Positions 1 through 64,000 of a stretch of DNA of 64,000 nt are shown piece by piece (position 1 is the first letter of the stretch; the number at the start of each line of letters is the position of its first letter). The position numbers were made by a program, and so were the translations under genes. This stretch comes from Hyphomicrobium sp. CS1BSMeth3 (GTDB lineage: Bacteria; Pseudomonadota; Alphaproteobacteria; Rhizobiales; Hyphomicrobiaceae), in assembly GCF_900117415.1 (NCBI RefSeq), contig NZ_FPEI01000006.1, forward strand, positions 1,240,001-1,304,000. Direction: 5' to 3'. Below the pieces are notes generated by a model that ran no database searches, was not told where the DNA came from, and saw only the letters and a program-made list of their open reading frames with translations.

Positions 1-329
1 CGTTCGTATTGGTCATCTCAATCTCCAGAGTTGTGTTCTGTGCCCTTTGCACGATCGGAGCATCTCGCAACAACGTCCGGCGCGCTGTCGCCTAGGGCAC
101 GAGGCGAGAGAATCTTGCGGCTGCTTGTTGGAGGCGGTCGGACGGCAGCCAAAGCCCATGCCCGCACGTGCGATGGAGCTCCGCGCAGATGCTGCTTCCG
201 CCTGGGAACGTCCACTTCAACTTCGCGGCGTGCCCTGAGGGACAGCGCACACGAAGCGCAAACGACATTGTGGACGCGTGGCCGATTGGTCGGACACGCA
301 CTGAAACTCACACCCGAAAGGAAATGACT
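1..329. other. 5' flank of the peptide genes, no gene seen
   Basis: No convincing coding frame lies here. The open frames on both strands are low-complexity, overlap one another and lack ribosome sites. The promoter of the downstream peptide genes must lie here or beyond the window edge; a short dyad CCGA-TTGG-TCGG sits about 45 bases before the first peptide start, but no clear -35/-10 pair could be picked out. Confidence 0.5.
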
Positions 330-473
330 ATGAACACGAAGGACACGATTGGTACGCAGTCGCAGCCCCAGGAGCTCTCCGCGTCGGAGATCCAGCAGGT
401 TTCCGGCGGCATTGCCTGGTTCCCGATCATCATGGCGGTCGCGCGCTTCGCCTTCTCGCAAGCCAAGCATTAG
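330..473 (+). CDS. double-glycine leader peptide A (bacteriocin-like precursor)
   Basis: A 47-residue precursor. Residues 1-27 form a leader ending LSASEIQQVSGG, the classical double-glycine signal removed by the C39 peptidase domain of peptide-exporting ABC transporters (or the related HlyD/ABC systems). The predicted mature peptide is 20 residues, IAWFPIIMAVARFAFSQAKH: hydrophobic and aromatic with a weakly basic tail, compatible with membrane insertion. I chose the second of two in-frame ATGs because AAAGGA (317-322) is 7 bases before it and only 1 base before ATG 324. A related precursor follows at 596. No exporter or immunity protein is visible in the window. Leader class is well supported by the motif; antimicrobial versus signalling role is inference. 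Confidence 0.75.
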   Translation: MNTKDTIGTQSQPQELSASEIQQVSGGIAWFPIIMAVARFAFSQAKH

Positions 474-478
474 TTCAT

Positions 479-504
479 CGAGCAGGCCAGTCATGGCCTG
501 CTCG
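479..504 (+). promoter_or_regulatory. perfect 11-bp stem-loop between the two peptide genes
   Basis: CGAGCAGGCCA, loop GTCA, TGGCCTGCTCG starts 5 bases after the stop of peptide A. There is no uridine run after it (AATACCTTT follows), so it is more likely an mRNA-stabilising or attenuating hairpin setting the ratio of the two peptides than a full terminator. Confidence 0.6.
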
Positions 505-595
505 AATACCTTTCAGACAATGAGTTCGAGATCGCCCAAGCCGGCGATGGATGGGCGAAGAGAAAGATCAACCAGAATTCAGTTGGAGAACTTGC

Positions 596-751
596 ATGCA
601 GACGAACGATCAATCGCGACGCCAGAAGGCCGAGGCGTGTCGCACGCTCTCCGCGATGGAGGTCGCCAGCGTTAGCGGTGGGGTGGTGATGATACCGACG
701 GCTCTTCTCTATCCGATCTACATCGCCGGCAGCCGCAGGACGCAGAAATAG
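596..751 (+). CDS. double-glycine leader peptide B (bacteriocin-like precursor)
   Basis: A 51-residue precursor whose leader (residues 1-29) ends LSAMEVASVSGG, matching peptide A at L, S, A, E, V, S, G and G. The predicted mature part has 22 residues, starts VVMIPTALLYPIYIAG and ends with a basic tail SRRTQK. The start is set by GGAG (585-588), 7 bases before the ATG; the longer upstream frame (from 551) has no site. Two short hydrophobic peptides with the same leader type side by side resemble class IIb two-peptide bacteriocins, but no GxxxG motif pair is seen, so a two-peptide pore is only a possibility. The single Cys (position 15) is in the leader. Confidence 0.75.
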   Translation: MQTNDQSRRQKAEACRTLSAMEVASVSGGVVMIPTALLYPIYIAGSRRTQK

Positions 752-781
752 CGCGCCCGCCAGTCCAGGAGGCAATCCATC

Positions 782-816
782 AAGCGGCGGGGCGGCATCA
801 GGCTGCGCCGCCGCTT
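782..816. terminator. hairpin between convergent peptide B and AraC genes
   Basis: AAGCGGCGG (782-790) and CCGCCGCTT (808-816) form a 9-bp stem with a 17-base loop, lying between the stop of peptide B and the stop of the convergent regulator. The position suggests a bidirectional terminator; there is no strong T run on either side. Confidence 0.5.
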
Positions 817-828
817 CGTCTGTTGCCC

Positions 829-1776
829 TCAGAGAGAGGAGATTTGATTGCCCAGCCGCCACTGGCTTGGAGACATCGCAAAACGGGCCCGAAATGCCTT
901 ATTGAAGTGAGACAGATCGTTGAAGCCCCAACGGTAGGCGATCGTCGAGATGCTATCGCCCTGCTTGAATGGGTCCTTCAAATCCTTGCCGCACGCTTCC
1001 AGACGGCACTCCAGAAGCCAGCGACCGAAGCTCTTCCCACTCTGCTGAAAGCGTAGCTGAAGCGTGCGCACGGAAATGCCGAGATGCGAGGCCACGAGCG
1101 ACGGGGAAAGCTCGGGATTATGCAAATGCTGCCGGCAGAAAGTGAGAATTGACTGCATCATCAGTTCCGGAGCGAGGCTGTTCGGCCTGACTTCCCGCGC
1201 ACTCGCCAGAGTCAAAAGATTGCAGAGGTTCTCGACCATCAGGACGGCTTCGCTCGTGCTGAGATCGTCATCGCCTCCCGTGAGATGAAGCAAGTGCCGC
1301 CGCGCGAGATCGCTGTAAGGCCCCGAGAGCGTGAGCTTGCGGCAAGATCGGGCGTCCTTCATCCAGGGCGCGCGCTGGCTGAGCATTTCGCGCGGAACTA
1401 TCGCCAGGATGCGATGGACCGAGTCGGGAAAGCCCACACGGAACGGCCGTTCGCTGTCGACAATGGCGATCTCCCCGGGTTCAAGGCAGAAGCTCTCCTC
1501 TCCCTGAGTGATATTGCTGCGACCCCGGATCTGGAGGCTGACCAGGTAGCTGGCTTCAGGCGCTGCCGCGACGTGGCAATTGTTGCGTACGATCCCGTGA
1601 GAGGTGGACTCGAATGAAGCCAACCGCAAGTTGCCGAAAGTTCTGCTGGCAATGCTCGCCGAGAAGCCGTTCGCCGGATGCTCGGTCGACACGCTGAGCA
1701 CTGTCTGACACACCACCTCTCGCCAGTACGAGAAACGCTCCCGCGACTGCACAGTAGCCGTCGACCAAGTGGCCAT
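829..1776 (-). CDS. AraC-family transcriptional regulator
   Basis: A 315-residue regulator. The N-terminal about 200 residues match the AraC-binding-like (cupin-type) sensor fold seen in OruR/FeaR-like members. The C-terminal about 105 residues carry the two helix-turn-helix motifs: the first around VASHLGISVRTLQLRFQQ, the second around ISTIAYRWGFNDLSHFNKAF with the usual FR..F...P end. The length is normal for this subgroup. It converges on the peptide genes and shares their terminator hairpin; no other gene lies within 250 bases of its start. That makes control of the peptides possible but unproven. The effector cannot be read from the sequence. Confidence 0.88.
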   Translation of the reverse strand: MATWSTATVQSRERFSYWREVVCQTVLSVSTEHPANGFSASIASRTFGNLRLASFESTSHGIVRNNCHVAAAPEASYLVSLQIRGRSNITQGEESFCLEPGEIAIVDSERPFRVGFPDSVHRILAIVPREMLSQRAPWMKDARSCRKLTLSGPYSDLARRHLLHLTGGDDDLSTSEAVLMVENLCNLLTLASAREVRPNSLAPELMMQSILTFCRQHLHNPELSPSLVASHLGISVRTLQLRFQQSGKSFGRWLLECRLEACGKDLKDPFKQGDSISTIAYRWGFNDLSHFNKAFRARFAMSPSQWRLGNQISSL

Positions 1777-2027
1777 GCCGCTCTCTCGGGCTCGTTTGCC
1801 CGCTCCCGATCATCAATTGCGCTCTTGACCAATTCGGCTTGCGCTCCTGGCCAAGACAATATTGTTGCGCCCTTGTTATGCGGGCGCCTCGCAGTGGCTG
1901 GATGCTCCGTAGGGAACGCTCCTCGCAAGAATGAGCGGCCGTATCGGGCAAATTCGAACGGGAATCAACTCCGCAATACAGGTTTGATGCCTGTTTGCAT
2001 TGATCCGGTGCCTGAAGGAGAGTGCGC

Positions 2028-3167
2028 GTGCACGACCAAGAAGCCCTTTCCAACTTAGTCGGCAAAATCTACGACGCCTCGCTGGACCCCGCTCTTTGGG
2101 CCGAAACGCTTGAGGAAACAAAGCATTTCGTAAGGGGAATGGCCGCGGCTGTATTCTGCAAAGATCCCAAAAGCAAGACTGGCGGCATTTACTATGACGA
2201 CGGTGGCATCTCGCCCCATTTCAAGAGGATTTACTTCGAGAAGTATATCAAATTGGACCCCATGTCGGCCGGACACTACTTCGCGAAGATCGAGGAGCCG
2301 ATCAGCACGGCGGACCTTATCGAGTACGATGAATTCGTCGAGACGCGGTTCTATCAGGAGTGGGCCCGTCCACAGGGCGTCGTGGACTTCGTAAGTGCAT
2401 CACTCGACAAATCCTCGACCACCACGTCGATGTTTGGTGTGTTCCGCCATGAGCGGGATGGCCTGGTTGACGACGCCACGCGCCAGCGCATGCGCCTCAT
2501 CGTTCCTCATATCCGGCGCGCGCTACTCGTCAGCCGGACAATAGAAATGCGAACCGCCGAGGCCGCTACGCTGGCAACCGCGCTCGACGGACTGAACGCA
2601 GGCCTCTTTCTCGTCGATGATAGCGCTCGCGTCGTCCATGCCAATGCCAGCGCCCGATCGATGCTGGCTGATGGCACGGTTCTGCGTGCGCGTGGCGGCA
2701 AGCTCGTTGCGCGAGAAGCCCGCGCGCAGCAGGCTCTCAGCGAGGTGTTCGCCGCATCGGGGCAAGGTGATGCCGCTGTCGGCCTGAAGGGAATTGCCGT
2801 CCCCATGAGTGCCACGAGCGGCGATCAGTACGTCGCGCACGTGCTTCCTCTCACTGGGGGCGCACGACGTCGCGCGGGCGGCTCCCATGCGGCGGCGGCT
2901 GCCATGTTCTTGCACAGCGTGTCGGCGGAAGCACCGGCGCCGGCGGAGGCCATCGCCAAGGCCTTCAGCCTCACGCCAGGCGAGCTTCGTGTCCTTCTGA
3001 CGATCGTGCAGGTGAGCGGAGTGGCGGAAGCGGCAGAAGCCCTGGGGATCGGGGAAGCGACGGTCAAGACACATCTTCACCGCCTGTTTCAGAAGACGGG
3101 CGCCGGGCGACAGGCAGAGCTCGTCAGGCTTGTCGAGCGCTTCAGCAGTCCTCTGGCCGCAGTCTAA
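2028..3167 (+). CDS. LuxR-type helix-turn-helix regulator with PAS-like sensor
   Basis: A 379-residue regulator. The last about 67 residues (FSLTPGELRVLLTIVQVSG..., with IGEATVKTHLHRLFQKTG as recognition region) are a LuxR/GerE helix-turn-helix. Residues around 185-280 look like a PAS fold (LNAGLFLVDDSARVVHANAS). The N-terminal about 170 residues are a putative ligand-sensing segment. No receiver Asp pocket is present, so it is not a standard response regulator. I use GTG 2028 rather than GTG 2022 because AAGGAG (2015-2020) is 7 bases before the former. It converges with the Crp/Fnr gene. Targets are unknown. Confidence 0.85.
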   Translation: MHDQEALSNLVGKIYDASLDPALWAETLEETKHFVRGMAAAVFCKDPKSKTGGIYYDDGGISPHFKRIYFEKYIKLDPMSAGHYFAKIEEPISTADLIEYDEFVETRFYQEWARPQGVVDFVSASLDKSSTTTSMFGVFRHERDGLVDDATRQRMRLIVPHIRRALLVSRTIEMRTAEAATLATALDGLNAGLFLVDDSARVVHANASARSMLADGTVLRARGGKLVAREARAQQALSEVFAASGQGDAAVGLKGIAVPMSATSGDQYVAHVLPLTGGARRRAGGSHAAAAAMFLHSVSAEAPAPAEAIAKAFSLTPGELRVLLTIVQVSGVAEAAEALGIGEATVKTHLHRLFQKTGAGRQAELVRLVERFSSPLAAV

Positions 3168-3199
3168 CTCTCGATAGCCCTCTCCCGTTCATATGCCGA

Positions 3200-3901
3200 T
3201 CAGATAGTGCCTCCTGCGTCTGCGATATCGTTCAGCGTCGCGATATCGCAGACGATAGTCGAGCCGGAGCGACGAATGGCTCCGAGATCCTCGAGCAGCA
3301 TCAGGGCGCGGTTGACCTTCGATCGGCTGGCACCGACGAGGAGCGCGAGCTCGCTCTGCGACATTCCGAGATCGAGGGGCACGCTGTTGGTGTTGTGTCG
3401 CGACCCGGTGGTTCGGATCGTCGAAAGCAGCAGGCGACTGAGACGCACTTCAATGCGATGGAGGGCGATCGCCTCGAATCTTTCATCCGTATCTCGCAGG
3501 CGCGAGCACAGGAACAGTATTGTCGCCCTCGCGACCTTCGGATTTGATGCCACGATCTCCAGAAATGAGCTCTGCGAAAGGGCCATCGCTTCAACGCGTG
3601 TAATCGCCGTAGCCGTCGCGGTTCGCTCACGGCCATCGAGTGCTGCTATCTCGCCAAAAATGCCTCCTGGGATGGCGTGCACGAGTGAAAGTTCGCGGCC
3701 GTCGCTTGTCAGTATGGACAAGCGAACGCGCCCTTTGATGACGAGGTATGTGCTCCGCCCGGTCTCTCCGCGCTCGAATATCGTCTGATTGGCGTCGAAT
3801 TGGACTGGCCGCATGCGAGCTGCAATTGCCTCTCGATCGGCCTGATCAAGAGAGGAGAACAGGGGGGGCGCGCCAAGAAGGTCGGTAAGCAATCGCGTCA
3901 T
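3200..3901 (-). CDS. Crp/Fnr-family transcriptional regulator
   Basis: About 233 residues from MTRLLTDLL: a cyclic-nucleotide-binding-type beta roll (residues 20-130; QTIFERGETGRSTYLVIKGRV, then GGIFGEIAALDGRERTATATA, a cAMP-pocket-like GE..LL variant), a long dimerisation helix, and a C-terminal winged helix (MSQSELALLVGASRSKVNRA). There is no Fnr-type Cys cluster at the N-terminus, so an oxygen-sensing iron-sulfur centre is unlikely. The frame stays open to ATG 3985, but the extra 28 residues are Arg-rich and unlike the family. Neither start has a good ribosome site. It is transcribed alone. Confidence 0.87.
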   Translation of the reverse strand: MTRLLTDLLGAPPLFSSLDQADREAIAARMRPVQFDANQTIFERGETGRSTYLVIKGRVRLSILTSDGRELSLVHAIPGGIFGEIAALDGRERTATATAITRVEAMALSQSSFLEIVASNPKVARATILFLCSRLRDTDERFEAIALHRIEVRLSRLLLSTIRTTGSRHNTNSVPLDLGMSQSELALLVGASRSKVNRALMLLEDLGAIRRSGSTIVCDIATLNDIADAGGTI

Positions 3902-4134
3902 GGACTTCGTGATCTGCCGTTCGTGATTGTGAAGGCGCTGCGTCGGCTTTGCGCGAGCGCCGCGCGAGCACGTTCTGGCAGACATTTCGTGCGCGCGCGT
4001 CAGCCGATCGGTTGAAGTCGCGAGATCGAGAACGTGTTACTGGCCCGCCAACGCATGTCGCTCGTCGGCATCCGCTCGGCCAAACGCCTGAGCGGTCGAC
4101 GCCGGCAAGCTGACACCAAATGTTGGAGCGCAAC

Positions 4135-4482
4135 ATGATTACCCGAGCCCCACTGATGATGAAATTCTCCGCCGTGCTCGCGCTGGGCGCGGCAATTCTC
4201 CTTCCCATTCACTCAGCGGATGCGCGCAAAGGCGGCGGAGACCGTCCGGCAGCCGCAAGCTCGAAGTTCAGCACGTCGGCTCAGCGCAGCGGCAGTCCCG
4301 CACTGGTCGCAAAGCGCAGCCCGAGCACCTCCTATCGCGTGACACGTGATCATCGAGGTGAGGCGCCAAAGCGTCAGGCGCCGAATCGGGGTGTCAGGCC
4401 GTGCCGCCAAGGCGGCCAGGTGGGCGGGTCTTGCGATCGGTATAATCGACCTCTGCCGGTGCGTGATCACCGCGGCAAATAG
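4135..4482 (+). CDS. small basic secreted protein of unknown function
   Basis: A 115-residue protein with a Sec signal peptide (residues 1 to about 28, MITRAPLMMKFSAVLALGAA then LLPIHSADA, probable cut after ADA). The mature part is short and strongly basic (KGGG, many Arg, Lys and Pro) with two Cys in PCRQGG...GSCDRY that could form a disulfide. GGAG (4125-4128) lies 6 bases before this ATG, which decides it over the ATG at 4120. I do not recognise the family. Exported basic proteins of this size are often envelope or DNA/metal-binding, but nothing here decides that. Confidence 0.6.
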   Translation: MITRAPLMMKFSAVLALGAAILLPIHSADARKGGGDRPAAASSKFSTSAQRSGSPALVAKRSPSTSYRVTRDHRGEAPKRQAPNRGVRPCRQGGQVGGSCDRYNRPLPVRDHRGK

Positions 4483-4573
4483 TTGAGCGCATCGGCGCAC
4501 TTCGCCGCGATGTCAGCGATGTGCGCCTTCTTGAGCGCTTGGCCCGGAAGAGCGGCGCTCAAGCTGAGGGCGA

Positions 4574-5659
4574 CTACGACGGGTTGTGCTCGTGCAGGGT
4601 GAGCGTGCGCGTCGCCGGGGCGCCATGCTCGTAGCCACGCGCGAGGATCTCGCCAGTCGCCGCGTTGGCCATCAGCGCGAGCCGGGTGTCGGCATTGAGA
4701 ATGGGCCAGCGGACCCACTCAAAGTCCGGCTCACAGGCGGCCGATGCAGTACGGATCGCCACGAGACGGCTTTCATTCTCGAATGCCTTGTGATGGCGCA
4801 CCGCAGGAAGCGTGGCCCGCCATTCATTGACGGCGAAAGCGTCCTTGAGTGTGATGTGCGCCTCCGGCAGACGCTCGATCGTCGCGGTCTGCTCGGGGCG
4901 GAGCCCCGCGAGCGTAAAGATGACCGGGGTGGTGATGGGCGTCGATTGCAGCATGGCGAGCGCCGCCTCGAAGTCGGGGGCCGTCTCGAATACACGGCGC
5001 AGAAGGTGGGCAGGCTGGAGATTCTTCGAATTCCAGATGGTGGCGCGCGTAATCAGGCGGTCAAGGGCTTCGACACCCAGGCGCCTGGGAAGGGTCGGCT
5101 GATTGATGGCAGCGGCAAATCTTCCCGGGGCTACGGCCTGGATGACGCCTGTGAAGGCGGGCCACGTGAAGGATATCCACGTACCGAGCGGGTTGGCGAT
5201 CCGCGCCGCCACGACGTAGCGCCCGATGCCGCTCACTTCCCAATCCAGCGTCCGTTGCAGCAAGGCCGATTTGCCGTCCGCCGAGGCGCGCGCGGCTGTC
5301 GTGCAGCCCCATTCGTATGACGTATTCAGATAGTAGATGCCGGGGCGTCTTGCCCCCTTCGCCAGCACCTCGATCTCGGAGAGATAGGGCGAGCCATTGC
5401 GCCTCAACCAGTGACGGGAGATCGCGTCGGCGATGCGCAGCGTGCGCTGGGAGACATGGCTCGTTGCCGCGGTAAGGAGCGCGTAGGCGCGACCGCCAAC
5501 CTGGCTTGCGACCTCGATTGGAAAATCCGGGCCGACGTCGCAGACGAGAATATTGGGCAAACGCTTCATGATCTCAGGATCGAGTAGCAAGTATTCGGTT
5601 GGCTGGCCACGCATTTCGACTTTGCCGGCATCGCAGCGCGCATTGGTCGACGCGCCCAT
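4574..5659 (-). CDS. Ntn-hydrolase-like amidase (acid ceramidase/NAAA type)
   Basis: A 361-residue protein. The segment YEWGCTTAARAS, then ALLQRTLDWE (residues about 115-140) resembles the Cys nucleophile region of linear-amide C-N hydrolases such as N-acylethanolamine acid amidase and acid ceramidase (Cys-Thr followed by an R-N/T-LDW motif). Cys119 would become the N-terminal nucleophile after autocleavage, as in NAAA. No signal peptide is seen, so a cytoplasmic location is likely. Expected substrates are N-acyl amines or other linear amides. Met16 and Met31 are alternative starts; the first ATG has no clear ribosome site. It sits alone downstream of tex on the same strand. Confidence 0.6.
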   Translation of the reverse strand: MGASTNARCDAGKVEMRGQPTEYLLLDPEIMKRLPNILVCDVGPDFPIEVASQVGGRAYALLTAATSHVSQRTLRIADAISRHWLRRNGSPYLSEIEVLAKGARRPGIYYLNTSYEWGCTTAARASADGKSALLQRTLDWEVSGIGRYVVAARIANPLGTWISFTWPAFTGVIQAVAPGRFAAAINQPTLPRRLGVEALDRLITRATIWNSKNLQPAHLLRRVFETAPDFEAALAMLQSTPITTPVIFTLAGLRPEQTATIERLPEAHITLKDAFAVNEWRATLPAVRHHKAFENESRLVAIRTASAACEPDFEWVRWPILNADTRLALMANAATGEILARGYEHGAPATRTLTLHEHNPS

Positions 5660-5773
5660 GCTGGCGAGAGCCCGTGCTCATTCTATGGCCGATCCCGCAG
5701 CGATCATCCTGTGTCGTCAACGACCCGTATGGGAGGGATCGGTTTCGCCAGGATGACAGCAGGGGCGGCAGCT

Positions 5774-8080
5774 CTATTTGCGTTCCTGCGCGCGGCGCAG
5801 GGCGGCCGCAAGCGCGCTCTCGGCCGGAGCGGCCTGCGGCGAGGGGGCGCTGTTGCGAGCACCCGAGGCCGGCGCTGATGTGCGCGCGTTACCGCCGCTC
5901 GGGGCTGCCGTGCGGTCGATCGGGCCTGACCGCATGGTGAGCGCGATGCGCTTGCGGCCGGCATCCACCTCCTTCACGCGCACCTTCACTACATCGCCGG
6001 CTTTAACCACCTCGCGCGGGTCCTTCACGAAGCGGTCCGCCAGCTCCGAGATGTGCACGAGGCCATCCTGGTGCACGCCGATGTCCACGAACGCACCGAA
6101 GGCCGCCACGTTCGTCACGACACCCTCGAGCTGCATGCCGGGCTCGAGGTCGGCGATCTTTTCCACACCGTCCGTGAAGGTGGCGGTCTTGAACTCGGGC
6201 CGCGGGTCGCGCCCGGGCTTCTCCAGCTCGGCGATGATGTCGGAGACCGTCGGAATGCCGAAGGTTTCGTCGGCGAACTGCGCGGGCTTGAGCGACTTCA
6301 GGAACGCGCGGTCGCCGATGATGGACTTGAGGGGGCGGCTGGTGGCCGCGGAGATTTTCTCCACCACCGGATAGGCCTCCGGGTGCACTGCCGAGCCGTC
6401 GAGCGGATTCTTGCCGTTCATGATGCGCAGGAAGCCGGCCGCCTGCTCGAAGGCCTTGGGTCCGAGTCGCGGCACCTTCTTCAGCGCCGTGCGCGTCTTG
6501 AAGGCGCCGTTCTCGTCGCGGAAGGCAACGATGTTGGAGGCGAGCGTCTGGTTGAGGCCCGACACACGGGCAAGCAGCGGGGCGGAGGCCGTGTTCACGT
6601 CCACGCCCACGGAGTTCACGCAATCCTCGACCACCGCATCCAGCGACTTGGCGAGACCGCCCTGGTCGACGTCGTGCTGGTACTGGCCAACGCCGATGGC
6701 TTTGGGCTCGATCTTCACCAGCTCCGCCAGCGGGTCCTGCAGGCGCCGCGCAATGGAGACGGCGCCGCGCAGCGACACATCGACATCCGGAAACTCCTTC
6801 GCCGCCAGTTCCGAGGCGGAATAGACGGACGCGCCGGCCTCCGAAACCATGACCTTGGTAAGCGTCAGGTGCGGTGTCTTGGCGATCAGCTCGGCAGCGA
6901 GCTTGTCGGTCTCGCGGCTTGCCGTGCCATTGCCGACACTGACCAGGTCCACCTTGTGCTTCATGCAAAGCGCCGCCAGCGTCGCCAGCGCGCCTCGCCA
7001 ATCGCGCTTGGGCTCGTGCGGATAGATGGTGTCGGTATCGACCAGCTTGCCAGTGGCATCCACCACCGCAACCTTCACGCCCGTACGGAAGCCCGGATCG
7101 AGCCCCATGGTGACGCGCGGGCCAGCCGGCGCGGCCAGCAGCAGGTCTTTCAGGTTCTTGGAAAAGACGGAGATGGCCTCGGCATCAGCCCGCTCCTTGA
7201 GGCGCGTCAGCAGGTCGGCGCCGATGGATGCGGCCATGCGGCCCTTCCAGGCGAGGCGCGCCGTATCGGCAAGCCACCCGTCAGCGGGGCGCCCGCGCTC
7301 GGCGATGTTGAATGCGGTCATCACCTTCAGGATGGCCGGGTGGGGCCTGTCGGCTTGGTGCGGCACATCGATGTGGAGATCGAGAACACCTTCGTTGCGG
7401 CCGCGCAGCATGGCGAGCGCGCGGTGAGAGGGAATTTCCTTTATGCTCTGGGCGAAGTCGAAGTAGTCGGCGAACTTCGCACCTTCCTCCTTCTTGCCCT
7501 CCAGGACCTTGGAGGTGAGGATGCCCTCACTCCACTCCCACTCGCGCAATGTGCCGACGAGCTTCGGCTCCTCGGCCATGCGTTCGACGAGGATGTGCCG
7601 CGCACCGTCGAGCGCCGCCTTGGCGTCGGCAATACCCTTGTCCTCTGCGATAAACTTCGCGGCTTCCGCCTGCGGGTCGAGCGTTGGGTTGGCGAGCAGC
7701 GCATCGGCCAGAGGCTCGAGGCCCGCCTCGCGCGCAATCTGCGCCCTGGTGCGGCGCTTGGGCCGGTAGGGCGCATACAGGTCCTCCAGCGCGACCTTGG
7801 TCTCGGCGGCATTGACGGCGCGCGCAAGATCCGCCGTGAGCTTGCCCTGTTCCTCGATACTCTTGAGCACAGTGGCGCGGCGGTCTTCGAGCTCGCGCAG
7901 GTAACCGAGGCGCTCCTCCAGCTTCCTGAGCTGTGTATCGTCGAGGCTGCCTGTCTTCTCCTTGCGATAGCGCGCGATGAACGGCACGGTGGCGCCTTCG
8001 CCCAGCAGCTCCACGGCCGCGGCCACCTGGGCGACGCCGACGCCAAGCTCGGTCGCGATGCGCTGATTGATGCTGTTCAT
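5774..8080 (-). CDS. tex: Tex-family RNA-binding transcription accessory protein
   Basis: A 768-residue protein with the full Tex layout: N-terminal helical region ([20 protein letters not shown]...[11 protein letters not shown]), a YqgF/RuvC-like domain near the middle ([20 protein letters not shown]), a helix-hairpin-helix domain ([19 protein letters not shown]) and a C-terminal S1 RNA-binding domain ([21 protein letters not shown]). The last about 50 residues are Ala/Pro-rich and disordered, as is common in alphaproteobacterial Tex. Tex acts on transcribing RNA polymerase and structured RNA. The frame is open to 8158, but the start at [11 protein letters not shown] matches the family. A monocistronic housekeeping gene amid accessory genes. 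Confidence 0.95.
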
Positions 8081-8510
8081 GATGGCCTTCGCGTTACGAA
8101 AATTGAGGGCGGTTACATTGCCGATTCGCGTCGGCGCCGGAAGTATGGCCCGGCGCAAAGGGCGACGGTGTGGCCAGCGCGCCGGGAAGGTTTCGGACCC
8201 ACGCCCTCCAGTTTCGTAGTTTTGGAACCTGGCTACACCCTCCCCGCACTAACACATAAACGCTCGAAGCGCTTTCCGCCTCCGCGCAATGCAGAACACC
8301 CCAAGAGGGCCAATTGATCCAACGGCCTTCATTGCCCGGAGGGACGGGTGCGGCCGCTCAAAATGCCATGGAGGCATGCCAGTGCACCCACTGCGGCGCC
8401 CTCACCACCGCCGGGGTCACCGGCCGGCCCATCTCCAGCGCAGGGTACGGCCCCCGACGCTCCTGCGCCAAAAGCCGCCAAGCATGGTGCTCGACGGCAT
8501 CGGATGGCGC
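8081..8510. other. intergenic region, one doubtful short frame
   Basis: Between tex and the FAD oxidase gene (both minus strand). It holds the tex promoter side and the 3' end region of the oxidase. A plus-strand frame starts at TTG 8314 after AGAGGG and gives 66 residues with CQCTHCGAL; the Cys pair hints at metal binding, but the rest is low-complexity and I do not call it a gene. Confidence 0.4.
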
Positions 8511-9881
8511 CTAGCCGAGCGGCTCAATGTTGTGGTTCATCCGAAACAGGTTCGCGGGATCGAAGCGAGCCTTCACCTGTCGCAACCGGCGATAGTTTAC
8601 GCCATAGGCGGCAGCGAGAGCTTCGCTGCTCTCGTCGTGACCGAGATAGTTCACATAGCGCGCGGCGCCGAAAAACGGCTGCATACGGGAATACGTGTCG
8701 CGGGCCCAGGCGATGCAGCGTTCGTTGTCGGCCGGGCTCGTCCACTCGGACAGAACCAGCAGATTGTAGCCCTCAGCGCGATGCGGATAGGCCGTCTCGG
8801 TCGGTCCCACGCGGGTGGCTGCGCCGTGCATGTGCTCGATCAGCACCTGCCCCATGGGCGTCGGGCATTGCGCGAAGCAGGCGATCAAGGCGTCGATGGC
8901 CTCGTCGCTCAATTGTGCGAGGAAGCTCGATTTCCAATAGTTCAACGCCCCCTTCGGATATGCGGCATCGAGCATGCTGTTGAGCGCGGAGTACGCCATG
9001 GGCCCGAGAACGTCCATGACCGGCGTGCCGAAGGATTTCAGCGGGCGCATCGCCTTTTCGCCGTCAGCGAGCGGTCCACTGTGACACGTGACCATCGCCG
9101 CGAGCTTGTTGCCGTCCGGCGCATGGATCAGGCCGCCAAACAGGATGTGCTCGTCCGGGAGCGCGCGCGTGCTGTCGCGGAAGAAACGCAGGGTCTCGCG
9201 GGCGCGCTCGAAAGGATGGGCGACGAGACCGCCGGTGACGGTCGGCCCGACCGGGTGGAGCCGGAACTCGAATGATGTGACGATGCCGAAATTGCCGCCA
9301 CCGCCGCGCACGGCCCAGAACAGATCGGGCTCCTCCGACGCGCTCGCGGTCACGACCTTCCCGTCCGCGGTGACCATCTCGACGGAGAGCAGGTTGTCGA
9401 GCGCGAGACCGTGCTTGCCCATCAGCCAGCCGAACCCGCCACCGAGCGTCAGGCCGGCGACGCCGGTGCTCGAAACCACGCCGCCCGTGACCGCGAGCCC
9501 GTGCAGTTGCGTCGCCCGATTGACCTCGGCCCAGGTCGTTCCGCCTTCGGCCCGAACGGTGCGCGCCCTGGCATCGACGTGAATACCCTTCATGAGCGAC
9601 AGGTCGATCATCACGCCGCCGTCGACAGTCGCGCGGCCGGCGACGTTGTGGCCGCCTCCGCGCACGGCGAGCTCGAGCCCGAGCTTGCGGGTCAAAGCAA
9701 TGGCGTCCACGACATCGGCCACGCCACGACAACGGGCGATCAGGGCCGGGTGCTTGTCGATCAGCCCGTTGTGCACCCTGCGCGCCTGATCGTAGCCCGC
9801 ATCCTTCGGCTGCAGCAGCTCTCCCGTGAATGTCGGCGCCAGCGCAGCGGTGGCCTCGGTGATGGCTGATATCGAAGACAT
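8511..9881 (-). CDS. FAD-linked oxidoreductase, berberine-bridge type
   Basis: A 456-residue flavoprotein: PCMH-type FAD-binding domain (residues about 40-210, with LAVRGGGHNVAG and TLGGGFGWLMGKHG) and a C-terminal berberine/BBE segment (YVNYLGHDE...RYDPANLFRMNHNI-like: RFDPANLFRMNHNI). His78 in RGGGH would carry the 8-alpha-histidyl-FAD bond; the Cys that makes the second bond in bicovalent members is replaced in GVVSSTGVAG, so a single covalent link is expected. GAGGAG lies just before the chosen ATG. The LysR gene at 10083 is divergent, a standard regulator-target arrangement. Family oxidises sugars, alcohols or alkaloid-like substrates; the substrate here is unknown. Confidence 0.88.
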   Translation of the reverse strand: MSSISAITEATAALAPTFTGELLQPKDAGYDQARRVHNGLIDKHPALIARCRGVADVVDAIALTRKLGLELAVRGGGHNVAGRATVDGGVMIDLSLMKGIHVDARARTVRAEGGTTWAEVNRATQLHGLAVTGGVVSSTGVAGLTLGGGFGWLMGKHGLALDNLLSVEMVTADGKVVTASASEEPDLFWAVRGGGGNFGIVTSFEFRLHPVGPTVTGGLVAHPFERARETLRFFRDSTRALPDEHILFGGLIHAPDGNKLAAMVTCHSGPLADGEKAMRPLKSFGTPVMDVLGPMAYSALNSMLDAAYPKGALNYWKSSFLAQLSDEAIDALIACFAQCPTPMGQVLIEHMHGAATRVGPTETAYPHRAEGYNLLVLSEWTSPADNERCIAWARDTYSRMQPFFGAARYVNYLGHDESSEALAAAYGVNYRRLRQVKARFDPANLFRMNHNIEPLG

Positions 9882-10082
9882 GACGATCTCCTCGTGCAAC
9901 GGCTCGGACCATGCTTCCGCCGATTGCAAGGACAAGCAAAATCAAAGATTTCATCCCAAGGTGAGGGATATTCATCTAGTGTGGCGATCGAGAAATTCGC
10001 CGCATGTCGGGACACGGTGTCGCTCGGGACGCCAGCATCGAGGTGTGGCGAGCTTCGGCATCGGGACACTAGATTGCCGCCC

Positions 10083-10997
10083 ATGAGCCAGCTACCACCC
10101 TTGATCGAGCTGCGAGCGTTCGAGGCTGCGGCGCGCCACCTCAGCTTCAAGCAGGCCGCGGCTGAGCTGGGCGTGACGCCGACCGCGATCAGTCACCACA
10201 TCCGGTTGCTGGAGCGCTATTGCGGATGTCCGCTGTTTCGCCGCCGACCGCGCCCCCTGTCACTGACGGAACCCGGCGAGCGCCTGTTTCCCGCTATCCG
10301 CGATGGGCTCACGATCTTCGCCGGAGCCATTGCGGCGGTGAAGCAGGATGCGGGCGGCCGCCCCTTGCGCATTACGACAACCAACGCGTTCGCCCACTGC
10401 TGGCTGGTTCCGCGGCTGCCCGGCTGGGGCAAGTTGCGACCGGATGTGCCGATGGAGGTCATTGGCACGGACGCCGTGCTCGACCTCAAGCGGCGCGAGG
10501 CCGACGTCGCAATCCGATACGCTCGAACGGCGCCTGTCGACGGGGTCGCACAACTCCTGGCGACGGATTCGTTCTACGCTTATTGCCGCCCCGCCCTGAA
10601 GGCCAAGCTGCGCCGCGTCACCGACCTGCATGGTCAGGTGCTCGTGCACGCCTTCTGGTCGCCGAGCGATACCGAGGCGCCGACCTGGCAGAGGTGGCTG
10701 GCCTTGGCGGAGCAGCGATGGAAGAATGTGCCCGCGGCGAAGGAGATGCAGCATCTGAGCTTCCGGGAGGAGCTGCACGCTCTTGAGGCGGTCCTGTCCG
10801 GCCAAGGCATCGGCATTTTCAGTGATGTCCTAGTGGCGTCGAAAGTTGCAGACGGCACGCTCGTGAAGGCTTTCGACCTACGCCTGCCGGGCTACCAGTT
10901 CCACCTCGTCCACGAGGCCGACCATCCGCGACAGCAGATCATTCGCGCCTTCGCGAGCTGGCTCGGCTCAACTGTTGCTTCCGGCCGCACGGACTAG
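10083..10997 (+). CDS. LysR-family regulator (GcvA-like)
   Basis: A 304-residue LysR protein with the N-terminal winged helix (residues 5-62; LIELRAFEAAARHLSFKQAA, LGVTPTAISHHIRLLE) and a two-lobed co-inducer domain. The sequence LPRLPGWGKLRPDVPMEVI and the DLKRREADVAIRYA block are typical of the GcvA/AmpR-like branch. It diverges from the FAD oxidase gene over a 201-base gap, so it probably controls that gene and itself. Upstream extension of the frame (to 9894) overlaps the divergent promoter and is not used. Confidence 0.9.
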   Translation: MSQLPPLIELRAFEAAARHLSFKQAAAELGVTPTAISHHIRLLERYCGCPLFRRRPRPLSLTEPGERLFPAIRDGLTIFAGAIAAVKQDAGGRPLRITTTNAFAHCWLVPRLPGWGKLRPDVPMEVIGTDAVLDLKRREADVAIRYARTAPVDGVAQLLATDSFYAYCRPALKAKLRRVTDLHGQVLVHAFWSPSDTEAPTWQRWLALAEQRWKNVPAAKEMQHLSFREELHALEAVLSGQGIGIFSDVLVASKVADGTLVKAFDLRLPGYQFHLVHEADHPRQQIIRAFASWLGSTVASGRTD

Positions 10998-11024
10998 GCT
11001 CCCCTCGGATCTAATGTCCGCTCA

Positions 11025-11555
11025 TCAGCCATCCGTGGCAACGACCACAACCAAGGCCGATGCCGCCTCCGACGTCAGGGCGGTGACCTTGTGTGGGATG
11101 GTCGAATCGAACTGGACGCAGTCGCCGGGGTTCAGAACCTCAATCCGCCGTCCAATCTGCAGCTCGATGCGCCCCGTCAAGACAAAGAAGATCTCTTCGC
11201 CATCGTGATGGCTCATGATCCGCGCACGCCCCGGCCTCTGACCCGGTCTCAGGACGAAGGCGCGCATAACTCGATCCGGCCCGCCGGCGACCATGGAAAG
11301 ATAGTCCCGCGGATCACCGGCCTTGCCGTTCTTGGCCCGCACGACACTGATCGGATCCTCTTGGGATGGCTGGCCGAAGAGCTGCTCGACACCAATCCCA
11401 AGTGCTCTCGCTATCGTCATAGCGGCACCGATGGACGGGTTCGACAGGCCGCGCTCAACCTTGGACAGGTAGCTTCGGGTGAGACCCGATTGCAGCGCAA
11501 GCTGCTCCAGCGTCATGCCGGCTTGCACGCGCAATAGCCTTAGATTGTGGAGCAT
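11025..11555 (-). CDS. XRE-family regulator with C-terminal cupin sensor
   Basis: About 176 residues: HTH_XRE at residues 1-60 (LRLLRVQAGMTLEQLALQSG, TRSYLSKVERGLSNPSIG) and a cupin_2 domain at about 100-170 (IMSHHDGEEIFFVLTGRIEL...LNPGDCVQFDSTIPH). This is the PuuR/HipB-like small-molecule repressor layout. It is the last gene of the minus-strand catabolic set beginning at tctC, 88 bases after the reductase, so it is probably the local regulator. The start is uncertain: no good ribosome site precedes ATG 11555, and in-frame TTG or GTG codons lie just upstream. Confidence 0.83.
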   Translation of the reverse strand: MLHNLRLLRVQAGMTLEQLALQSGLTRSYLSKVERGLSNPSIGAAMTIARALGIGVEQLFGQPSQEDPISVVRAKNGKAGDPRDYLSMVAGGPDRVMRAFVLRPGQRPGRARIMSHHDGEEIFFVLTGRIELQIGRRIEVLNPGDCVQFDSTIPHKVTALTSEAASALVVVVATDG

Positions 11556-11643
11556 ATCTTCATTCAACGAAGCAAATACAAGGGAACTGCCCTCATACAC
11601 CGGCAGCTCCCGATCTGCCAGCGGTCCAATGGACCGCTTGCCC

Positions 11644-12594
11644 CTAGATATCGAGGACAAGCCGCGGGCCTGCGCATCCAGCGACACATACCATGACCTC
11701 GTGCTGGCGCTGCATCGGCGACAGCACGCTGTCATTGTGGATCGGTGGCCCCTCCAGCCAACGCGTCCGGCACGAGCCGCAGATGCCACCGGCACACGAG
11801 ACAGACACGTCGGCCTCCAGCTCCTCGAGGGCGCCCACCAAGCCGATTTCCGGCCGGACGACGATCTCCTTTTTGCTTTGAGCAAGAACGAGCGTGTAGG
11901 GGGCCGCATTGTCGTCGCGCGCAAACGCAGGCGGCGTGAAGCGCTCGACGTGCTTTCGTTCGGCGGGCCAGCTCGCCGTTGCCGCATCGAACGCATCCAG
12001 CATGGACGTGGGTCCACAGCAGAAGGCACCGGCCTCGTCGCCATATTGTTTCAGGATGGCCGCAAGGCTCGGCCGTGGCTCGATTGCAGTATTGTAGAGA
12101 TGCACATGCCCGTCGGCGAAGGCGTCCGCGACCATCCCCGGCAAAACCGGATGGCCCGAGCTCGCCCAATGAAGCACGTAGTTCGTCCGGCCCTTCTCCC
12201 GCAGATCGCGAATGGCCGAGACGAAGGGCGTGACGCCAATGCCGCCCGCGATGAACACATTCAGCGCCTGATCGTGGGTCTTGAGCCCGCCTCTCGGGAG
12301 GGACACGCCGAGCGCCGTGCCGACGCGGAGCTCCTCGTGCACGAAACGAGAGCCACCACGGCCGTCAGCCTCGCACTTGACCGCAATCTCGTAGCGCCGA
12401 TTGTCCGTCGGCTCGTTGCACAGCGAATAGGTGCGCACCAAGCCCTTTGCCAGATGCAGGTCGATGTGCGCACCCGGCCGGAACGGCGGCAGCTCCCAGT
12501 CATCGGGATCGGCAAGAACGAGGCGCTTCACGCCCCTCGCCGGCTCATCGACGGCGGTCACCACGGTCTGAACCGTCTTGATCGGTTTTGCCAT
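11644..12594 (-). CDS. PDR/VanB-type ferredoxin-linked oxidoreductase
   Basis: A 316-residue three-domain reductase of the phthalate dioxygenase reductase class: FMN-binding barrel (RTYSLCNEP, residues 54-62), NAD-binding domain (FIAGGIGVTPFVSAIRD; FCCGPTSMLDAF), and a C-terminal plant-type [2Fe-2S] ferredoxin domain with Cys267, Cys272, Cys275 (CAGGICGSC) and Cys303. It would pass electrons from NADH to a Rieske oxygenase or similar partner, yet no oxygenase gene is in the cluster. Its start overlaps the MOSC gene stop by one base (TAATG), so the two are translationally coupled. Confidence 0.92.
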   Translation of the reverse strand: MAKPIKTVQTVVTAVDEPARGVKRLVLADPDDWELPPFRPGAHIDLHLAKGLVRTYSLCNEPTDNRRYEIAVKCEADGRGGSRFVHEELRVGTALGVSLPRGGLKTHDQALNVFIAGGIGVTPFVSAIRDLREKGRTNYVLHWASSGHPVLPGMVADAFADGHVHLYNTAIEPRPSLAAILKQYGDEAGAFCCGPTSMLDAFDAATASWPAERKHVERFTPPAFARDDNAAPYTLVLAQSKKEIVVRPEIGLVGALEELEADVSVSCAGGICGSCRTRWLEGPPIHNDSVLSPMQRQHEVMVCVAGCAGPRLVLDI

Positions 12595-13103
12595 TATTCG
12601 GGCCGCACGATATCGCCGACGCGCACGACGCCACCAACCAGGATCTTACAGTTCAAGCCCGAGCGATGGATGAGCGGATCGAACACGGGCTTCTCCAGGA
12701 TCTCCTCGATGTGCCGGCACGGAAACGACAGGCGCGTCGCCTCGAGCAGGGTCGCGCCAAGCCAGAAGCGGCGCCCGACGAGATGATTGAGCGGCACGCC
12801 CTCGACCGTGACGTTGCGCCGGTGCTCGTGCGGCAATAGCTTGATCTTCGCGTCGCGCTCGATGGCCTCCAGCGTCTCCATCTCGAAGAGCGTGACCTGC
12901 CGCCCTTCCTCCGGCTTGTGCGAGTAGAAGCCGGCTTCCTGGCCGATCATGTAGCGATCGCCCTCGATGCCGCGCCCTGCGACCAGCGTGAGCTCGTTGA
13001 AGGATTTCATCGGCAGGAAGGCGCGCGGCGTGGCGTGCAGGTATCGCACGACACCGCTCCACGTGGGCTTCACCTGCTGCATTGATGTTGGTTGCACGTT
13101 CAT
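12594..13103 (-). CDS. MOSC domain protein
   Basis: A 169-residue single-domain MOSC protein (GRGIEGDRYMIGQEAGFYSH near residue 43-62; RNVTVEGVPLNHLVGRRFWLG; Cys in LSFPCRHIEEI). MOSC domains bind a molybdenum-type cofactor or handle sulfur for it; the conserved Cys is at about residue 129. Stand-alone MOSC proteins coupled to PDR-type reductases recur in proteobacteria, and this pair overlaps by one base, suggesting they form an electron-transfer unit acting on a reducible N- or S-oxide. That role is inference. An upstream gap of 25 bases separates it from the CoA-transferase. Confidence 0.87.
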   Translation of the reverse strand: MNVQPTSMQQVKPTWSGVVRYLHATPRAFLPMKSFNELTLVAGRGIEGDRYMIGQEAGFYSHKPEEGRQVTLFEMETLEAIERDAKIKLLPHEHRRNVTVEGVPLNHLVGRRFWLGATLLEATRLSFPCRHIEEILEKPVFDPLIHRSGLNCKILVGGVVRVGDIVRPE

Positions 13104-13128
13104 TGAGACGAAGCTCCGAGGCAGGGAA

Positions 13129-13812
13129 CTAGAGGGACGAAGTGCCGTCCGTACGGATGACGCGAGGCTTGGCAGGTGCTTGCAGCTCAGCGCCCGTGAG
13201 GTCTTGAAGACCTGCCAGCGTCAGCCCCTCGAGCATGGCATCGACGACGAGCCCACCCGCTGTGACGTCGATGATCGCGAGGTTGGTGAAGATGCGCGAG
13301 ACCACGCCCACGGCGGTCAGCGGGAACGTGCACTTCTTGACGATCCTCGGCTTACCCTCGCGCGTGATGTGATCCATCATGATCCAGATGGCCTTTGCGC
13401 CGACGGCGAGATCGACGGCACCACCGACCCCGGGTGGCGCGCCGTCGCTGTCACCTGTGCTCCAGTTGGCCAGGTCGCCTTTGGCGGAGACCTGGAAGGC
13501 GCCGAGAATGGCGATATCCAGATGGCCGCCGCGCATCATCGCAAACGACGTGCTCGAGTCGAAGTACGAGCCGCCCTCCCTCAATGTGATCGGCATTTTG
13601 CCGGCGTTGATGAGATCCCAATCCTCTTCGCCCGACGGCGGCTTGGGGCCGACATTCAGGATACCGTTCTCGCTGTGCAGGATCACACCGGTGTCCGCAG
13701 GCAGGAAGTCGGCGATCTGCGTCGGCGCACCAATGCCGAGGTTGACGAAACCTTCGGTGGGCAGGTGCAAGGCCACCATCTTCGCCAAGTCCGCGCGCGC
13801 GAGCACCTTCAT
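13129..13812 (-). CDS. 3-oxoacid CoA-transferase subunit B
   Basis: A 227-residue beta subunit of a class I CoA-transferase. The catalytic Glu48 lies in LHSENGILNVG, where it forms the covalent CoA thioester; the Gly-rich region APPGVGGAVDLAVGA is also conserved. The frame upstream of ATG 13812 is ignored because the alpha subunit ends at 13809, giving a 4-base ATGA overlap typical of these pairs. With subunit A it would activate an organic acid (acetoacetate, 3-oxoadipate or similar) by moving CoA from succinyl- or acyl-CoA. Substrate is not decidable from sequence; the neighbouring acyl-CoA dehydrogenase argues for a simple acid entering a beta-oxidation-like route. Confidence 0.92.
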   Translation of the reverse strand: MKVLARADLAKMVALHLPTEGFVNLGIGAPTQIADFLPADTGVILHSENGILNVGPKPPSGEEDWDLINAGKMPITLREGGSYFDSSTSFAMMRGGHLDIAILGAFQVSAKGDLANWSTGDSDGAPPGVGGAVDLAVGAKAIWIMMDHITREGKPRIVKKCTFPLTAVGVVSRIFTNLAIIDVTAGGLVVDAMLEGLTLAGLQDLTGAELQAPAKPRVIRTDGTSSL

Positions 13813-14471
13813 TGCAGCCCCCTCTCGAATACGCGATCGACGAATATGCACGGCGTCACGATGCTCTCGGGATCGAGCTCGCCCACCTCCACGATGCGAT
13901 CGACCTCGATGGCGACGGTGCTCGCCGCCGTTGCCATCACCTGGCAGTGATTGCGCGCCGTCATGTTGTAGGTGACGTTGCCGAACGCGTCCGCGCACTT
14001 GCCCTTCACGAAGGCGAAGTCCGCCTTCAGCGGAAGCTCGAGCAGGAAATCGCGGCCGCCGACATTGATCTTCTGCTTTCCGTGCTCGAAGACGGTGCCG
14101 ACACCCACCGGCGAAAGAAATCCGCCGAGCCCCGCGCCGCCCGCGCGAATGCGTTCCACGAGCGTGCCTTGCGGCACGAGCTCCAGCTCCACGGTGCCGG
14201 CGCGATACTGCTCCGCGAAGACCTGCGCCGCGCGAGGATAGGAGCAGACGATCTTCCTGACGATGCGCGCCGCAAACCAGAGCGACAGATCGCTCTCGTC
14301 GGAGCCCGCATTGTTGGAGATGACCGTGAGCTCGCGCACGCCGGTGTCCAGCACGGCCTTGATCGTATCGCGCGGCAGTCCGGCACCGCCGAAACCGCCC
14401 ACCATGACCGTGTGGCCGTCCTTCAATCCGGCGACCGCCTCACGCGCGTCCTTTACGACAACGTTTCGCAC
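13809..14471 (-). CDS. 3-oxoacid CoA-transferase subunit A
   Basis: A 220-residue alpha subunit: GHTVMVGGFGGAGLPRDTI at residues 19-37 is the standard Gly-rich CoA-transferase signature, followed by ELTVISNNAGSDESDL and LVPQGTLVERIRAGGAG. It pairs with the B subunit through a 4-base overlap and follows the acyl-CoA dehydrogenase stop by 13 bases, so the three form one transcript. Confidence 0.93.
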   Translation of the reverse strand: MRNVVVKDAREAVAGLKDGHTVMVGGFGGAGLPRDTIKAVLDTGVRELTVISNNAGSDESDLSLWFAARIVRKIVCSYPRAAQVFAEQYRAGTVELELVPQGTLVERIRAGGAGLGGFLSPVGVGTVFEHGKQKINVGGRDFLLELPLKADFAFVKGKCADAFGNVTYNMTARNHCQVMATAASTVAIEVDRIVEVGELDPESIVTPCIFVDRVFERGLQ

Positions 14472-14484
14472 AATTCCGCCCCTG

Positions 14485-15675
14485 CTATTGATGATCGAAG
14501 CCCGATGCCACGGGGTAGTCCTTCGCGAGCCCGCGGCCGATGCGATCCAGAAGCATCTGATTGGTGCCGTCGCCGTAGGCTGCCATGCGCACCTCGGCCT
14601 GGAGCATGCTCAGGCGATGTGCGCCTGACGTTCCGACCGCCCCCATGGCACGAATGCACTGATCGACACCCCACAACGCCGTGTCCACGGCGAACGTCTT
14701 GCATTGCGCGGCAAGCGTGACGATCGGCTCGCCGCGTTCGACGCACTCGGCAGCGCGAAAGACCAGCGCATTGGCAGCTTCGAGCCTGGTCGCCACCTCG
14801 GCGAGCTCCCACCGCAGACCCTGATGCCCCAGCAGCGGCTTGCCGAAAGCGTGTCGCCGATCACAGTAGGCCACGGCCTCGGCGAACGCGGCCTCGAGTG
14901 TCGCCACGCACATGGCCGCGACGTGGACGCGCGCCGCGTTGATGCCGCCCATGGCCGTCTTGAAAGCTTCGCCCGGCGGCACGAACAGCGCCCACGTCGG
15001 CACGAAGTGATCCTCGAAGCTGATCTCGGCAAAGCGGAAAGAGCGCGCGCCAGGCACCATGATCTCGCGCCGCGTCACGCTCGACGCGCCGTCGAGGCGC
15101 ACGAGGAAGCTCGCCATGTTGTCGCCGCGATCTGCGCCCTCGACGCGCGCCAGGACAATAAGGGCGTTGACCATCAGCCCATTGGTCAACCAGGCCTTGG
15201 TACCATTGAGGCGCCAGCCACCTTCGGCCGGCGTCGCCGTCGTGGTGAGCGCGGCGACGTCGCTACCGCCACCAGGCTCCGTCATCGCGATCGTTGCAAG
15301 GATGTCGCCGCTCAGCATCCCTGGCAGCAACTCCTCTTTCTGGCGCGCGCTTCCCGTCTGCGACAGCCGCGTCAGCGATCCTTGATGATGGTTCATGCAG
15401 AAGGCCGCAGCGAAGCTGTGCCGCGCCATCTCCTGCGCAACGCGGATCTTGCAGAGGAAGGAGGCCGCATGGCCGCCGTCCTCCCGTCGCGCCTGGAGAC
15501 CCAGCATGCCCTCCTGCGCCCAGCGCCTGTACCAGTCCGAAGGAAAGGGCTCTCCACGCATGTACGCATCATGAGCCTCGGAGGAGAAGGCGCCGGCGCA
15601 GAAGTGCCGCGCCTTGTCGACGAACGATCGTTCCTCTGCGGTGAGCACACGGTCGTATTGCGCGTAGAACTGCAT
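14485..15675 (-). CDS. acyl-CoA dehydrogenase
   Basis: A 396-residue ACAD with all three domains: helical N-domain, beta middle domain (AMTEPGGGSDVAALTTTA; GTKAWLTNG) and C-terminal helical domain ending YGDGTNQMLLDRIGRGLA. In the C-terminal motif the residue at the usual IYEGT catalytic Glu position is Asp, so either Asp serves as base or Glu sits elsewhere as in isovaleryl-CoA dehydrogenase. FAD enzyme forming a 2-enoyl-CoA. Flanked by tctC upstream and CoA-transferase downstream on the same strand, it likely acts on the CoA ester of the acid imported by the Tct system. Confidence 0.92.
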   Translation of the reverse strand: MQFYAQYDRVLTAEERSFVDKARHFCAGAFSSEAHDAYMRGEPFPSDWYRRWAQEGMLGLQARREDGGHAASFLCKIRVAQEMARHSFAAAFCMNHHQGSLTRLSQTGSARQKEELLPGMLSGDILATIAMTEPGGGSDVAALTTTATPAEGGWRLNGTKAWLTNGLMVNALIVLARVEGADRGDNMASFLVRLDGASSVTRREIMVPGARSFRFAEISFEDHFVPTWALFVPPGEAFKTAMGGINAARVHVAAMCVATLEAAFAEAVAYCDRRHAFGKPLLGHQGLRWELAEVATRLEAANALVFRAAECVERGEPIVTLAAQCKTFAVDTALWGVDQCIRAMGAVGTSGAHRLSMLQAEVRMAAYGDGTNQMLLDRIGRGLAKDYPVASGFDHQ

Positions 15676-15713
15676 TGGACGATCCCCATTCCTTCCCGAC
15701 CGTCGCCGGCCTC

Positions 15714-16688
15714 TTATCGAGCCAGCGGCGTCTTATTCTCCTTGGCCCACTTGTTCCAGAAGTCTACTTCCTCGCCGACTTCTTTGGCGAACTTGTCGGC
15801 AGTGGATCCGCGAATGGGTGATGCGCCGATCTTTTCGAGCTGCGCGACGAACTCCTTGTTCTGCATCATGGCATCGAGCGCATCGCCGACCTTCTTGACG
15901 ACGGCGGGCGGCAAGGCTGCCGGCCCGACGATCCCGAACCACGGCGAGGGATCCCTGAGCTTTCCGCCGCTTTCCTCGACCGTCGGCAGATCCGGGAGAC
16001 CAGGCGAACGCTCCGAGCCCGCGATGGCGAGCGCCTTCAGCTTGCCACTCTTCACGTGCTGGGCCACCGTCGCCTCGGTGAAGAAGCCGACCTGAACTGT
16101 CCCGGCAATCGTATCGATGATCGGCTGCGCACCACCGGGATAGTTGATGAACGTCATCTTGGTATCGTTCAGCATGTCGAAGAACATACCGCCGATATGG
16201 GACGACGTTCCGAAGGTCCCACCCGTGTTCACCTCACTAGGGCGGGCCTTGAGATAGGCAATGAGGCCCTTCACATCGGATACAGGCACGCCGGGATGCG
16301 CCACAATCAAGCTGCGCTGCCTCGCGACCTTGCGAATGAAGGTGAAGTCTTTGACCTGGTCGTATGCAAGGTTGCCGTTCATGGCGAGAGCGCGTGTCTG
16401 CGCCGATTCCACGCTCACGAGCAGCGTGTAGCCATCGGGCTTGGCTTTGACGACACTGGCTGCCGCGATAACGCCGCCGGCTCCGCCCTGGTTCTCGATA
16501 ATGACGGGCTTTCCAAGCTCGGCCGACAAGCTCTGGCCGATGACGCGCGCGATAATGTCGGTGGGGCCACCCGGCGGGAAACCGACCACCAGTTTGACCG
16601 GCTTTGATGGATAGTCGTCAGCCGCCAGCACCGCAGTAGTCGATGCAGCGAGCGCGACTGCCATCAGCAGCATCTTCGACATCTTCAT
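15714..16688 (-). CDS. tctC: Bug/TctC-type periplasmic substrate-binding protein
   Basis: A 324-residue solute receptor with a Sec signal peptide (residues 1-22, cut after VLA) followed by the Bug signature YPSKPVKLVVGFPPGGPTDI, where the PPGG..D loop binds carboxylates. These proteins feed TctAB tripartite tricarboxylate transporters. The matching membrane subunits tctB and tctA are on the opposite strand at 18723-20689, so the transporter is split across the divergent promoter region. First gene of the minus-strand catabolic operon. Confidence 0.92.
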   Translation of the reverse strand: MKMSKMLLMAVALAASTTAVLAADDYPSKPVKLVVGFPPGGPTDIIARVIGQSLSAELGKPVIIENQGGAGGVIAAASVVKAKPDGYTLLVSVESAQTRALAMNGNLAYDQVKDFTFIRKVARQRSLIVAHPGVPVSDVKGLIAYLKARPSEVNTGGTFGTSSHIGGMFFDMLNDTKMTFINYPGGAQPIIDTIAGTVQVGFFTEATVAQHVKSGKLKALAIAGSERSPGLPDLPTVEESGGKLRDPSPWFGIVGPAALPPAVVKKVGDALDAMMQNKEFVAQLEKIGASPIRGSTADKFAKEVGEEVDFWNKWAKENKTPLAR

Positions 16689-17046
16689 AAATCGCCTCCG
16701 GTGGAAAGCCTTCGCCAGATGCGCAATCTAGCTCCGCGAGGACACAAAGTGTCAATAACGAAACTCATGTCATCCCCTGCGCAAGACTTGAGCCGATTGC
16801 TCGGCGAACCGGCACGCGGCCTGGATTTGGTGCAATGGCACGCCAAACAGGCACGATCTGCTCGATGTTTTATCGATTAAACAGAGTTATCCTGCGCTTC
16901 TCCGCGTTGAATTGCGGCACTGCAATATGCAGATTGCGCTCGACATGATGCGGTGACGTTCGCATAGCTTGACAGGGTCAAAGGAATAGACGATCGGTCT
17001 AATAAGGCACGATCGCTTCCAATCTCCCCACCGGATACCCGCCGCG
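16689..17046. other. divergent promoter region of the Tct/AcuR locus
   Basis: A 358-base gene-free gap between tctC (minus) and the TetR gene (plus). It contains GACAC-AAA-GTGTC (16741-16753), a 5-bp dyad 52 bases before tctC, and an AT-rich near-palindrome TTTATCGATTAAA around 16869, besides the TetR-type site listed separately. No coding frame is credible. Confidence 0.6.
16985..17003. promoter_or_regulatory. TetR/AcuR-type operator
   Basis: AATAGACGATCGGTCTAAT reads as TAGAC and GTCTA half-sites around GATCG. This is close to the TAGACCGATCGGTCTA-like dyads bound by AcuR/YxaF-type TetR repressors, with one base missing from the centre. It lies 44 bases before the TetR start, as expected for autoregulation. 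Confidence 0.6.
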
Positions 17047-17670
17047 ATGGCAAGAAAAGCCGTTCCTCCGAAGCCCAATGCGCGCGAGATCGGATATGCC
17101 TCGACGCGCGATGTGCTCATTCGCTGCGGGATGGAGCTTCTGACCGAGCAGGGATTTGCGGCGACGGGACTCGACGCCGTTCTGAAGCGCGCGACGGTGC
17201 CCAAGGGCTCGTTCTATCACTACTTCCAGAGCAAGACGGATTTCGGCGAAGAGGTGATGAAGGCCTACGACGCCTACTTCGTGCGCAAGCTCGATCGCGC
17301 GCTCCTCAATGAAAGTCGCGCGCCGCTCGATCGCATTGCCGATTTCGTCGCTGACGCCAAGTCAGGTATGGCGCGTCACCGCTACACGCGCGGCTGCCTC
17401 GTCGGCAATCTCTCGCAGGAACTGGAAGCATTACCCGCCGACTACCGCAAAAGCCTGGATGCCATCATCTCCGGCTGGGAAGCGCGGATCGCGACGTGCC
17501 TCCGATTGGCACGCAAGCAGGGCGCCATCGCACGCACAGCCGACTGCAATGCTCTGGCTCAGTTCTTCTGGATCGGTTGGGAGGGGGCGGTCATGCGCGC
17601 CCGCCTGGTGAGAGGGCCGGGGCCCCTCGAAACCTTCTTGAACGGCTTCATTCGCGGCTTGCCGCGCTAA
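17047..17670 (+). CDS. TetR-family repressor, AcuR-like
   Basis: A 207-residue TetR protein: helix-turn-helix at residues 22-66 (ELLTEQGFAATGLDAVLKRA, VPKGSFYHYFQSKTDF) and a helical ligand domain with the RYTRGCLVGNLSQELEALP block characteristic of the AcuR/TetR_C_16-like branch. The next gene is acuI-like, 31 bases downstream. In Rhodobacter, AcuR represses acuI and is relieved by acrylate; by analogy this protein would repress the plus-strand operon through the dyad at 16985. Confidence 0.88.
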   Translation: MARKAVPPKPNAREIGYASTRDVLIRCGMELLTEQGFAATGLDAVLKRATVPKGSFYHYFQSKTDFGEEVMKAYDAYFVRKLDRALLNESRAPLDRIADFVADAKSGMARHRYTRGCLVGNLSQELEALPADYRKSLDAIISGWEARIATCLRLARKQGAIARTADCNALAQFFWIGWEGAVMRARLVRGPGPLETFLNGFIRGLPR

Positions 17671-17701
17671 CCCGCGATCCAGTCGCGCTGAGGGGTGTCT
17701 C

Positions 17702-18685
17702 GTGATCGAAGCAATTCTCGTAGAGAAGGACGAACGTGGCTACCGCGCCCAAGCGACCACAGTTCGCGAAGACCAGCTTCCTGAAGGCGAGGTCACCGTC
17801 CGCGTCGAATACAGTACGCTCAACTACAAGGATGGCCTCGCCATCACGGGCAAGGGCCCGGTCGTGCGCTCGTTTCCTATGGTGCCTGGCATCGATTTCG
17901 CAGGCGTGGTGGAAACGAGCACGGATCCTGAATTCTCAGCCGGCGACCGCGTCATCCTGAATGGTTGGGGTGTCGGCGAGCAGCACTGGGGCGGACTCGC
18001 GCAGAAGGCCAGGGTAAAGGGCTCCTGGCTCATCCATCAACCATCGTCGATCTCGTCGCGTGAGGCCATGGCCATCGGTACGGCCGGCTATACCGCCATG
18101 CTGTGCGTCATCGCGCTGGAGCGCTTCGGACTGACGCCAAAGCATGGGCCTGTGCTGGTCACCGGGGCGAACGGCGGCGTCGGCAGCTTCGCCATTGCGA
18201 TCCTTTCGGGCCTTGGCTACCGCGTTGTCGCGGCGACGGGACGCGTTTCGGAAGCGGCCTATCTCGAGGGACTCGGCGCTACCGAGATCATCGATCGCGA
18301 GCAGCTCTCCAAGCCGGGCAAGCCTCTGCAGAAAGAGCAATGGGCCGCCGCCATCGACTCCGTCGGCAGCCACACCCTGGCCAACGTGTGCGCCGGGCTT
18401 CGTGCGGATGGCGCTGTCGCAGCCTGCGGCATGGCGCAGGGGCTCGATCTGCCCTCATCCGTTGCACCATTCATCCTGCGCGGCGTGAGCCTGCTCGGCA
18501 TCAATAGCGTCACACGCCCGCGGGAGGAGCGTGCCGAAGCTTGGCGCCGGCTTGCCGCCTCACCCGGCGCCATGGGCCTCGCCCGGGCCACACGCGAGAT
18601 CGCCCTCCGCGATGTGCTTGCAGCGACCGAAGAGCTCATGGCCGGCAAGCTGCGCGGACGCGTCGTAGTCAACGTGTGGAAATGA
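17702..18685 (+). CDS. acuI: AcuI/YhdH-type acryloyl-CoA reductase
   Basis: A 327-residue medium-chain reductase: N-terminal VRVEYSTLNYKDGLAITGKG and VPGIDFAGVVE, Rossmann motif VTGANGGVGSFAIAIL (residues about 155-170), and SVTRPREERAEAW near the end, all AcuI/YhdH hallmarks. No zinc ligands. It uses NADPH to reduce toxic acryloyl-CoA to propionyl-CoA. The link to an AcuR-like repressor and a carboxylate transporter suggests a role in detoxifying or assimilating an unsaturated C3-type acid, but a related enoyl-CoA substrate is possible. Confidence 0.88.
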   Translation: MIEAILVEKDERGYRAQATTVREDQLPEGEVTVRVEYSTLNYKDGLAITGKGPVVRSFPMVPGIDFAGVVETSTDPEFSAGDRVILNGWGVGEQHWGGLAQKARVKGSWLIHQPSSISSREAMAIGTAGYTAMLCVIALERFGLTPKHGPVLVTGANGGVGSFAIAILSGLGYRVVAATGRVSEAAYLEGLGATEIIDREQLSKPGKPLQKEQWAAAIDSVGSHTLANVCAGLRADGAVAACGMAQGLDLPSSVAPFILRGVSLLGINSVTRPREERAEAWRRLAASPGAMGLARATREIALRDVLAATEELMAGKLRGRVVVNVWK

Positions 18686-18722
18686 CGAGCAGCGTGGCCA
18701 GCCGCGTGAAAGGGGATGCTCC

Positions 18723-19181
18723 ATGATCGCCATTCGTAGTCCTTCCGATTTCTGGGCAGGCCTCCTGTTCATCTTCTTCGGCTCGCTGTTCCTGTATCAC
18801 GCCCGCGGGATGGATTTCGGATCGGCGCTCCGCATGGGGCCGAGCTTCTTCCCGATCATCCTCTCCGGCCTCCTGGTCCTCATCGGCATCATCACGATCG
18901 TTCGCTCGGTCATTGTCGGCGGTGAGCCGATTACGAAACTCGCGCTCAAAGGCATGTTGGCGATCACCGCAGCCGGCTTGCTCTTCGCCGCATTGGTTCG
19001 CGGTGCCGGCATCATCTTCGCGGTGCCAGCGCTGACCCTGATCTCCGCTGCCGCGAGCGAACGCTTCCACTGGCGGACCGCACTGATCATGGCGGCCATT
19101 CTCACGATCTTCTGCGGTGTCGTCTTCGTCTACGGGCTCGGCGTGCCAATGCCCGTCATCGGGACCTGGTTCGTCGAGTAA
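18723..19181 (+). CDS. tctB: TctB-family small membrane subunit
   Basis: A 152-residue protein with four predicted membrane helices (residues about 10-28, 41-60, 78-105 and 120-148) and the conserved N-terminal FWAGLLFIFFGSLFLYHA. It is the small membrane subunit of a tripartite tricarboxylate transporter. It follows acuI by 37 bases and precedes tctA by 5, so co-translation with tctA is likely. Confidence 0.9.
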   Translation: MIAIRSPSDFWAGLLFIFFGSLFLYHARGMDFGSALRMGPSFFPIILSGLLVLIGIITIVRSVIVGGEPITKLALKGMLAITAAGLLFAALVRGAGIIFAVPALTLISAAASERFHWRTALIMAAILTIFCGVVFVYGLGVPMPVIGTWFVE

Positions 19182-19186
19182 GCACC

Positions 19187-20689
19187 ATGGACGTCATCAC
19201 CGACTTGATGCTGGGTTTCGGGACGGCCATCACGCCCCTCAACCTGATGTACTGCCTGGCCGGGGTTTTCCTCGGCACGTTGATCGGCGTGCTCCCGGGC
19301 CTCGGGCCCGTTGCGACGATCGCCATGCTACTTCCGGCAACTTTCGGGCTGCCTCCCGTATCGGCCCTGATCATGCTCGCGGGCATCTATTACGGCGCAC
19401 AGTACGGCGGCTCGACGACGGCGATCCTGATCAATCTGCCGGGAGAGTCGTCCTCCCTCGTAACAGCGCTCGACGGCTACGCCATGGCCCGCAAGGGCCG
19501 GGCCGGCGTCGCGCTCGCAACGGCCGCGATCGGATCTTTCTTCGCCGGCACCGTCGCCACGCTCCTCATTGCGCTCGCAGCACCACCACTTGCCGAGATC
19601 GCCCTCAAGTTCGGTCCGCCGGAATACTTCTCCCTGATGGTGCTCGGCCTCCTGGCCTCGGTCGTGCTTGCGCACGGTCCGCTGCTCAAAGCGATCGGCA
19701 TGATCGTTCTCGGCCTTCTTCTCGGCCTCGTCGGCACTGATCCGAACGCGGCCGTGCAACGCTTCACGCTCGGCGTCCCGGAACTTTCGGACGGCCTCAA
19801 CTTCGTCGCCGTGGCCATGGGGATGTTCGGGCTCGGCGAGATCATCAAGAACCTCGAGAACGAGAGCGATCGGTCCGCCCTGGTGGGCAAGCTCGCAAAC
19901 ATGATGCCCACGCGAGAGGACTGGAAGCGCATCGTGGGTCCTATCGTGCGCGGCACTGTCGTTGGATCCGTGCTCGGCATCCTGCCGGGCGGCGGCGCCA
20001 TCCTGTCGTCGTTTGCCGCCTATTCGCTCGAGAAGAAGATCTCCCCTCGCTCCGATGAGTTCGGAAAAGGGGCCATCGAAGGCGTCGCCGCGCCCGAGTC
20101 GGCCAACAATGCCGGCGCGCAGACGTCCTTCATTCCCATGCTCACGCTCGGCATTCCTTCGAACCCGGTGATGGCGCTCATGATCGGCGCCCTCATCATT
20201 CACGGCGTCCAGCCGGGGCCGTCGGTGATGACGGAGCAGCCCGCTCTCTTCTGGGGGCTCATCGTGTCGATGTGGATCGGAAATCTGTTCCTGATCATCC
20301 TGAACCTGCCGCTGGTCGGGGTATGGGCGCGGATGCTGATGATCCCCTACCACATACTCTTTCCCGGCATCATGGTGTTCTGCGCCGTCGGCGTGTTCAG
20401 CCTGAACAACACGCCATTCGATCTCTATGTAATGGTGGTGTTCGGATTGCTCGGTTACATCCTCATCAAGCTCAATTGCGAGCTGGCGCCGATGCTGCTC
20501 GGCTTCATCCTGGGGCCGATGATGGAGGAATACCTGCGCCGCTCGCTCACGCTCTCCCGCGGCGACCCCATGATTTTCCTGCATCGCCCCATCAGTGCTG
20601 CGTTGCTCGTGCTCGCCGCCGTCGCCTTGTGCCTCGTGCTCTTTCCATGGTTCCGCAGAACTCGAGCCGCGGCATTTGCGGAAGATTGA
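19187..20689 (+). CDS. tctA: TctA-family large membrane subunit
   Basis: A 500-residue membrane protein of normal TctA length with about 11-12 helices. Conserved stretches include GTLIGVLPGLGPVATIAMLLP near the N-terminus, YGAQYGGSTTAILINLPGE, and PGGGAILSSFAAYSLEKK with PESANNAGAQTSFIPMLTLG. It forms the secondary, ion-driven permease with TctB, loaded by TctC. Last gene of the acuR-acuI-tctBA operon. Confidence 0.94.
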   Translation: MDVITDLMLGFGTAITPLNLMYCLAGVFLGTLIGVLPGLGPVATIAMLLPATFGLPPVSALIMLAGIYYGAQYGGSTTAILINLPGESSSLVTALDGYAMARKGRAGVALATAAIGSFFAGTVATLLIALAAPPLAEIALKFGPPEYFSLMVLGLLASVVLAHGPLLKAIGMIVLGLLLGLVGTDPNAAVQRFTLGVPELSDGLNFVAVAMGMFGLGEIIKNLENESDRSALVGKLANMMPTREDWKRIVGPIVRGTVVGSVLGILPGGGAILSSFAAYSLEKKISPRSDEFGKGAIEGVAAPESANNAGAQTSFIPMLTLGIPSNPVMALMIGALIIHGVQPGPSVMTEQPALFWGLIVSMWIGNLFLIILNLPLVGVWARMLMIPYHILFPGIMVFCAVGVFSLNNTPFDLYVMVVFGLLGYILIKLNCELAPMLLGFILGPMMEEYLRRSLTLSRGDPMIFLHRPISAALLVLAAVALCLVLFPWFRRTRAAAFAED

Positions 20690-20735
20690 ACCTCCGCACG
20701 CGATCGATGGTTCTCAGCAACCGGTCAGATGCTGA

Positions 20736-21803
20736 TCAGGTCGCGTAGCTGTCGACCTCGATGACCGCTTGTGCAAATGCGTTTGGTGCTTCCTGGGGCA
20801 AGTTGTGCCCGATGCCGCCCGTGATGGTTCGGTGCGTGTATCTGCCGGAGAACTTCTTGGCATAGGTGCTCGGGTCAGGATGCGGCGCACCGTTGGCATC
20901 GCCTTCGAGGGTAATGGTGGGCACCCTGATCACCGGAAATTCGGCGAGCCGCTTCTCGAGATCGTCATATTTTGGCTCGCCTTCGGCGAGGCCCAGCCGC
21001 CAGCGGTAGTTGTGCACGACGATCGCCACGTGGTCCGGATTGTCGAACGCCGCGGCGCTGCGATTGAACGTGGCGTCACTAAAGGCCCACTTCGGTGATG
21101 CGATCTGCCAGATGAGTTTTGCGAAGTCGTGCGTGTATTTCTCGTAGCCCGCGCGGCCGCGCTCGGTGGCGAAATAAAACTGGTACCACCATTCGAGCTC
21201 GCTCTTCGGCGGCAAAGGCATCTTGCCGGCGTCCTGGCTGCCGATCAGATAACCGCTCACGGACACCATGCCCTTGCAGCGCTCCGGCCAGAGCGCAGCC
21301 ATGATGTTGGCGGTCCGCGCGCCCCAATCATAGCCGGCGACGATCGCCTTCTCGATTTTGAGGGCGTCCATCAAGGCGATGATATCGACGGCGATGACCG
21401 ACGGCTGGCCGTTGCGGAATGTCGCGCTCGAAAGAAAGCGCGTCGTGCCGTAGCCCCGCAGATAGGGGACGATCACCCGGTAGCCCGCCGACGCGAGCAG
21501 CGGCGCGACATCGACGAAGCTGTGAATGTCATAGGGCCAGCCGTGCAGAAGGATGACCGCAGGGCCGTCGGCGGGGCCCGCTTCGGCGTAGCCCGTATTC
21601 AGGACACCGGCATCGATCTGCCTCAGCGAGGCGAACGATGTGTTCGATCCTGGCTTGATTTTGGGGAGATCTGCACGCTTCGTCCTGGTTTGCGCCTCCG
21701 CAGAGCCGATCGGAGCAAGCTTGGCGGTAGCAATGGCGAGGGCGCCCACAGCCGATGTACCGAGAAAGCGGCGGCGGGTCGGTGGTGGCGTTTTCGCAGG
21801 CAT
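20736..21803 (-). CDS. Tat-exported alpha/beta hydrolase (epoxide hydrolase-like)
   Basis: A 355-residue hydrolase. The N-terminus MPAKTPPPTRRRFLGTSAVG is a twin-arginine signal (TRRRFLG), cut around AEAQ. The catalytic domain shows the oxyanion HGWP motif (ILLHGWPYDIHSF), the nucleophile elbow AGYDWGAR with Asp as nucleophile, and the final His in GIGHNLPQEAP. Asp at the elbow indicates epoxide hydrolase or haloalkane dehalogenase chemistry rather than an esterase. GGAG lies before this ATG; the 34 extra upstream codons lack family similarity. Transcribed alone, convergent to tctA. Confidence 0.88.
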   Translation of the reverse strand: MPAKTPPPTRRRFLGTSAVGALAIATAKLAPIGSAEAQTRTKRADLPKIKPGSNTSFASLRQIDAGVLNTGYAEAGPADGPAVILLHGWPYDIHSFVDVAPLLASAGYRVIVPYLRGYGTTRFLSSATFRNGQPSVIAVDIIALMDALKIEKAIVAGYDWGARTANIMAALWPERCKGMVSVSGYLIGSQDAGKMPLPPKSELEWWYQFYFATERGRAGYEKYTHDFAKLIWQIASPKWAFSDATFNRSAAAFDNPDHVAIVVHNYRWRLGLAEGEPKYDDLEKRLAEFPVIRVPTITLEGDANGAPHPDPSTYAKKFSGRYTHRTITGGIGHNLPQEAPNAFAQAVIEVDSYAT

Positions 21804-22027
21804 GGCGATGCTCCATGGCCGGAGTGCCGGTCTCCTTGCTTCAAAGAAATCGGCCCTGGCGAGGCGATCAGCCGACCAGCTTCCAGGACGCAGCGTGGCC
21901 TCCATAGGTCGACCTGGAGTGAGCGTGCCCTGCGAAGCAGACCAGCTCTCGACCGCGCCGAGGATCGGTACAAACCCCGGATCGATGTCACCCCGGCATC
22001 CGGATACGTTTATCGACCTGACTCAGG

Positions 22028-23281
22028 TCACTGCTCTGACGACCTCTGCGCACCGCCGGCAAGGCCGTTGCGACGAAGCGCCAGGAGGCCGGCGATGGCG
22101 ACCGCGGTGAAGGTTGCGCCGGCCAGGAACGTACCTTGCGGACCGATGACGTCCCAAAGGGCACCGGCGATGACGCTGGCTGCCAGCAGCGCGAGGCCGG
22201 TCATGAGATTGAACATGCCGTAGGCCGTACCACGCAGCTCCGCTGGCGCAGTATCGGCGACGAGCGTCGCGAGCAGGCCCTGCGTCAGCCCCATGTGCAG
22301 TCCCCACAGGACGACGCCCAAGGCGACACCGACGATGCCGCCGGACAAGGCGAGAACGATGTCGGCAACGATCAGAAGTGTAAGTCCTGCGATCAGAATG
22401 GAATGACGGTCGACCCGATCGGAGAGGACACCGGCTGGATACGCGGCAAGAGCGTAGACGATATTCATCAGCACCATCACGGCGGGAACCAGCGCGATCG
22501 GCAGTCCGACCGACTGTGCCCGCAGGATGAGAAAAGCCTCGCTGAAACGGGCCAGCGTGAAAACCGTCGCGATGCCGACGACCCACCAGTAGTCCGCGCC
22601 GAGCCGGACCAGCTCTACGCGGCTCAACGGCGACATGACCTTGCGCAGCTCAGTCGGCCGCTCGGGCTCTTTGACCGCGAAGGCGATCAGGCCGAAGGCG
22701 AGGAAGGCGGGAATGACGGCGATCCAAAACACAGCCTGGAAATTGTTGGCCGTCCAGAGCATCAGCAGGATCGCGAGCAGCGGGCCGACGAAGGCGCCAA
22801 TCGTATCGAGAGATTGTCTGAGCCCGAAGCTTGCGCCGCGCACCTCGGGCGAAGCCAGGTCGGCAACGAGCGCGTCGCGAGGCGCGCCGCGCACGCCTTT
22901 GCCGACCCTGTCGATGAAGCGGGCGGCGATCAGCCAGGAGAGGCTCGGCGCAAGCGGGAAGATCGGCTTGGTGAAGGCCGCCATGCCGTAGCCAAGAACG
23001 GCAAGCCCTTTGCGTTTGCCCAGCCAGTCGGACAATGCACCGGAGAAGATCTTGGTGATGGCCGCGGTCGCCTCGGCAATGCCTTCGATGATGCCGACCG
23101 CCAAGGTCGAGGTGCCGAGGACGGTCACCATGTAGATGGGCAGCAGCGCGTGGATCATCTCCGATGAGATGTCCATGAGCATCGAGACGAAGCCGAGAAC
23201 CCAGACCCCCGCCGGGATTTGCTTCAAGTTGCCCTTGATCGATTGTGATACCGCCATGGCGAGCCCAGCATTGAACTTCAT
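22028..23281 (-). CDS. MFS transporter
   Basis: A 417-residue major facilitator protein with about 12 helices. The loop 2-3 motif is GALSDWLGKRKGLAVLGYG, and DRVGKGVRGAPRDALVADLA follows helix 4, a block shared by a widespread bacterial MFS group of unknown substrate. I start at MKFNAGLAM; the frame is open 72 codons further but crosses a perfect 15-bp dyad and has no family similarity. A start at Met9 is possible. The divergent neighbour is an unknown protein. Confidence 0.88.
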   Translation of the reverse strand: MKFNAGLAMAVSQSIKGNLKQIPAGVWVLGFVSMLMDISSEMIHALLPIYMVTVLGTSTLAVGIIEGIAEATAAITKIFSGALSDWLGKRKGLAVLGYGMAAFTKPIFPLAPSLSWLIAARFIDRVGKGVRGAPRDALVADLASPEVRGASFGLRQSLDTIGAFVGPLLAILLMLWTANNFQAVFWIAVIPAFLAFGLIAFAVKEPERPTELRKVMSPLSRVELVRLGADYWWVVGIATVFTLARFSEAFLILRAQSVGLPIALVPAVMVLMNIVYALAAYPAGVLSDRVDRHSILIAGLTLLIVADIVLALSGGIVGVALGVVLWGLHMGLTQGLLATLVADTAPAELRGTAYGMFNLMTGLALLAASVIAGALWDVIGPQGTFLAGATFTAVAIAGLLALRRNGLAGGAQRSSEQ

Positions 23282-23399
23282 TGCCACATCAGTGTTGCGC
23301 ACCTGCAGGGAGGCTGTTGAGGGCCAGCCGCGTCGATACCACCGACCGATGGCACTTCCGCTCATCAACCCGTAGCGAAGAGCGACTTGTCGAGACAAT

Positions 23400-23436
23400 T
23401 GTGGCGAACAGCGGTGATTGTCCGCTGTTCGCCACA
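23400..23436. promoter_or_regulatory. perfect 15-bp inverted repeat between divergent genes
   Basis: TGTGGCGAACAGCGG, spacer TGATTGT, CCGCTGTTCGCCACA. It sits between the MFS start (23281) and the 167-residue protein start (23490). No T run follows on either strand, so an operator or structured 5' leader is more likely than a terminator. Confidence 0.65.
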
Positions 23437-23489
23437 TAAATAGTACTTGGTGCGAAGCATATGTCGGAAATTCGAAGGCACGAGCAGCG

Positions 23490-23993
23490 ATGGACATCCC
23501 CCAAGATCTCGACGAATTGACTGCTCTTTTCGAGAAGCTCGGCGCGAGAGAACCCGCATTGTGGGCAAGATCGCAGCTCGAGGAAGGAATTCCTCAGCTT
23601 CAGAGGTTCCTGTTTCTGAGGCAAGCGTGGCGCGACGTCGTTTGCGAGAACGATACGAGCTGGATGCAGGCCCATATTCAAAGGGCACAGAAAAATCCTG
23701 ATGCGCCTTACGCCGGTGTGGGGCACGCGCTGCGGAGGTGCCTCGACAGTGGGGCGTCCGCTCAAGACCTCAATGACATAGTGCGCGGGATGCAAGCAGA
23801 GTTGCTTTTTGGCTTCTGCTATTTGTTGGGCGACCCGATGTTCACCGAGGATGAACTCGCAGAGCTGGGGTGGGGACTGTTTGAAGTGGACGGCGATGGC
23901 AAACCAGTTCGGCCCATCGGCGGTCTACACGAATCAGTGCTTGATACCGATCCGACGGGCCGGGAAATGCGGCCGCGCAAAGAACCTAGCTGA
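23490..23993 (+). CDS. uncharacterised 167-residue protein
   Basis: A soluble acidic protein starting MDIPQDLDELTALFEKLG, rich in Leu, Glu and Asp and predicted mainly helical, with no signal peptide or membrane helix. I do not recognise the family. The composition and the phrase GLFEVDGDGKPVRPIGGLHE suggest a small stand-alone cytoplasmic protein. The frame extends upstream into the inverted repeat at 23400, so the internal ATG 23490 is preferred. Its last 60 bases overlap the 3' end of the anti-sigma gene on the other strand. Confidence 0.65.
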   Translation: MDIPQDLDELTALFEKLGAREPALWARSQLEEGIPQLQRFLFLRQAWRDVVCENDTSWMQAHIQRAQKNPDAPYAGVGHALRRCLDSGASAQDLNDIVRGMQAELLFGFCYLLGDPMFTEDELAELGWGLFEVDGDGKPVRPIGGLHESVLDTDPTGREMRPRKEPS

Positions 23994-24320
23994 GAGCGGA
24001 AGATGAGCGACTTCGCGAACTAGCGCAAAATGACTCTGAGCAAGGCGTTCGCCCCAAACAGCCAAGCGCGGCCGATCCATTATCTCAGCTTCGGCGATCG
24101 CGAGACGCGCGCGCACCCGGCCCTCGAGATCCTCCGGCGCGAGCGCGCGCCCGAGAGCGGCGAGCTTCCCGCTCATATGGCGAATGTCATCGGCCAATGC
24201 GGCGCAGGCAGGGCAGGTCTCGAGGTGTGCCGCCATCTCGCGGCGAGCCTCGGGCGCCAATTCCTGATCGATATAAGCGCCGATAAGTTCGGCGGCGCTG
24301 TCACATCGCATTGCTCTCAT
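23934..24320 (-). CDS. zinc-finger anti-sigma factor
   Basis: A 128-residue protein with an N-terminal ZAS/zf-HC2 motif: HLETCPACAAL (H...CxxC) around residues 32-42 inside an anti-sigma fold (SAAELIGAYIDQELAPEARREM). No clear membrane helix follows, so it is likely a cytoplasmic anti-sigma. The ATG at 24320 overlaps the sigma gene end by 20 bases; ATG 24311 is an alternative. Coupled translation with the sigma is expected. Its 3' end overlaps the convergent unknown gene by 60 bases. Confidence 0.82.
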   Translation of the reverse strand: MRAMRCDSAAELIGAYIDQELAPEARREMAAHLETCPACAALADDIRHMSGKLAALGRALAPEDLEGRVRARLAIAEAEIMDRPRLAVWGERLAQSHFALVREVAHLPLSARFFARPHFPARRIGIKH

Positions 24321-24861
24321 CTTCCGTCTCGATGCGTGTCAAAATTTTCCGCAGCTCGGCGCGTGCCCGGGCGAGCCGCGACATCACCGTACCGATCGGC
24401 ACACTCGTCAGGTCGGCAATCTCGCGGTAGGACATGGCTTCGAGCTCACGCAGCACGATGGCCTCTCGGAAGATCGGTGCCAGCTCGCTCAGCGCCCGCC
24501 TAAGAGTCGCCTGCTCGCCCGAGCCGATGACGACCTCCTCCGCCGATGCACTGTCGTCCGGCACTTGCCAAACCGCCGCTTCGCCCGACTGCCTGTCGAA
24601 AAGCGCCGCGTCGAACGAGATCACATTCCTGGCACGCTTGCGGTCGCTGAGCCTCCGGAACGCGACGTTGCGAACGATCTTCATCAGCCAAGGGCGTATG
24701 TCGTCGCCTCGGAAGTCATGGAAGCTGCGATAGGCTCTCAGATAGGCATCCTGCATCGCATCCTCGGCGTCAGCGCGATGGCGCAGGAGCCAGAACGCCA
24801 AATTGTATGCCGCGTCCATGTGGGGCAGCGCCAACTGCTCGAAGCGAGCGCGTTCTGTCAT
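24301..24861 (-). CDS. ECF-type RNA polymerase sigma factor
   Basis: A 186-residue ECF sigma: region 2 (AAYNLAFWLLRHRADAEDAM, QDAYLRAYRSF) and region 4 (IFREAIVLRELEAMSYREIA, VPIGTVMSRLARARAELRKI). I use Met at 24861 (MTERARFEQL) because the best promoter (-10 at 24900-24903) would start transcription near 24893, at or after the upstream ATG 24894. The zinc anti-sigma overlaps its end. The matching promoter in front of the divergent metallo-hydrolase operon suggests that operon is its direct target. Confidence 0.9.
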   Translation of the reverse strand: MTERARFEQLALPHMDAAYNLAFWLLRHRADAEDAMQDAYLRAYRSFHDFRGDDIRPWLMKIVRNVAFRRLSDRKRARNVISFDAALFDRQSGEAAVWQVPDDSASAEEVVIGSGEQATLRRALSELAPIFREAIVLRELEAMSYREIADLTSVPIGTVMSRLARARAELRKILTRIETEDESNAM

Positions 24862-24899
24862 CGAGTTGTCACTTGCCGGACGTGCAGCGTTCATGGGTC

Positions 24900-24927
24900 A
24901 GATCCACGAGCCTCGCGCTTTATTCCC
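24900..24927 (-). promoter_or_regulatory. candidate ECF promoter of the sigma/anti-sigma operon
   Basis: Read on the minus strand: GGGAATAAA (24927-24919), 15 bases, ATCT (24903-24900). It mirrors the promoter at 24970 in both elements and spacing, which supports autoregulation. Confidence 0.6.
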
Positions 24928-24969
24928 GCAAATTCGTGATCACTGTTTGCGCTGCGCGCGTGGTCGCCG

Positions 24970-24997
24970 GGGAATAAACGCGGCTGCCACGGAGTCT
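24970..24997 (+). promoter_or_regulatory. candidate ECF promoter of the metallo-hydrolase operon
   Basis: GGGAATAAA (24970-24978), 15 bases, GTCT (24994-24997), 56 bases before the start codon at 25053. The -35 GGAAT-type box and short -10 are typical of ECF sigma promoters. Confidence 0.6.
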
Positions 24998-25052
24998 CCC
25001 CAGTGCGGCGCGATCGAGAGGATGCGCGCCGACAATTCACGGGAGGTAAGCC

Positions 25053-26021
25053 ATGCCCCTGCTGTCACGCCGCGACGTCATCGCGTCAGCGGCTCTCGCC
25101 GCTGCGCTCGGTGTCGGCGCGCCCGTCACGTTGATCACGCCCGCACAGGCACAGAAAACGCCACCTCCGGCCACGCCATTCCGCAGGTTTGCGGTCGGCA
25201 CCTTCGAGTGCACGGCTGTCTACGACGGTATCTGGGAAAAGCCGCACGATCCGGCCTTCATCAAGAATGCCAGCGTGGACGACGTGAAGCGCGCCCTCCG
25301 AGCCGCAGGCCAGACGGACGAGTTCGTGCCGATCCCCTTCATACCGCTCGTCGTGAGCACCGGACGCGACCTCGTTCTCTTCGATGCCGGCACGGGCGGA
25401 CAGGTGCAGCCGACTGCCGGCACGCTTCTCGACAACATGAAGGAAGCGGGGCTCGATCCGGGCAAGATCACGACGATCATGATCTCTCACTTCCACCCCG
25501 ATCACATCTTCGGCTTGATGGAGAAAGGCTCGAACGCCGCACTATTTCCCAATGCCGAGATCGTCGTCTCGACGGCGGAGTACAAATTCTGGACCGACCC
25601 CGCAGTCATCGAGAAGCTGCCCGAGGCCCGCCGCCCGCTGGCGAAGCGCATCCAGTCCACCTTCCCGGCGTGGAAGAACGTCCGGCAGGTCGACGGCGAA
25701 ATGGAGGTCGCGCCCGGCATACGTTCGATCGCGACGCCGGGGCACACCCCCGGCCACATCGCTTTCCACATCGCGTCGGGCGGGGAGCAGATGATCTACT
25801 CGGGCGACACGTTTTACCAACCCGCTCTGTCGCTCAGGACGCCCCACTGGCATGGCTCGTTCGATCAGGACGGGCCGCTCGCCGAGAAATCTCGCCGCGC
25901 ACTGGCAGACCGCATCGTTGCCGACAAGGTCCCGGTCGCTGGCTATCATTTCCCGTGGCCGGGAGCCGGCGTCCTGGAGAAGGACGGCTCTGGATATGCG
26001 TTGACGCCCGCCAAGGCGTGA
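25053..26021 (+). CDS. exported metallo-beta-lactamase-fold hydrolase
   Basis: A 322-residue protein with a Tat-like signal (LLSRRDVIASAALAAALG, cut near AQAQ) and an MBL fold. The metal motif HFHPDH gives His146, His148, Asp150 and His151; the further ligands are His in TPGHTPGH and Asp in YSGDTF. It most resembles periplasmic quorum-quenching or sulfur-handling MBL hydrolases; the substrate is unknown. GGGAGG lies before the ATG. First gene of an operon with a TPR protein and DoxX, downstream of an ECF promoter. Confidence 0.9.
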   Translation: MPLLSRRDVIASAALAAALGVGAPVTLITPAQAQKTPPPATPFRRFAVGTFECTAVYDGIWEKPHDPAFIKNASVDDVKRALRAAGQTDEFVPIPFIPLVVSTGRDLVLFDAGTGGQVQPTAGTLLDNMKEAGLDPGKITTIMISHFHPDHIFGLMEKGSNAALFPNAEIVVSTAEYKFWTDPAVIEKLPEARRPLAKRIQSTFPAWKNVRQVDGEMEVAPGIRSIATPGHTPGHIAFHIASGGEQMIYSGDTFYQPALSLRTPHWHGSFDQDGPLAEKSRRALADRIVADKVPVAGYHFPWPGAGVLEKDGSGYALTPAKA

Positions 26022-26061
26022 AGCGTGCGGTGTTGCAATCCACGGCCAAGAGGAGATCGAC

Positions 26062-26517
26062 ATGTACGTCATGAAATGCGTGCTCGCGGTCTGCGCCGCC
26101 ATGTTGTTTGCGGCCCAGATCGCGCTGGCGGTGGACACGCCCGTAACGACGGACGCCCCCGACCTGACGGCGGTCCGCGCCAAGATCAAGGCCAAGGACT
26201 TCAAGAGCGCGCTTGCCGACCTGTCTGGCATGGTCGACCGCGGGGTGCAGCACGCCGATGTGTACAATCTGCTGGGCTTCAGCCTGCGCAAGACCGGTGA
26301 CTACGCCAAGGCGCTGACCTTCTACAAGAAGGCGCTCGACTTCGACGCCAACCACAAGGGCGCACACGAGTACCTGGGAGAGCTGTACGTCGAGACCGGC
26401 CGGCTCCCCCAAGCCAGAGAGCATCTGGCTATCCTCGAAAAGCTCTGCCCCAAGGGCTGCGAGGAGCTCGAAGACCTCGCGAAAGCCATCGCCGATGCCA
26501 CGCCCAAGACCAACTGA
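26062..26517 (+). CDS. secreted tetratricopeptide-repeat protein
   Basis: A 151-residue protein with a signal peptide (MYVMKCVLAVCAAMLFAAQI, cut near ALAVD) and about two TPR units from residue 50 on (VYNLLGFSLRKTGDYAKALT, AHEYLGELYVETGRLPQARE). The conserved C-terminal KLCPKGCEELEDL contains a Cys pair (CPKGC). Similar small periplasmic TPR proteins accompany ECF/DoxX operons. It is probably a scaffold for the neighbouring hydrolase or DoxX; this is inferred only from position (40-base gap upstream, 12 downstream). Confidence 0.85.
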   Translation: MYVMKCVLAVCAAMLFAAQIALAVDTPVTTDAPDLTAVRAKIKAKDFKSALADLSGMVDRGVQHADVYNLLGFSLRKTGDYAKALTFYKKALDFDANHKGAHEYLGELYVETGRLPQAREHLAILEKLCPKGCEELEDLAKAIADATPKTN

Positions 26518-26529
26518 GCGGTTTTCCTC

Positions 26530-26931
26530 ATGAGTGCCGCTTTCTCATCATCTGTCCCGGCTGCAGGCCTTGCCATCGGCCGCCTGTTGCTGGCTGCCTT
26601 GTTCCTCCTGGAGGGTTGGAGCAAGCTGAGGGGCTACGACGCGGCGGTCGCCTACATGAATCGTTTCGGCGTCTCCGGCGCCCTGCTGCCGGCAGTCATC
26701 GCGCTGGAGCTCGGTGGCGGCCTGATGATCGCCGTGGGCTGGCAGACTCGGCTTGCGGCTGCGGCACTGGCGGCGTTCTGCATTCTGACGGCCGTTATCT
26801 TCCACGGCAATGTCGCCGATAGAAGCCAGATCCTTCACTTCGAAAAGGATCTGGCCATTGCCGGCGGTTTTTTGGTGCTGGCGGTTGCGGGCGCCGGGCG
26901 TTGGTCGGTTGACCACGCGGCCGGACGTTAG
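26530..26931 (+). CDS. DoxX-family membrane protein
   Basis: A 133-residue protein with four membrane helices and the DoxX signature GRLLLAALFLLEGWSKL at residues 17-33, then YMNRFGVSGALLPAVIALEL. DoxX proteins are linked to quinone/thiol redox and oxidative stress. Last gene of the presumed ECF-controlled operon. Confidence 0.88.
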   Translation: MSAAFSSSVPAAGLAIGRLLLAALFLLEGWSKLRGYDAAVAYMNRFGVSGALLPAVIALELGGGLMIAVGWQTRLAAAALAAFCILTAVIFHGNVADRSQILHFEKDLAIAGGFLVLAVAGAGRWSVDHAAGR

Positions 26932-26997
26932 CGCGGTTCTGCTCACAGAATGATGTCGCTGGCCTGCCCACTATTGTCCGCCTGAACGCCGGCCGGA

Positions 26998-27489
26998 TTA
27001 GCCGCTGGACATTTCGCTGAGCCGCTTGTGGAGCGCCACGCGATCGAGCGCATCGAAAGACAGTTGCATGAAAATGCGCATCTGACGTTCGATTGCCGAC
27101 AGAGTTTTGCCGTATTCCAATCGTCGCTCCCACACCTCGCCTTTCGCTTTGGTGGGGTCGGGATAGCGCCAATGAGAGGAAACTGGCGCGCCGGGCCAGG
27201 CGGGGAACTCCTTGCTCGACGCTGTGTCGCTGAGCGTAAACACGAAGTCCAGGATCGGTGCATCGGCTCCAGTGAACTCTTGCCAGTGCTTGGGATGCAA
27301 TCCTTCCGTCGCATAGCCGGCGTGATCCAGCACTTCAATCGCAACAGGATCAATCACATCACTCGGCTCTACGGCCGCGCTGAAGGCGCGAAATTTTCCA
27401 TTGCCTCGCTTATTGACCACGGCTTCGGCCATGACGCTGCGGGCCGAGTTGCGGCGCGATATGAAGAGCAAATTGTAGGCCCGGTCCAT
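26998..27489 (-). CDS. low-molecular-weight phosphatase / arsenate reductase-like, Cys missing
   Basis: A 163-residue protein of the LMW-PTP/ArsC fold. The P-loop should read C-x4-SxRS-like (FLCTGNSARS) but here is LLFISRRNSARSVMAEA: Ser11 (codon TCG) replaces the catalytic Cys while Asn14, Ser15, Arg17 and Ser18 are kept. The later DFVFTLSD and SSHWRYPDP, with the general-acid Asp in DP, are also present. Without the Cys it should not act as a standard phosphatase or arsenate reductase; it may bind oxyanions or phosphotyrosine as a pseudoenzyme. GGGG lies 7 bases before ATG 27489, preferred over 27501. Confidence 0.8.
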   Translation of the reverse strand: MDRAYNLLFISRRNSARSVMAEAVVNKRGNGKFRAFSAAVEPSDVIDPVAIEVLDHAGYATEGLHPKHWQEFTGADAPILDFVFTLSDTASSKEFPAWPGAPVSSHWRYPDPTKAKGEVWERRLEYGKTLSAIERQMRIFMQLSFDALDRVALHKRLSEMSSG

Positions 27490-27892
27490 GATATGCCCCA
27501 TCGCTGCTGCAAACGCGAAACACGATGTGCGTTGTCATAGTTCCGGGTTCGGGGGCGAGCTGAACCCATTGGGACCTGTCGCTGCCGCCACGCGAGCTGC
27601 TCCCAGCGGACAGCGCTTCCTCCCACACGCGCCTTGCTTCCTGTGGCTCTGACCCAGCATCAGGTGACCGGAACCGACTGAACGCGGGCGATTGAAGCCT
27701 GTTTCGGGCCATATGCCGACCGGGCAGTGGACTTTGAGCGATGCCACTGCGGGCTATGGCAGGGAGCCATCTTGTCTGGCCGGTCCGCCCCGCGCGCCAC
27801 GCGGGATCCTGAACATTCTGCTCGCGACCAGACGCGCTTCGTGACACTATTGTGAAGGTTCAGTGTCAGTCCATTGAGGCGTGAAATAGCGC
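27490..27892. other. intergenic region without a recognisable gene
   Basis: Several open frames occur on the minus strand, but they overlap one another, are Arg/Ser/Gly-rich and resemble no family I know. No palindromes or repeats of note were found. Confidence 0.5.
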
Positions 27893-28723
27893 ATGAGATT
27901 GCTCTGGCAGACGCGGTCAAACCCGCTCGCTTGGTGGTGGGCCTTCTTGACGCTCGCCAGCAGCGCGAACATTACGCTCTGGTTCCTGCTGTATTGGGAG
28001 TTCCACGGCCAGACCATTAAAAGCGCGAGCAGCGCATCCGGCATGCCGCTCATGGTCTTTCTGTCTGCTGCTTATGTTTTTGGCTGCGCCTTCCGGTCGG
28101 TTCTCCCGCGCGCGGATGTGCAGCGAATTTGCTTGTTCGATACCTGGCTGTCGAGTGTCTTCATCGGTCGAACTGTCGCGACTGTAGCGGAGGTCTGCTT
28201 CGCGACGCAGTGGGCCATCGTCCTGAGCGAGCTTGCCGGCAAAGCGGGCTTGGACACGATAGGAGGCCTCTCCTACGGGATCGTACCTCTGATCCTCGTT
28301 GCACAGTGCTGCTCATGGTACGGTGTTTTGACGACCAACTATCTGGCCAATGCCATCGAAAATTCAATCTGGGCAGTTGTTTTTCTCTCGATTGCGATCG
28401 GCCTGTGCCAATTGCTTCCGGAGTTCAACGGTGAGGTCCGCATAGGTCTTGCCGTCGCAATTTCCGGCATCGCGGGTTATCTCTATTTTCTCGTCACTAT
28501 CGACGTACCGATGTACCTCAATCGCTGGCGCCTAGGGCTCTCTGTTGGCCACAACACTCTGAGCCCACTCGAGGGTCTCCGTGACGCGCGGACACGCTGG
28601 ATAGTGACGCATGATTTCGCGCAATGGCGGGACGAGATTGCCTGGATGTCGCTGTACTTCACAGCGGCAGTGTGGGCCAGTCTCGCGCTTTGTTTCGCTT
28701 ACGCGCTCATCGCGGTCCATTGA
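27893..28723 (+). CDS. polytopic membrane protein of unknown function
   Basis: A 276-residue integral membrane protein with about six to seven predicted helices: residues 14-34, 54-72, 85-108, 125-147, 155-173, 182-203 and 250-272. Its N-terminus is MRLLWQTRSNPLAWWWAFLT. Conserved-looking charged loops include DVPMYLNRWR and a soluble segment around residues 215-245 (LEGLRDARTRWIVTHDFAQW). I do not recognise the family. It stands alone between the phosphatase-like gene and the cupin, facing neither. Confidence 0.7.
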   Translation: MRLLWQTRSNPLAWWWAFLTLASSANITLWFLLYWEFHGQTIKSASSASGMPLMVFLSAAYVFGCAFRSVLPRADVQRICLFDTWLSSVFIGRTVATVAEVCFATQWAIVLSELAGKAGLDTIGGLSYGIVPLILVAQCCSWYGVLTTNYLANAIENSIWAVVFLSIAIGLCQLLPEFNGEVRIGLAVAISGIAGYLYFLVTIDVPMYLNRWRLGLSVGHNTLSPLEGLRDARTRWIVTHDFAQWRDEIAWMSLYFTAAVWASLALCFAYALIAVH

Positions 28724-28788
28724 TATTGTGCCCTAGAGGTCGCGCTCGCCTGGGCCACGAAGCTGCGATCGGACGCTCGGCTGGAAGC

Positions 28789-29250
28789 TTACGCGCGTGT
28801 TGTCAAAGTCGAGAGCTGATCGGTGTCATAGCGGTTGCGCAGATCGGCGAGCGCTTTTGGATCCGGCGCACCCTGCGCCGCGAGCTTCGCGAGCTCTTCG
28901 AAATAATGCTCGTGGCCGGGCGGAGAAACGGTCATCAGCACGCGTGCCGGCTTCTCACTGACATTCGTGATGTTGTGGGGCACCCCCGGCGGGATGAACA
29001 GATAGGTTCCCGGCGTTGCGCGGATCGTCTTGTCGTCCACATGCCACTCGCACTCGCCTTCGAGCAGGTAGAAGGTCTCCTCCTGCACCCGGTGAACATG
29101 CCGCCCGGTGGCGAACCCCGCGGGGATCGTCCAGTCGAACATGCTCGTGTGCTTGGTATTTTCGCCGGTGACGAGGAAGTTCATAGGATGACCACGCAGC
29201 ATGACCCCCTTTGTCTCCCCGGGCATGCGAATGACGGCATGAGCGCTCAT
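28789..29250 (-). CDS. cupin domain protein
   Basis: A 153-residue single cupin. Motif 1 is GRHVHRVQEETFYLLEGECE (metal His/His/Glu) and motif 2 is ATPGTYLFIPPGVPHNI. GGAGG lies 6 bases before the ATG. No signal peptide, so cytoplasmic. It could be a small dioxygenase, isomerase or binding protein. It diverges from the winged-helix/TPR regulator at 29359 by 108 bases, so that regulator likely controls it; an equivalent cupin-regulator pair lies in mirror image at 31046-33382. Confidence 0.87.
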   Translation of the reverse strand: MSAHAVIRMPGETKGVMLRGHPMNFLVTGENTKHTSMFDWTIPAGFATGRHVHRVQEETFYLLEGECEWHVDDKTIRATPGTYLFIPPGVPHNITNVSEKPARVLMTVSPPGHEHYFEELAKLAAQGAPDPKALADLRNRYDTDQLSTLTTRA

Positions 29251-29358
29251 ATGATCCTCCTTCGACGGGGGGCTTACTGCCGCAAGCATTTGTGCAACAT
29301 CGGCGGCCCCCGCGGGGAAGTCGTGAACCCATTCCCAAAAATTTGCTAAAAGACACGC

Positions 29359-30921
29359 ATGACAGTCAGGGTTGGCCTCTACCAGTTCGGCCCGTTCCGC
29401 CTCGACCCGGAGGCGGGCATTCTCTTTCACGGGGGCGAGCCGACCATGCTTGGCCAGCGCGCCGTCGCGCTGTTGCGCCGGCTGCTCGAAAACGCGGGCG
29501 CACCGGTGTCCAAGGACGCGCTGGTCGAGGCCGGCTGGGGCGGATTGGCGGTCGCCGATAACAATCTGACGGTTCAGATCGCAGCCCTGCGCCGGGTGCT
29601 GGCCGACACCGGGGATGCCGCGAGCTGGATCGAAACACTGCCGCGCCGCGGCTATCGCTATGTCGGGCCGGCTGTTGCCACCCGCGTCCCGGATGCTTCG
29701 GCTGCCGCCGCCCTCGCGTCGGCACCGACCTTGCCTGAGAAGCCCTCCATCGCGGTCCTGCCCTTCTCGAACTTGAGCGACGATCCGCAGCAGGCGTACT
29801 TCGCCGAAGGGATGGTCGACGACATCATCACGGGTCTTGCTCGCATTAAATGGTTGTTCGTCATCGCGCGGAACTCGACCCTCATCTACAAAGACCGCGC
29901 CGTGGACGTGAAGCGGGTCGGCCGCGAGCTCGGCGTGCGCTATGTGCTCGAAGGCAGCGTGCGCAAGGCCGGCCGTAGCGTGCGCGTGACGGGGCAGATG
30001 ATCGATGCATCGACCGGTGCGCACGTCTGGGCCGAGCGCTACGACCGCAGCTCCGAGGACATTTTCGCACTTCAGGACGAGATCGCACTGTCAGCGGTGG
30101 GCGCGATTGCGCCGAGCGTGCGGAAAGCCGAAATCGAACGCGTCAGGCGGAAGCGACCGGACAGTCTCGACGCTTACGATCTCGTGCTGCGGGCCCAACC
30201 TGACGTCGATTCAGGTATGCCCGAGCAAGTAACGAGAGCGCTGGCACTTCTCGAGCGGGCGATCGCACTCGAGCCTACTTATGCGCTTGCGCATGGCAAT
30301 GCCGCGATGTGTCACCATTGCTTGTTTCTTCGTGCCGGCCTGCAGGAGGTCAACCGTGCCGCTTCGATCCGCCACGCCCGATCAGCCATTGTCTATGGGC
30401 AAGACGATGCGCTGGCTCTGACATGGGCCGCCTTTTCCATCGGCATGGACGAGCACGATCGCGCCGCAGCATTCACGGCATTGGAAGCTGCGCTCGCCAT
30501 CAGCCCCTCTTCGGCGCTGACCTACATTCTCGGCAGCGTCATTCTCGGATGGGGCGGCGAAGCCGAACGCGCAATAGAATGGAGTGAGTGGGGTATGCGG
30601 CTAAGCCCCTTCGATTCGTGGGTTTGGGCCGCGTTTGACGCGCAAGCAATGAGCCATTTGCTGCGCGGCCGCTATGAGGAAGCTTGTCGAGCAGCCTACA
30701 AGGCCGTTCAAGCCAATCCGGCACACAGCATCACTTACGTGCAATTGGCCGCTGCGCTGGCCAAACTTGGCCGGCTGGACGAAGCGAGGGCGGCGGCCGC
30801 GCGTGTGCTCGAGCTCCAGCCAGCCTTTCGCTACAGCCGCCAGTTTGCCGGCGTAGACTGTGCGCCAGCCCTTGCGGAAGCGCTCGGTGGTGCGCTGCAG
30901 GCCGCCGGGCTGCCGGAATAG
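29359..30921 (+). CDS. winged-helix/TPR regulator, copy 1
   Basis: A 520-residue protein: OmpR/CadC-type winged helix (residues 1-105; FRLDPEAGILFHGGEPTML, then TVQIAALRRVLADTG and ETLPRRGYRYVGP), a central segment (about 125-260; KPSIAVLPFSNLSDDPQQAY, VGRELGVRYVLEGSVRKAG) shared with class III adenylate cyclase-associated TPR proteins, and C-terminal TPR repeats. No membrane helix and no cyclase catalytic core. The copy at 31046-32608 has the same length and a nearly identical central block but a different N-terminal domain. Probably regulates the divergent cupin. Confidence 0.87.
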   Translation: MTVRVGLYQFGPFRLDPEAGILFHGGEPTMLGQRAVALLRRLLENAGAPVSKDALVEAGWGGLAVADNNLTVQIAALRRVLADTGDAASWIETLPRRGYRYVGPAVATRVPDASAAAALASAPTLPEKPSIAVLPFSNLSDDPQQAYFAEGMVDDIITGLARIKWLFVIARNSTLIYKDRAVDVKRVGRELGVRYVLEGSVRKAGRSVRVTGQMIDASTGAHVWAERYDRSSEDIFALQDEIALSAVGAIAPSVRKAEIERVRRKRPDSLDAYDLVLRAQPDVDSGMPEQVTRALALLERAIALEPTYALAHGNAAMCHHCLFLRAGLQEVNRAASIRHARSAIVYGQDDALALTWAAFSIGMDEHDRAAAFTALEAALAISPSSALTYILGSVILGWGGEAERAIEWSEWGMRLSPFDSWVWAAFDAQAMSHLLRGRYEEACRAAYKAVQANPAHSITYVQLAAALAKLGRLDEARAAAARVLELQPAFRYSRQFAGVDCAPALAEALGGALQAAGLPE

Positions 30922-31045
30922 CGCGGCATCGAACAGCTTATGTCCTTCCGATCGCCTTTCGATTGGCGGCGTGGGGAACGCCGACCGCGCTCGGTTTGTG
31001 GAGTGCCCGCGATGAACTTGCGCGAATGCCCTCGGCCGACCGCGC

Positions 31046-32608
31046 CTAATCCTCACCAAGCCCTGCTTTTTGGAAGCCCTCCAGGAAGTGCTCCATGAGC
31101 TGCGGCGTCTGGTAGGGAACGTTCGCCCTGATCCAGGAGAGCGATAGTTGCGGCTGCTCCCGCCGGATGATCGTCAGAAGGGACCGTGCCTCGTCGACGC
31201 GCCCCGCCTGTGCCAAGCTCGCACACAACAAACGTCGCGAACCCTGAAAGCCCGGGCGCAGCCGCTGAGCCTCGAGCGAGCACTCGATGGTTTCCGCATA
31301 CCGCCCGGCCGCATAGTGAGCGACCGCGATAGCGCCGAGGAACAGCGCCATCTCCGGATCGAGCGGACTGAGCCGGATGGCCTCTTCTCCGTGCTCTATG
31401 GCCTCGCGATCGCGACCTGCAAAAGCAAAGCCGCGACTGAGATGGGAATGGGCGGCCGCCGAATTCGGATTGAGGCTGACCGCTCGACGAAATGTCGCGA
31501 TCGCCTCGTCCGTGCGCCGCTCCATCATGGCCCAGTAGGCGAGCGCGATGTGGCCCCAGGGATGGCGATCATCGAGCGCGATCGCGCGAATGGCCTGCTC
31601 CCGGCCGGGCATCAGCCCTCGCTCACGGTCGATCCAGCCCATATGCGTTGCAAATACCTGGCAGAATGCCAACAGACCGCGCGCCGGCGCGTACTCCGGA
31701 TAGGCTTCCACGGCGCGCTTCAGAGGTTCGACGGCCGCCGCGCAGTCTTCGCGTGTTAAACGCCAGAAGCATGTTTGCGCGCGGGCAACCAGTTCCCAAG
31801 CACCTAAGTCGTCGGCAGAACGCGAAAGCGTGCGAATGCCTTCGGCCGCGAGCAAGTGGGGTTCGATTGCCGCAGCGACACTGCGGGTGATCTCGTCCTG
31901 CACGACGAACATGTCGCCGATCTGCCGGTCGTATCGCTCGGCCCAATGATGGGCCCCGGTGATCGCATCGACGAGCTGCGCGCTGATACGCAGCCGATCG
32001 CCGTCGCGGCGCACGCTGCCTTCGAGGACATAACGGACGCCAAGCTCACGCGAGACCTGGCTCACATCGACAGCGCGGTCCCTGTAGATGAAGGTCGAGT
32101 TGCGAGCGATGACGAACAACCATCGGATGCGGGCAAGACCGGTGATCAAGTCCTCGGAGAGCCCATCCACGAAATAGTCCTGACCGGCATCACCGCTCAT
32201 ATTGATGAAAGGTAGTACGGCAATTGAGGGACGGTCAGGGAGTGGCAGAAAGGCAGATGCCCGTGGAGGCAGATGCGCACTGACGATGCCCGCGCCTTCG
32301 TCTTCGCGGACATCACCGACAAAGCGGAGGCCCTTGCGGGGCAATGTCCGGATCAATCGCTGTTTATGGCCGGTATCGCCGATCGCACTGCGGGCAGCAT
32401 TGATCCGGTTGAAAACTGCGGACTCCGAAACGACGCGTCCCTGCCAGACCGCGGCCAGGAGCTCATCCTTACTGACGACGCGATCCCGGTGTTGGACCAG
32501 GTGAACAAGGAAATCGAATACCTGAGGCTCGACTGCGACCAGCGCAGCCCCTCGGCGCAGTTCGCGGCAAGCTGTGTCGAGCACACAATCTTCGAATAAG
32601 TAGCGCAC
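31046..32608 (-). CDS. winged-helix/TPR regulator, copy 2
   Basis: A 520-residue paralogue of the protein at 29359, in convergent orientation 124 bases away. Winged helix residues 1-105 (YLFEDCVLDTACRELRRG, SAVFNRINAARSAIGDTG), central block RPSIAVLPFINMSGDAGQDY and VSRELGVRYVLEGSVRRDG, then TPR repeats (HPWGHIALAYWAMMERRTDE). I place the start at GTG 32608, where similarity begins; the frame is open a further 99 codons but these are antisense to the downstream cupin leader and unlike the family. It diverges from the secreted cupin at 32768. Confidence 0.85.
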   Translation of the reverse strand: MRYLFEDCVLDTACRELRRGAALVAVEPQVFDFLVHLVQHRDRVVSKDELLAAVWQGRVVSESAVFNRINAARSAIGDTGHKQRLIRTLPRKGLRFVGDVREDEGAGIVSAHLPPRASAFLPLPDRPSIAVLPFINMSGDAGQDYFVDGLSEDLITGLARIRWLFVIARNSTFIYRDRAVDVSQVSRELGVRYVLEGSVRRDGDRLRISAQLVDAITGAHHWAERYDRQIGDMFVVQDEITRSVAAAIEPHLLAAEGIRTLSRSADDLGAWELVARAQTCFWRLTREDCAAAVEPLKRAVEAYPEYAPARGLLAFCQVFATHMGWIDRERGLMPGREQAIRAIALDDRHPWGHIALAYWAMMERRTDEAIATFRRAVSLNPNSAAAHSHLSRGFAFAGRDREAIEHGEEAIRLSPLDPEMALFLGAIAVAHYAAGRYAETIECSLEAQRLRPGFQGSRRLLCASLAQAGRVDEARSLLTIIRREQPQLSLSWIRANVPYQTPQLMEHFLEGFQKAGLGED

Positions 32609-32767
32609 GAGCCCAATCCCTGGTCGCTCGAGACTGGCCGCAAGCCTAGCACACCACTCCCAGAGGCAAAATGGAAGGACGCCTAAGGAAAAATGGAGGA
32701 TACCCTGAGGGCGGGTTCGCGGACTTTCTGGCACGGTGGCAGCAGTGCGATCGCGAGGAGGACCGCC

Positions 32768-33382
32768 ATGAACCTGCACAAGCCCACCATCCTGTGCGTC
32801 GCGGCGCTGTTGCTGGGTGTATTGGGAGCAGCTCCAATATCGTCGATCGCAACCGCACAGCAAAAACTTGAAATCAAAAGCGTCGCCGAGAAGAAACTCA
32901 AGCAACTGCCGCTCGGCCCGCTCTTCTGGCGGGTTGAGAGCTTTCCGACTCTCGGACAGGCGCAGGCCGCAGCGGGCGACACGTCACTGGCTGCCGAGGT
33001 CTCGGGCGAGGTCTGGCTCTTCACGCTCGGCCCGAAGGGAGGCGCGACACCCGGCGGCAGCAAGGTGGCGGAGATCGGGCCGGTTCCCCTCATCACTGCC
33101 AATGAATATCTTCTACGCATCAATCACGCGTTCGGGCCCCCCGGCACCAAGACACCCGTACACACTCATCCAGGGTCCGAAGCCTTCTACGTTCTTGCTG
33201 GCCGCCTCGGTCAGCGAACGCCGCACGGCGTCAGCTACGCCGAGAGCGGCCAGTCCATGAACGGACATGGTGCCGACATGCCGATGGAAGTCTTCAGTGC
33301 CGGCACATCCGATCTGGACCAGCTCGTCATGTTCGTGGTGGACGCCGCACGGCCCTTCTCGTCACCCGCCAAGTTGGACTGA
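32768..33382 (+). CDS. exported cupin domain protein
   Basis: A 204-residue protein with a signal peptide (MNLHKPTILCVAALLLGVLG, cut near IATAQ) and a C-terminal cupin (VHTHPGSEAFYVLAGRLGQR; second motif HGADMPMEVF). Metal His-x-His and Glu are in place. AGGAGG sits just before the chosen ATG. It diverges from regulator copy 2 by 159 bases, making the outer half of the mirror module. Confidence 0.85.
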   Translation: MNLHKPTILCVAALLLGVLGAAPISSIATAQQKLEIKSVAEKKLKQLPLGPLFWRVESFPTLGQAQAAAGDTSLAAEVSGEVWLFTLGPKGGATPGGSKVAEIGPVPLITANEYLLRINHAFGPPGTKTPVHTHPGSEAFYVLAGRLGQRTPHGVSYAESGQSMNGHGADMPMEVFSAGTSDLDQLVMFVVDAARPFSSPAKLD

Positions 33383-33495
33383 GGTAGGTCTGCGCGCTGA
33401 ACGGATTTAAAGTCGTTGAGCGCCCATCGCTGCGGTGTCGCAAGGGTCGCTTCCGGCCCGCGCCGAGCCGTCGGATGTCGTTTGCGTCACCGGCC

Positions 33496-33861
33496 TTACA
33501 AGCCGCTACTGGCAACCGGTGCGCGCAGCGGGCCGCACGATTGTCGCGGCTTGAAGTCGAACTGGACGAGCGCTCGCTGCGGCGGCATGGAGCGGTCGCC
33601 CTTGATCCGCTTCAACAGCAACTCCACCGTGCGCTCCACGATGTCGTCGGTGCTGACTCTGAGCGCCGCGATCGGTGGCACATGCGTCCTCGCAAAGTCC
33701 GGATCGCCGATGCTGATGATCGAGACATCATCCGGTATGCGGCACCCCACCATGCTGAGCAGAGGTCGCTCGGTCAGAATGAGATCAACGGTCGAAGCTC
33801 GCGGCAAGACAGGAAATCTTTCGTCAGCGATGCGATCCGCATTTGCCGCCTTCAATGGCAC
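33496..33861 (-). pseudogene. LacI-family regulator remnant (C-terminal part only)
   Basis: About 121 codons matching only the C-terminal effector domain of LacI/PurR-type repressors: RIPDDVSIISIGDPDFARTH (the usual vPdDvSvvGfDD region), then PPIAALRVSTDDIVERTVEL and LLKRIKG. The helix-turn-helix, hinge and first half of the sensor are absent, and the upstream 110 bases up to the Crp/Fnr gene do not encode them in any frame. A decayed gene. Confidence 0.6.
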
Positions 33862-33968
33862 CAGGCTGGGGAGTTGCGGCTGCAGAAATCCGGATGCTAT
33901 GCCTGATGTTCTTCGCGTATGCCCAGTCTAATGAACATGGCTGCGCCTACGCTGATTTTTGCGCGTGA

Positions 33969-34673
33969 GTGTCCAACCAAATGCGTCTCACCACAGCCGA
34001 TCAGCGAACACTCCGCGAATGCAGACTGTTCGCTGCTCTCGATGAGAATGATTTTAATCTACTGGCGCAGCACCATCGTGTCATGGAGCTCGCCTTAGGC
34101 CAATCGCTCTTCCAACAAGGCATGCCGGCAGAGGCTTTTTTTGTCGTGCTCGAGGGTTGGGCCACCCTTTTCCGCGATCAGCCCAACGGAAATCGCATCG
34201 TGATCCATCTATTCGGCCCCGGCGAGTCGTTCGCGGAAGCGCTGATCTCAACCGACAACCTGTTCTATCCGGTAAGTGCCGAGGCCGCATCGCGATTGCG
34301 CGTCGCCCGTTTCGACCTCAAGATCTATCGAGACCTCGTTTCACAAAGTCCGCGTCTCGCTCTCGCGGTCATTTCGGCTGTCTTCAAACAGCTCCGCGGC
34401 CTTGTGGATCAAATCGAGCACCACAGTGGATGGCCGCCGCGCCGCCGCATCGCAGGGTTTCTTCTCAGAATGTGCCGAGCGGGCGAAGGTGAGAACCGCT
34501 TCGATCTGCCACTTGAGCAACAGCTCATCGCCGCACGTTTGTCCATGACACCCTGGACCTTCTCCCGCGAGCTCGGCCGCCTGAGCGAACTCGGCGTCGA
34601 CGCGAAGCGCGGGCAGATCGTGATCCACGATACAGCGCGCCTCGCGAGGTTCGTGTCCGGCGAGGGTGAGTGA
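33969..34673 (+). CDS. Crp/Fnr-family regulator (Dnr/NnrR-like)
   Basis: A 234-residue protein (or 230 from ATG 33981): cNMP-type beta roll with GQSLFQQGMPAEAFFVVLEG and VIHLFGPGESFAEA, and a winged helix LEQQLIAARLSMTPWTFSRE. No N-terminal Cys cluster for an iron-sulfur centre. The E-x-x-x-R recognition contact typical of Fnr/Crp is not obvious (TFSREL), consistent with the Dnr/NnrR heme-NO branch. It precedes the TonB receptor/ABC/NnrS operon, whose promoter carries a TTGCG-N4-CGCAA dyad, so it is the likely regulator of that operon. Confidence 0.85.
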   Translation: MSNQMRLTTADQRTLRECRLFAALDENDFNLLAQHHRVMELALGQSLFQQGMPAEAFFVVLEGWATLFRDQPNGNRIVIHLFGPGESFAEALISTDNLFYPVSAEAASRLRVARFDLKIYRDLVSQSPRLALAVISAVFKQLRGLVDQIEHHSGWPPRRRIAGFLLRMCRAGEGENRFDLPLEQQLIAARLSMTPWTFSRELGRLSELGVDAKRGQIVIHDTARLARFVSGEGE

Positions 34674-34734
34674 ACATGCCGCAGCCGAAACTGTGCCAGC
34701 AAGGGCACGCGGTGCAACGGCAGTGAGGGCCGAG

Positions 34735-34748
34735 TTGCGCTCGCGCAA
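34735..34748. promoter_or_regulatory. Crp/Fnr-type dyad TTGCGCTCGCGCAA
   Basis: TTGCG-N4-CGCAA has the half-site spacing of Fnr/FixK/Dnr boxes (TTGAT-N4-ATCAA). It lies 91 bases before the TonB receptor start and just upstream of a TATACT -10-like hexamer (34764-34769), so it overlaps the expected -35 position. Confidence 0.6.
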
Positions 34749-34839
34749 GTCGTTTCCCGAAACTATACTGTAGAAATCAACAATATTCGGTGAGGGGAGA
34801 ACACGGGGCGCGATGCGCGTCCCGCAGGGGAGCTTTGCT

Positions 34840-37212
34840 ATGGCTGGAGAAGGCAACGAAAGCGTACCACGCAAGTCGACCACTACAGCCTGGCGACGGG
34901 CGGCGTTGGCCACTGGCTTGAGTTTCTCAATGGCGGTCGGTCACACGCTTTCGGCATCGGCGCAGTCGGCCGCGCCCGGCGCGCCGGTTACCCTACCGCC
35001 GATCGTTGTTGAGACTCCCAAGGAGGTGGCGCGCCCAGCAAGGACCAAGGCCCGAACAAAGACGGCAGAGCGCATCACCACTCCGCAGTCGCCTACGCCA
35101 GTCGTCACACCGGCTCGCCCCGAGAGCGCAGAGGATATCGCGCGCGCCCGCGTGGATGCGCTGTCGGGCGGCACGGCAGTCATCGGCGCGCCGGAGCTGG
35201 TCGGAAGGGCGAACGTGACGATCGCCGACACATTGGCCATGGTGCCCGGCGTGATCGTGCAGAGCTTCTTCGGCGGCAACGATCAGCCGCGCATCCAGAT
35301 CCGCGGTTCGGGACTGCAACAGAACCCTGTCGAGCGCGGCATCCTCATTCTCCAGGATGGTCTGCCGATCAACCGCGCGGACGGCTCGTACGTCGTCGGC
35401 CTTGCTGATCCGCGCCAGGCCGAGTTCATCGAGATCTATCGCGGATACACAGCCAACCGCCTGGGCGCGACCGTGCTCGGCGGCGCGATCAATTTCGTCT
35501 CGCCGACCGGTGCGAGCGCGCCGGGTGTCGCCTTCGGCATCGAAGGCGGCAGCTTCGGCCAGATCACGGCAACCGGTCAGGCCGGTGCGCGGCAGGGTGA
35601 TCTGGACGGCCTTGTTCAATTCAGCACATCGCATCGCGATGGCTTCCGCGACTACAACGAATCCGAGCGCACCAACATCGGCCTCAACGCGGGTGCCCGC
35701 ATCAGCGACAACATCACCACGCGACTCTTCTTAGGCTATACCAAGCTCGGCTTCGATGTTGCGGGCCCGCTGACCAAGGAGGCCATGGAGCAGGATCCGC
35801 GGCAGGTGCATCGCGGTCCGGTGATCGTCGGTGGCGTCGCCATCAATCCCGGCCCGAACGTCGTGCGCGATCGGCCGCGCCGCGAGACCGAACAGTTCCG
35901 CATTGGCTCGCGCACGACGGCCACCTTCGGGGATCATCTGTTCGATGTCCTGATCGGCTACACCTACAACGACGATATGTTCCGCTTCCCGATCTCCGGT
36001 GGCATCCGTTCTACCGTCGGCGGCGATCTGACGGGCGTCGCGCGCTACGCCTACATGCCGGACAAGACGCGCGCGTTGCCACTGTTCGAGCTCACAGCGC
36101 AATACGCCTGGGGCACGGCTGATCGCACCTATCATCAGAACCTCTCCGGCACACAAGGCCCGCTGTTCGGCGAGAACGACCTCGAGTCCAGCACCTTGGC
36201 GCTCTACGCAGGGCTCAACGTACCGGTCGGCACGCGCGTCACCATCTCTCCGGCCATCTCATACGCCCATGCGCGGCGCATCAACGATGACGTCTATCAG
36301 GGCGCGACGCGACCGACGGCCGCCTACAATCCGGCGAACCCCACGGTGGCCCTGCCGGCTGGCGCTGTCGCCGCCACCGATACCAGCTATACGCGCAGAT
36401 ATTCGGGCTGGAGCCCCAGTCTCGGCCTGCTCTATGAGCTGAGCGCACACAACAATCTCTTTGTCGCGGCCAGCCGCAGCTTCGAGCCGCCAACGCATGA
36501 CGATCTGCTGGCCACCATTAACGGCACGCCCAACAGCTCACCGGGCCGGCCGCAGCCGCCGAACCCGGCGTTCCCGGCCCAAGCCTTCGCCACTCCCGAT
36601 CTCGACGCGCAGACGGCGACGACGGTCGAAGGCGGCTGGCGAGGCCGGAATAGCCGCTTCGCGTGGAATGCCGTCGCCTACTATTCGTGGATCGACAACG
36701 AGCTGCTGAACTTGCGCGATGAGTCTGGTGTCTCGCTCGGTTCCGTCAATGCAAAGAAGACGACGCATTTCGGCATCGAGCTCGGCGTGACGGCGAAAAT
36801 CACTGATCGGCTTAGCGGACGCCTCGCCTATACGTTCCAGGAATTCCGCTTCGACGATGATCCCGTGCACGGCGACAATCGTCTCGCCGGAGCCCCTCGC
36901 CACACGATCGTTGCAGCACTGGGATACGCATTCACGCCAGCGCTCTATGCGGAGGTCGAGGTGAACTGGCGCCCGGATAAAACTCCCGTCGACAACGCCA
37001 ACACCTTGTATGCCGACCCGTTTGCGATCCTCAACACGCGCGCATCCTACGCCGTATCCGAGACGCTCTCGATCTACGGCGAAGTGCGCAACATCTTCGA
37101 CAAGACCTACGCATCGTCGACCCTGATCGTCGACCAGGCACGGCCGGACCAAGCGGCTTTTCTGCCGGGTGATGGCCGCGCTTTTATCATCGGAGCCAGA
37201 ACGCGCTTCTGA
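34840..37212 (+). CDS. TonB-dependent outer-membrane receptor
   Basis: A 790-residue receptor: signal peptide to about residue 42 (cut near ASAQ), a TonB-box-like stretch VTLPPIVVETPKE, a Pro/Ala/Lys-rich linker, a plug domain (ADTLAMVPGVIVQSFFGGND, PRIQIRGSGLQQNP, RLGATVLGGAINFVSP) and a 22-strand beta-barrel ending FIIGARTRF with terminal Phe. GGGGAG is 7 bases before this ATG. No FhuA-type siderophore signature, so ligand is unknown. It is followed after 9 bases by an ABC importer and then NnrS, implying uptake of one ligand through both membranes. Confidence 0.92.
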   Translation: MAGEGNESVPRKSTTTAWRRAALATGLSFSMAVGHTLSASAQSAAPGAPVTLPPIVVETPKEVARPARTKARTKTAERITTPQSPTPVVTPARPESAEDIARARVDALSGGTAVIGAPELVGRANVTIADTLAMVPGVIVQSFFGGNDQPRIQIRGSGLQQNPVERGILILQDGLPINRADGSYVVGLADPRQAEFIEIYRGYTANRLGATVLGGAINFVSPTGASAPGVAFGIEGGSFGQITATGQAGARQGDLDGLVQFSTSHRDGFRDYNESERTNIGLNAGARISDNITTRLFLGYTKLGFDVAGPLTKEAMEQDPRQVHRGPVIVGGVAINPGPNVVRDRPRRETEQFRIGSRTTATFGDHLFDVLIGYTYNDDMFRFPISGGIRSTVGGDLTGVARYAYMPDKTRALPLFELTAQYAWGTADRTYHQNLSGTQGPLFGENDLESSTLALYAGLNVPVGTRVTISPAISYAHARRINDDVYQGATRPTAAYNPANPTVALPAGAVAATDTSYTRRYSGWSPSLGLLYELSAHNNLFVAASRSFEPPTHDDLLATINGTPNSSPGRPQPPNPAFPAQAFATPDLDAQTATTVEGGWRGRNSRFAWNAVAYYSWIDNELLNLRDESGVSLGSVNAKKTTHFGIELGVTAKITDRLSGRLAYTFQEFRFDDDPVHGDNRLAGAPRHTIVAALGYAFTPALYAEVEVNWRPDKTPVDNANTLYADPFAILNTRASYAVSETLSIYGEVRNIFDKTYASSTLIVDQARPDQAAFLPGDGRAFIIGARTRF

Positions 37213-37221
37213 TCCGGCGCC

Positions 37222-38262
37222 ATGCAGAAGAGTACGCGGATGAAGACGAGGAAGAAGAGGCCCAACCGGCGGCAGGTTTGCAGCTTGCTGGCAAGTGGGG
37301 TCGCAATGCCCTTCGTCGGGCTCGGCACTGCTTTCAGCGCCGGAGCGAAGGACGGAGAAGCGATACTGCCCGCGTTGACGCTCTGGGGGCCGCCGGCGGG
37401 TCCGTCGATCACGCTCGCGCACGCCATTTCGGCAGGCTACCTTCAGGGTATTGCAGAGAAGCTGGCCTTCAAGGCTTGGCGCAACCCCGACGAGATGCGC
37501 GCCGGCCTGACCTCGGGCACGATGCAGGTTGTCATCGTGCCAACGCAGGTTGCAGCCAACCTCTTCAATCGCGGGCTCGGCGTGCGGCTGGTCAACGTGA
37601 TGACCGACGGACTTCTCTACGTCATCGCGCGCGACGCGAGCCTGACGACCATAGCGGCGCTGCGCGGCAAGAAGGTCGCCGTCCCCTTCCGCAACGACAC
37701 TCCCGAGTTCATCTTCCGCCGCCTGCTGATGGCGAACACGATGAAAGCCGGCGCGGATCTTACCGTCGAAACAACCGGCACGCCGATTGAGGCGATGCAG
37801 CTTCTTCTCGCGGGCCGCATCGACGCCGCCGTCGTGCCCGAGCCCGCAGCAAGCGCCGCTATTGCCCGCGGTACGCTGACGCTGAATTTCGTGACGCGGG
37901 TCATGGACGTGCAAAAACTCTGGCGGGAGATCACCAAGTCAGATCACTCCCTGCCTCAGGCGGGGCTGGCCGTGACATCGGCCTTCGCCGACAAGCATCC
38001 GGACATCGTTCGGCGCCTGCAGGCCGGGCTCGTCAAGGCCACCGCATCGGTCCTCGAGTCGCCCACCTCCGCAGCCTACGGCGGTTCCTCGGCCCTGGAT
38101 CTGCCATGGCCGATCCTCCGTCTCTCCATCCCGTGGTCCAATCTCGTCTGCCACGCGGCGCGCGATGCGCGTCCTTCGCTCGAGGCGATGTACGCCGTCA
38201 TCGCCGAAGCGGACGCGTCCTTGCTCGGTGGCAAGCTGCCGGCTGCGGAGTTCTACATGTGA
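37222..38262 (+). CDS. ABC importer substrate-binding protein (NitT/TauT type)
   Basis: A 346-residue periplasmic protein. The N-terminus RKKRPNRRQVCSLLASGVAM resembles a twin-arginine or Sec signal with a charged start. The body has the SsuA/NMT1-like fold (ISAGYLQGIAEKLAFKAWRN, VIVPTQVAANLFNRGLGVRL, LAGRIDAAVVPEPAASAAI). Family members bind nitrate, taurine, sulfonates, thiamine precursors or metal chelates. Ends with ATGTGA, overlapping the permease GTG start. Confidence 0.9.
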   Translation: MQKSTRMKTRKKRPNRRQVCSLLASGVAMPFVGLGTAFSAGAKDGEAILPALTLWGPPAGPSITLAHAISAGYLQGIAEKLAFKAWRNPDEMRAGLTSGTMQVVIVPTQVAANLFNRGLGVRLVNVMTDGLLYVIARDASLTTIAALRGKKVAVPFRNDTPEFIFRRLLMANTMKAGADLTVETTGTPIEAMQLLLAGRIDAAVVPEPAASAAIARGTLTLNFVTRVMDVQKLWREITKSDHSLPQAGLAVTSAFADKHPDIVRRLQAGLVKATASVLESPTSAAYGGSSALDLPWPILRLSIPWSNLVCHAARDARPSLEAMYAVIAEADASLLGGKLPAAEFYM

Positions 38263-39080
38263 CACGTGCTGCTGCTATCGTATCGAAGCGCCTCGGCCGC
38301 ACCGGACGCTTCCTGTGGTCGTCGTGGAGTGGCCTCGCCGCGATATTTCTATTCTGCGTCATCTGGCAGATCGGCCACGAGGCCTATGGCGCTTTCATTC
38401 TTCCCTCGCCTATCGCCGCCATCGCGGCGGTCCTCCAGCTCGCGACACAAGAAGCGAACTGGCAGACGGCGCTGGTGACGTCCCGACGCGCGCTCGAAGG
38501 CTTTGCACTTGCCGCACTGGTCGGCATCTCGGCAGGAATCATCGCCGGATACTCGGCCGCGTCGATCCGCCTGGCCCGGCCATTGGTGACGCTCATTCTC
38601 GGTGTCCCACCGATTGCCTGGATCGTGCTCGCGATGATCTGGTTCGGCTCGACGGACGGTATGGTCGTGACCACGGTGGCAATCGCCGCCACGCCGGCCG
38701 CTTTCATCGGCGCTGCCGAGGGCATCATGACCCGTGACCGCGGCCTCGACGACATGGCGCGCGCGTTCGGGGCCGGACCATGGCGGCGCTTCTCGACGCT
38801 CGCCGTCCGGCATGTCGCCGCATACGTGTTTCCGGCCCTCGTGCTGACACTCGGGACAGCCTTCAAGGTCGCGGTCATGGCCGAGGTCCTGTCCAATTCC
38901 GGCGGCATCGGCGGCGGACTGGCCCGCGCTCGTTCCAATCTCGACGTATCCGAGGCCATGGCCTGGGTCCTGATCTCGGTCGTGGCACTGATCGCCGCCG
39001 AGTACGGGTTCGTGCGTCCGCTTCACAGCGAGCTCGAACGTTGGCGCGAGGCGGCGCGCCCCTGGGGTGTCCGCCGATGA
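38259..39080 (+). CDS. ABC importer permease (NitT/TauT type)
   Basis: A 273-residue permease starting at GTG 38259 inside the previous stop (ATGTGA). Six helices and the EAA loop AARAFGAGPWRRFSTLAVR-like DMARAFGAGPWRRFSTLAVR. The earlier in-frame ATG would lie deep inside the binding-protein gene and is not used. It pairs with the ATPase through an ATGA overlap. Confidence 0.92.
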   Translation: MTRAAAIVSKRLGRTGRFLWSSWSGLAAIFLFCVIWQIGHEAYGAFILPSPIAAIAAVLQLATQEANWQTALVTSRRALEGFALAALVGISAGIIAGYSAASIRLARPLVTLILGVPPIAWIVLAMIWFGSTDGMVVTTVAIAATPAAFIGAAEGIMTRDRGLDDMARAFGAGPWRRFSTLAVRHVAAYVFPALVLTLGTAFKVAVMAEVLSNSGGIGGGLARARSNLDVSEAMAWVLISVVALIAAEYGFVRPLHSELERWREAARPWGVRR

Positions 39081-39826
39081 GTGCTCTCCAGCTCTCCGGC
39101 ATCGGGCACGCGTACCTCGGGCGCACCGTTCTTGATCACATTGATCTCACCGTCGGGGCAGGAGAGATCGTCGCCCTCGTCGGACCGTCAGGTTGCGGCA
39201 AGAGCACGCTCGTCCACGTGGCCGCAGGGATCGTTCAGCCGCTGCGCGGCCGCGTTAGCGCAACATATGTGCGGCATGGCATGGTTTTTCAGGAGCCGCG
39301 TCTCATGCCGTGGGCGACGGCCCGCGACAACATCGCCTATCCGCTGCGACTCGCCGGCGTCTCGAGGAAGGAGCGGCGAGCGCGCGCCGAAGATGCGGCC
39401 GCGCGTTCGTCTCTCGATGTCGAAGACCTCGACAAGTTCCCGATCGAGCTGTCCGGCGGCATGCGCCAGCGGGTGGCCATTGCGCGCGCGCTCGCAAACC
39501 GGCCGGACTTCGTCTATTTCGACGAGCCATTTACCGCGCTCGATGTCGCCCTCAAGCGCCGTATGCAGGACCTGGTCATCAGCGCGGCCCGGGATGAACG
39601 CTTCGGCGCTCTATTTGTGACGCACGATCTGTTCGAAGCCGTACGCATTGCCCATCGGATCGCCGTCATGGAACGGCGCGGCCAGGGTATTGCCGGCGAA
39701 CGCGTGATCGATGGTGTGCCGGGCGCGCGGGAAGATCGGCAGATCTTCGAGATCGTGATGCGCTATCTCGGCGAGGACAGCCTCTTCCACCACGTCAATG
39801 ATATCGACGAGCGGCGGTTGCCATGA
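39077..39826 (+). CDS. ABC importer ATPase (NitT/TauT type)
   Basis: A 249-residue nucleotide-binding protein: Walker A GPSGCGKST, Q-loop VFQEPRLMPW, signature LSGGMRQRVAIARAL, Walker B FVYFDEPFTALD and switch His THDLFEA. It powers the permease upstream. Overlaps the previous stop (ATGA) and the next start (ATGA at 39823), so binding protein, permease, ATPase and NnrS form one coupled message. Confidence 0.95.
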   Translation: MSALQLSGIGHAYLGRTVLDHIDLTVGAGEIVALVGPSGCGKSTLVHVAAGIVQPLRGRVSATYVRHGMVFQEPRLMPWATARDNIAYPLRLAGVSRKERRARAEDAAARSSLDVEDLDKFPIELSGGMRQRVAIARALANRPDFVYFDEPFTALDVALKRRMQDLVISAARDERFGALFVTHDLFEAVRIAHRIAVMERRGQGIAGERVIDGVPGAREDRQIFEIVMRYLGEDSLFHHVNDIDERRLP

Positions 39827-41037
39827 GCACGCCACCTGCCATCCCGACCACGCAGGACGCCCCGCTGCTCACGGTCCTTACGGACGAGGGCCTGCGTCTT
39901 TTCTTTCCGCTGGCCGCGTTGTATGCGGCGCTGTGGCCATTCCTCTGGGTGTTCGCCCACAGCTTCGATCTGCCGCTTGCGCGCGATGTCCCGCCTACGC
40001 TGTGGCACCCGCATGAAATGTTGGTCGGTGCCTATGGCGCAGCGCTGATCGGCTTCATCACGACCGCAGTGCCCGAGTGGACGGATACCCGACGCCCACA
40101 AAAAAGCATCCTTCTCCCACTGGCCTGCCTATGGGGATTGGGGCGCTGCGTCGGAATTCTGGGCTTCGACGCAGTCGGCGCCTTGGGCGCGGCTGGCGAC
40201 ATCGGTTGGATCGCAGGTCTTCTTCTCTATGTCGCCCGCGTGAGTTGGCAACGGAGGTCCTGGGATCTGCTTGGGATGCTGCTTTGGCTTTCGGTCCTGC
40301 TCGCCGCTGAGGCGACCACGCGCGTCGGGTTCCTAACCGGCAACCTCGATCGTGCCACACACGGCATCGCTGCGACGAGCTTCGCCTTTCTGGGCTTCCT
40401 CAGTTTCGCACTCGCCCGCATCACGGTGCCGGTCACCAACCGCATCCTCGATCCGACCGAAGCGACGAGCCCATATCGCCCGCATCCGGGTCGTCAGAAT
40501 CTAGCAGCCGGACTCATACTGCTGGCGCTCGCCGGTGACATCGCGGGCTTGTCGGTGGAAGCGCGCGGCTACCTCGTGCTCGCGGCCGGCGCCGCATTCA
40601 TGGATCGGGCAGGAGAGGCATTCATCGGCCGGCAGTTCTTCAGGGCGGAGATCCTGTGCCTGTTCTTTGCTGCAGCTCTGGCAGGCGCGGGGCTGTTGAT
40701 GGTCGGGGCCGCTCGTCTCGGGGCTCCGCTCACGGAAACATCCGGTTGGCACATCGCCCTGATGGGTGGCCTCGGCATGAGCATCCTCGCCGTGCTGTCG
40801 ATTGCAGGGCTATTTCATACCGGTCGCGACTTTCCCTTCCTGTGGCCGGCGAAGGCAGCTTTTGTTCTCCTGATGGCCGCGACTGTGCTGCGCGTTTTGC
40901 CGGACTTTGGGCTGAATCTTCCTGGCGGCCTGCATACGCTCAGCACGCTGGCTTGGTCAGCGGCGTTTCTGGTCTGGCTTTACGGGTACTGGCCGATACT
41001 CTCCGACGCGCGTTCCATCGGTGGTCACGCCTGCTGA
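39823..41037 (+). CDS. nnrS: NnrS-family heme/copper membrane protein
   Basis: A 404-residue protein with about 12 helices and the NnrS motif WHPHEMLVGAYGAALIGFIT (His ligands near residues 62-64). NnrS is a heme- and copper-binding inner-membrane protein linked to nitric oxide stress; it lowers the damage of NO to iron pools. Its start overlaps the ABC ATPase stop, showing that here it belongs to a TonB/ABC uptake operon. This suggests the imported ligand and NnrS act together, perhaps as a metal or metal-chelate delivery and protection route. Confidence 0.92.
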   Translation: MSTPPAIPTTQDAPLLTVLTDEGLRLFFPLAALYAALWPFLWVFAHSFDLPLARDVPPTLWHPHEMLVGAYGAALIGFITTAVPEWTDTRRPQKSILLPLACLWGLGRCVGILGFDAVGALGAAGDIGWIAGLLLYVARVSWQRRSWDLLGMLLWLSVLLAAEATTRVGFLTGNLDRATHGIAATSFAFLGFLSFALARITVPVTNRILDPTEATSPYRPHPGRQNLAAGLILLALAGDIAGLSVEARGYLVLAAGAAFMDRAGEAFIGRQFFRAEILCLFFAAALAGAGLLMVGAARLGAPLTETSGWHIALMGGLGMSILAVLSIAGLFHTGRDFPFLWPAKAAFVLLMAATVLRVLPDFGLNLPGGLHTLSTLAWSAAFLVWLYGYWPILSDARSIGGHAC

Positions 41038-41185
41038 GGCCCTGATTTTCGGAGCCGGTGTCATCGGACTGATTGTCGCTCTTCAGCTCTGCGTTGCGGT
41101 GATCATGGATGAGCGTCATAGGCTGCGCCTCAACCGACTTGGAAGCATGGCCGGCGAGCCTCGCATTCGAAAAGACCACTCTTGA
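41021..41185 (+). CDS. candidate 54-residue single-span membrane protein
   Basis: A frame starting at GTG 41021, overlapping the end of nnrS by 17 bases, encodes MVTPAEALIFGAGVIGLIVA, then LQLCVAVIMDERHR and a basic tail ending RIRKDHS. One hydrophobic helix (about residues 7-29) is followed by a positively charged cytoplasmic end, the layout of small subunits of membrane complexes. It ends 2 bases before the convergent kinase stop. No ribosome site is seen, so expression would rely on coupling to nnrS translation. Too short for routine gene calls. Confidence 0.45.
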   Translation: MVTPAEALIFGAGVIGLIVALQLCVAVIMDERHRLRLNRLGSMAGEPRIRKDHS

Positions 41186-41187
41186 AC

Positions 41188-42534
41188 CTAGCGTTGCTCT
41201 GATGGAGACAGCAGCTTAACGATTGCCTCAAAGCCATCCCGACAACCGGAAGCTGGCGACCGCAGCTCGAATGAGCCGCCACTACGACGCAAGATCTGTT
41301 GCACGATCGACAGGCCGAGACCAAATCCAGGCGCCATCGAGCCGCTCCCTCGCTGAAACCGGTAACGGATATTGATCAGCTCATCTGCTGGAACTACGGG
41401 GCCGTCGTTGGCGATGTGGATCGTTGGGCCTTCTGCAATCCAAACACGTATTGTGGAACTCTCGTTGCTATAAGCAATCGCATTGTCGATCAGATTTTGC
41501 AGCACGATGGCAAGACCGTCCTGCTCGATGGCGACCGGCATGGTCATATGACCACCGTCGTCGAACTCGATGCGCTTTTTGGAGGGGAGGTAATAGTAGC
41601 CATCGATGACGAGCTCTGCCACGGATATGAGATCAGAGGGAGCTGCACCAACCGCCGGCCCTGCGTCCGCTCTACTCTTCTGCAGGAGCCGTTCGATGCG
41701 CCCGCTGAGATCCTGCATGGCCGAAAGCACCAGTTCCGCCCGGGCATGATGAGGGCTCGATGCGAGCGCACCAACGACCAGCTCGGCCTGGGCGCGGGCA
41801 GCCGCTACGGGATTGCGCAGCTCGTGCGCCCAGTTTGCCGAGAATGCGCGCTCCGCTTCAAGGGCGCGTTTCAATCGGCGCAGCAAGCGATTCGTGTCCA
41901 GCACAATGGGCTTCAGCTCTTCTGGCGCCTCCTGAACATTGAGAGGCGACAGGTCCTGACCACTGCGGCGGCCAATATTCTCGGCCAGAAACCGAATGGG
42001 TTGCGAGACACGCCGTACGGTTCGCCAAACGACAATAGCGCCAACAAGAATGAGTGCCAGAAGCGGCAGCAGAAAGCTCGCAAGGAGAGTGAGCAATGCT
42101 TCCCGACGCTCGTGAGGCTCCTCCGCGACCTGTATCGACTGGCCGTCGCCGAGCACATAGGTGTAGTACCGATTTGGTCCTACATTGGCGAAGCCATTCA
42201 TGAGCGGCGCGGGATAGGCGGTGGCTGGAGCATTCTTCGACCGCTCCCGCACCACGCCATCGGCTCCCCTAATCTGGTAAGAGATATACTCCGACCGTTC
42301 GCCGGATAGCGCCAGGCTCTCAAGCGTCAAAGATGTTCGCGCATCGATTGGAGAGTGGCCCAATGGAACGAGCGTAGCCAGAATCTTAGCGGTCCCCTCA
42401 AGCGCATTGTCGTAGACCTCGTTTGTCTCTTCGGTTACGACGAGCGTCGCGATCAATGTGGCACATATCCAAAGCGCCGACACAAGCATCAGCAAACTAC
42501 GCAGCAGCTCGCGGGTGATGCTCCAAGGCTGCAT
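41188..42534 (-). CDS. sensor histidine kinase (QseC/PmrB type)
   Basis: A 448-residue kinase: helix 1 (residues 12-33), periplasmic sensor (34-148), helix 2 (149-170), HAMP, HisKA with His237 in FSANWAHELRNPVAAARA, and HATPase with NLIDNAIAYS, HIANDGP and GFGLGLSIVQQIL. The sensor region is short and without a named fold. It overlaps the response regulator end by one base on the same strand. Confidence 0.92.
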   Translation of the reverse strand: MQPWSITRELLRSLLMLVSALWICATLIATLVVTEETNEVYDNALEGTAKILATLVPLGHSPIDARTSLTLESLALSGERSEYISYQIRGADGVVRERSKNAPATAYPAPLMNGFANVGPNRYYTYVLGDGQSIQVAEEPHERREALLTLLASFLLPLLALILVGAIVVWRTVRRVSQPIRFLAENIGRRSGQDLSPLNVQEAPEELKPIVLDTNRLLRRLKRALEAERAFSANWAHELRNPVAAARAQAELVVGALASSPHHARAELVLSAMQDLSGRIERLLQKSRADAGPAVGAAPSDLISVAELVIDGYYYLPSKKRIEFDDGGHMTMPVAIEQDGLAIVLQNLIDNAIAYSNESSTIRVWIAEGPTIHIANDGPVVPADELINIRYRFQRGSGSMAPGFGLGLSIVQQILRRSGGSFELRSPASGCRDGFEAIVKLLSPSEQR

Positions 42535-43193
42535 CAGCGATCTCGCAATCGGTATCCGAGGCCACGCACGGTTGTAATCGTGCCGCGACCCAACTTCCGG
42601 CGAAGTCGACTTACATAGACCTCTACAGTGTTGCTTTCGATTTCAGCACCATCTCGATAGAGAGCGTCCTCCAGTTGAGCCTTGCTAACAATAGATCCAG
42701 GCCTATCCGCAAGTCGTATCAGAAGCGCCCATTCCCTAGCCGTCATAGTCACGGTGACGCCGTCAAGCCAGAGCTGATGCCCGATTTTGTCGATCGTGAC
42801 GTTGGCAATCTTCACCGTTGGACTGGGATCACCGACGTGGCGCCTGTGAACAGCCTCGACGCGCGCTGCCAATTCGTCCAAGTGAAACGGCTTCACTATG
42901 TAGTCGTCCGCGCCGGCATTGAGGCCGGCAAGTCGGTCACTGAGCTGATCTGCCGCTGTGATGATAAGAACAGGGCGACGGTCGCCACTGCGCCGGAGCG
43001 CCGTCAAGATCGACATGCCGCTGCCGCCAGGCAAGTTGAGGTCCAACAAAACAAGCTCATGAGCGGTTGAACGCACAGCGTCTACGGCACTTGCAAAATC
43101 GCCGATCAAATCGACCGCATGAGCATCTTGGGACAGGCGCGTGCGGATGGCTTCGCCGAGCGCCATCTCATCTTCAATCAGCAATATTCGCAT
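42534..43193 (-). CDS. OmpR-family response regulator (QseB/PmrA type)
   Basis: A 219-residue regulator: receiver with acidic pocket IEDE (residues 6-9), phosphorylated Asp51 (LLDLNLPGGSG), Lys in YIVKPF, and a winged-helix domain (TVEVYVSRLRRKLGRGTITTVRGLGYRL). Paired with the kinase downstream. A TTTCAG direct repeat lies 40-56 bases upstream, and the same repeat lies before the methyltransferase at 43593, pointing to autoregulation and control of that gene. Confidence 0.92.
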   Translation of the reverse strand: MRILLIEDEMALGEAIRTRLSQDAHAVDLIGDFASAVDAVRSTAHELVLLDLNLPGGSGMSILTALRRSGDRRPVLIITAADQLSDRLAGLNAGADDYIVKPFHLDELAARVEAVHRRHVGDPSPTVKIANVTIDKIGHQLWLDGVTVTMTAREWALLIRLADRPGSIVSKAQLEDALYRDGAEIESNTVEVYVSRLRRKLGRGTITTVRGLGYRLRDR

Positions 43194-43232
43194 CGTTCCG
43201 GTTCACCCAGAGCGGCTGGGATGAGGACAGTC

Positions 43233-43249
43233 TTTCAGCTGCGTTTCAG
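43233..43249. promoter_or_regulatory. TTTCAG-N5-TTTCAG direct repeat, response regulator side
   Basis: TTTCAG at 43233-43238 and 43244-43249, 11 bases apart start to start. That is one helical turn, as in the boxes of PmrA/QseB/PhoB-like regulators. It lies 40 bases upstream of the response regulator gene. Confidence 0.6.
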
Positions 43250-43495
43250 GTTCCGCAGGTAGCCGTATCTATTCGAACGCTGTCGACGAGATCCAGTCGC
43301 AGAGCCTGATCCTAGAAGAAAACGCTACCAAAAGCATGCGCCCTATCAGGCCCGAAAACGCTGGCGCTACTCGACGCCGCGACGCCCAAACTGCTTCCGC
43401 ACATCACCATGATGAGCGTGTTTCCGGCCGCACATAGCTGACAACTTCCCAGCTCCCAACTCAAAAGCGACGAAAGAGTCCCGAGGGGATCGGCC

Positions 43496-43512
43496 TTTCA
43501 GGCACCTTTCAG
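43496..43512. promoter_or_regulatory. TTTCAG-N5-TTTCAG direct repeat, methyltransferase side
   Basis: TTTCAG at 43496-43501 and 43507-43512, with the same 11-base register as the pair at 43233. It lies 81 bases before the methyltransferase start. Confidence 0.6.
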
Positions 43513-43592
43513 CATCGCCTGTTAGTGGCCGCTCGTGCGCGTTTGCAAGCTGGTGCTGGCGGCATCGGCGCGCCTTACCGAAGGGGCGTCCA

Positions 43593-44309
43593 TTGACCAA
43601 GATATCGATGGGGAAGACGGCTGGCGCATGGCGGCAGCCTGTATCGGGAGCGACCGCGTTTGAGCGCGCACAAAAGGTATTCGGATCTGAGCTGGCGGCA
43701 GCTCAATATCCAGCCGGATATCGCCGAGACCTAAAGGGGTGCTTCGAGCGCCGCGCAGTGCTGCGGATATTGTCCGCGTTCCCGAGCGGGGGACACATTC
43801 TTGATTGTCCCTCGGGAACAGGCAGAGTGATGCAATTTCTGTTAGGGGCCGGCTTTCGAGTGACAGCCGCCGATTGCTCCGTCCACATGGTGGACCGCTG
43901 CCGCGAGAACATGATCTCCGACTTTCCTCACTTGACCGATCGAATGGACTTCAGGGTCGAGGATATCGCGTCGACGACATTTCCCGATCACTGCTTCGAT
44001 GGGATCATTTGCAATCGACTTTTTCATCACTACGACGATGCCAGCATCCGGATTAGGGTACTGCGCGAACTAGGTCGTCTCACTCGAGGCCTGATCGTCG
44101 TTTCCTTTTCAAACTCGTTCTCTGCCTCGATGTTGCGGACAAAACTGCGGGGCGCACTCAGCGGGCGTCATCGCGCGCGCGTTAACTCAATATCGCAGGC
44201 GCAGATGTCGAGAGAGTTCGAAGAAGCCGGGATGGATGTCGTTCTCGTTCAACCGGTTTTGTGGGGCCTATCGCGCATGTGGTACATGGCGGGACGACCA
44301 CGAAGCTGA
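43593..44309 (+). CDS. class I SAM-dependent methyltransferase
   Basis: A 238-residue methyltransferase: SAM motif I is ILDCPSGTGRVMQFLLGAGF (D-C-P-S-G-T-G), motif II VEDIAST.., motif post-II DGIICNRLFHHYDD. The TTG start is preferred because AAGGGG (43581-43586) is 6 bases before it; ATG 43608 is the alternative. Phospholipid or small-molecule methyltransferases have this length. Its promoter shares TTTCAG repeats with the divergent two-component operon, so it is a probable regulon member, perhaps modifying the envelope, as PmrA/QseB targets often do. Confidence 0.8.
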   Translation: MTKISMGKTAGAWRQPVSGATAFERAQKVFGSELAAAQYPAGYRRDLKGCFERRAVLRILSAFPSGGHILDCPSGTGRVMQFLLGAGFRVTAADCSVHMVDRCRENMISDFPHLTDRMDFRVEDIASTTFPDHCFDGIICNRLFHHYDDASIRIRVLRELGRLTRGLIVVSFSNSFSASMLRTKLRGALSGRHRARVNSISQAQMSREFEEAGMDVVLVQPVLWGLSRMWYMAGRPRS

Positions 44310-44474
44310 GCCCTGGCGTCTTGAATGCGACGACGCTCACGCCGGCAAGGCCCACATTGAGCCTCGCTCAAGCAGAAACAGGCCATACGCCAAGGTTCCT
44401 GTTCGTCGAGAGCCCCGCCGCCGGCGCGGGGAGGAGCAGGCTCATCGATAAAGTGCGACTGAGCTGGAGGCGAT

Positions 44475-44512
44475 TGGCTGGCTGGCTGGCGACTGCTGGC
44501 TGGCTGGCTGCT
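44475..44512 (+). repeat. GGCT tandem repeat array
   Basis: Two runs of GGCT units (TTGGCTGGCTGGCTGGC and CTGGCTGGCTGGCTG) separated by GACTG, between the methyltransferase and the RpiR gene. The inverse-complement run AGCC/CAGC lies at 45737-45786, so the rpiR gene is flanked by inverted low-complexity arrays. Confidence 0.7.
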
Positions 44513-44592
44513 CAACAGCCAAGGCCGACAGCATGTAGCAGTATAGCCAATTCTTCATGAGGGCATGAGCGTCCTCGACTTCCACGTGAGCC

Positions 44593-45477
44593 CTAGAACG
44601 CACGCGTGGAAGCTGGCGCGATAGCCTTACGCAACTCGTTCAGCTTCTCCAATGTCGCTAACGCATTGGCCTGATCTGCAGCCGCAATTCCTACGATCAG
44701 AGCTTCCAAGCAGGCTACGGTGGCGCCATGCAAGGCCACATGCTCGGTTGCGCCTCGCGGTGCAGGAACAGTTACATCGGCGTAACGAGCCAATCGTTGG
44801 TCCAACGAGTCGCTAATAAGAACAATCGGCAGCTTCAATCTGCGGGCTTCCTCGATTGTAACAGCAGCCTCCTTGTACGCTCGCCCGTACGCCATGATGA
44901 GCAGTGCTTTGCACTCCGCGAGATGCAACAGTTGATCGGCCAGTGCACCGCCCGTTGAGCGTAGGATGTGGCACAGCCTACCATTCCGGGCCAGCAGCGC
45001 AGCCGCGTACTCCGCAAGGAATGCTGTCGGCCCAACGCCGAATACAGCAATCCTTGGAGAGCCTTCCAGCAATCTCACTGCGCTCGAAATCCTGGCTCTC
45101 ACGCCTTCAGCGGCCAGTTGGCTGATCCCGCTCTGCTGCGCACTAAGGACGAAGTCGATCGTCTGCTCGACGTCACCTTCGACCAACGACAGGGTGCGTT
45201 GCATATTGTCGGCCGGGCTCGCGCCCTTTCCAAAGGACGCCGCCAACTCACGCTTGAGCTCGGGCAAGCCGGAATAACCTAGTGCTTTCACGGCACGTAT
45301 AACCGTTGCATCTGAGATACCGAGAGCGAGAGCAAGCTCAGTCGCCGGCTTTGTCATCGCGTCGAGACGGTTACCATCGATGTGGACTGCGACACGCCTA
45401 AGCGCCGGGCTCAGCGAAGCGAGCCGGTTCTTCAGTCGCGCGGTCAATCGATCTTCTGTTGCGGCGATTCTTGCCAT
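44593..45477 (-). CDS. RpiR/MurR-family sugar-phosphate regulator
   Basis: A 294-residue regulator: N-terminal HTH_6 (residues 15-90; KPATELALALGISDATVIRA, LKRELAASFGKG) and a SIS phosphosugar-binding domain (about 130-260; IAVFGVGPTAFLAEYAAALL, GRAYKEAAVTIEEARRLKLP). Ligands are typically sugar phosphates or related anions. The dyad GTAGTAATCACTAC lies 44 bases upstream. The divergent TonB receptor gene begins 370 bases away and may be a target. Confidence 0.9.
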   Translation of the reverse strand: MARIAATEDRLTARLKNRLASLSPALRRVAVHIDGNRLDAMTKPATELALALGISDATVIRAVKALGYSGLPELKRELAASFGKGASPADNMQRTLSLVEGDVEQTIDFVLSAQQSGISQLAAEGVRARISSAVRLLEGSPRIAVFGVGPTAFLAEYAAALLARNGRLCHILRSTGGALADQLLHLAECKALLIMAYGRAYKEAAVTIEEARRLKLPIVLISDSLDQRLARYADVTVPAPRGATEHVALHGATVACLEALIVGIAAADQANALATLEKLNELRKAIAPASTRAF

Positions 45478-45520
45478 CTATACGCCCAGCATCGCAGTGT
45501 TTCCAAAAGCACTCGGCATT

Positions 45521-45534
45521 GTAGTAATCACTAC
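45521..45534. promoter_or_regulatory. candidate RpiR operator GTAGTAATCACTAC
   Basis: GTAGT-AATC-ACTAC, a perfect 5-bp dyad with a 4-base spacer. It lies 44 bases upstream of the rpiR gene, in the shared region with the TonB receptor gene. Confidence 0.45.
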
Positions 45535-45736
45535 ACCGGGAGTATACAATTCCCAATATCGTTGGCGTGCGCCGCTTCTGCCGACCGGATGCTTATCGGA
45601 GCGATGGAGACTATCGCTTGTGCGGCGCGGTCGCTTTGGGCCATGTGTCCAGATTGCAACTCCGGCTGCCCGAGCGCTACGCGCTCTCGTCTTTTTGTTT
45701 ACTGCTACAGTCATGAAACAGACCGTGCCTGCGGGT

Positions 45737-45786
45737 AGCAAGCCAGCAAGCCAGCCGACCGAACGCCAGCCAGCAAGCCAGCCAAC
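45737..45786 (+). repeat. AGCC/CAGC low-complexity array, inverse of 44475
   Basis: Repeated AAGCCAGC and CAGCCGACC-type units, the inverse complement of the GGCT array on the other side of rpiR. Slippage-prone sequence in the 5' region of the receptor gene. Confidence 0.65.
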
Positions 45787-45847
45787 CCTGTCCTAAATCC
45801 GCCGACACCGACGTGCCGGCGCAAGCACTGTTCCGACAGGAGACATC

Positions 45848-48127
45848 ATGGCTGGGCTGGAAGTCGGCTCCCCTAGCGCAAGGGGACGTAGAAGTGTGAC
45901 TGGCGTTTCACTAAGGATTACCTTGATTGCAGGCTGCAGCGTGCTTGGCCTGCAGAGCGCAAGAATGGCTCAAGCGCAGCAGCCGCCAACGACGCTCCCT
46001 TCGCTGAGCGTTGAGGCACCCGCGGCTAAGAAAAAGCAGCCATCGGCCAAAGCAAAGCAACGTCCTCCGGTCCAGGCCAAGCAGACAGCGCCGGCCCCGG
46101 AACCAACGCCGCCACCAGCAGTACAAGCGACCAATCCGGGCGGAGTTACCGGCTATCAAGCCACTCGGACCTCTACGGCGACGAAGACCAACACGCCGCT
46201 TATAGACGTGCCCCAGGCGATCTCCGTCGTCACGAAGCAGCAAATCGAGGATCAAAGTGCGCAATCGCTAGCCGACGTTGTGCGCTACATTCCAGGCATC
46301 ACCATCGCCCAGGGTGAAGGCCATCGTGACGCGCCCATCATTCGCGGACAGTCATCCACGGCTGATTTCTTCCTGAATGGCATCCGCGACGACGTGCAGT
46401 ACTATCGCGATTTCTACAACATCGATCGCGTCGAGGTGCTGCGTGGTCCCAACGCCATGATCTTCGGTCGCGGCGGTGGCGGCGGCGTCATCAATCGCGT
46501 GTCCAAGGAAGCCGGGTGGACGCCCTTGACGGAAGTCTCGGCTACGCTCGGAACTTTCGGCGAGCGCCGCGCTACCGTCGACGTCAATCAGCCGATCAAC
46601 GACAGGTGGTCCGTGCGGATCAACGGCTTGATCGAAGACTCAGAATCCTATCGCGATTACTTCGAGAGAAAGCGGTATGGGTTCAATCCCACAATCACAT
46701 TCGCGCCCGACGCACAGACGAGGTACGTCGTTTCCTATGAGTTCTTCAAGGACGACGGCACGACCGATCGCGGCATACCGTCCTATCGGATACCGCCTGC
46801 GCTTGGGAAGCCCGTACCCACATCACGCTCGCAGTTCTTCGGAAACCCAGATGAGAGCTACTATGGGGTGGAGGCGCACATTTTGCGTAGCCACCTGCAG
46901 CATTGGACGGACGCGGGCGTAAAGATCAGCAACCAGACCCTCTTCGCCAGCTACGACAAGTTCTACCAGAACGTCTATCCGACTGGCGTCAACCCGGCGC
47001 TCACGGACGTCACGCTGGGCGCCTACAACAACCAGACGGATCGCACGAGCATCTTCAATCAGACTGACATCAGCTACGCGTTCGATTTCGGCTGGATGAA
47101 GCACACGGTTCTGGTCGGTGCCGAGTTGAGCCGGCAAAGGACCGATAACTACCGCGAGACCGGCACCTTCCTAGGCTCAAATACCGTGCCTTACTGGAAT
47201 CCGGTCTCCCGGACGCCGGTAGTCTTCGCTCCAACAAATAACGATGCCAACAGCAAGTCGACCGTCGACGTCGCCGCGATCTACCTGCAGGATCAGATCG
47301 ACCTCGGCAAGCACTTCCAGATCATCGGCGGTGTTCGGTATGACCACGTGAGCGTCGATTCCTTCGACAAGCGCCCGACAGCCACCATACGCGAACGCGA
47401 ACGTGACGACGACTTGGTTTCGCCGCGTATCGGCGTCGTGTTCAAGCCGTTCAGCGCCCTGTCCCTCTACGCGAGCTACAGCGTGTCGTATCTGCCGTAC
47501 TCCGGAGATCAATTCGCGATACTGGACGGCACGACAGTCACCTTGGACCCCGAGAAGTTCACCAACTACGAAATCGGTGCCAAGTGGGACATCCAGCCCG
47601 GCCTGTCGCTGACAGCGGCAGCGTACAAGCTGAACCGCACCAACACGCGCATGAACGACCCGAACAATCCGGGACAGATCATACAGGCTGGCGAAACGGA
47701 GACGGAAGGCTTCGAGCTCACGTTGACCGGACAGGTTACCGACAAGTGGCAAGTCGTCGGCGGCTATGGCTACCAGGATGCTGTAGTCGTCAGGTCCGAC
47801 ACGACCCCAGCCGGCAATCGGCTCGCACTCGTTCCAAAGAACACATTCGCACTCTGGAACAAGTACCAGTTCACACCCTCATTTGCCGCCGGTGTCGGCA
47901 TCATCCATCAAACCGACATGTATGCGGGCGTGGACAACGTGGTGGTCCTTCCCGACTTCACCCGCGTCGATGCAGCCTTGTACTTCAAGTTCACCGATAA
48001 ACTGCGCGGGCAGGTCTATGTCGAAAATCTCTTCGACGAAAAATACTTCCCGACGGCCCACAGCAACACCAATATCATGCCGGGCTCGCCACGGGCTGCG
48101 CGCTTCACTTTGACGTCTAGCTTCTAG
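45848..48127 (+). CDS. TonB-dependent siderophore receptor
   Basis: A 759-residue receptor: signal peptide to about residue 44 (cut near AQAQ), TonB-box-like TTLPSLSVEAP, Lys/Pro-rich linker, plug domain (DVPQAISVVTKQQIEDQSAQ, PIIRGQSSTADFFLNGIRDD, VEVLRGPNAMIFGRGGGGGV) and beta-barrel ending RFTLTSSF. The plug matches the catecholate/ferrichrome group (Fiu/FhuE-like, TIGR01783 type). AGGAG lies before ATG. A perfect 13-bp terminator follows the stop. The neighbouring rpiR gene and Fsr-like pump may share its regulation. Confidence 0.93.
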   Translation: MAGLEVGSPSARGRRSVTGVSLRITLIAGCSVLGLQSARMAQAQQPPTTLPSLSVEAPAAKKKQPSAKAKQRPPVQAKQTAPAPEPTPPPAVQATNPGGVTGYQATRTSTATKTNTPLIDVPQAISVVTKQQIEDQSAQSLADVVRYIPGITIAQGEGHRDAPIIRGQSSTADFFLNGIRDDVQYYRDFYNIDRVEVLRGPNAMIFGRGGGGGVINRVSKEAGWTPLTEVSATLGTFGERRATVDVNQPINDRWSVRINGLIEDSESYRDYFERKRYGFNPTITFAPDAQTRYVVSYEFFKDDGTTDRGIPSYRIPPALGKPVPTSRSQFFGNPDESYYGVEAHILRSHLQHWTDAGVKISNQTLFASYDKFYQNVYPTGVNPALTDVTLGAYNNQTDRTSIFNQTDISYAFDFGWMKHTVLVGAELSRQRTDNYRETGTFLGSNTVPYWNPVSRTPVVFAPTNNDANSKSTVDVAAIYLQDQIDLGKHFQIIGGVRYDHVSVDSFDKRPTATIRERERDDDLVSPRIGVVFKPFSALSLYASYSVSYLPYSGDQFAILDGTTVTLDPEKFTNYEIGAKWDIQPGLSLTAAAYKLNRTNTRMNDPNNPGQIIQAGETETEGFELTLTGQVTDKWQVVGGYGYQDAVVVRSDTTPAGNRLALVPKNTFALWNKYQFTPSFAAGVGIIHQTDMYAGVDNVVVLPDFTRVDAALYFKFTDKLRGQVYVENLFDEKYFPTAHSNTNIMPGSPRAARFTLTSSF

Positions 48128-48158
48128 GTGGGTGCCTATTATTGCTGCGAGACGGCCG

Positions 48159-48194
48159 GGTTCCCTGCAGGCAATACCTGCAGGGAACCGTTTT
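48159..48194 (+). terminator. intrinsic terminator after the siderophore receptor
   Basis: GGTTCCCTGCAGG, loop CAATA, CCTGCAGGGAACC, then GTTTT. A perfect 13-bp stem with a short T run, 31 bases after the stop codon. Confidence 0.9.
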
Positions 48195-48369
48195 GTCGGC
48201 TGTCCAATGCGGCTTAGCTTATCTCAGCAGCTGACGACGGCGTTGAAGGCCTATCTGCCACGCGACTTCCCCTCGCGCGGGTCACTTGGGCTCCTGCTGC
48301 TCTTGCTCCGTTGGCCAGACCAATCTCGACAAGACGCCTCTGCTGCTCTTTCCGCTCTGGCTCGCGCAG

Positions 48370-49578
48370 CTATCCCCGCCATTCTGAGTGCAGTGGGGGC
48401 AAAAAGACCGCCAAAAGCCCCACAATCGGAATGAACGAGCAAAGCTGATAGACGCGATCGATGCCTATGCTGTCGGCGAGCTGGCCGAGCATTGCAGCGG
48501 CTACACCGCCAAGGCCGAACGTAAGGCCATAGAACAGTCCGCCGATCATACCGACGCGATGAGGCAGTAGCTCCATGGCGAAAATCAGTATGGATGCGAA
48601 TGCGCTCGCCATGATGAGATTGATTATGACCGTGAGGACACCCGTCCAGAAGAGATTGGCGTAAGGCAGCATAAGCGTGAACGGCAATGCACCGAGGATC
48701 GAGAACCAGATGATGCGCTGGCGGCCGATCCTGTCACCTATGATGCCTCCGACGAGCACGCCAGCCGCCGACGACGCCAGGAACAAGAACAACATCATCT
48801 GCGAGGACTGCAGGGAAACGTTGAACTGGCCCATGAGATAGAATGTGTAGAACGACGTAAAGCTAGCGGTGTAGGCGTTCTTCGAAAACAAGAGGACGAT
48901 CAATATGGTCAGCGCCAATGCCACTACAGCAGGTGAGTGGGGAGACGGTTGTACGGTGTTGGACCGAGCTTTGCTCTGCTCGGCACGGCGCCGGACTGCT
49001 GTGTGCCGGCCCGCCGACCACACCATCAGAATGATTGCGATCAGCGCGGCAACTGCGAACCACGAGAGGCTTGATTGTCCGCGCGGCACGATGATGAAGG
49101 CCGCCAGGAGCGGACCGACGGCGCTACCGGACTGACCACCGACCTGGAAGATGCCTTGCGCGAGACCTTGGCGCCCGCCCGAGGCATTGCGCGCCATGCG
49201 TGTCGCCTCCGGATGGAAGATAGAGGAACCAAGCCCGACACTCGCCGCAGCAAGAAGCAGCAAGGGGTAGCTGCTCGCGAAGGCGAGGCCGATCAGACCG
49301 CAAAGCGTGAACAACATCCCAACGACGGTTGAATAAGGCATGGGACGGCGATCGGTGACGTAGCCGACTGCCGGCTGGAGCAGTGACGCCGTAACCTGAA
49401 ACGTCAGGGTGATGAGGCCGATCTGCCCATAGTCGAGCGCATAGGCCTGCTTGATGATTGGATAAACCGCCGGAATGAGCGATTGCATCATATCGTTTAG
49501 AAAGTGCGTGGCGCTGAGGATCAGCAGCAGCGGGATGTGAGCCCCTTGAGCTGAGGACACGGAACGCTCGAAGTTCAT
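48370..49578 (-). CDS. MFS efflux pump, fosmidomycin-resistance (Fsr) type
   Basis: A 402-residue transporter with about 12 helices. The N-terminal HFLNDMMQSLIPAVYPIIKQ and SLLQPAVGYVTDRRPMPYST, and GLGSSIFHPEATRMARNASG, are diagnostic of the Fsr subfamily. These pumps export fosmidomycin and other small drugs or metabolites by proton antiport. It is convergent with the siderophore receptor, and a siderophore or precursor is a possible natural cargo. Confidence 0.9.
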   Translation of the reverse strand: MNFERSVSSAQGAHIPLLLILSATHFLNDMMQSLIPAVYPIIKQAYALDYGQIGLITLTFQVTASLLQPAVGYVTDRRPMPYSTVVGMLFTLCGLIGLAFASSYPLLLLAAASVGLGSSIFHPEATRMARNASGGRQGLAQGIFQVGGQSGSAVGPLLAAFIIVPRGQSSLSWFAVAALIAIILMVWSAGRHTAVRRRAEQSKARSNTVQPSPHSPAVVALALTILIVLLFSKNAYTASFTSFYTFYLMGQFNVSLQSSQMMLFLFLASSAAGVLVGGIIGDRIGRQRIIWFSILGALPFTLMLPYANLFWTGVLTVIINLIMASAFASILIFAMELLPHRVGMIGGLFYGLTFGLGGVAAAMLGQLADSIGIDRVYQLCSFIPIVGLLAVFLPPLHSEWRG

Positions 49579-49936
49579 GGGTCTCTCTCAGGCCAACTTG
49601 TTTTGATTATCGGTGCCGTCCGGCCGGTCGTTGGAGCGATTGACCAAAAGTTTGCGGGCAGGATGGTGGCCTCGGCAGTTGCTCTGGTCGGAGGCCGAAT
49701 GATCCAGCGCCGCCCTGTCTCGCATTGAGGCCAATCTCACGCAAGCGCTCGCGAATGATTGCGGGTCCCGCCTCCTGCAATGCAGATATCATAGACTTGC
49801 AGTTCCTAGGGAACGTGCCCGGGCGCGAGGGCAAGGGACTGCTCAACCGCGTTTGTCGCTTTGGCTTTCCCCGCGGCGCGCGCGTTTGCAGTGGCTGCGA
49901 TCCCATGCTCGGCGGATGCATTCGCGACCGACGGCT
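49579..49936. other. intergenic region, decayed sequence only
   Basis: A minus-strand stretch within 49607-49921 reads MISALQEAGPAIIRERLREI then GLNARQGGAGSFGLRPEQ, which looks like a real protein fragment but has no convincing start context and matches no family I can name. I leave it as a possible remnant. Confidence 0.35.
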
Positions 49937-50929
49937 TCACGCTATCTGAAAACCTGAGACAGCGTGCGGCACGTATGGAGCTTCGAGCGCTTTCATGTCC
50001 TCTGCTGTCAGGCCGAGCGATGCGGCTGCGACGGCGTCGGCGAGATGTTGCGCCTTAGACGCGCCGATGATCGGTGCTGTCACGCCCTTCTTCTGCACAA
50101 GCCAGGCAAGAGCAACCTGCGCGCGGGAAACGCCGCGTGCCTTTGCGATAGCCCCAACAGCATCCACAATCTTCTCATCTTGAATGAGCGCGTTCGAATA
50201 GAAGCGCTTTCCGGATTCATCAGTTTCCAAGCGCTGACTGCTCTCACCCCATGCACGCGACAACCGTCCGCGAGCGAGGGGGCTCCACGGTGTCACGGCA
50301 ATGCCTTGATCGGCACAAAGCGGCATCATCTCCCGCTCCTCTTCGCGGTAGAGAAGATTCAGATGGTTCTGCATGGAGACGAAGCGCGTCCATCCATTCA
50401 ACTGCGAGGTATAAAGCGCCTTCGAGAATTGCCACGCGTGCATGGATGAGGCGCCGATGTAGCGCGCTTTGCCAGCCTTCACGACCTCATGTAGGGCCTC
50501 GAGCGTTTCCTCAATCGGAGTTGCGTAGTCCCATCGATGAATGACGTAGAGATCGACGTAATCCGTGCCGAGCCGGCGCAGGCTGTTGTCGATCTCCGAA
50601 AATATGGCCTTGCGCGACAGCCCCATACCATTGGGGCCTGGGCGCATACGATTGAACACCTTGGTTGCCAGGATGACCTCGTCGCGCCGCGCAAAGTCTC
50701 GGATGGCGCGCCCTACGATCTCCTCCGACGTGCCATCGGAATAGACGTTGGCCGTATCCAGGAAATTGATGCCAAGCTCAAGCGCCTGCTGGATCAGAGG
50801 GCGACTGGCTTCCTCATCGATGGTCCACGCGTGCGTTCCACGCGCGGCATCCCCAAAGGTCATGCAGCCGAGGCAGATACGGGACACCTTCATGCCCGTC
50901 GTGCCCAATCTTACGTACTCCATGGTCAT
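49937..50929 (-). CDS. aldo/keto reductase
   Basis: A 330-residue AKR of the AKR11/YajO-like group. Catalytic tetrad: Asp and Tyr in NFLDTANVYSDGTSEEI, Lys in VILATKVFN, His in LYVIHRWDYA. The NADPH pocket shows RGRLSRAWGESSQRLETD and the C-terminal IIGASKAQHLADAVAAAS. Reduces aldehydes or ketones; substrate unknown. A TATATCC-N4-GGATATA palindrome lies 75 bases upstream, and a related one sits before the truncated aldehyde dehydrogenase. Confidence 0.92.
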   Translation of the reverse strand: MTMEYVRLGTTGMKVSRICLGCMTFGDAARGTHAWTIDEEASRPLIQQALELGINFLDTANVYSDGTSEEIVGRAIRDFARRDEVILATKVFNRMRPGPNGMGLSRKAIFSEIDNSLRRLGTDYVDLYVIHRWDYATPIEETLEALHEVVKAGKARYIGASSMHAWQFSKALYTSQLNGWTRFVSMQNHLNLLYREEEREMMPLCADQGIAVTPWSPLARGRLSRAWGESSQRLETDESGKRFYSNALIQDEKIVDAVGAIAKARGVSRAQVALAWLVQKKGVTAPIIGASKAQHLADAVAAASLGLTAEDMKALEAPYVPHAVSGFQIA

Positions 50930-51003
50930 CTCCCCCTGGGAAGTCTCGAGCAGAGCGCCCGGACTTACCTCTTGTCAGTCGGTATTTGATCTGTCACCCT
51001 CGT

Positions 51004-51021
51004 TATATCCATATGGATATA
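51004..51021. promoter_or_regulatory. perfect palindrome TATATCCATATGGATATA
   Basis: An 18-bp perfect palindrome upstream of the aldo/keto reductase. Read as TATATCC-N4-GGATATA it recurs with one arm degenerate at 51247-51264. AT-rich in a GC-rich genome, hence unlikely by chance. Confidence 0.6.
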
Positions 51022-51246
51022 TCGTGGGAAGTACCCTTGGAGCATCGTTTTGCCAGTCCCGCGCCGGCCCTAACTTTGGCCATCGGGGCATGACCGCGCC
51101 GCTCCATAGCAGCGGCATCAGCTCATTTCTTGCCGCGCTCGAGCTTGTAAGGCTCTCGCAGGTGCACAGCGAAGACGCTGCATCTGCATCGGCCTGATAG
51201 TGCCTTCCGGCTTCGGGTCCCTAGAGGCCCGCAATCTGCCGATCGA

Positions 51247-51264
51247 TATATCCGTGAGGATACA
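51247..51264. promoter_or_regulatory. second copy of the TATATCC-N4-GGATAYA dyad
   Basis: TATATCC-GTGA-GGATACA, 28 bases before the original start codon of the aldehyde dehydrogenase remnant. Same half-sites and spacing as the palindrome at 51004, with one mismatch. Confidence 0.5.
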
Positions 51265-51291
51265 GATCGGCCAACCACCACGGAGGAAGCG

Positions 51292-52364
51292 ATGGATGCG
51301 ATTGCACTCGATGCTAGGCTTATGTGACGCGCCAACCAGTCGGCGTTGTCGCCGCGATCGTTCCCTGGAACTTCCCGCTCATGAATGCGGTATGGAAGAT
51401 CGCACCAGCGCTCGCATGTGGCTGCACGGTCGTCCTCAAGCCTGCAGAACTCACACCACTCTCTGCCTTGCGGCTCGGTGAACTTGCACTCGCTGCAGGC
51501 TTGCCGCCCGGCGTCCTCAACATCGTGCCGGGGCTCGGCAATGTGGCCGGACAGAGCCTTATCGAGCATCCAGGCGTCGACAAGATCTCGTTCACGGGCT
51601 CGCCGCAAGTCGGCAAGCACATCATGGCGACGGCTGCTCAGCAGTGCAAACGGGTAACGCTGGAACTCGGTGGCAAATCGGCGAACATCATCTTCGCGGA
51701 CGCCGATCTCGATGCCGCGGCTCACGCATCCGGCTCGGGCATCTTCTTCAATGCCGGGCAAGTCTGCTCCGCTGGGTCCCGCATTCTGGTTCAAGAAAGT
51801 GCGCACGGTGCACTAGTCGAACGGCTCGTGGACCGCGCGCGGAGACTGAAGCTAGGAAACCCTTTCGATCCCGATACTACCATGGGCCCGCTGATCTCCG
51901 CCGTCCAGCAGGAGCGTGTGATCCGACACGTCACACGCGGCCTCGAGGAGGGCGTACGGGTTGCGTGCGGCGGCGAGGTGCATGGCGAGCAAGGCTACTT
52001 CGTTCAGCCGACGGTCCTTGCGAGCGCCACAAATGACATGAGCGTGGCGCAGGAGGAAATATTCGGTCCCGTAGCAACGGTCATTCCATTCAAGGACGAT
52101 GCTGAAGCAATTCGCATCGCGAACACCAGCCGATACTCGTTGGCTGCTGGCCTCTGGACGCGCGACGTGACGCGCGCCCACCGTACCGCCCAGGCCCTTC
52201 GCGCTGGCACCGTATGGATCAACACGTTTGGTCCGACCGATACACGCCTGCCGTGGGGGGGCTTTGGAGGCGACTCCGGTGTCGGTCGCGATCTCGGTCG
52301 GACGGCGCTCGATAACTACACTGAGCAGAAGGCGGTGTGGCTTCACCTCGGAAAGGTCGCCTGA
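51292..52364 (+). pseudogene. aldehyde dehydrogenase with internal N-terminal deletion
   Basis: The long frame from GTG 51324 encodes 346 residues starting TRQPVGVVAAIVPWNFPLMN, the region normally at about residue 140 of a 480-500 residue NAD(P)-dependent ALDH. Downstream parts are intact: FTGSPQVGK, catalytic Glu in VTLELGGKS, catalytic Cys in NAGQVCSAGSRI, EEIFGPV, and ending WLHLGKVA. A proper start survives upstream: GGAGGA (51282-51287) and ATG 51292 reading MDAIALDARLM, then a TGA. This looks like the true N-terminus joined out of frame to codon ~140 by a deletion of roughly 390-400 bases. The enzyme should be inactive. Confidence 0.75.
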
Positions 52365-52479
52365 TGCCATCAGGGAGACTGCGCCATTGATCGGTTCTGT
52401 CGATTGGATCGATCCACACAATGCGTTGGATCATACTGGGTGAAAGCACCATCCATTTCCGGCCAACAGGAGCTCGGAA

Positions 52480-53559
52480 ATGGACACGCAGGCAGAAGGC
52501 CCCACCTCAACGGATATCGCGACCCGCGCGATTTCGTCCGAAGCAAGTACTCGTGGATTTTGCAGCAGCATTGCACCGGGGCTGCTGCTAACCACATCAA
52601 TTGCCGCGGCAGCCTCGATACTCAGCGGGTTACCCGGCCTTTCTGTATTAAGCTCAATGCTCTTCGCCGTTATCATTGGCATGGGCATCAATGCGAGATG
52701 CGGGCTTGCAACCAAAAGCCGGCCCGGGATCGACTTTGTGCTTCGCCGGCTCCTGCGCACGGCCATCATCCTACTTGGGCTGCGGCTAACCGTGGACCAA
52801 GTCATATCGGCCGGACCGACTGCGCTCAGCATTATCATGCTGACGTCTATCGCCAGCTTCATATTCACGGTCTGGCTAGGGCGCGTTCTGCGTGTCGATC
52901 GAGGCCTGAGCGAACTCATTGCAGCTGGCACCGCAATCTGCGGGGCATCGGCGATCATCGCCACCAACACGCTAACGCGAGCCCGCGGCGAGGACGTCGC
53001 CTACGCTTTGGCGAGCGTTACGCTGTTTGGCTCGATCGCCATGTTCGTCTACCCGCCTATTGCTTGGGCAATCGGCATGGAGTCCCCCGCTTATGGGCTC
53101 TGGGCAGGCGCATCCATCCACGAAGTCGCGCAAGTTGTCGCCGCCGCATTCCAAGGTGGCCCCGAGGCCGGCGAGTTTGGCACAGTAGCTAAGCTGGCGC
53201 GTGTATTGCTTCTCGCTCCGCTGCTCGTCACAATCGGAATAGCCGCGTCGCGCAAAGGCGGGAACGAGGACCGCCTCGGTCGATCCGCTCCGCCGATGCC
53301 CTGGTTCGTCTTCGCTTTCCTTGCGCTGGTATTCGCCAACAGCATCTTCGACATCCCTCAATGGCTCAGTGCCGGCGCCTCGAGGATCTCGGACTTCATG
53401 CTCACCATGGCCCTCGCCGCGATGGGACTGCAGACAAATATCGGACGGCTACGCGACAGAGGTGTTCGCCCTCTCGTCCTCGGACTATCTGCATCCATTT
53501 TCATCGCGATCTTCAGCCTGACACTCATCTTGAGCCTTGGTGTAACACTCTATCCATGA
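52480..53559 (+). CDS. YeiH-family putative sulfate/sulfur exporter
   Basis: A 359-residue membrane protein of the UPF0324/YeiH family (Cons_hypoth698) with about 10-11 helices. Family blocks: GMGINARCGLATKSRPGIDF, RRLLRTAIILLGLRLTVDQV, AAGTAICGASAIIATN and GASIHEVAQVVAAAFQGGPE. YeiH-type proteins are assigned to sulfate or sulfonate export by context. Overlaps the LysR start (ATGA at 53556), and the YeiE/YeiH pairing is a known association. Confidence 0.92.
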   Translation: MDTQAEGPTSTDIATRAISSEASTRGFCSSIAPGLLLTTSIAAAASILSGLPGLSVLSSMLFAVIIGMGINARCGLATKSRPGIDFVLRRLLRTAIILLGLRLTVDQVISAGPTALSIIMLTSIASFIFTVWLGRVLRVDRGLSELIAAGTAICGASAIIATNTLTRARGEDVAYALASVTLFGSIAMFVYPPIAWAIGMESPAYGLWAGASIHEVAQVVAAAFQGGPEAGEFGTVAKLARVLLLAPLLVTIGIAASRKGGNEDRLGRSAPPMPWFVFAFLALVFANSIFDIPQWLSAGASRISDFMLTMALAAMGLQTNIGRLRDRGVRPLVLGLSASIFIAIFSLTLILSLGVTLYP

Positions 53560-54458
53560 CACTCGAGCAACTTCGCATCTTCGTCGCGGTCGCCGAATTC
53601 GAGCATGTGACACGCGCCTCCCGCCACCTCAATCTCACGCAGTCGGCAACGAGTTCCGCCGTGGCGGCGCTGGAGACAAGATACGCGATGAAGCTGTTCG
53701 ACCGAGTTGGCCGTAGGATCGCCTTGACCGAGGCGGGACGGTTGTTTCTCGTCGAAGCCAAAGCTGTCCTGGCGCGAGCAGTCGTGGCCGAAACAGTACT
53801 GGCGGATCTCGCTGGTTTGGCCCGAGGGTCCCTGAGGATCTCATCCAGCCAGACTGTCGGCAATTATTGGCTGCCGGCCCTTATCGACCGATTTCAAGCG
53901 ACGTACCCGGGTATTGCGCTCAGATTGTCACTCGGCAATACGGAGACCGTCGCGACCGCGGTACATGATGGCGCGGCCGAGCTCGGCTTCATTGAAGGTG
54001 GGATCGAAGATCCAGCTTTCGTCATTCAGACTGTTGCTGTCGACCGCCTGAAGCTCGTTGCATCGAGTTGCCATCCCTGGGCGCAGAAGGCGCCTACCTC
54101 CACGATCGACTTCTCGATGGCTCAGTGGGTTTGTCGTGAACGCGGCTCTGGCACTCGCACAGCACACGAAGCCGGGCTGCAGGCTCTCGGTCTCGGAAGC
54201 GAGAACCTCAGCGGCGCACTTGAGCTTCCTTCGAACGAAGCAATCTGCTCGGCCGTAGAAGCCGGTGCAGGCGTCACGATCCTGTCCTCGCTCGTCGTCC
54301 GCCGCGCCCTAGAGGCCGGCTCCCTGATTGCCATCGATGTCGATTTGCCTACGCGGCGATTTTCGCTTCTTCGCCACAGGGAGCGCTATCTGACGCAGGC
54401 CTCCGCTGCTTTTCAAAAGCTTGCCACTGCAGAGTCTGATTGCGATATATCCGCATGA
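53556..54458 (+). CDS. LysR-family regulator (YeiE/CbbR-like)
   Basis: A 300-residue LysR protein: helix-turn-helix at residues 1-60 (MTLEQLRIFVAVAEFEHVTR, LNLTQSATSSAVAALETRY) and an effector domain with QTVGNYWLPALIDRFQATYP and LSLGNTETVATAVHDGAAEL, the YeiE/CysB-like branch. Its ATGA overlap with yeiH shows co-translation, so it probably regulates yeiH and itself. The upstream extension of the frame lies inside yeiH and is ignored. Confidence 0.92.
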   Translation: MTLEQLRIFVAVAEFEHVTRASRHLNLTQSATSSAVAALETRYAMKLFDRVGRRIALTEAGRLFLVEAKAVLARAVVAETVLADLAGLARGSLRISSSQTVGNYWLPALIDRFQATYPGIALRLSLGNTETVATAVHDGAAELGFIEGGIEDPAFVIQTVAVDRLKLVASSCHPWAQKAPTSTIDFSMAQWVCRERGSGTRTAHEAGLQALGLGSENLSGALELPSNEAICSAVEAGAGVTILSSLVVRRALEAGSLIAIDVDLPTRRFSLLRHRERYLTQASAAFQKLATAESDCDISA

Positions 54459-54523
54459 CTCTATCGCACACTCTCCCGTGTGCGCTCAAGCTCATTTGTC
54501 GCGGAAATGGGAGCAGTGGCTCG

Positions 54524-55867
54524 ATGCGCATTGCGATTGTAGGGGGCGGCTATGCCGGTGCAGCCGTCGCCGTATCACTGCTGAAAGCACTGCCTCTTGG
54601 CGCCGCCATCACGATCTATGAACCAGACGAGGATCTAGGGCGTGGGATTGCCTACGCTCGCGGTCCCGACCACCATCTGCTCAACGTTGCCGCACACACG
54701 ATCGCGCTGACGCCTGGTGACGAGGGGTATTTCACCGATTGGGCGCTCGAGCGCTATTCGGATGCGGCTTCATATCGCGAAGAGGATGGCGCCTACTTCT
54801 TTCCTCGCGCGTGGTTCGGGACGTACGTGGGTGAAGTGCTCTCAACCGAAATGCGCAACAATCCAGCCACGCTGGTCGAGCACCGGCGTGAAATCGCCCA
54901 AGCAATCTCGCTCGCCGGCGACGCGCTGACCATCACGTCCGAGAGCGGGCGAAGCAGCTACGACAAGCTCATCCTCGCCATCGGGAACAGTCCCACGCCG
55001 CCGCTGCGCGTTCTTGAGCCCATCGGCAGCGGCGATCCGCATGTTGCGCAATCCGCCTGGGGCTTCGATCCTCACGTCGTCAGCAGGGATGCCAGTGTCG
55101 TCATCGTTGGCGGCGCGCTGACTATGGCCGATGTCGTGGCTTCCCTCGAGGCCATGGGGCATCGCGGACCGATCACGTGCATTTCACGCAACGGGCGTCG
55201 CCCTCACGTGACCGTCGGCTATCGGCCCGAGTTCGTTCCCGCTGATGGCCTCCGAGCGCCAATGACCGCACGTGAGCTGGTTGCCACCGCACGTCGCTGG
55301 TCAGAGGAATCGCAGGAACAATGCGCCGACTGGCGGCCTTGCGTCGATTTCATCCGAGTCAACATGCGCCACCTGTGGCGCGCCTTGCCGAAGCGCGAGC
55401 GCTCGCGGCTGCATCGGCACGTCCGATCATTCTGGGAGATCCACCGTTATCGGATGCCACCGGCCGCCCACCGGCGGATTGAGGCCCTCGCCGCTTCAGG
55501 TCGCTTCAACCACATGCGCGCGAGGGTCCTTGGCGTGGTTCCCGGAGGCGTGAGGATCGAGGCTGCCAGTGGTGTGCAAGTCGTTTCCGCCGATGTCGTC
55601 GTCAATGCGTCGGGCTTCGATACCTCATATCGCACGGCGCCTGCATCGATCGGTGATCTGCTCTCGGCAACCGGCATCAGCCCCACGATCGCAGCTTGGG
55701 AGGGTTTGGCGGTCGACGACGACGGACGCGTCATTGGGGCAAACAAGGCCGTCTTCAGAAAGATCTATGCGCTCGGATTCTTTGCCCGGGCCAATCACGG
55801 CGATCTCGCAACGGTGAACACGATCGGCGGCATTGCGGCAGGCATAGCAGCCGATATCTTGTCCTGA
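54524..55867 (+). CDS. FAD/NAD(P)-binding protein (PF13454 type)
   Basis: A 447-residue protein: N-terminal dinucleotide motif MRIAIVGGGYAGAAVAVSLL, DEDLGRGIAYARGPDHHLLN typical of the FAD-NAD(P)-binding family, a second Rossmann motif SVVIVGGALTMADVVASLEA, and SRNGRRPH. Likely a flavin-dependent redox or N-hydroxylation-related enzyme; substrate unknown. The start at ATG 54524 is preferred over 54440, whose extra 28 residues precede the nucleotide motif and overlap the LysR gene. GGGAG lies about 10 bases upstream. Probably in one message with yeiH and the LysR gene. Confidence 0.88.
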   Translation: MRIAIVGGGYAGAAVAVSLLKALPLGAAITIYEPDEDLGRGIAYARGPDHHLLNVAAHTIALTPGDEGYFTDWALERYSDAASYREEDGAYFFPRAWFGTYVGEVLSTEMRNNPATLVEHRREIAQAISLAGDALTITSESGRSSYDKLILAIGNSPTPPLRVLEPIGSGDPHVAQSAWGFDPHVVSRDASVVIVGGALTMADVVASLEAMGHRGPITCISRNGRRPHVTVGYRPEFVPADGLRAPMTARELVATARRWSEESQEQCADWRPCVDFIRVNMRHLWRALPKRERSRLHRHVRSFWEIHRYRMPPAAHRRIEALAASGRFNHMRARVLGVVPGGVRIEAASGVQVVSADVVVNASGFDTSYRTAPASIGDLLSATGISPTIAAWEGLAVDDDGRVIGANKAVFRKIYALGFFARANHGDLATVNTIGGIAAGIAADILS

Positions 55868-56191
55868 CGAAGCGGGGCGAGGCCGAAACGGCCTCGGACC
55901 AGCAAATGTCAGAGCGCGATCACAATTCCATGTGCCGACCACCGTCCGCCGTCGCACATCGATCCGTTAGATCGCCCTTCCCATCAGAATGGCCGCCGAG
56001 AAGTCCACGCTGTGAGGTCGCTGAATGTATTGGCGTAGACTGATGGATTGGATTCGTAACATGCGACCTCAACGAAGCGCCGCGGCTGCTTCACGCTCAG
56101 ACGGCATCGGTGTCGCGCGCCCCGGCAGACCAATTGTGGGCCAAAGCCGAGATATCAGAAGGCGCCGAGCAAATTAAGTGATTGATTTTAT
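55868..56191. other. intergenic region before tRNA-Arg
   Basis: No coding frame, palindrome or repeat of note in 324 bases. It holds the 3' flank of both the flavoprotein gene and the tRNA, including the tRNA terminator region. Confidence 0.5.
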
Positions 56192-56268
56192 TGGCGCGCG
56201 GGGAAGGATTCGAACCCACGACCCCCAGATTCGTAGTCTGGTGCTCTATCCAACTGAGCTACCCGCGC
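56192..56268 (-). tRNA. tRNA-Arg (anticodon ACG)
   Basis: Read on the minus strand: acceptor GCGCGGG pairing CCCGCGC, D-arm TAGCTCAGTTGGATAGAGCA, anticodon stem CCAGA / TCTGG with loop CTACGAA (anticodon ACG), T-loop TTCGAAT, and encoded CCA (56194-56192). One T-T mismatch in the T-stem. The A34 would be edited to inosine by TadA to read CGU, CGC and CGA. It sits in a gap with no protein gene on either side for over 220 bases. Confidence 0.95.
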
Positions 56269-56495
56269 GGGGCGCCCGGGGCTGTTGCCTGGGCGCTGAA
56301 GTGCCGACGCGGACGGTCAGTCCGTCGTCAAGGCTCGCCCTTTTAGACGGTCATGCCGGGAAGTGCAAGCCATGTATCGAGGGCACGTCATCTATTGTCG
56401 GAACCTGAGAAATTGAAGGGATTCAACGGCCACGGCGCGCCGCAGGGCAGCGCGGCGACCGGGCGCCGCCGCACGCCACGCTGCGACCAGTCGAC

Positions 56496-57248
56496 TCAGG
56501 CCAGGAACTGACCGCCGTCGGCGGTGATCGTCTGTCCGGTCACCCAGCTCGCCATGTCGCTGACGAGGAAAAGCGCAACGCTCGCGATCTCCTCGGGCGC
56601 CCCGAAGCGGCCCCAGGGAATGGACTTGAGCGTGGCCTGGTAGAGCGGCGGATTATCGGTCTTGCGCTTGTCCCAAACGCCGCCCGGAAACTCGATGGAG
56701 CCCGGCGCGATCGCATTCACGCGGATGCGCTTCCCAGAGAGCATGACCGCCTGTGACTGCGTGTAGTTGATGACGGCCGCCTTGACCGCCGCATAGGGCG
56801 CGGAGCGTGCGCTCGCGCGGTAGCCGGAGATCGAGGAGATGTTGACGATGGCACCGCCGCCGGCCTTCTCGATGTGCGGGATCGCCGCGTGCGAGGCGCG
56901 CACGGTCGCGAGCACGTCGATGTTGAGGCTCGCCGCCCATCCGGCCTCGTCGTCGGTGGCACCGAAGCCGGACGCATTGTTCACCAGGATGTCGATGCCG
57001 CCAAGGGTCGTCGCTGCGTTCTCGACATAGCTTGCGATCGCGGCGGCATTGCCGAGATCGCAGGCGCCCCAATGCACCTGGACACCGTGCTTGCCGATAT
57101 CGGCGGCTGCGGCCTTCAGCCCGTCCGCACCGCGTGCGCAGATCGACACATTCGCGCCGGCTGCAGCGAAAGCCAGCGCAATCGAGCGGCCGATACCGCG
57201 GCTGCCACCGGCGACGACCGCCCGCTTGCCCTTGAGTGAAATATTCAT
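56496..57248 (-). CDS. short-chain dehydrogenase/reductase
   Basis: A 250-residue SDR: cofactor motif AGGSRGIGRSIALAFAAAG, NNAS at about residue 92, catalytic Ser in NISSISGYRASA, and Tyr-x3-Lys in APYAAVKAAV. Arg after the glycines hints at NADP(H). It is the last gene of the minus-strand aromatic catabolism operon starting at hmgA, 19 bases after the DUF2783 gene. Confidence 0.93.
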   Translation of the reverse strand: MNISLKGKRAVVAGGSRGIGRSIALAFAAAGANVSICARGADGLKAAAADIGKHGVQVHWGACDLGNAAAIASYVENAATTLGGIDILVNNASGFGATDDEAGWAASLNIDVLATVRASHAAIPHIEKAGGGAIVNISSISGYRASARSAPYAAVKAAVINYTQSQAVMLSGKRIRVNAIAPGSIEFPGGVWDKRKTDNPPLYQATLKSIPWGRFGAPEEIASVALFLVSDMASWVTGQTITADGGQFLA

Positions 57249-57267
57249 CCTGCGTCTCTCCCTGCTC

Positions 57268-57492
57268 TCATGTGGCGTTCGTGGGTTCAGGCCTGGATGG
57301 CCGCGCGGCAGCGATGGCTTCCTCGAGCACGGCCCGATCCCCGATATGATTCATCAGCAGCAACACCAGGCGAACATTCAACCGAGCGCTCTCGTCGTCG
57401 GTAAGCCCCTCGTGCGCTGCCATGAGGCGAGCATAGAGGTCATCGCCGTCCGTGCCGAGGTTCCATGTGGTCGTAAGTGTGGGGTCTGTCAT
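57268..57492 (-). CDS. DUF2783 small protein
   Basis: A 74-residue acidic protein with the DUF2783 core DGDDLYARLMAAHEGLTDDE, SARLNVRLVLLLMNHIGD. These proteins travel with flavin monooxygenases; their role is unknown, perhaps a small subunit or chaperone. It overlaps the monooxygenase stop by 4 bases (ATGA), so coupling is tight. Confidence 0.85.
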   Translation of the reverse strand: MTDPTLTTTWNLGTDGDDLYARLMAAHEGLTDDESARLNVRLVLLLMNHIGDRAVLEEAIAAARPSRPEPTNAT

Positions 57493-59096
57493 GCGTTGGA
57501 GCTCCCTTGGGCGCGTGCGAGAGCGCGGGAAATCTCGGCAACTGTCGGCTCACGGAAGCGCGCGGCGACGTGCTGGTCGGGCCGGATGAGGTAGACGACG
57601 CTCGGCGCACCATCATAGCGGGCCGCGAGCAGGCCCTGTGGATCCTGCAGGTCGCCCGAACCCCCGACGGTCAGGCCGCGCACGCCGGGCGGTGTCGATG
57701 CCAACGCGCCGAAGCCCAGCGCGATGAAGCTCCCGCCGAGATGATCGAGCAGCCAGCCGTCCTCGCCATTGGCGCCACGAACAGGAGCATCGAGGCAGGG
57801 CGCACCGGGAACCATCGTGCCGCCGAGGTCCGATGTTTCGGCCGTCCCAAGTGAAAAGCCTGCAAGCGAGCACGGCCGTGACAGACGCCCCGAGTTCACG
57901 AGCTGGCGCGCGAATGGATGTGTGCTTGCGAGGGCCAGTACCTCATCGCGGAACAGATGTTCCATGCGCGACTTCGGCGTCATGAAGCTCGTCGCGCGCG
58001 CCGAGTTGAGGATGTTCTCATCGGCGCCGTGCACACGCTCCGTGTTGTATGTCTCGAGCAGTGCGGGTGGGCCCTCGCCTTTCAAGACCGTCGCGAGCTT
58101 CCAGCAGAGATTATCGACGTCCTGAATGCCGCCATTGCCGCCGCGCGCGCCAAAGGGGGACACGATGTGCGCGCTGTCGCCGGCAAAGATCACGCGATCA
58201 TGCACGAAACGCGCGAGCCGCCGACACTGGAAGCTGTAGACGGAGATCCAATCGACCTCGAAAGGCCGCTCGCCCACCATGGCTCTGATGCGCGGAATGA
58301 CGCGCTCGGGGCGACGCTCCTCCTCCGGGTCGGCGCCGGAGCCAAGTTGCAGGTCGATCCGGTAGATATTGTCCGGCTGCTTGTGCAGAAGCGCCGACTG
58401 GCCGTCGTGGAACGGCGGCTCGAACCAGAACCAGCGCTCGGAGGGAAACTCCACCGCCATCTCGACGTCGGTGATCAGGAAGCGCTCCTCGAATGCGCGG
58501 CCGATGAAGTCGAGACCTAGACTGCGGCGCACGGTGCTGCGCACACCATCGCAGGCGATGACATAGTCGGCGGCAAGGCGATACTTGCCTTCCGGCGTCT
58601 CGACATCGACCCACGCACAGTCAGGATCCTGCCCGGCGTCTGTCACGCGGCTCATGAAGCGCAGCTCGATCAGGTCGGGGAAATCACGCGCGCGATCGAT
58701 GAGATACTCTTCGACATAGTACTGCTGGAGATTGATGAAGGCCGGGCGCTTGTGGCCGGGCTCAGGGAGGAGATCGAAGGCATAAACCTCGCGATCGCGG
58801 TGAAAGAGCCGACCGACTTTCCACGTCACGCCCTTCGCGACCATGCGATCGCCGACGCCGAGGCGGTCGAAGATCTCGAGCGTGCGCTTCGACCAGCAGA
58901 TGGCACGCGAGCCCGTCGAGACGACATTGCTCTCGTCGATCACGACCGAGGCAATGCCGGCTAGTGCGAGGTCGATCGCGGCAGCGAGGCCTACAGGGCC
59001 GGCGCCGACAATCGCAACCGGCCAGCGACGCCCGGCGCGGCCGTCCAGCTCGGGTGGCCGGACGAAGGGAAAAACCGGTGAGCGATAGCGCGGCAT
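57489..59096 (-). CDS. FAD-dependent aromatic monooxygenase (PheA/TfdB type)
   Basis: A 535-residue class A flavin monooxygenase: GxGxxG in VAIVGAGPVGLAAAIDLALA, DG motif VIACDGVRSTVRRSLGL, GD motif VIFAGDSAHIVSPFGARGGN, and a C-terminal thioredoxin-like domain. It should hydroxylate a phenolic ring with NAD(P)H and oxygen. In the same transcript as DUF2783 and SDR, downstream of hmgA and the MBL protein, it may act before homogentisate or gentisate cleavage. Confidence 0.9.
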   Translation of the reverse strand: MPRYRSPVFPFVRPPELDGRAGRRWPVAIVGAGPVGLAAAIDLALAGIASVVIDESNVVSTGSRAICWSKRTLEIFDRLGVGDRMVAKGVTWKVGRLFHRDREVYAFDLLPEPGHKRPAFINLQQYYVEEYLIDRARDFPDLIELRFMSRVTDAGQDPDCAWVDVETPEGKYRLAADYVIACDGVRSTVRRSLGLDFIGRAFEERFLITDVEMAVEFPSERWFWFEPPFHDGQSALLHKQPDNIYRIDLQLGSGADPEEERRPERVIPRIRAMVGERPFEVDWISVYSFQCRRLARFVHDRVIFAGDSAHIVSPFGARGGNGGIQDVDNLCWKLATVLKGEGPPALLETYNTERVHGADENILNSARATSFMTPKSRMEHLFRDEVLALASTHPFARQLVNSGRLSRPCSLAGFSLGTAETSDLGGTMVPGAPCLDAPVRGANGEDGWLLDHLGGSFIALGFGALASTPPGVRGLTVGGSGDLQDPQGLLAARYDGAPSVVYLIRPDQHVAARFREPTVAEISRALARAQGSSNA

Positions 59097-59122
59097 GTCG
59101 ACGATCCCCGATCGCTTCGCGA

Positions 59123-59268
59123 GCGGGGACTAGTCCCCGCGCCCCTAGCGGGAGGGACACCCTCCCGCACCCACCCGGCTTTATGACTTAGTCCATAAAA
59201 GACGGGGGTTCGGGGATGTCCCCCGATCGGGGTGTGGGGCCAAGGCCCCACTCGCGCCAAAGGCGCGA
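59123..59268. repeat. cluster of five perfect palindromes/hairpins
   Basis: Within 146 bases: GCGGGGACTAGTCCCCGC (59123-59140), GCGGGAGGG-ACA-CCCTCCCGC (59148-59168), CCCCGATCGGGG (59221-59232), GTGGGGCC-AA-GGCCCCAC (59234-59251) and TCGCGCC-AAA-GGCGCGA (59252-59268). They lie between the MBL stop and the monooxygenase start inside the presumed operon. This is the structure of a repetitive extragenic palindromic element rather than of a coding sequence; no gene is present. Confidence 0.7.
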
Positions 59269-60222
59269 CTATCCCTGCAGCGCCTTCCACATTGCCTGAT
59301 CGCGCTCCGCCGTCCAGATGCGCGGCGTGTCGATGCCAAGGGCCTCGTCGTAAGCGCGCGCGACGTTGAAGGGCAGGCAGTGCTCGTAGATGGCGTAGCT
59401 CGCGAACTTCGGATCACATTCGGCGCGGCAGGCGTCCCAAGCTTCCTTGAGCGAGCCGCCGCGACGCGCGACCTGGGCCACGGGACGATAAGTCGAGCGC
59501 ACGAAATCGGCGGTGAGATCGAGCGCCTCGTTGACCTGCTTCGTGCCAACGAGCGCGCCACCACGGCCAGGCGCAATGGAGTCCGGCGCATATGCGCGAA
59601 TGGCTTCGAGCGTTCCGGGCCAATCATTGAAATGCGCATCGCCGCAGTAGCAGGCGGAGTGATACTCGACGATGTCGCCGGTCATCATGACGTTCGCATC
59701 CGGCACGAAGGCGACGATATCGCCGGCCGTATGCGCGCGGCCGACGAACATGAGCTCGACGGGGCGCTTCCCGAGATCGACGGTCATGCGCTGCTTGAAG
59801 GTCATGGTGGGCCACGTGAGGCCGGGAATGGACTCGTGGCCCTGGAAGAGGCGCGGGAAGCGGCCGAACTCGGAGTCCCAGTCCTCCTGCCCGCGCTCGT
59901 GGATCATGGCGTGGCATTTTTCCGAGGCGATGATCTCGCTCGCCTTGAAGGCCGAAGCACCGAGCACGCGCACGGCGTGATAGTGCGAGAGCACGACATA
60001 CTTGATCGGCTTATCCGTGACCTTGCGGATGTGCTCGATGACTTTGCCGGCGAGGCGCGGGGTTGCCTGCGCGTCGACGATCATGACGGCGTTGTCGCCG
60101 ATGATGACGCCGGTGTTCGGGTCGCCCTCCGCGGTGAAGGCATAGAGATTGCGCCCGATCTCGGTGAAGGAGATCTTCTTCTCGGTCATGTCGCCGACCG
60201 ACGCGAATGCCTTGCCGCTCAT
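59269..60222 (-). CDS. metallo-beta-lactamase-fold protein with altered metal motif
   Basis: A 317-residue MBL-fold protein. The usual HxHxDH motif reads HYHAVR (His80, His82), so Asp and the last His are missing; later ligands may persist (HTAGDIV; MMTGDIVEYHS; GRGGALVG). GGGAGG lies 4 bases before ATG 60222, which sets the start; ATG 60189 is an alternative. Homologues with the same HYHAVRVLGA stretch occur in aromatic degradation clusters, so a changed metal site may be functional. It is 18 bases after hmgA on the same strand. Confidence 0.85.
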   Translation of the reverse strand: MSGKAFASVGDMTEKKISFTEIGRNLYAFTAEGDPNTGVIIGDNAVMIVDAQATPRLAGKVIEHIRKVTDKPIKYVVLSHYHAVRVLGASAFKASEIIASEKCHAMIHERGQEDWDSEFGRFPRLFQGHESIPGLTWPTMTFKQRMTVDLGKRPVELMFVGRAHTAGDIVAFVPDANVMMTGDIVEYHSACYCGDAHFNDWPGTLEAIRAYAPDSIAPGRGGALVGTKQVNEALDLTADFVRSTYRPVAQVARRGGSLKEAWDACRAECDPKFASYAIYEHCLPFNVARAYDEALGIDTPRIWTAERDQAMWKALQG

Positions 60223-60252
60223 GCGTCCTCCCAATGCTGTTCTCGTTGAAAC

Positions 60253-61551
60253 TCAGGGTTTGCCGTTGAAGCGCTTCTCGAGGCCGTCCCAGCAGGCGGC
60301 ATAGTCGGGCTGGAGCGTTTCCAGCTCCGCGGCAAAGCGCGTCAGGTGCTGGGGAAAGCGCGTCTCGAACATGAAGGCCATGGTGCCGGTGAGCTTCACG
60401 GGTTTCAGCTCCACCGTGCTCGCGTGGCGGAAGGCATCAGCATCAGGGCCGTGCGGGAGCATGCAGTTGTGCAGGCTCATGCCGCCCGGCACGAAGCCCT
60501 GCGGCTTGGCGTCGTACACGCCGTAGATGAGGCCCATGAACTCGGACATGATGTTCATGTGGTACCACGGCGGGCGGAAGGAGTGCTCGGCGACGAGCCA
60601 TCGTTCGGGGAAGATGACGAAGTCGACGTTGGCCGTGCCAGCCGTCTCCGAGGGCGCCGTGAGCACGGTGAAGATCGACGGATCGGGATGATCGAAGAGG
60701 ATCGCACCGACCGGTGAGTACGTTCTGAGGTCGTACTTGTAGGGCGCGTAGTTGCCGTGCCACGCCACGACATCGAGCGGCGAATGGCCGATCTCGGTGA
60801 CGTAGAACTTGCCGGCCCACTTGACCGTCAGTTTGCAGGGCTTCTCCTTGTCCTCGAAGGCCGCGACGGGCGTCTTGAAGTCGCGCGCATTAGCGAGGCA
60901 GTTGGCGCCAATGGGGCCGCGGTCGGGAAGCGTGAATTTCGCGCCGTAGTTCTCGCAGACATAGCCACGGACCGGGCCGTCGATCGGCTGCGCCTTGAAC
61001 TTCACACCGCGCGGGATGACGCAGACGTCACCCGGCCCGACCTCGATGATGCCGAACTCCGTGAAGAAGCGCGCGCGGCCCTCCTGCGGCAGGATCAGCA
61101 GCTCGCCATCGGCATTGAAGAAGTACTCGTCCTCCATGGGTCGCGACATGAGCATGACGTGCGCTGCCATGCCGGCCTGCGTGTTCACATCGCCCGCCGT
61201 GGTCATGGTGCGCAGGCCCTCGATGAACGAGAGGGGATCGTTGGGGATGGGCACCGGTCCCCAGCGCAACTGTCCGACCGGCCGCTCGTGCTCGTCGAGG
61301 GCCGGCGCCGTCTTCCAGTACGGGACGGAGGCTTTCTTGAAATGGCTCGCGTGGCGCACCGAAGGGCGGATGCGGTAGAGCCACGAGCGCTCGTTCGTTC
61401 CGCGCGGCGCCGTAAAGGGCGAGCCGGAGAGTTGCTCGGCATAGAGCCCGTAGGCACAGCGCTGGGGCGAGTTCTGGCCCTGCGGAAGGGCGCCCGGAAG
61501 ACTTTCGGTCTCGAAGTCGTTGCCGAAACCCGGCATGTAGGCGAGGGTCAT
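60253..61551 (-). CDS. hmgA: homogentisate 1,2-dioxygenase
   Basis: A 432-residue enzyme of normal length, starting [20 protein letters not shown]. It contains [30 protein letters not shown], and the iron-site region [20 protein letters not shown] followed by [12 protein letters not shown], with Glu and His ligands. It opens the ring of homogentisate to maleylacetoacetate. GGGAGG precedes the ATG. The frame extends 355 codons upstream, but that part is antisense to the outer-membrane gene at 61846. First gene of the operon. Confidence 0.96.
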
Positions 61552-61845
61552 GGCGGTGGCCTCCCATATTCTTCTGGTATGGCGCATCCAGCTCACATGG
61601 CCTGCTGATGGCCTACCCGTGTCGCTTTGGTGCAACTTTGCCAAGACCAGCGGCCCGGAGGCAACCGCAATCCGCTCGCGCGTCATGCGGGGCCACAGAG
61701 TGTGCGGCCCTCTGAGTATTGTTGCGCCTCGCGCACATGTCGCCCAGCTATCACGCGGCACAATGCCTCTAAGAGCATTTCGGCCTTCAGGCCGCCAATC
61801 TCCCTCCTTAAGGTCGATCGAGCATGACGAGTAGGCGGGGAGATC
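61552..61845. promoter_or_regulatory. divergent hmgA / envelope protein promoter region
   Basis: A 294-base gap with one clean dyad CGGCCTTCAGGCCG (61781-61794), 52 bases before the plus-strand gene. No promoter hexamers could be assigned with confidence. Confidence 0.45.
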
Positions 61846-62775
61846 ATGCGCGTTCACAAAACAACATTTGGGACAACATTTGGGCTCCTGGCAGCGGCCC
61901 TTCTTGCGGGCACGGCGCCGGCCGCCGTCGCGTGGCCGTTGAAGGGTAATCCATCCGAGCTCGAGGCGAACGAGAGCGCGCTCCAGGAGGAATATCTTCT
62001 CCACATCGATCCTGCGTGGCTCACCTTCGACCTCAACAAGGAAGCCGCTTGGGCCAACAAGCCGGCGGCAATGGCAGGTGCCTCGCCGGGTGCAGCGAGC
62101 GCGTTCACGCCGCAGGAGACACAGAGCGCGATCGCCCGCGCGATCAAGTCCGGCTATTCGGTCGGCATCGAGGCCGACCAGCTCCCGGCCGAGATGAACC
62201 GCGGATATGCCGTGTCGGACCGCTTCAAGGCGAGCGTCCGGGCGGGCTTCGATGCTCCCATGGGCGATGAAATGCGCATGACGGCGGCCGGTGCCGAAGC
62301 CAGATATGCCCTGGGCCGCCTCGGCCCCGCCATTTCCTGGGGCTGGAACACCGGCGTCGATATGAGCGTCCAATCCGGCCGCGGCACGCACGCGATCGAA
62401 TCCGGGCCACAGTTCAAGTTCGGCGACGATCGGCTCGCGCTGACGCTCAGCCCGAAGGTGGCACACAATTTCGGGACTCATAACGAAGGCGATGTCGCCT
62501 TCGCCTATGCGGCCGGCCTCAAGAGCGAGATCGCCAAGGGTGTTTCGCTGGGCATCGAGGCCTTCGGATCGACATCCGATATTGCCTCGGTCCCCGGCAC
62601 GGCCCTGCAGACGCACCGTGGAGCCCCCGGCCTCTATGTGGGCCTCGGCCTCCTGCCGACCCAGATGCCGGATCTGAATGGCTCCAAGCTCTCGCTCGAG
62701 ATCGGCGCCCTGACGGGCATGAGCGAGACCAATTCGGACTGGGCGGGCAAGTTCAAGGCCGCGGTGACCTGGTAG
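61846..62775 (+). CDS. exported beta-rich envelope protein of unknown function
   Basis: A 309-residue protein with a Sec signal peptide (cut near AAVAW). The mature part alternates hydrophobic and polar residues in short repeats ending in aromatic residues, with Gly-rich turns, and ends AAVTW, which fits a small outer-membrane beta-barrel. I do not recognise a named family. GGGGAG precedes the ATG. A 12-base tandem duplication (ACAACATTTGGG twice, 61861-61884) encodes TTFGTTFG in the signal peptide. Confidence 0.75.
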
Positions 62776-62832
62776 CGCTGAAAGCTCCAGGAGCCGGGGC
62801 GCGCGCCTTCAATCTACAGCTCCCAAAATGAA

Positions 62833-62855
62833 AGCGGGACCCAGAGGGTCCCGCT
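62833..62855. terminator. bidirectional terminator between envelope protein genes
   Basis: AGCGGGACCC, loop AGA, GGGTCCCGCT, a perfect 10-bp stem. On the minus strand it is followed by TTCATTTT, so it ends the porin transcript efficiently; on the plus strand it follows the other gene by 57 bases. Confidence 0.85.
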
Positions 62856-62884
62856 CGCAATCTTGCTGCCGGGAAGCAGTCAGA

Positions 62885-63685
62885 TCAGAAGGTCATCTTG
62901 GCGGTGCCGACGAAGCGCGAGCCGCTGTGGAACAGGCTCTGCGACTGGAAAATGTCCAGATCCGAGTCCCAGTACCGCAGGTCGAGTGAGACCCGGTCCG
63001 TGAAGGCGAGCGTCACACCCGCGTTCCAGTAGATGTAGCTGCTCGTATCGAAAGCCACCTTGTAGGCGGAGTCGCCACCGTGCTGGTAGCCGATGAGTGC
63101 GCTGAAGGTCGGCGTGATCGAGCCGAGCTTCGGCAGCTCCTGGGCAAGCGCGCCTTCCACGGTCCAGACGCTGCCGGTCTCGCCAGTGTAGTCAGGCGAC
63201 CAGAAGCCGGTGACGCCCACGGTGCCGCCCTTCCACGGCGCGACCGAGGCACCCGCCTTCACTTCGAAGAAGTTGAACTCTCCGGCCGAATCCCGCGCCC
63301 GGGGATAGGTGTAGTAGATCACGCCGAAGTCGAAGCTGACCGGCCCGAGGACAGGCTTGATGCCGGCGGAGAACGTCAGCTCTGCCCAAGCTGCATTCCG
63401 ACCACCGCTGACCTCACCGAAGTCGACATTCGACATGAACACGCTGCCGTAGAGGATGCCATAGGTGAGATCCAACGTGCCCTGAACGGCCGGATCCTTC
63501 GCCGTCTGGGACTGGCCGCGGAAGACGTAGTCGTTGGTGACGGCAAAGCTTGCCGCCCATGCCAGCGTCCGGTCGCTGGGCGCCGGCTCATCCTTGAGGC
63601 CGCCAGCGGCAGCCGGTCCTGCGAGAAACGCGAGAGCCATCGCCCCCGCGATGCACTTCGCCACCGTCCCGATCCTCGTGGTCAT
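62885..63685 (-). CDS. TorF-family putative porin
   Basis: A 266-residue outer-membrane protein: signal peptide MTTRIGTVAKCIAGAMALAF, cut near AAAGG, then a TorF-type barrel (TIGR02001-like) with AVTNDYVFRGQSQTAKDPAV, SNVDFGEVSGGRNAAWAELT and VIYYTYPRA, ending GTAKMTF with terminal Phe. The frame is open 28 codons further upstream, but ATG 63685 begins the signal peptide and has a purine-rich GAGGGGAC upstream. A small-molecule channel or hypothetical carbon-source porin. Confidence 0.9.
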   Translation of the reverse strand: MTTRIGTVAKCIAGAMALAFLAGPAAAGGLKDEPAPSDRTLAWAASFAVTNDYVFRGQSQTAKDPAVQGTLDLTYGILYGSVFMSNVDFGEVSGGRNAAWAELTFSAGIKPVLGPVSFDFGVIYYTYPRARDSAGEFNFFEVKAGASVAPWKGGTVGVTGFWSPDYTGETGSVWTVEGALAQELPKLGSITPTFSALIGYQHGGDSAYKVAFDTSSYIYWNAGVTLAFTDRVSLDLRYWDSDLDIFQSQSLFHSGSRFVGTAKMTF

Positions 63686-63909
63686 TGTTATTCGTCCCCT
63701 CGTCGCTCGTCGAATGCCCTGAGAATTCCCTGTGACAGGAATGTTGCGGATGGGAGGTGTTCCGCGCAAGCCGCGCTTTGGGTTTTGAGTGATGTTGCAA
63801 AGCGTGCGTGGCGCTTCCGTAACACTTTGGTGTTTATGGGCATTTTGCCAGTCTGGAATGCCTGCAAATTAGTCACATTTGGCCTCCAACCTGCCTCTTT
63901 TGGCGCCAA
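63686..63909. promoter_or_regulatory. porin promoter region
   Basis: A 224-base gene-free region upstream of the porin. I could not assign promoter boxes; short plus-strand frames here are shadows. Confidence 0.45.
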
Positions 63910-64000
63910 TTAGGCAGCCAACGTCCTTTTCTCGAAGACCTTGTCGGATTGTCCGACACGCGCGATCATCCGCCCATCGCTTCTCAGCGGCTCCGGTGCG
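63910..64000 (-). CDS. 3' end of a gene cut by the window edge
   Basis: A minus-strand frame enters from beyond the edge and ends at TAA (63912-63910), encoding about 29 residues, ending IARVGQSDKVFEKRTLAA. It has no stop in the visible part and the composition of a real protein end, but too little is visible to name it. Confidence 0.4.
   Translation of the reverse strand, partial: APEPLRSDGRMIARVGQSDKVFEKRTLAA

Follow-up and report, generated by a model that had tools for sequence, protein, structure and literature searches.

Two short double-glycine precursor genes of Hyphomicrobium sp. CS1BSMeth3 probably belong to the substrate set of a C39 exporter encoded with a CyaC-like membrane protein

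We found that two small genes of Hyphomicrobium sp. CS1BSMeth3, here designated pA and pB, most likely encode precursors of short secreted peptides. These precursors, two of about eight in all, would be cut and exported by a C39 peptidase-containing ABC exporter encoded upstream. The stretch of DNA analysed (the window) comprises 64,000 nucleotides (G000:C2:1240001-1304000), and features upstream of it are given as positions of a 19-kb stretch, L002, with each window position being equal to the L002 position minus 16000. We directly observed the open frames and their leaders, a nearby exporter gene whose product has the catalytic triad, a leader common to six linked precursors, and an association between leader and exporter in other genomes.

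The pA gene (330..473, plus strand) encodes 47 amino acids, with a leader that ends in QVSGG (LSASEIQQVSGG) and a core of 20 residues (IAWFPIIMAVARFAFSQAKH). The pB gene (596..751, plus strand), which starts 122 bp past pA, encodes 51 amino acids, with a leader that ends in ASVSGG (LSAMEVASVSGG) and a core of 22 residues (VVMIPTALLYPIYIAGSRRTQK). Purine runs resembling ribosome sites precede the ATGs of pA and pB (AAAGGA and GGAG, respectively). A hairpin of 12 pairs (478..505, plus strand; -24.9 kcal/mol) lies between the two genes and was equalled in stability by none of 200 shuffled sequences. A second hairpin 3' of pB (782..816, plus strand; -29.5 kcal/mol) consists of a 9-bp outer and a 5-bp inner stem and was equalled by 2 of 200 shuffles; it was weaker when folded as the minus strand, with 16 of 200 shuffles being as stable. 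The original prediction, made from the letters of the window alone, had described two double-glycine precursors of 47 and 51 residues, each with its own ribosome site, together with one hairpin between the genes and a closing 9-bp hairpin, and the present analysis confirmed all of these elements where they had been placed, with the first hairpin folding with 12 pairs. We rejected the hairpins as intrinsic terminators, given that none was called in window positions 1-2100. Rfam yielded no match at the gathering threshold in positions 1-3000.

The exporter genes are located just outside the window. An HlyD adaptor gene (L002:11767-13011, plus strand; PF13437, E 2e-17) and a C39-ABC exporter gene (L002:13008-15152, plus strand; PF03412, PF00664, and PF00005 far over cut-off) overlap by 4 bp and together occupy L002:11767-15152, which begins 4.2 kb and ends 0.85 kb before the window, with the C39 peptidase match (PF03412) at C2:1237050 (E 3e-36) being the sole one in the genome. 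The original prediction saw no exporter in view because the window edge falls between the exporter and pA, and the search that it proposed of the flank beyond position 1 for C39/ABC or HlyD genes uncovered both. The HlyD gene is preceded by a gene for a membrane protein, FdxMem (L002:10197-11717, plus strand). Four additional precursor genes are present in this flank: pE (L002:9594-9803, plus strand), pF (L002:9870-10046, plus strand), pC (L002:15487-15687, minus strand), and pD (L002:15726-16016, minus strand), the last of which is divergent from pA, has its first codons at window positions 1..16, and encodes 96 amino acids with a leader that ends in EEVSGA and a Gly-rich hydrophobic core. 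The order of the locus is pE, pF, FdxMem, HlyD, and exporter on the plus strand, pC and pD on the minus strand, and pA and pB on the plus strand. The six local precursors, which lie within about 7 kb, have in common the leader pattern L(S/T/G)xxE(I/V/L)xx(V/T)x-G(G/A), with the leader ending in GG for pA, pB, and pC and in GA for pD, pE, and pF.

Two further likely precursors were detected about 0.7 Mb away, at C2:502683 (E 4e-5) and, with a weaker match, at C2:529940 (E 0.03). Given that only one C39 exporter is encoded in the genome, and that four more precursors flank it and two more are likely at a distance, pA and pB are likely to be two of about eight substrates that a single type I secretion system handles, rather than the lone pair that had been predicted. 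Processing by a C39 exporter, as originally proposed, was supported with regard to the appearance of the precursors, by their leaders, by the neighbouring exporter, and by this exporter carrying the sole C39 domain of the genome; cleavage itself is what we infer from the sequences. The cores of pC and pE have a common tail (score 57, p 0.002, which was the lowest value that the test could give). A homologue of pF is located upstream of FdxMem in the Hyphomicrobium metagenome-assembled genome (MAG) L023 (E 1e-5), and the precursor at C2:502683 has a homologue in the putatively Bradyrhizobium-like genome G906 (L126), with the shared tail GGQNDxAQxFQxIxxQLT. The best NCBIfam match of the exporter was TIGR03796, which relates it to NHLP/Nif11-type exporters, but the score was 487 bits compared with a cut-off of 853, and the precursors carry a short double-glycine leader and no long NHLP leader; an NHLP-type bacteriocin system is not supported by this score. 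PADLOC matched the exporter alone (mad3 and mad8, with the best stretches in the ATPase part).

The clade of exporter cassettes is small. It was found in six genomes, with the order FdxMem-HlyD-exporter being maintained in all six. Close relatives of the exporter (74-79%) were those of the Hyphomicrobium MAG L023 (same coordinates as G059), of the Nitrobacter MAGs L024 (same contig as in G618) and L025, of the Hyphomicrobiales MAG L026 (same as in G604), and of G527 (L147, at a contig end, with 215 residues compared). An exporter tree grouped the five full-length members of the clade with support of 100/100 and placed L042 of Brevundimonas as a weakly supported sister (84/57). No FdxMem gene was found beside L042, L083, L084, and L085 or the short L005, which are the next exporter relatives. 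In the four other genomes of the genus, HlyD had no match at E <= 1e-60, and the exporter matched at best with E 4e-38 to 5e-48, values typical of ordinary ABC transporters; among 103 genomes of the family, the same HlyD threshold was reached in two, the present genome and G059. This patchy spread suggests horizontal transfer. The G+C content of the locus was 0.58-0.65 in 1-kb steps (window mean, 0.626), and foreign origin on the basis of base composition was rejected, there being no sharp step indicative of a recent island. No tRNA gene was found in L002. On the 3' side of the cassette in L023 (L023:12915-16266) lie genes that, by eye, we take to encode a sulfate-binding-protein-like protein, a serine acetyltransferase-like protein, and an SrpI-type encapsulin shell.

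Comparison of the exporter with plasmids (E <= 1e-100) yielded 860 records, all with <60% identity and 390 of them from Escherichia. An exporter with 45% identity is encoded on a Rhizobium rhizogenes plasmid, where the adjoining precursor is annotated as "Blp family class II bacteriocin." The original remark that such genes are too short for most gene calls holds only in part, because the annotation of this precursor shows that they are called at times.

Precursors accompany the cassette in several of the related genomes. G059, which contributed training sequences, has two beside its cassette and two on another contig, and one or two were detected in each of G527, G604, and G618. Because it was through its precursors that G527 came to light, it provides no independent test, whereas G604 and G618 proved to be the genomes of the exporter relatives L026 and L024; L025 corresponded to none of the genomes searched. 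A pattern search detected no precursor beside the exporter in L024 to L026, and inspection by eye gave the same result for L026. In family f35, three of the five genomes that match a model of pA, pB, and L077 carry the same exporter cassette.

We also compared the distribution of leaders with that of C39 domains across 397 genomes of the order. A C39 domain is by no means uncommon in the order, being present in 125 of the 397 genomes, which were the same set as that searched for leaders as far as can be judged from the genomes listed; by hand count, 49 of the 397 had a match at E <= 1.5e-30, a threshold chosen after the list had been seen. A wider leader model (A1), which holds the six leaders of the present locus, matched seven of the 397 genomes (E <= 0.001), all of which were among the 49 with a strong C39 match. 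With the two training genomes removed, the association was observed in five of five genomes, with p values of ~2e-5, or of 0.003 if any C39 match is counted, that treat genomes as independent, G240 and G345 being of one genus. Comparison of coordinates showed the leader to be within 3 kb of a C39 gene in four of these five genomes (G149, G240, G345, and G472) and not in G460.

Orthologues of pA and pB were found neither in 384 other genomes of the class nor, at E <= 1, in plasmids. The pA core showed weak similarity to FIWIP-type cores of putatively Bradyrhizobium-like genomes (p 0.02-0.04, uncorrected over 25 comparisons); for the pB core, the best such peptide gave p 0.07, with nothing lower beyond pA. 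In the genus of G460, 15 of 265 genomes matched a four-peptide model that itself holds two G460 peptides, and five of these 15 had similar FIWI-type cores by eye. The ratio dN/dS was 0.33-0.68 in six pairs of these G460-genus relatives, not of pA and pB themselves, with five of the pairs having <=13 changes. Use of the present type of exporter by G460 was rejected, its C39 exporters being just 25-31% identical. Separately, precursors of four genomes of family f35 (L094, L127, L088, L093, and L107) were seen to have a recurring core after the double glycine, (M/L)KW...VIDARGGQ...F.T.

The C39 domain of the exporter retains the catalytic triad (Cys25, His98, and Asp114), and the conserved Gln located six residues before Cys is replaced by Ala (Ala19). 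In an alignment of 40 distinct rows, this position was occupied by Ala in the six cassette sequences, by Ser in L042 of Brevundimonas, and by Gln in 28 other sequences with an intact triad, with L085 also having Gln according to another read-out; L040, L019, L046, and L142 were set aside on account of a stop at Cys, an uncovered position, or an incomplete triad. In a phmmer search, the domain aligned with LahT150 over residues 10-138 (6mpz, E 9e-19) and with PCAT1. The peptidase domain is alignable with those of the LahT/PCAT1 type and differs from them in the presence of Ala19 at the position of LahT Gln21. This Gln of LahT was proposed to stabilise the oxyanion, but it is 4.3 A away in the LahT structure and its role has been doubted (PMC6363468), and the conserved Gln was described in the PCAT1 paper as a possible oxyanion donor (PMC6959990). 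For CvaB, the mutants Q26A and Q26N were reported to secrete colicin V almost normally, whereas charged replacements resulted in much less secretion (PMC3335142, Table 4). Given that CvaB Q26A secretes at a near-normal level, the replacement of Gln by Ala, which is natural and clade-wide in the sequences examined, would be compatible with activity. It could also lower proteolysis, which would count against our preferred explanation. The colicin V system CvaA-CvaB likewise combines a C39-ABC exporter that has a Cys-His-Asp triad with an adaptor and a double-glycine precursor, whereas the present system has a natural Ala, many precursors, an additional redox-type membrane protein, and no recognised immunity gene. 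As a separate observation, the C39 exporter gene of an uncultured Sphingomonas MAG has TGA at the codon for the catalytic Cys (L040:1806), and the reading frame continues to either side of it within the stretch examined; an assembly error, decay, or a recoded residue are possible explanations.

To characterise FdxMem, we combined sequence comparison with structure models. Residues 1-358 matched the N-terminal part of rhizobial adenylate/guanylate cyclases in 165 plasmid records (E <= 1e-30), with ~40% identity over ~70% of FdxMem in 19 of the best 20 of these records. The rhizobial cyclase L152 was 34% identical over the whole alignment, and His28/32/69/106/148/154 and Cys289/295/298/333 are kept in both proteins. 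L152 has Fer2 and Guanylate_cyc domains; FdxMem matches Fer2 over cut-off, and the PF00211 cyclase domain, present in L152, was not found in it. A profile of six FdxMem proteins matched solved [2Fe-2S] ferredoxins at residues 262-345 (3ah7, E 6e-10). The first AlphaFold model of FdxMem was poor in the ferredoxin part (pLDDT < 50), so that its interpretation was limited to both ends, and a Foldseek search with this model yielded no match at E <= 0.001. FdxMem gave a fold match to Wolinella FrdC (Z 13.2, rmsd 4.7, 200 residues). Given that a helical-bundle fold can be a common arrangement, the sequence match to cyclases is stronger evidence than is this fold match. The CyaC protein of S. meliloti has been described as having a six-helix domain, with two heme B groups that are oxidised or reduced by ubiquinone, and a [2Fe-2S] cluster (PMC10463352). 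Judged from its sequence, FdxMem keeps a CyaC-type input module of diheme-b-like helices and a [2Fe-2S] domain, with heme binding being predicted. CyaC-type cyclases, compared through their rhizobial relative L152, thus have a helix bundle with conserved His residues and a [2Fe-2S] domain as does FdxMem, which differs from them in possessing a domain resembling the C-terminal domain of RseB instead of the cyclase domain.

This C-terminal domain of FdxMem, when folded alone, was modelled with a pLDDT of 83. Residues 392-490 matched RseB C-terminal domains with Z values of 9.1-9.2 (rmsd 2.8-3.2, 92-95 residues), compared with 7.1 for the next unrelated row, and the best Foldseek E value for RseB was 6e-4. 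The putative output domain is RseB-like in its modelled fold, and, given that the Z values are modestly above those of unrelated folds, this term is a statement about fold alone. The RseB/MucB C-terminal domain has a similar fold, but the identity is 12% with no Pfam match, and in FdxMem the domain is fused behind a membrane redox module. A further FdxMem match was noted on a plasmid of Phyllobacterium zundukense (L151), where query residues 11-480 were covered in two pieces at 33% with no annotated gene and with no C39 exporter annotated nearby. It is adjoined by the same kinds of neighbours as is the L152 cyclase gene, and for this reason is perhaps a broken cyclase.

A convergent AraC-family gene, as originally predicted, is present downstream of pB (829..1776, minus strand). 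Its product matched the Pfam families HTH_18 and AraC_binding_2 and was FeaR-like with 171.7 bits, the NCBIfam cut-off being 199. No tblastn match to it (E <= 1e-5) was obtained in the other loci compared, many of which are just about 3 kb long, nor did the remaining four genomes of the genus contain one at E <= 1e-40; as a cognate regulator it was set aside on these grounds. The gene is probably a neighbour outside the system, with a link being conceivable in this one genome. Divergent from it, at window positions 2022-3167 (plus strand), we noted by eye a LuxR-type regulator gene. Over 118 residues, the N-terminal part of its product has 27% identity to a frame located near a precursor in L123 (E 6e-7). 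This likeness perhaps reflects just a shared domain.

With regard to the function of the cores, membrane-active peptides of the microcin or bacteriocin type appear somewhat more likely than signals. The small size, hydrophobicity, and basic tails of the predicted cores would fit membrane action, whereas the presence of many unrelated cores and of no recognised immunity gene fits signalling or self-directed roles. A more specific reading, which we regard as fairly unlikely, is that pA and pB each supply one component of a two-peptide (class IIb) bacteriocin, which would kill relatives by joint membrane permeabilisation. The two genes are adjacent and of similar size, and the cores are short, hydrophobic, and basic (GRAVY of 0.93 and 0.46 and charge of +2 and +3 for pA and pB, respectively), each with Pro at core position 5. 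Both leaders also matched the NCBIfam class IIb (cerein 7B) model TIGR03949, but weakly, with 13.6 bits for pA and 15.1 bits for pB falling below the family cut-off of 21.5, and none of the precursors matched a bacteriocin family model, or any Pfam family, over cut-off. The cores are moreover very short for class IIb, the similarity between them reached just p 0.024-0.034, and inspection by eye of the listed frames revealed nothing resembling an immunity gene between pA and pB or next to them, such genes being hard to recognise. A RiPP assignment was rejected, with pA scoring 17.3 bits for the XyeA cyclophane model (cut-off, 33) and no radical-SAM gene being recognised by eye.

Secreted signals (peptide pheromones) with a receptor encoded elsewhere are, in our estimation, a rather improbable identity for the cores. 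Cell-to-cell communication is also among the functions of double-glycine leaders and PCAT exporters (PMC7018657), the presence of several precursors with unrelated cores and no recognised immunity gene is consistent with such a role, and the top NCBIfam match of pA was the BlpC pheromone model, far below cut-off (17.4 of 70 bits). Inspection by eye of the open frames listed for the flank, however, revealed no histidine kinase or peptide receptor, and no AraC homologue and just a weak, partial LuxR match were found beside other precursors. It is unlikely that the peptides act on the producer itself, in autolysis or biofilm control, rather than on rivals. Precedents for such action are the gonococcal Nap peptides, which promote autolysis and have no detectable antimicrobial activity (PMC11798529), and Synechococcus double-glycine proteins, which take part in biofilm development (PMC4997328); the gene for a redox-sensor-like protein directly before the exporter genes is also in keeping with it.

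The precursors differed in how far they exceeded chance expectation. A leader matrix trained on 14 leaders, all from other genomes, gave a score of 23.2 for pA, whereas in 40 Markov-simulated windows of 64 kb the highest score was 16.9 and the average 10.8. Codon usage was best in the called frame of six for all six local precursors, and among 318 shadow-frame windows, none reached the codon score of pA and 6.9% reached that of pC. A second leader model (A2), built without any sequence of this genome, was applied to the whole genome (E <= 10, 6.0 Mb searched) and returned 11 places, with pE in first place, followed in order by the 502-kb precursor, pC, and pF, and with pA ranking seventh (E 0.30); pB and pD were missed. 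Given that pB is not above chance according to the leader models, the case for this gene rests on its being next to pA, on its leader and ribosome site, and on its codon usage. That pB is a chance open frame, with pA and the upstream precursors alone being real, would agree with its matrix score of 12.3, which is inside the simulated null, and with its omission by model A2, but is very unlikely in view of its full LSAxEVxxVSGG pattern, its start 122 bp after pA with a ribosome site of its own, and the finding that only 2.8% of the shadow windows reach its codon usage.

On the basis of these results, we propose that the cytosolic C39 domain would bind the leader LSxxE(I/V)xxVSGG and cut after the double glycine (GG or GA across the set), and that the ABC-HlyD pair would then export the basic, hydrophobic cores of 20 and 22 residues, presumably through an outer-membrane channel supplied from elsewhere. 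The co-encoded CyaC-like FdxMem may report quinone or redox state to the system. We put forward only tentatively, as a possible though doubtful extension, that FdxMem senses the ubiquinone pool via two b hemes and a [2Fe-2S] cluster, and that its RseB-like domain switches the expression, processing, or export of a large double-glycine set handled by a C39 clade with Ala in place of Gln at the oxyanion site.

Type I export of double-glycine peptides by C39 exporters is known, and the FdxMem partner and the Ala-bearing active site are variant features. Bacteriocin clusters with C39 and HlyD proteins have been described in cyanobacteria (PMC3140520). Rhizobium, Bradyrhizobium, Alphaproteobacteria, and Hyphomicrobiales are absent from the main text of a screen for microcin candidates of plant-associated bacteria (PMC13174018), and the titles and abstract openings of the open-licence literature yielded no description of a C39/HlyD/bacteriocin cassette with a ferredoxin, cytochrome b, quinone, or redox sensor. 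Two orphan small genes have here become part of an export system for which the exporter, the substrates, and a candidate control protein are named, so that cleavage and secretion are directly testable. A C39 active site that naturally carries Ala also provides a ready test of the role of the conserved Gln. If FdxMem does report the redox state of quinone, the secretion of peptides by soil and rhizosphere bacteria would be coupled to respiration through this system.
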